Shown here: positions 1 to 5,438 of the stretch, piece after piece
How the letters are laid out: each line of letters begins with the position of its first letter
How positions within the stretch are numbered: the stretch's first letter is position 1
NCBI GenBank assembly: GCA_003248845.1
Contig: QFPD01000165.1
Span: 1-5,438, forward strand
Length of the DNA stretch: 5,438 nucleotides
Origin: Microbacterium sp.
Lineage (GTDB): Bacteria > Actinomycetota > Actinomycetes > Actinomycetales > Microbacteriaceae
Direction of reading: 5' to 3'
Program-made: the position numbers and the translations under genes
The notes under the pieces: model-generated
Seen by the model: only the letters and a program-made list of their open reading frames with translations
Database searches by the model: none
What the model was told of the DNA's origin: nothing

Positions 1-180
1 CGTCCACTTCAGCTGTGCCTGGTCGTACGCCTCCTGCGCGGCGCCGTCCCACGACGCCCGCAGCGTGTTCACCTTGGCGTCCAGGTCGTCCAGCTTCTGC
101 TGAATGCCCTTCGCACCGTTCGAGATCTGCTCGGCCAGGGCGACCACCTGGGCGGGAGTGATAGAAGTCGTTGCATCCAT
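1..180 (-). CDS. WXG100 family T7SS secreted protein (EsxA/EsxB-like), C-terminus cut by window edge
   Basis: The first 60 residues of a small helical-hairpin protein of the WXG100 family; the remaining 35-45 residues expected for the family lie beyond the left edge. The frame has no stop. The N-terminal helix (about residues 9-40) is followed by W44-D45-G46, the WXG turn, in the context ASWDGAAQEAYDQAQ, which is classic for the family. WXG100 proteins are exported by ESX systems as helical-bundle dimers, often with a partner encoded next door; the neighbour at 206-523 is the obvious candidate. The ATG start is supported by a GAGGA ribosome site (minus strand, 190-194) nine bases upstream. 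Only 25 bp separate it from the upstream gene's stop, so the two are probably co-transcribed. The C-terminal YxxxD/E export signal, if present, would be off-window. Family assignment is firm; the specific substrate identity is not. Confidence 0.93.
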   Translation of the reverse strand, partial: MDATTSITPAQVVALAEQISNGAKGIQQKLDDLDAKVNTLRASWDGAAQEAYDQAQLKWT

Positions 181-189
181 GATGTGTAT

Positions 190-194
190 TCCTC
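190..194 (-). promoter_or_regulatory. Ribosome binding site of the partial WXG100 gene
   Basis: GAGGA on the minus strand, nine bases before the ATG at 180. It supports that start over any other in the short gap between the two WXG100 genes. Confidence 0.6.
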
Positions 195-205
195 GTCTCT
201 GCCGG

Positions 206-523
206 TCAGGAGTTCATCATCGAGCCGAGGCCCGTGATCGTGGACACCGTCGACTCCTCCAGGGCGCTCTTGTCGGCCTGCGTGCCGCGCAGCGCATCCT
301 CGAGGTCGATGAGGACCTTGTTGAGCTTCGTGGTCTCGTCGTCCCAGCGCCGCATCAGCGAGTCGAACGCGGTTCCCGCGGGCCCCGTCCAAAACTGGCG
401 CGCCTGCTCGAGCTCGCCCCGCACGAACGAGATGCGCCCGTCGATACCGGCCTTCGCTTCGTTCACGGCATCTGCGCCCTTGAGCAGCGCCCCCTCGAGT
501 GCGCCGATCTTCTGAGTCGTCAC
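206..523 (-). CDS. WXG100 family T7SS secreted protein (W-T-G motif)
   Basis: A 105-residue protein from the preferred GTG start. It has an N-terminal helix (about residues 5-42), the WXG turn as W45-T46-G47 within RQFWTGPAGTAFDSL, a second Trp at residue 60 and a second helix with many charged residues (about 52-85), then a Ser/Gly-rich tail ending GLGSMMNS. This is the family's normal architecture and length. It probably pairs with the adjacent W-D-G protein and leaves the cell through the ESX channel; that is inference from the family and the tandem arrangement. No YxxxD/E motif is visible in its tail, so the partner may supply the export signal. A longer frame opens at ATG 568 and would add 15 residues, but would move the Trp to residue 60 and give 120 residues, atypical for the family. 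The GTG at 521-523 has a strong GGAGGA site four bases upstream. The family is secure; the start is moderately sure. Confidence 0.9.
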   Translation of the reverse strand: MTTQKIGALEGALLKGADAVNEAKAGIDGRISFVRGELEQARQFWTGPAGTAFDSLMRRWDDETTKLNKVLIDLEDALRGTQADKSALEESTVSTITGLGSMMNS

Positions 524-527
524 AACA

Positions 528-533
528 TCCTCC
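528..533 (-). promoter_or_regulatory. Ribosome binding site favouring the GTG start of the WXG100 gene
   Basis: GGAGGA on the minus strand, four bases before GTG 523-521. It lies inside the longer reading frame from ATG 568 and is the main reason to prefer the shorter protein. The ATG has a competing but weaker GGAG six bases upstream. Confidence 0.55.
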
Positions 534-588
534 AACGTGTCCAGAGACGTGGTCTCGGGACGCGGCATCCGCCGCTCCCCGACGTCCC

Positions 589-617
589 ACGCTAAACGAG
601 GAGAATCCCCAGATCAA
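589..617 (-). promoter_or_regulatory. Candidate promoter for the WXG100 gene pair
   Basis: On the minus strand, TTGATC (617-612) and TAGCGT (594-589) are separated by exactly 17 bp, resembling -35 and -10 hexamers (4/6 and 3/6 matches to TTGACA/TATAAT). Transcription would begin near 582, upstream of both possible starts of the first WXG100 gene. An imperfect palindrome, GGAGAATCCCC (plus strand, 600-610), sits in the spacer, where a repressor could bind; that is speculative. The promoter would let the WXG100 pair be expressed separately from the upstream YbaB-like and EspC-like genes. Confidence 0.4.
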
Positions 618-640
618 CCCGAAGGGCGCCCCCCTTGACA

Positions 641-658
641 GATGAGAAATCTCTCATC
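641..658 (-). repeat. Perfect 7-bp inverted repeat (hairpin) over the espC-like stop codon
   Basis: GATGAGA (641-647) and TCTCATC (652-658) are perfect inverted arms with a 4-base loop. The stop codon of the espC-like gene (656-654) lies in one arm. A second, weaker potential stem (AAGGG 622-626 with CCCTT 632-636) follows in the transcript. There is no U-run, so this is not a textbook intrinsic terminator. It could be a partial terminator, a 3' mRNA stabiliser or an operator. No function is assigned. Confidence 0.45.
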
Positions 659-971
659 CGAAGTCGGAGTTCAGCGCGGAGATCGCCGCGACCGCAGAAT
701 CCTCGAAAGCCGCCATGTCGGTGCCGATGCCGCGGACTTCGATCGCGCTGCGACGCACCATGCCCTCGGCAGACGAGATCGCGTTGCCCGCGATCGTCGC
801 CGCCACGGTCGCCGGAGCGACGAGGAACGAGCACAGCACACCGAATGCCCCGCCGCCCATATTCGTGGAGGCGGCGGCGTCGCGCGCGACCTTGATGTCG
901 GATGCCACCTGCTCCACCCGTGCGGCGTGCGAAACGATGAGGTCGTGGTCGATCGCGATGCGCTCAGCCAT
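654..971 (-). CDS. EspC-family type VII secretion target
   Basis: A 105-residue protein resembling the ESX-1 EspC family (Pfam T7SS_ESX_EspC, formerly DUF2580), recalled by pattern rather than search. It opens with MAERIAIDHD, then an amphipathic helix LIVSHAARVEQVASDIKVAR (residues 11-30), a Gly-rich turn (39-41), the family-like AFGVLCSFL (42-50), a small-residue hydrophobic helix (51-66) and a C-terminal helix (about 78-100). It lacks a WXG motif but has the same helix-turn-helix size, and proteins of this family are co-secreted by ESX systems. The start ATG overlaps the upstream stop as TGATG, and GGGGAGG (minus strand, 987-981) lies nine bases upstream inside the previous gene, so translation is probably coupled. 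The hydrophobic stretch at 42-66 is unusually long for a soluble protein and may be a dimer interface. It could be another small T7SS substrate type. Confidence 0.75.
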   Translation of the reverse strand: MAERIAIDHDLIVSHAARVEQVASDIKVARDAAASTNMGGGAFGVLCSFLVAPATVAATIAGNAISSAEGMVRRSAIEVRGIGTDMAAFEDSAVAAISALNSDFG

Positions 972-1393
972 CAGCGCTGCCCTCCCCGATCGCCGGAGAT
1001 CTCGTCGGCGTCGCTCGGCGGCACGCGGTCGACCTCCGCGCGCAGGTGCGCGACGACCGACGACTCCTCGCCGAAGGCATCCGCAGCGATCTGGAGCGCC
1101 TGCTCACCGGCTCGGCGCTGCGCGGCGTTCGCCGTCGCGACGATCAAGGCGCCGAGCTCGCGCGGCTCGAGATCGTAGGCGGCGTCGGCGATCTCGACGG
1201 CGGAGAGGCGGCCCGCGGCATCCACCGTGACCGAGAGCTCGCGGCGCGGCGCCGTCGCGGTGCCGCGGATGGCCTGGATATCCGCCTGCATCGACTGGGC
1301 CTTCGCGGCAGTCGCCTGTGCGTCGGCGATCTGCTGCTGCACGCGGGCGATGGCGAGGTCGGCGTCGAGGTCCGCGGAGAAGAAATCGCTCAC
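971..1393 (-). CDS. YbaB/EbfC-family protein, EspL-like
   Basis: A 140-residue protein with an N-terminal coiled-coil-like helix rich in Gln and Ala (residues 12-42), then a YbaB/EbfC core: R43-G44, the strand pair ELSVTVDAAGRLSAVEIAD (52-70) and a long C-terminal helix, LGALIVATANAAQRRAGEQAL (80-100). A charged, probably disordered tail (118-140) extends past the usual fold. YbaB proteins bind DNA or act as nucleoid-associated factors. In mycobacterial ESX-1 the YbaB-like EspL stabilises secreted Esp proteins, and its pairing here with an EspC-like gene points the same way. Whether this protein binds DNA, regulates the locus or chaperones the substrates cannot be told from sequence. The GTG start lies seven bases after a TACGCT -10-like element and has no ribosome site, which suggests a leaderless mRNA. 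It shares one base with the next gene. Confidence 0.8.
   Translation of the reverse strand: MSDFFSADLDADLAIARVQQQIADAQATAAKAQSMQADIQAIRGTATAPRRELSVTVDAAGRLSAVEIADAAYDLEPRELGALIVATANAAQRRAGEQALQIAADAFGEESSVVAHLRAEVDRVPPSDADEISGDRGGQR
981..987 (-). promoter_or_regulatory. Ribosome binding site of the espC-like gene
   Basis: GGGGAGG on the minus strand, nine bases before the ATG at 971 and within the last codons of the YbaB-like gene. It supports the TGATG-overlap start. Confidence 0.6.
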
Positions 1394-1400
1394 GGGCCGT

Positions 1401-1428
1401 AGCGTAGCAAGGGCAACCGGGGACGCCC
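1401..1428 (-). promoter_or_regulatory. Candidate leftward promoter for the YbaB-like/EspC-like operon
   Basis: On the minus strand, TACGCT (1406-1401) fits TANNNT and ends seven bases before the GTG at 1393, so the transcript would start at or next to the start codon. No good TTGACA-like -35 exists; GGGC (1428-1425) lies about 22 bp upstream and mirrors a GGGC at the same distance from the rightward -10. The rightward promoter overlaps this one. Confidence 0.4.
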
Positions 1429-1439
1429 ATGGCTACACT
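1411..1439 (+). promoter_or_regulatory. Candidate rightward promoter for eccD-eccB-mycosin
   Basis: TACACT at 1434-1439 is a good actinobacterial -10 (TANNNT). A weak -35 region around GGGCAA (1411-1416) lies 17 bp upstream. Transcription would begin near 1446, giving a leader of about 50 bases before the eccD GTG. No riboswitch-like structure is evident in that leader. Confidence 0.45.
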
Positions 1440-1479
1440 GAAACGGTCCCGCGAGGACGCCGGCCGACCGACGAGCCAC

Positions 1480-1486
1480 GAGGGGA
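1480..1486 (+). promoter_or_regulatory. Ribosome binding site deciding the eccD start
   Basis: GAGGGGA ends nine bases before GTG 1496, which is good spacing, but directly abuts ATG 1487, which is too close to serve it. This favours the GTG start. Confidence 0.55.
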
Positions 1487-1495
1487 ATGCGCACC

Positions 1496-2836
1496 GTGAG
1501 CCAGACCGTCAGCGCCTCCCGCGCTTTGGTGCGCGTGTCCGTGCAGTCCGAGGGCAGGCGCCTCGACATCGGGATCCCCGGGCAGCTCCCCCTCGTCGAG
1601 CTCATGCCGGGTTTCGCGCGTAGCCTCGGCGTCCTCGACGCGACGATGACGCACGCGGGTTACACGCTCGAGCGCGCGGACGGCACGGCGCTCGACACCT
1701 CGCGCGGCGCGATCGAACAGGGTGTGCGCGAAGGCGACCTGCTGACCCTCTCGCGCGGCGGCCTGCTCGCGCAGCCGCGCGTCTACGACGACATCGTCGA
1801 AGCCGTGCTGGATGCCACGGCGGAGCAGCACCGCCCGTGGACCCCGCAGGACAACGCCCGCACCGCACTCGCCGCGAGCCTCACCCTGCTCGGCATCTGC
1901 GCCGTGCTCCTCGTCGCCGCCGGCCCCTCGCTCGGCGTCGGCGCGTTCGTCGCGGGCGGCGGCGCGATCGTCCTCCTCGCCGTCGCCGCCGCGGTCGGAC
2001 GGCTCGGCCAGGCCGAGGCGGGCCAGGGCCTCGCGCTCGCGGCCGCCGTCTTCGGCGGGGTCGCGGGCTACCTCGCCGTGCCCGCCGGTTCCGCGCTCTG
2101 GGGGTGGCCGCTGGCCGCCGCCGGTCTCGGCGCCGCGATCGTGGGGGCTGCCGCGCTCGCCCTCACTCCCCAGCGACCCGAGTACCAGCTGATCCCGATC
2201 GCGGTGGGTGGGGCCGTCGGCGTCATGGCTCTGTTCGCCGCGCTCTTCCCCGGCGCCGCCGTCGCCTCCTACGCGCTGGGGATCGCCATCGTCGTGACCG
2301 TCGGCAACGGGCTTCCGTGGCTCGCGATGAGCTCCACTCGGATCCGCGTGATCTCTCCGCAGAGCGACGCCGACGTGTTCGCCGCCCCCACGCCGATCGA
2401 TGCGGATGACGTCCGCGCCCGCGCGGCGGCGGGACACCGCATCCTTCTCTCCGTCCGCATCGCGACCGGCATCGCCGCCCTCGCGGCGACGCCTATCGTG
2501 GCGGGGGCGAATGCCGCGGGCGCGGCCCTGTGCGCGCTCGCCTTCGTCGGGATGATGTTCCCGTCGCGGCAGAGCTTCGCGCGCAGCAACGTCCTCGCGC
2601 TTCTCTCCCTCGGCACCCTCGGGCTCGCGGCGACGGGCGTGACCGTCTCCCTCGCGCAGCCCGAGCTGCGCGTGCCGCTGCTGATCGTCCTCATCGCCGT
2701 GACCGCGATCGTCGTCACCGTGACCCTGCTCGCACCGCGCGCCCGGGCCCGTCTCGGTCGCCTCGCCGATACGGCGGAGGTCGTGACCATCGCTCTGCTG
2801 CTGCCGCTGGGCGTCATCGCCGCCGGCTGGGCCTGA
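1496..2836 (+). CDS. eccD: T7SS integral membrane protein EccD
   Basis: A 446-residue membrane subunit of the ESX inner-membrane complex, in which EccD dimers form much of the membrane-embedded part around EccB, EccC and EccE. Residues 8-86 form a ubiquitin-like cytoplasmic domain (LVRVSVQSEGRRLDI, then LPLVELMPGFARSLG, ending GDLLTLSRGG). A linker (87-121) leads to 11 predicted membrane segments: about 123-142, 146-168, 179-195, 201-223, 232-251, 254-277, 318-337, 340-355, 364-383, 391-412 and 426-444. The family's loop after segment 6 is visible as LPWLAMSSTRIRV (273-285), followed by a charged cytoplasmic stretch to about 315. Length is slightly below the mycobacterial 450-510. It is first in the rightward operon; eccB starts 5 bp after its stop. 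The GTG start is preferred on ribosome-site spacing; ATG 1487 would add three residues (MRT). Confidence 0.95.
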   Translation: MSQTVSASRALVRVSVQSEGRRLDIGIPGQLPLVELMPGFARSLGVLDATMTHAGYTLERADGTALDTSRGAIEQGVREGDLLTLSRGGLLAQPRVYDDIVEAVLDATAEQHRPWTPQDNARTALAASLTLLGICAVLLVAAGPSLGVGAFVAGGGAIVLLAVAAAVGRLGQAEAGQGLALAAAVFGGVAGYLAVPAGSALWGWPLAAAGLGAAIVGAAALALTPQRPEYQLIPIAVGGAVGVMALFAALFPGAAVASYALGIAIVVTVGNGLPWLAMSSTRIRVISPQSDADVFAAPTPIDADDVRARAAAGHRILLSVRIATGIAALAATPIVAGANAAGAALCALAFVGMMFPSRQSFARSNVLALLSLGTLGLAATGVTVSLAQPELRVPLLIVLIAVTAIVVTVTLLAPRARARLGRLADTAEVVTIALLLPLGVIAAGWA

Positions 2837-2841
2837 CCTCC

Positions 2842-4167
2842 ATGGCGACCAAGAACGACCTGATCGAGGCGCAGAGCTTCTCGCGCCGACGCCTGCTGAC
2901 GGCGTTCGTCAGCGGCGCCCCCGGCGGCAAGGAGCTCGAACCCGCGGCTCCTCTGCGCGCGGTCTTCACGGCGATCGCGCTCGCCGCCGCCGTGATCCTC
3001 GTCGGCGTGTTCTGGGGGATCATCAGCCCAGGACTCCCCAAGGGATGGGACAACGGACGCCTCGTGCTCGTCTCGGACACGGGCGCCCGCTACGTCACGA
3101 TCGACGGCAAGCTCCACCCCGTCATCAACACCGCGAGCGCGCGCCTCTTGATTCCCTCGGACGACTTCGCCATCATCACGACCGACCAGCAGACACTCTC
3201 GGGCATCGCGCTCGCCTCTCCGCTCGGCATCGTCGGCGCACCCGACGCACTGCCGACGCCGAGCGGTCTCGTGGACGACGGGTGGACCGCCTGTGTCGCG
3301 GGTTCGGGCGTCGACGTGCGCATCGGCGCGGATGCCGCGGCCACGGCATCCACCGGCGCCGCCGTCGTGTCGTCGGAGGGGCGCCTGTACGTCGTCGCGG
3401 CGGGCCAGCGGTTCGAGGTGACCGCGAAGCAGAGCGATGCGGTTCTCCGCGCCGTCGGCCTCGGCGCCGTGGACCCCACCCCGGTGTCGGCACCCTGGTT
3501 GAACCTCTTCACGCCGGGGACGACCCTCGCGCCCCTCACGATCTCTGGCGCGGGTTCTCCGCTCGACGGCACCGACCTCACGGCGGGTCAGGTCGTGCAC
3601 ATCGACGGCAACGCCGCCGACGAGCTGTTCGTGGTCCGCGAGGGCCGCACGCTCTCGCCCCTCACGCCGCTCGCGTGGCAGCTCTATCAGCTCGGCAGCG
3701 GCCTCGGTGCCGACGCGGTCCTCAACGTCACTGCGGCGCAGGTCGCGGGCCTGCCCACCGGCGACCCCGTGGGGAGCGCCGACTGGCCGAAAGATGCGTT
3801 CACCCCCCTGGCCGATGACACCCGGCCGTGCGCTCTGCTCGTTCGCGACGGGGACGGGGCCCGCACGACGCTCGCCGAGCAGCCGACGGATGCCGAGGCA
3901 TCCGCGGGGGTGCGTGTGGAGGCGGGGCACGGCGCCCTCGTCCGTGCCGGCGGCCGTGGCACGCAGGCGGCGTCGCTGCTCACACTCATCGATGCCACGG
4001 GCACCGCGTACGCCCTGCCCGGCGCGACCGCCGAGACCGTCAAGCGCCTCGGGTACACGACCGGGGACATCGGCACAGCGGATCAGGCATGGATCGCGCT
4101 CCTGCGCACCGGGCCCGCGCTCACGGAGGAGGCCGCCGGACAGACCCCCTCCGGCGGTGGCGGATGA
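2842..4167 (+). CDS. eccB: T7SS core component EccB
   Basis: A 441-residue bitopic component of the ESX membrane complex. The N-terminus MATKNDLIEAQSFSRRRLL and the following AFVSGAPGG are the hallmark of EccB: a cytoplasmic segment of about 40 residues, then one membrane helix (about 40-62), then a large extracytoplasmic domain. That domain shows repeat-like units typical of the family, such as LVLVSDTGARYVTID (75-89), RLYVVAAGQRFEVTA (181-195), ELFVVREGRTLSPL (261-274) and LLTLIDATGTAYALPG (379-394). C151 (DGWTACV) and C330 (TRPCALLV) are its only cysteines and sit where EccB proteins carry the disulfide linking the core. Family members have been reported as ATP-hydrolysing, but I see no Walker motif. 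The tail ends in GGGG. There is no clear ribosome site; the start is 5 bp after the eccD stop, so coupled translation is likely. A longer in-frame reading from 2530 overlaps eccD and is rejected. Confidence 0.96.
   Translation: MATKNDLIEAQSFSRRRLLTAFVSGAPGGKELEPAAPLRAVFTAIALAAAVILVGVFWGIISPGLPKGWDNGRLVLVSDTGARYVTIDGKLHPVINTASARLLIPSDDFAIITTDQQTLSGIALASPLGIVGAPDALPTPSGLVDDGWTACVAGSGVDVRIGADAAATASTGAAVVSSEGRLYVVAAGQRFEVTAKQSDAVLRAVGLGAVDPTPVSAPWLNLFTPGTTLAPLTISGAGSPLDGTDLTAGQVVHIDGNAADELFVVREGRTLSPLTPLAWQLYQLGSGLGADAVLNVTAAQVAGLPTGDPVGSADWPKDAFTPLADDTRPCALLVRDGDGARTTLAEQPTDAEASAGVRVEAGHGALVRAGGRGTQAASLLTLIDATGTAYALPGATAETVKRLGYTTGDIGTADQAWIALLRTGPALTEEAAGQTPSGGGG
3330..3351. repeat. 8-bp inverted repeat inside eccB built from GGATGCC/GGCATCC
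   Basis: GGATGCCG (3330-3337) and CGGCATCC (3344-3351) are perfect inverted arms with a 6-base spacer. Both arms are copies of a heptamer that recurs through the window. It is coding sequence for a DAAATAS stretch of EccB, so it may simply result from codon choice. Confidence 0.5.
3887..3904. repeat. 18-bp near-palindrome inside eccB built from GGATGCC/GGCATCC
   Basis: CGGATGCC (3887-3894) and GGCATCCG (3897-3904) are perfect 8-bp inverted arms with only GA between them. It encodes TDAEASA of EccB. Symmetry this tight looks like a protein-binding site, but the same dicodons recur singly elsewhere and no function is known. Confidence 0.5.
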
Positions 4168-5438
4168 GACGCGCGGGCGCTGCGGCGCTCGTCGTGTCCG
4201 CCCTGCTGGGCGCGGCGCTGGCGCTCGCCCCGGGCGGTGTCGCTGCCGCGACCGGGGCGACCGCGGCGCGGGAGGTGCCGTCCGCGCTCTCCTCCGAGGA
4301 ATGCACCGCATCGACGTGGATCTCCGACGCGCCATCGGCGTTCCGCATGCTGCAGAGCGAGAACGCGTGGACCCGCTCGCGCGGATCGAAGATCGTCGTC
4401 GCGGTCGTCGACTCGGGCGTCGCGGCGACGGGCCCCCACTTCACCGACGCTCTGGTCGCCGGAGCGGACCTCGTCGGTGACGGCGCCGGCGCGACCACCG
4501 ACCTCGACGGGCACGGCACGGCGCTCGCCGGTCAGATCGCCGCCCGGAGCGTACCGAAGTCGGGCGTCGTCGGTCTCGCTCCGCGCGCACAGATCATGCC
4601 CGTGCGGGTGTACGCCGGGACGTCCGAAGCGCACGTGCAGGCGGGCATCGGTCCGCGCGCGGATCGCGTCGCGCAGGGCATCCGATACGCCGCCGACCAC
4701 GGTGCGCGCATCATCCTCGTCGGGATCACGACCGACGCACCGGACGCCGCGCTGACGGATGCCGTCGCGGCGGCGACCGCCCAGGGGAGCCTCGTCATCG
4801 CCAGCGCGGGCAGCCGCGCGCACGAGCTGTCCATCGACCAGAACGAGGACGACGGCGCGCGGTACCCCGCCGGAGCACCCGGTGCCCTCGGGGTCGCGGC
4901 GACCGACGCCGACGGCGTCGTGACAGCCGCCAGCATCCAGGGGCCGCACGTGAGCCTCAGTGCGCCCGGCTCCGATATCTTGACGGCCTCGGCAGCCGGC
5001 GCCGACTGTCGTTTCGCGACCGATCCGAGTCCCGCGTTCGCTGCCGCCTACGTCGCGGCGGCCGCCGCCCTCGTCGCCGCCGCCCACCCGGGTGAATCGC
5101 CCGCGCAGTGGGCGTACCGCCTCGAGGCCACGGCGGTGCGCGCCGACCCCGACAGTCGTGACGATGCGAGCGGGTGGGGCCTCGTGCAGCCGTACGACGC
5201 GATGATCCTGGTGCCGGGCGCGGGTGTGCGCGGGCCGGACAGCCCGTTCCCGTCCGAGGCATCCGTCGCCCCCGTCTCTCCGTCGGCATCGCCGGCGGTC
5301 GTCGAGCACCGGGACCCGGCGAACGGCACCGCGCTCGTGCTGGGCGTGTTGGGCGGCGTCGCTGCGGCGGTGGTGTTGGGCGTCGCGGGCACGGTCGGGG
5401 TGTTCCGACGGCGGAGGGCGGAGCCGACGGCGCCGGAG
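4164..5438 (+). CDS. mycP: Mycosin-like S8 (subtilisin-fold) protein, probably catalytically inactive; 3' end cut
   Basis: A 425-residue fragment with no stop before the right edge, but almost complete by family layout. A signal peptide (about residues 1-28, basic MRRAG then a hydrophobic core) precedes the subtilisin-fold domain (about 65-345), a Pro/Ser-rich linker (352-385) and a C-terminal membrane helix (about 389-414) followed by RRRR. Mycosins are membrane-anchored extracytoplasmic proteins of ESX systems; one cleaves the substrate EspB, and they also stabilise the membrane complex. The Asp motif IVVAVVDSGV (D83) and His motif DLDGHGTALAG (H117) are intact. The serine motif, normally GTSfAaPyVAG, reads SPAFAAAYVAA, placing Ala291 (GCG, 5034-5036) at the nucleophile. 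The oxyanion Asn of AAGN is Ser217 (IASAGS), and the usual INxS strand reads VGITTD. This looks like a pseudoprotease. Cys47 and Cys282 may form a disulfide. Start ATG overlaps the eccB stop (ATGA), implying coupled translation. Confidence 0.93.
   Translation, partial: MRRAGAAALVVSALLGAALALAPGGVAAATGATAAREVPSALSSEECTASTWISDAPSAFRMLQSENAWTRSRGSKIVVAVVDSGVAATGPHFTDALVAGADLVGDGAGATTDLDGHGTALAGQIAARSVPKSGVVGLAPRAQIMPVRVYAGTSEAHVQAGIGPRADRVAQGIRYAADHGARIILVGITTDAPDAALTDAVAAATAQGSLVIASAGSRAHELSIDQNEDDGARYPAGAPGALGVAATDADGVVTAASIQGPHVSLSAPGSDILTASAAGADCRFATDPSPAFAAAYVAAAAALVAAAHPGESPAQWAYRLEATAVRADPDSRDDASGWGLVQPYDAMILVPGAGVRGPDSPFPSEASVAPVSPSASPAVVEHRDPANGTALVLGVLGGVAAAVVLGVAGTVGVFRRRRAEPTAPE

What the first reader, a model, noticed from the sequence alone, without database searches (positions are those of the whole stretch)
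4164..5438. Mycosin with the catalytic serine and oxyanion asparagine both replaced: a T7SS pseudoprotease
The fold landmarks of a mycosin are present: signal peptide, D83 in VVDSGV, H117 in DGHGT, the Ser-block helix FAAAYVAAAAALV and a C-terminal anchor. The nucleophile position in GTS-FAAPYVAG is instead SPA-FAAAYVAA, giving Ala291, and AAGN is SAGS, giving Ser217. The INxS strand is also altered. Three independent active-site blocks have drifted while the frame is open and signal and anchor remain, which argues for retained non-catalytic function rather than decay. Mycobacterial work has shown that mycosins stabilise ESX membrane complexes independently of proteolysis, so a lineage that dropped catalysis would be a natural example. 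Nearby Ser289 is two residues off the required position and unlikely to substitute.
Basis: partly seen in the sequence, partly recalled or inferred. Interest (0 to 1): 0.78.

Follow-up and report, generated by a model that had tools for sequence, protein, structure and literature searches.

The report
Natural protease-dead mycosin in secretion system
In two closely related Microbacterium-like lineages, the protease that belongs to the type VII secretion machine has lost the serine that cuts proteins and the asparagine that helps it, yet the gene still evolves under purifying selection, so it is predicted to be unable to cut and likely survives as a structural part, as laboratory mutants of mycobacteria had suggested such a protein could.

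Summary
Confirmed: window 4164-5438 encodes the mycosin (MycP) of an eccD-eccB-mycP operon, with D83 and H117 kept but N217 replaced by Ser and the nucleophile S291 by Ala. It is not a sequencing error: a 98% identical protein and an 82% identical MAG gene carry both replacements; the next relative (63%) is intact. The state is rare: 1 of 83 genus genomes with a full mycosin, 0 of 24 further family genomes, 0 of 90 loci read from the class. A second clade (two metagenomic proteins, S291G plus N217D or H117N) lost the same chemistry independently. Between the two species mycP dN/dS is 0.20 (0.15-0.27), and 43 of 46 columns invariant in intact mycosins are kept; yet mycP diverges faster relative to eccB than in control pairs. 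The relative's genome has EccB, EccC, EccD, and two other mycosin-like anchored proteases with intact triads, one 5 kb upstream of mycP. Best reading: a natural protease-dead mycosin kept for its structural role. No activity was measured. New variant of a known kind.

The parts
4164..5438 (+). mycP: mycosin-type subtilase with S291A and N217S (3' end beyond the window)
4410..4412 (+). codon of D83, catalytic Asp, retained
4512..4514 (+). codon of H117, catalytic His, retained
4716..4730 (+). substrate-binding strand residues 185-189 (LVGIT; intact relatives mostly NVSMS or NVSLS)
4812..4814 (+). codon of S217, oxyanion Asn replaced by Ser
5034..5036 (+). codon of A291, nucleophile Ser replaced by Ala
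5325..5420 (+). C-terminal membrane anchor helix (residues 388-419)
   Evidence: model helix H388-419; hydrophobic stretch followed by arginines
2839..4167 (+). eccB, overlapping mycP start by ATGA
   Evidence: TIGR03919 179.8 bits over cut-off 154
1487..2836 (+). eccD
   Evidence: TIGR03920 114.3 bits over cut-off 94.95
206..568 (-). WXG100-type secretion substrate
   Evidence: PF06013 36.6 bits over cut-off 27.3; NCBIfam TIGR03930 41.6, just under its cut-off 44.85
654..971 (-). small WXG-like protein, no family match
   Evidence: 86% identical in L001
971..1393 (-). YbaB/EbfC-like protein
   Evidence: PF02575 43.4 bits

Best explanation
This gene encodes the mycosin (MycP) of a type VII secretion operon in a likely Microbacterium, with the nucleophile serine replaced by alanine and the oxyanion asparagine by serine, so it is predicted to be unable to cut peptides and likely persists as a structural subunit that caps and holds together the EccB/EccD membrane complex. 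Shown here: both replacements, their sharing by two other sequences, an intact fold in a predicted model, purifying selection since the split from the relative, and loss of invariant residues only at the active site. Inferred from mycobacteria: that mycosin binds EccB and stabilises the complex without proteolysis. Inferred: that the loss was tolerable because catalysis is dispensable for secretion, and perhaps because other mycosin-like proteases with intact triads, one of them just upstream, remain in the genome.
For: Residue columns. Two other sequences with the same replacements: P0002 (98%, representative of a 90% cluster of 64 members; only the representative was read) and P0003 (82%, MAG). 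Tree: the three form a clade (100/100) with intact P0004 as sister (98/90), so the loss is derived. dN/dS between window and L001: mycP 0.202 (bootstrap 0.149-0.274), eccB 0.075, eccD 0.056. Of 46 columns invariant in 116 intact homologues, P0001 keeps 43; the three lost are S189T, N217S, S291A. Model matches MycP1/MycP3 folds. Relative's genome has EccC over both cut-offs. Literature: MycP1 S354A, the oxyanion-hole mutant N239Y and MycP5 S461A still support secretion (PMC5082899 passages; PMC5156307 part 1); a MycP5 trimer caps the EccB5 chamber and stabilises the complex (PMC8131196 passages).
Against: No protease assay, expression or complex data. The dN of the mycP core relative to eccB (2.41) exceeds all 29 disjoint control pairs, which also fits slow erosion; mycP dN/dS is well above that of eccB and eccD. 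D83 and H117 remain, so very weak residual hydrolysis cannot be excluded by sequence. The invariance comparison is partly circular: rows were called intact because they keep the catalytic residues. The number of departures from conserved columns (8) is not unusual; intact rows have a median of 2 and up to 12. The clade has only three sequences. Whether the window's own organism has EccC or the other proteases is not visible.
Confidence: 0.77

Rival explanations
1. The gene is an early pseudogene in a decaying secretion locus: catalysis went first and the rest will follow.
For: Higher dN of the mycP core relative to eccB than in controls (ratio 2.41; 0 of 29 disjoint pairs and 2 of 255 pairs reach it). 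Residues changed in several active-site blocks.
Against: Open frame in all three members; dN/dS 0.20, well below 1, and the core value 0.163 is reached by 9 of 29 disjoint control pairs; 43 of 46 invariant columns kept; both replacements unchanged since the split at dS about 0.49; anchor region nearly unchanged (2 of 34 residues); eccB, eccD and EccC intact.
Confidence: 0.1
2. Division of labour: mycP became a pure scaffold because another mycosin-like protease, most likely the type B one upstream (intact D-H-N-S), does the cutting of secreted proteins.
For: The relative L001 has P0122 4.9 kb upstream of mycP, divergent, with D65, H102, N199, S263. Type B (E up to 1e-30) occurs in 65 of 83 genus genomes with mycP; in 55 of these 65 a copy lies within 10 kb of mycP on the same contig, upstream in 55 of 55. 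A neighbour in L001 carries a TNT domain.
Against: mycP is intact in 82 of 83 genus genomes with a full mycosin, so type B alone does not bring the loss about. In 10 of the 65 no copy lies within 10 kb. A third anchored mycosin-like protease with intact residues (C6:182827) scores higher with the mycosin model than mycP and P0122 and is a rival cutter. The second pseudo-clade's contigs could not be read.
Confidence: 0.27
3. The protein kept or regained activity by another residue (Ser289, or Ser217 with H117).
For: D83 and H117 are kept and two serines lie near the site in sequence.
Against: Neither serine is in the nucleophile column; oxyanion Asn and invariant S189 are gone too; S289 is two residues before the nucleophile position.
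Confidence: 0.04
4. Assembly or sequencing error.
For: The window is a short record and no genome is held for it.
Against: Same replacements in P0002 and P0003 from other assemblies.
Confidence: 0.01

Closest known systems
Mycobacterial MycP1/MycP5 with laboratory active-site mutations (S354A, N239Y, S461A)
   Same: Nucleophile Ser to Ala, or loss of an Asn that coordinates the oxyanion hole, in a type VII mycosin; in those mutants secretion continues (PMC5082899 passages; PMC5156307 part 1)
   Different: Here both positions are changed naturally in one protein, shared by a lineage and under purifying selection; the Asn became Ser, not Tyr; S189 changed too. That N239 corresponds to column 217 is inferred from the stated function, not aligned here
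Canonical actinobacterial mycosin (TIGR03921; MycP1 4j94, MycP3 4kg7, MycP5 7np7)
   Same: Fold, place in an eccB-mycP operon, N-terminal signal-like stretch, C-terminal membrane helix
   Different: Catalytic Ser and oxyanion Asn missing; scores below the NCBIfam cut-off, as the intact Microbacterium relatives P0004 and P0012 also do
P0005/P0011 pseudo-mycosins (metagenomic)
   Same: Mycosins with the nucleophile lost (S291G) and a further catalytic residue changed (N217D or H117N)
   Different: Separate clade with intact P0010 as sister; Gly instead of Ala; context not read
Eukaryotic iRhom pseudoproteases
   Same: Relatives of proteases that lack catalytic residues and keep a non-catalytic role (search listing and start of abstracts only)
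   Different: Relatives of rhomboid intramembrane proteases, another fold and pathway

Membership tests
Mycosin (type VII secretion component) | Subtilisin-type protease domain | tested here: met
Mycosin (type VII secretion component) | NCBIfam TIGR03921 over its curated cut-off | tested here: inconclusive
   220.7 against 278.75; intact relatives P0004 (236.3) and P0012 (250.4) fall short too
Mycosin (type VII secretion component) | Gene beside eccB/eccD of a type VII locus | tested here: met
   EccB and EccD over their cut-offs, ATGA overlap
Mycosin (type VII secretion component) | Signal-like N-terminus and C-terminal transmembrane anchor | tested here: met
   Sequence and model helices 9-17 and 388-419; no dedicated predictor
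Mycosin (type VII secretion component) | Physical binding to EccB and stabilisation of the complex | not testable with these tools
   Known for MycP5 (PMC8131196 passages)
Active S8 serine protease | Asp-His-Ser triad | tested here: not met
   D83, H117 present, nucleophile position is A291
Active S8 serine protease | Oxyanion-hole Asn | tested here: not met
   S217
Pseudoenzyme | Catalytic residues lost while the fold stays under purifying selection | tested here: met
   dN/dS 0.202 (0.149-0.274), 43 of 46 invariant columns kept
Pseudoenzyme | No catalytic activity | not testable with these tools
   Needs a biochemical assay

The most novel reading that the evidence does not exclude
Microbacterium type VII loci are two-protease machines in which the EccB-bound mycosin is really the scaffold and the upstream mycosin-like protease is the cutter; in this lineage, and independently in a second one, the scaffold has discarded catalysis altogether, giving the first natural separation of the two functions that mycobacterial genetics had only separated by mutation.
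Probability: 0.27. Interest if true: 0.7.

Novelty: new variant of a known kind. Interest (0 to 1): 0.57.

Why it matters
That mycosins are essential for type VII secretion although their protease activity is not was shown with active-site mutants. A lineage that has dispensed with the catalytic residues while keeping the gene, and a second independent case, are natural evidence that the structural role alone can keep the gene, and they give material for testing which surfaces matter. In ten literature searches of the open-access library (listings only, four papers opened in part) I saw no report of a natural catalytically dead mycosin; 'mycosin' with 'pseudoprotease' gave no paper. Subscription journals and preprints are not covered.

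Tried and rejected
Rejected: sequencing error; shifted nucleophile at Ser289. The INxS change as a mark of inactivity was rejected, as intact mycosins vary there.

Second mycosin in the relative's genome: not rejected. Of four S8 matches in G001, one is the pseudo-mycosin; one is the upstream type B protease P0122 (95.5 bits with TIGR03921); one (C6:182827-183729) is a further mycosin-like protein with a C-terminal hydrophobic anchor and, read by eye, D, H, N and GTS blocks intact (228.6 bits, above mycP's 223.8, all below the cut-off 278.75); one is a long secreted subtilase frame of over 1,000 aa. I had first left the C6 protein unexamined; looking at it gave a second candidate cutter, and I lowered division of labour and the novel case from 0.30 to 0.27.

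Led nowhere: phmmer of the C-terminal 125 aa against solved structures gave no match, so the EccB-contact tryptophan of MycP5 could not be placed; BLASTP of P0122 against P0003 gave no alignment. The motif column for type B was one residue off and corrected. My first look at distances used 30 hand-picked pairs; it is replaced by the count over all 65 genomes. A third protein search from P0011 listed no closer member of the second pseudo-clade than P0005; its 10 new proteins are intact.

Matches weaker than G188 (E from 5e-25, about 33-40% identity) were taken as other subtilases and not read. Protein searches printed 120 of 536, 283 and 744 hits. The 90 class loci are the 30 with loci plus 60 that I picked from the printed list, all over the family cut-off, not a random draw, some from one genome. 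The tree was built with the catalytic columns left in.

Full report
WHAT IS THERE. The window is a type VII secretion locus: a WXG100 protein, a small WXG-like protein and a YbaB-like protein on the minus strand (206-1393), then eccD (1487-2836), eccB (2839-4167) and the mycosin gene mycP from 4164 to the window edge on the plus strand. EccB and EccD pass their curated cut-offs. mycP starts in an ATGA overlap with the eccB stop. The closest of three loci found in the species collection is a MAG named Microbacterium sp. (L001, 82% identity), so the host is a likely Microbacterium; no genome is held for the window itself.

NOT AN ERROR, AND DERIVED. P0002 is 98% identical, full length, and represents a 90% cluster of 64 members, of which only the representative was read; P0003 is 82% identical and from a MAG. 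Both share S217 and A291. On a 68-row tree these form a clade with the window protein (100/100), whose sister is P0004, intact (98/90). P0005 and P0011 form another clade (97/89) with intact P0010 as sister (100/94). The fewest changes between intact and lost is 2 (catalytic columns were left in). So the chemistry was lost at least twice in this sample.

HOW RARE. Genus survey: 366 genomes searched; 83 have a full mycosin and one more a fragment that I dropped; 82 of 83 keep D-H-N-S and one, the genome of L001, does not. Family survey: 26 of 398 genomes match at E up to 1e-50; apart from G001 and one already counted, 24 of 24 are intact. Class survey: 215 of 394 genomes match at E up to 1e-50, 89 over the family cut-off; 90 of 90 loci that I read, all over the cut-off, are intact, a sample biased to high scores. 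Ten further homologues listed for P0011 are intact.

CONSTRAINT OR DECAY. Window against L001: dN/dS is 0.202 for mycP (bootstrap 0.149-0.274), 0.075 for eccB, 0.056 for eccD. For the protease core it is 0.163, not unusual: 9 of 29 disjoint control pairs of intact mycosins and 64% of 255 control pairs are as high, although many of these are far more diverged. Of the 22 disjoint pairs in that printed list with core identity of at least 0.8, 2 are as high. The ratio of dN in the mycP core to dN in eccB is 2.41; 0 of 29 disjoint pairs and 2 of 255 pairs reach it. So selection looks relaxed but is present. The losses are also local: of 46 columns invariant in 116 intact homologues the window protein has lost three, S189T, N217S and S291A; P0005 lost only N217D and S291G; P0011 only H117N and S291G. 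The four catalytic columns are invariant partly by construction, since rows that had lost them were set aside; the fair point is that of the other 42 invariant columns only S189 changed in P0001 and none in P0005 or P0011. In a leave-one-out control, 7 of 116 intact rows lose 12 otherwise invariant residues, none catalytic. Of 123 columns at least 90% conserved, the clade as a whole departs at 8, five of them in the strand, oxyanion and Ser blocks; the number is not remarkable, since intact rows depart at a median of 2 and up to 12. The anchor region differs at 2 of 34 residues between P0001 and P0003, positions 43-350 at 43 of 308, the first 42 residues at 22.

THE REST OF THE MACHINE. In the relative's genome EccC lies about 14 kb from mycP and is over the cut-offs of both halves (868.9 against 509.15; 807.7 against 346.55). 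Upstream of mycP, 4.9 kb away and on the other strand, lies P0122, 421 aa, a second mycosin-like S8 protease (PF00082 88.4 bits) with D65, H102, N199 and S263. In an alignment of 121 rows (P0122 and its 120 listed relatives), 118 keep all four; P0160 and P0242 do not, P0214 is truncated. At E up to 1e-30 this type B protease is found in 70 of 366 genus genomes, 65 of them among the 83 with mycP. In 55 of these 65 a copy lies within 10 kb of mycP on the same contig, always upstream, 2.9-7.6 kb away, divergent in 39 and on the same strand in 16; in the other 10 it lies farther off or on another contig. The window ends before the place where it would lie. A third mycosin-like protein, on another contig of the relative's genome (C6:182827), has a C-terminal anchor and D, H, N and GTS blocks that read as intact, and scores 228.6 bits with the mycosin model against 223.8 for mycP.

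HOW IT MOST LIKELY WORKS. In M. [quoted passage not shown] the MycP1 mutants secrete more (passages of PMC5082899; part 1 of PMC5156307). In the ESX-5 structure a MycP5 trimer caps the chamber formed by EccB5, active sites facing the lumen (passages of PMC8131196). The window protein is changed naturally at both of the functional positions that those mutants change singly. I therefore read it as a structural subunit that no longer cuts; the binding to EccB, the lack of activity and the secretion function are inferred. The other mycosin-like proteases offer a reason why cutting could be given up, but type B is present in most intact genomes as well, so it permits rather than explains.

VERDICT. 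A real, rare and derived pseudoprotease: a new variant of a known component, not a new kind of system. Interest comes from natural support for the scaffold role and from the possible separation of scaffold and cutter.

Noticed in passing
L001:3869-5134 (-): Second, distant mycosin-like S8 protease (P0122) with intact D-H-N-S beside the type VII operon; such type B genes lie within 10 kb upstream of mycP in 55 of 65 genus genomes that have both.
   Followed up: yes
L125:172-2061 (+) (G001:C6:182827-183729): Third mycosin-like anchored protease away from the secretion operon, intact blocks by eye, scoring slightly above mycP with TIGR03921; the weaker matches in most genus genomes may be its relatives.
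   Followed up: partly
L001:1108-2421 (-): Protein with a C-terminal TNT (NAD glycohydrolase-type toxin, name recalled beyond the Pfam title) domain, PF14021 67.2 bits, near the type B protease: a likely type VII effector.
   Followed up: partly
P0160 and P0242 (protein search hits, no locus): Two type B mycosin-like proteases that have lost other catalytic residues (D to G with H to Q and N to D; D to G) while keeping Ser.
   Followed up: no
P0217 (protein search hit): 643-aa type B protease carrying precomputed Pfam domains PF08887 and PF08906 besides the subtilase domain, an unusual fusion.
   Followed up: no
window 4164-5438 and homologues: Intact Microbacterium mycosins mostly have ATS rather than the subtilase GTS before the Ser helix.
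   Followed up: no
window 654-971 (-) against 206-568 (-): The two small WXG-like genes diverge unequally from L001 (86% and 97% identity).
   Followed up: no
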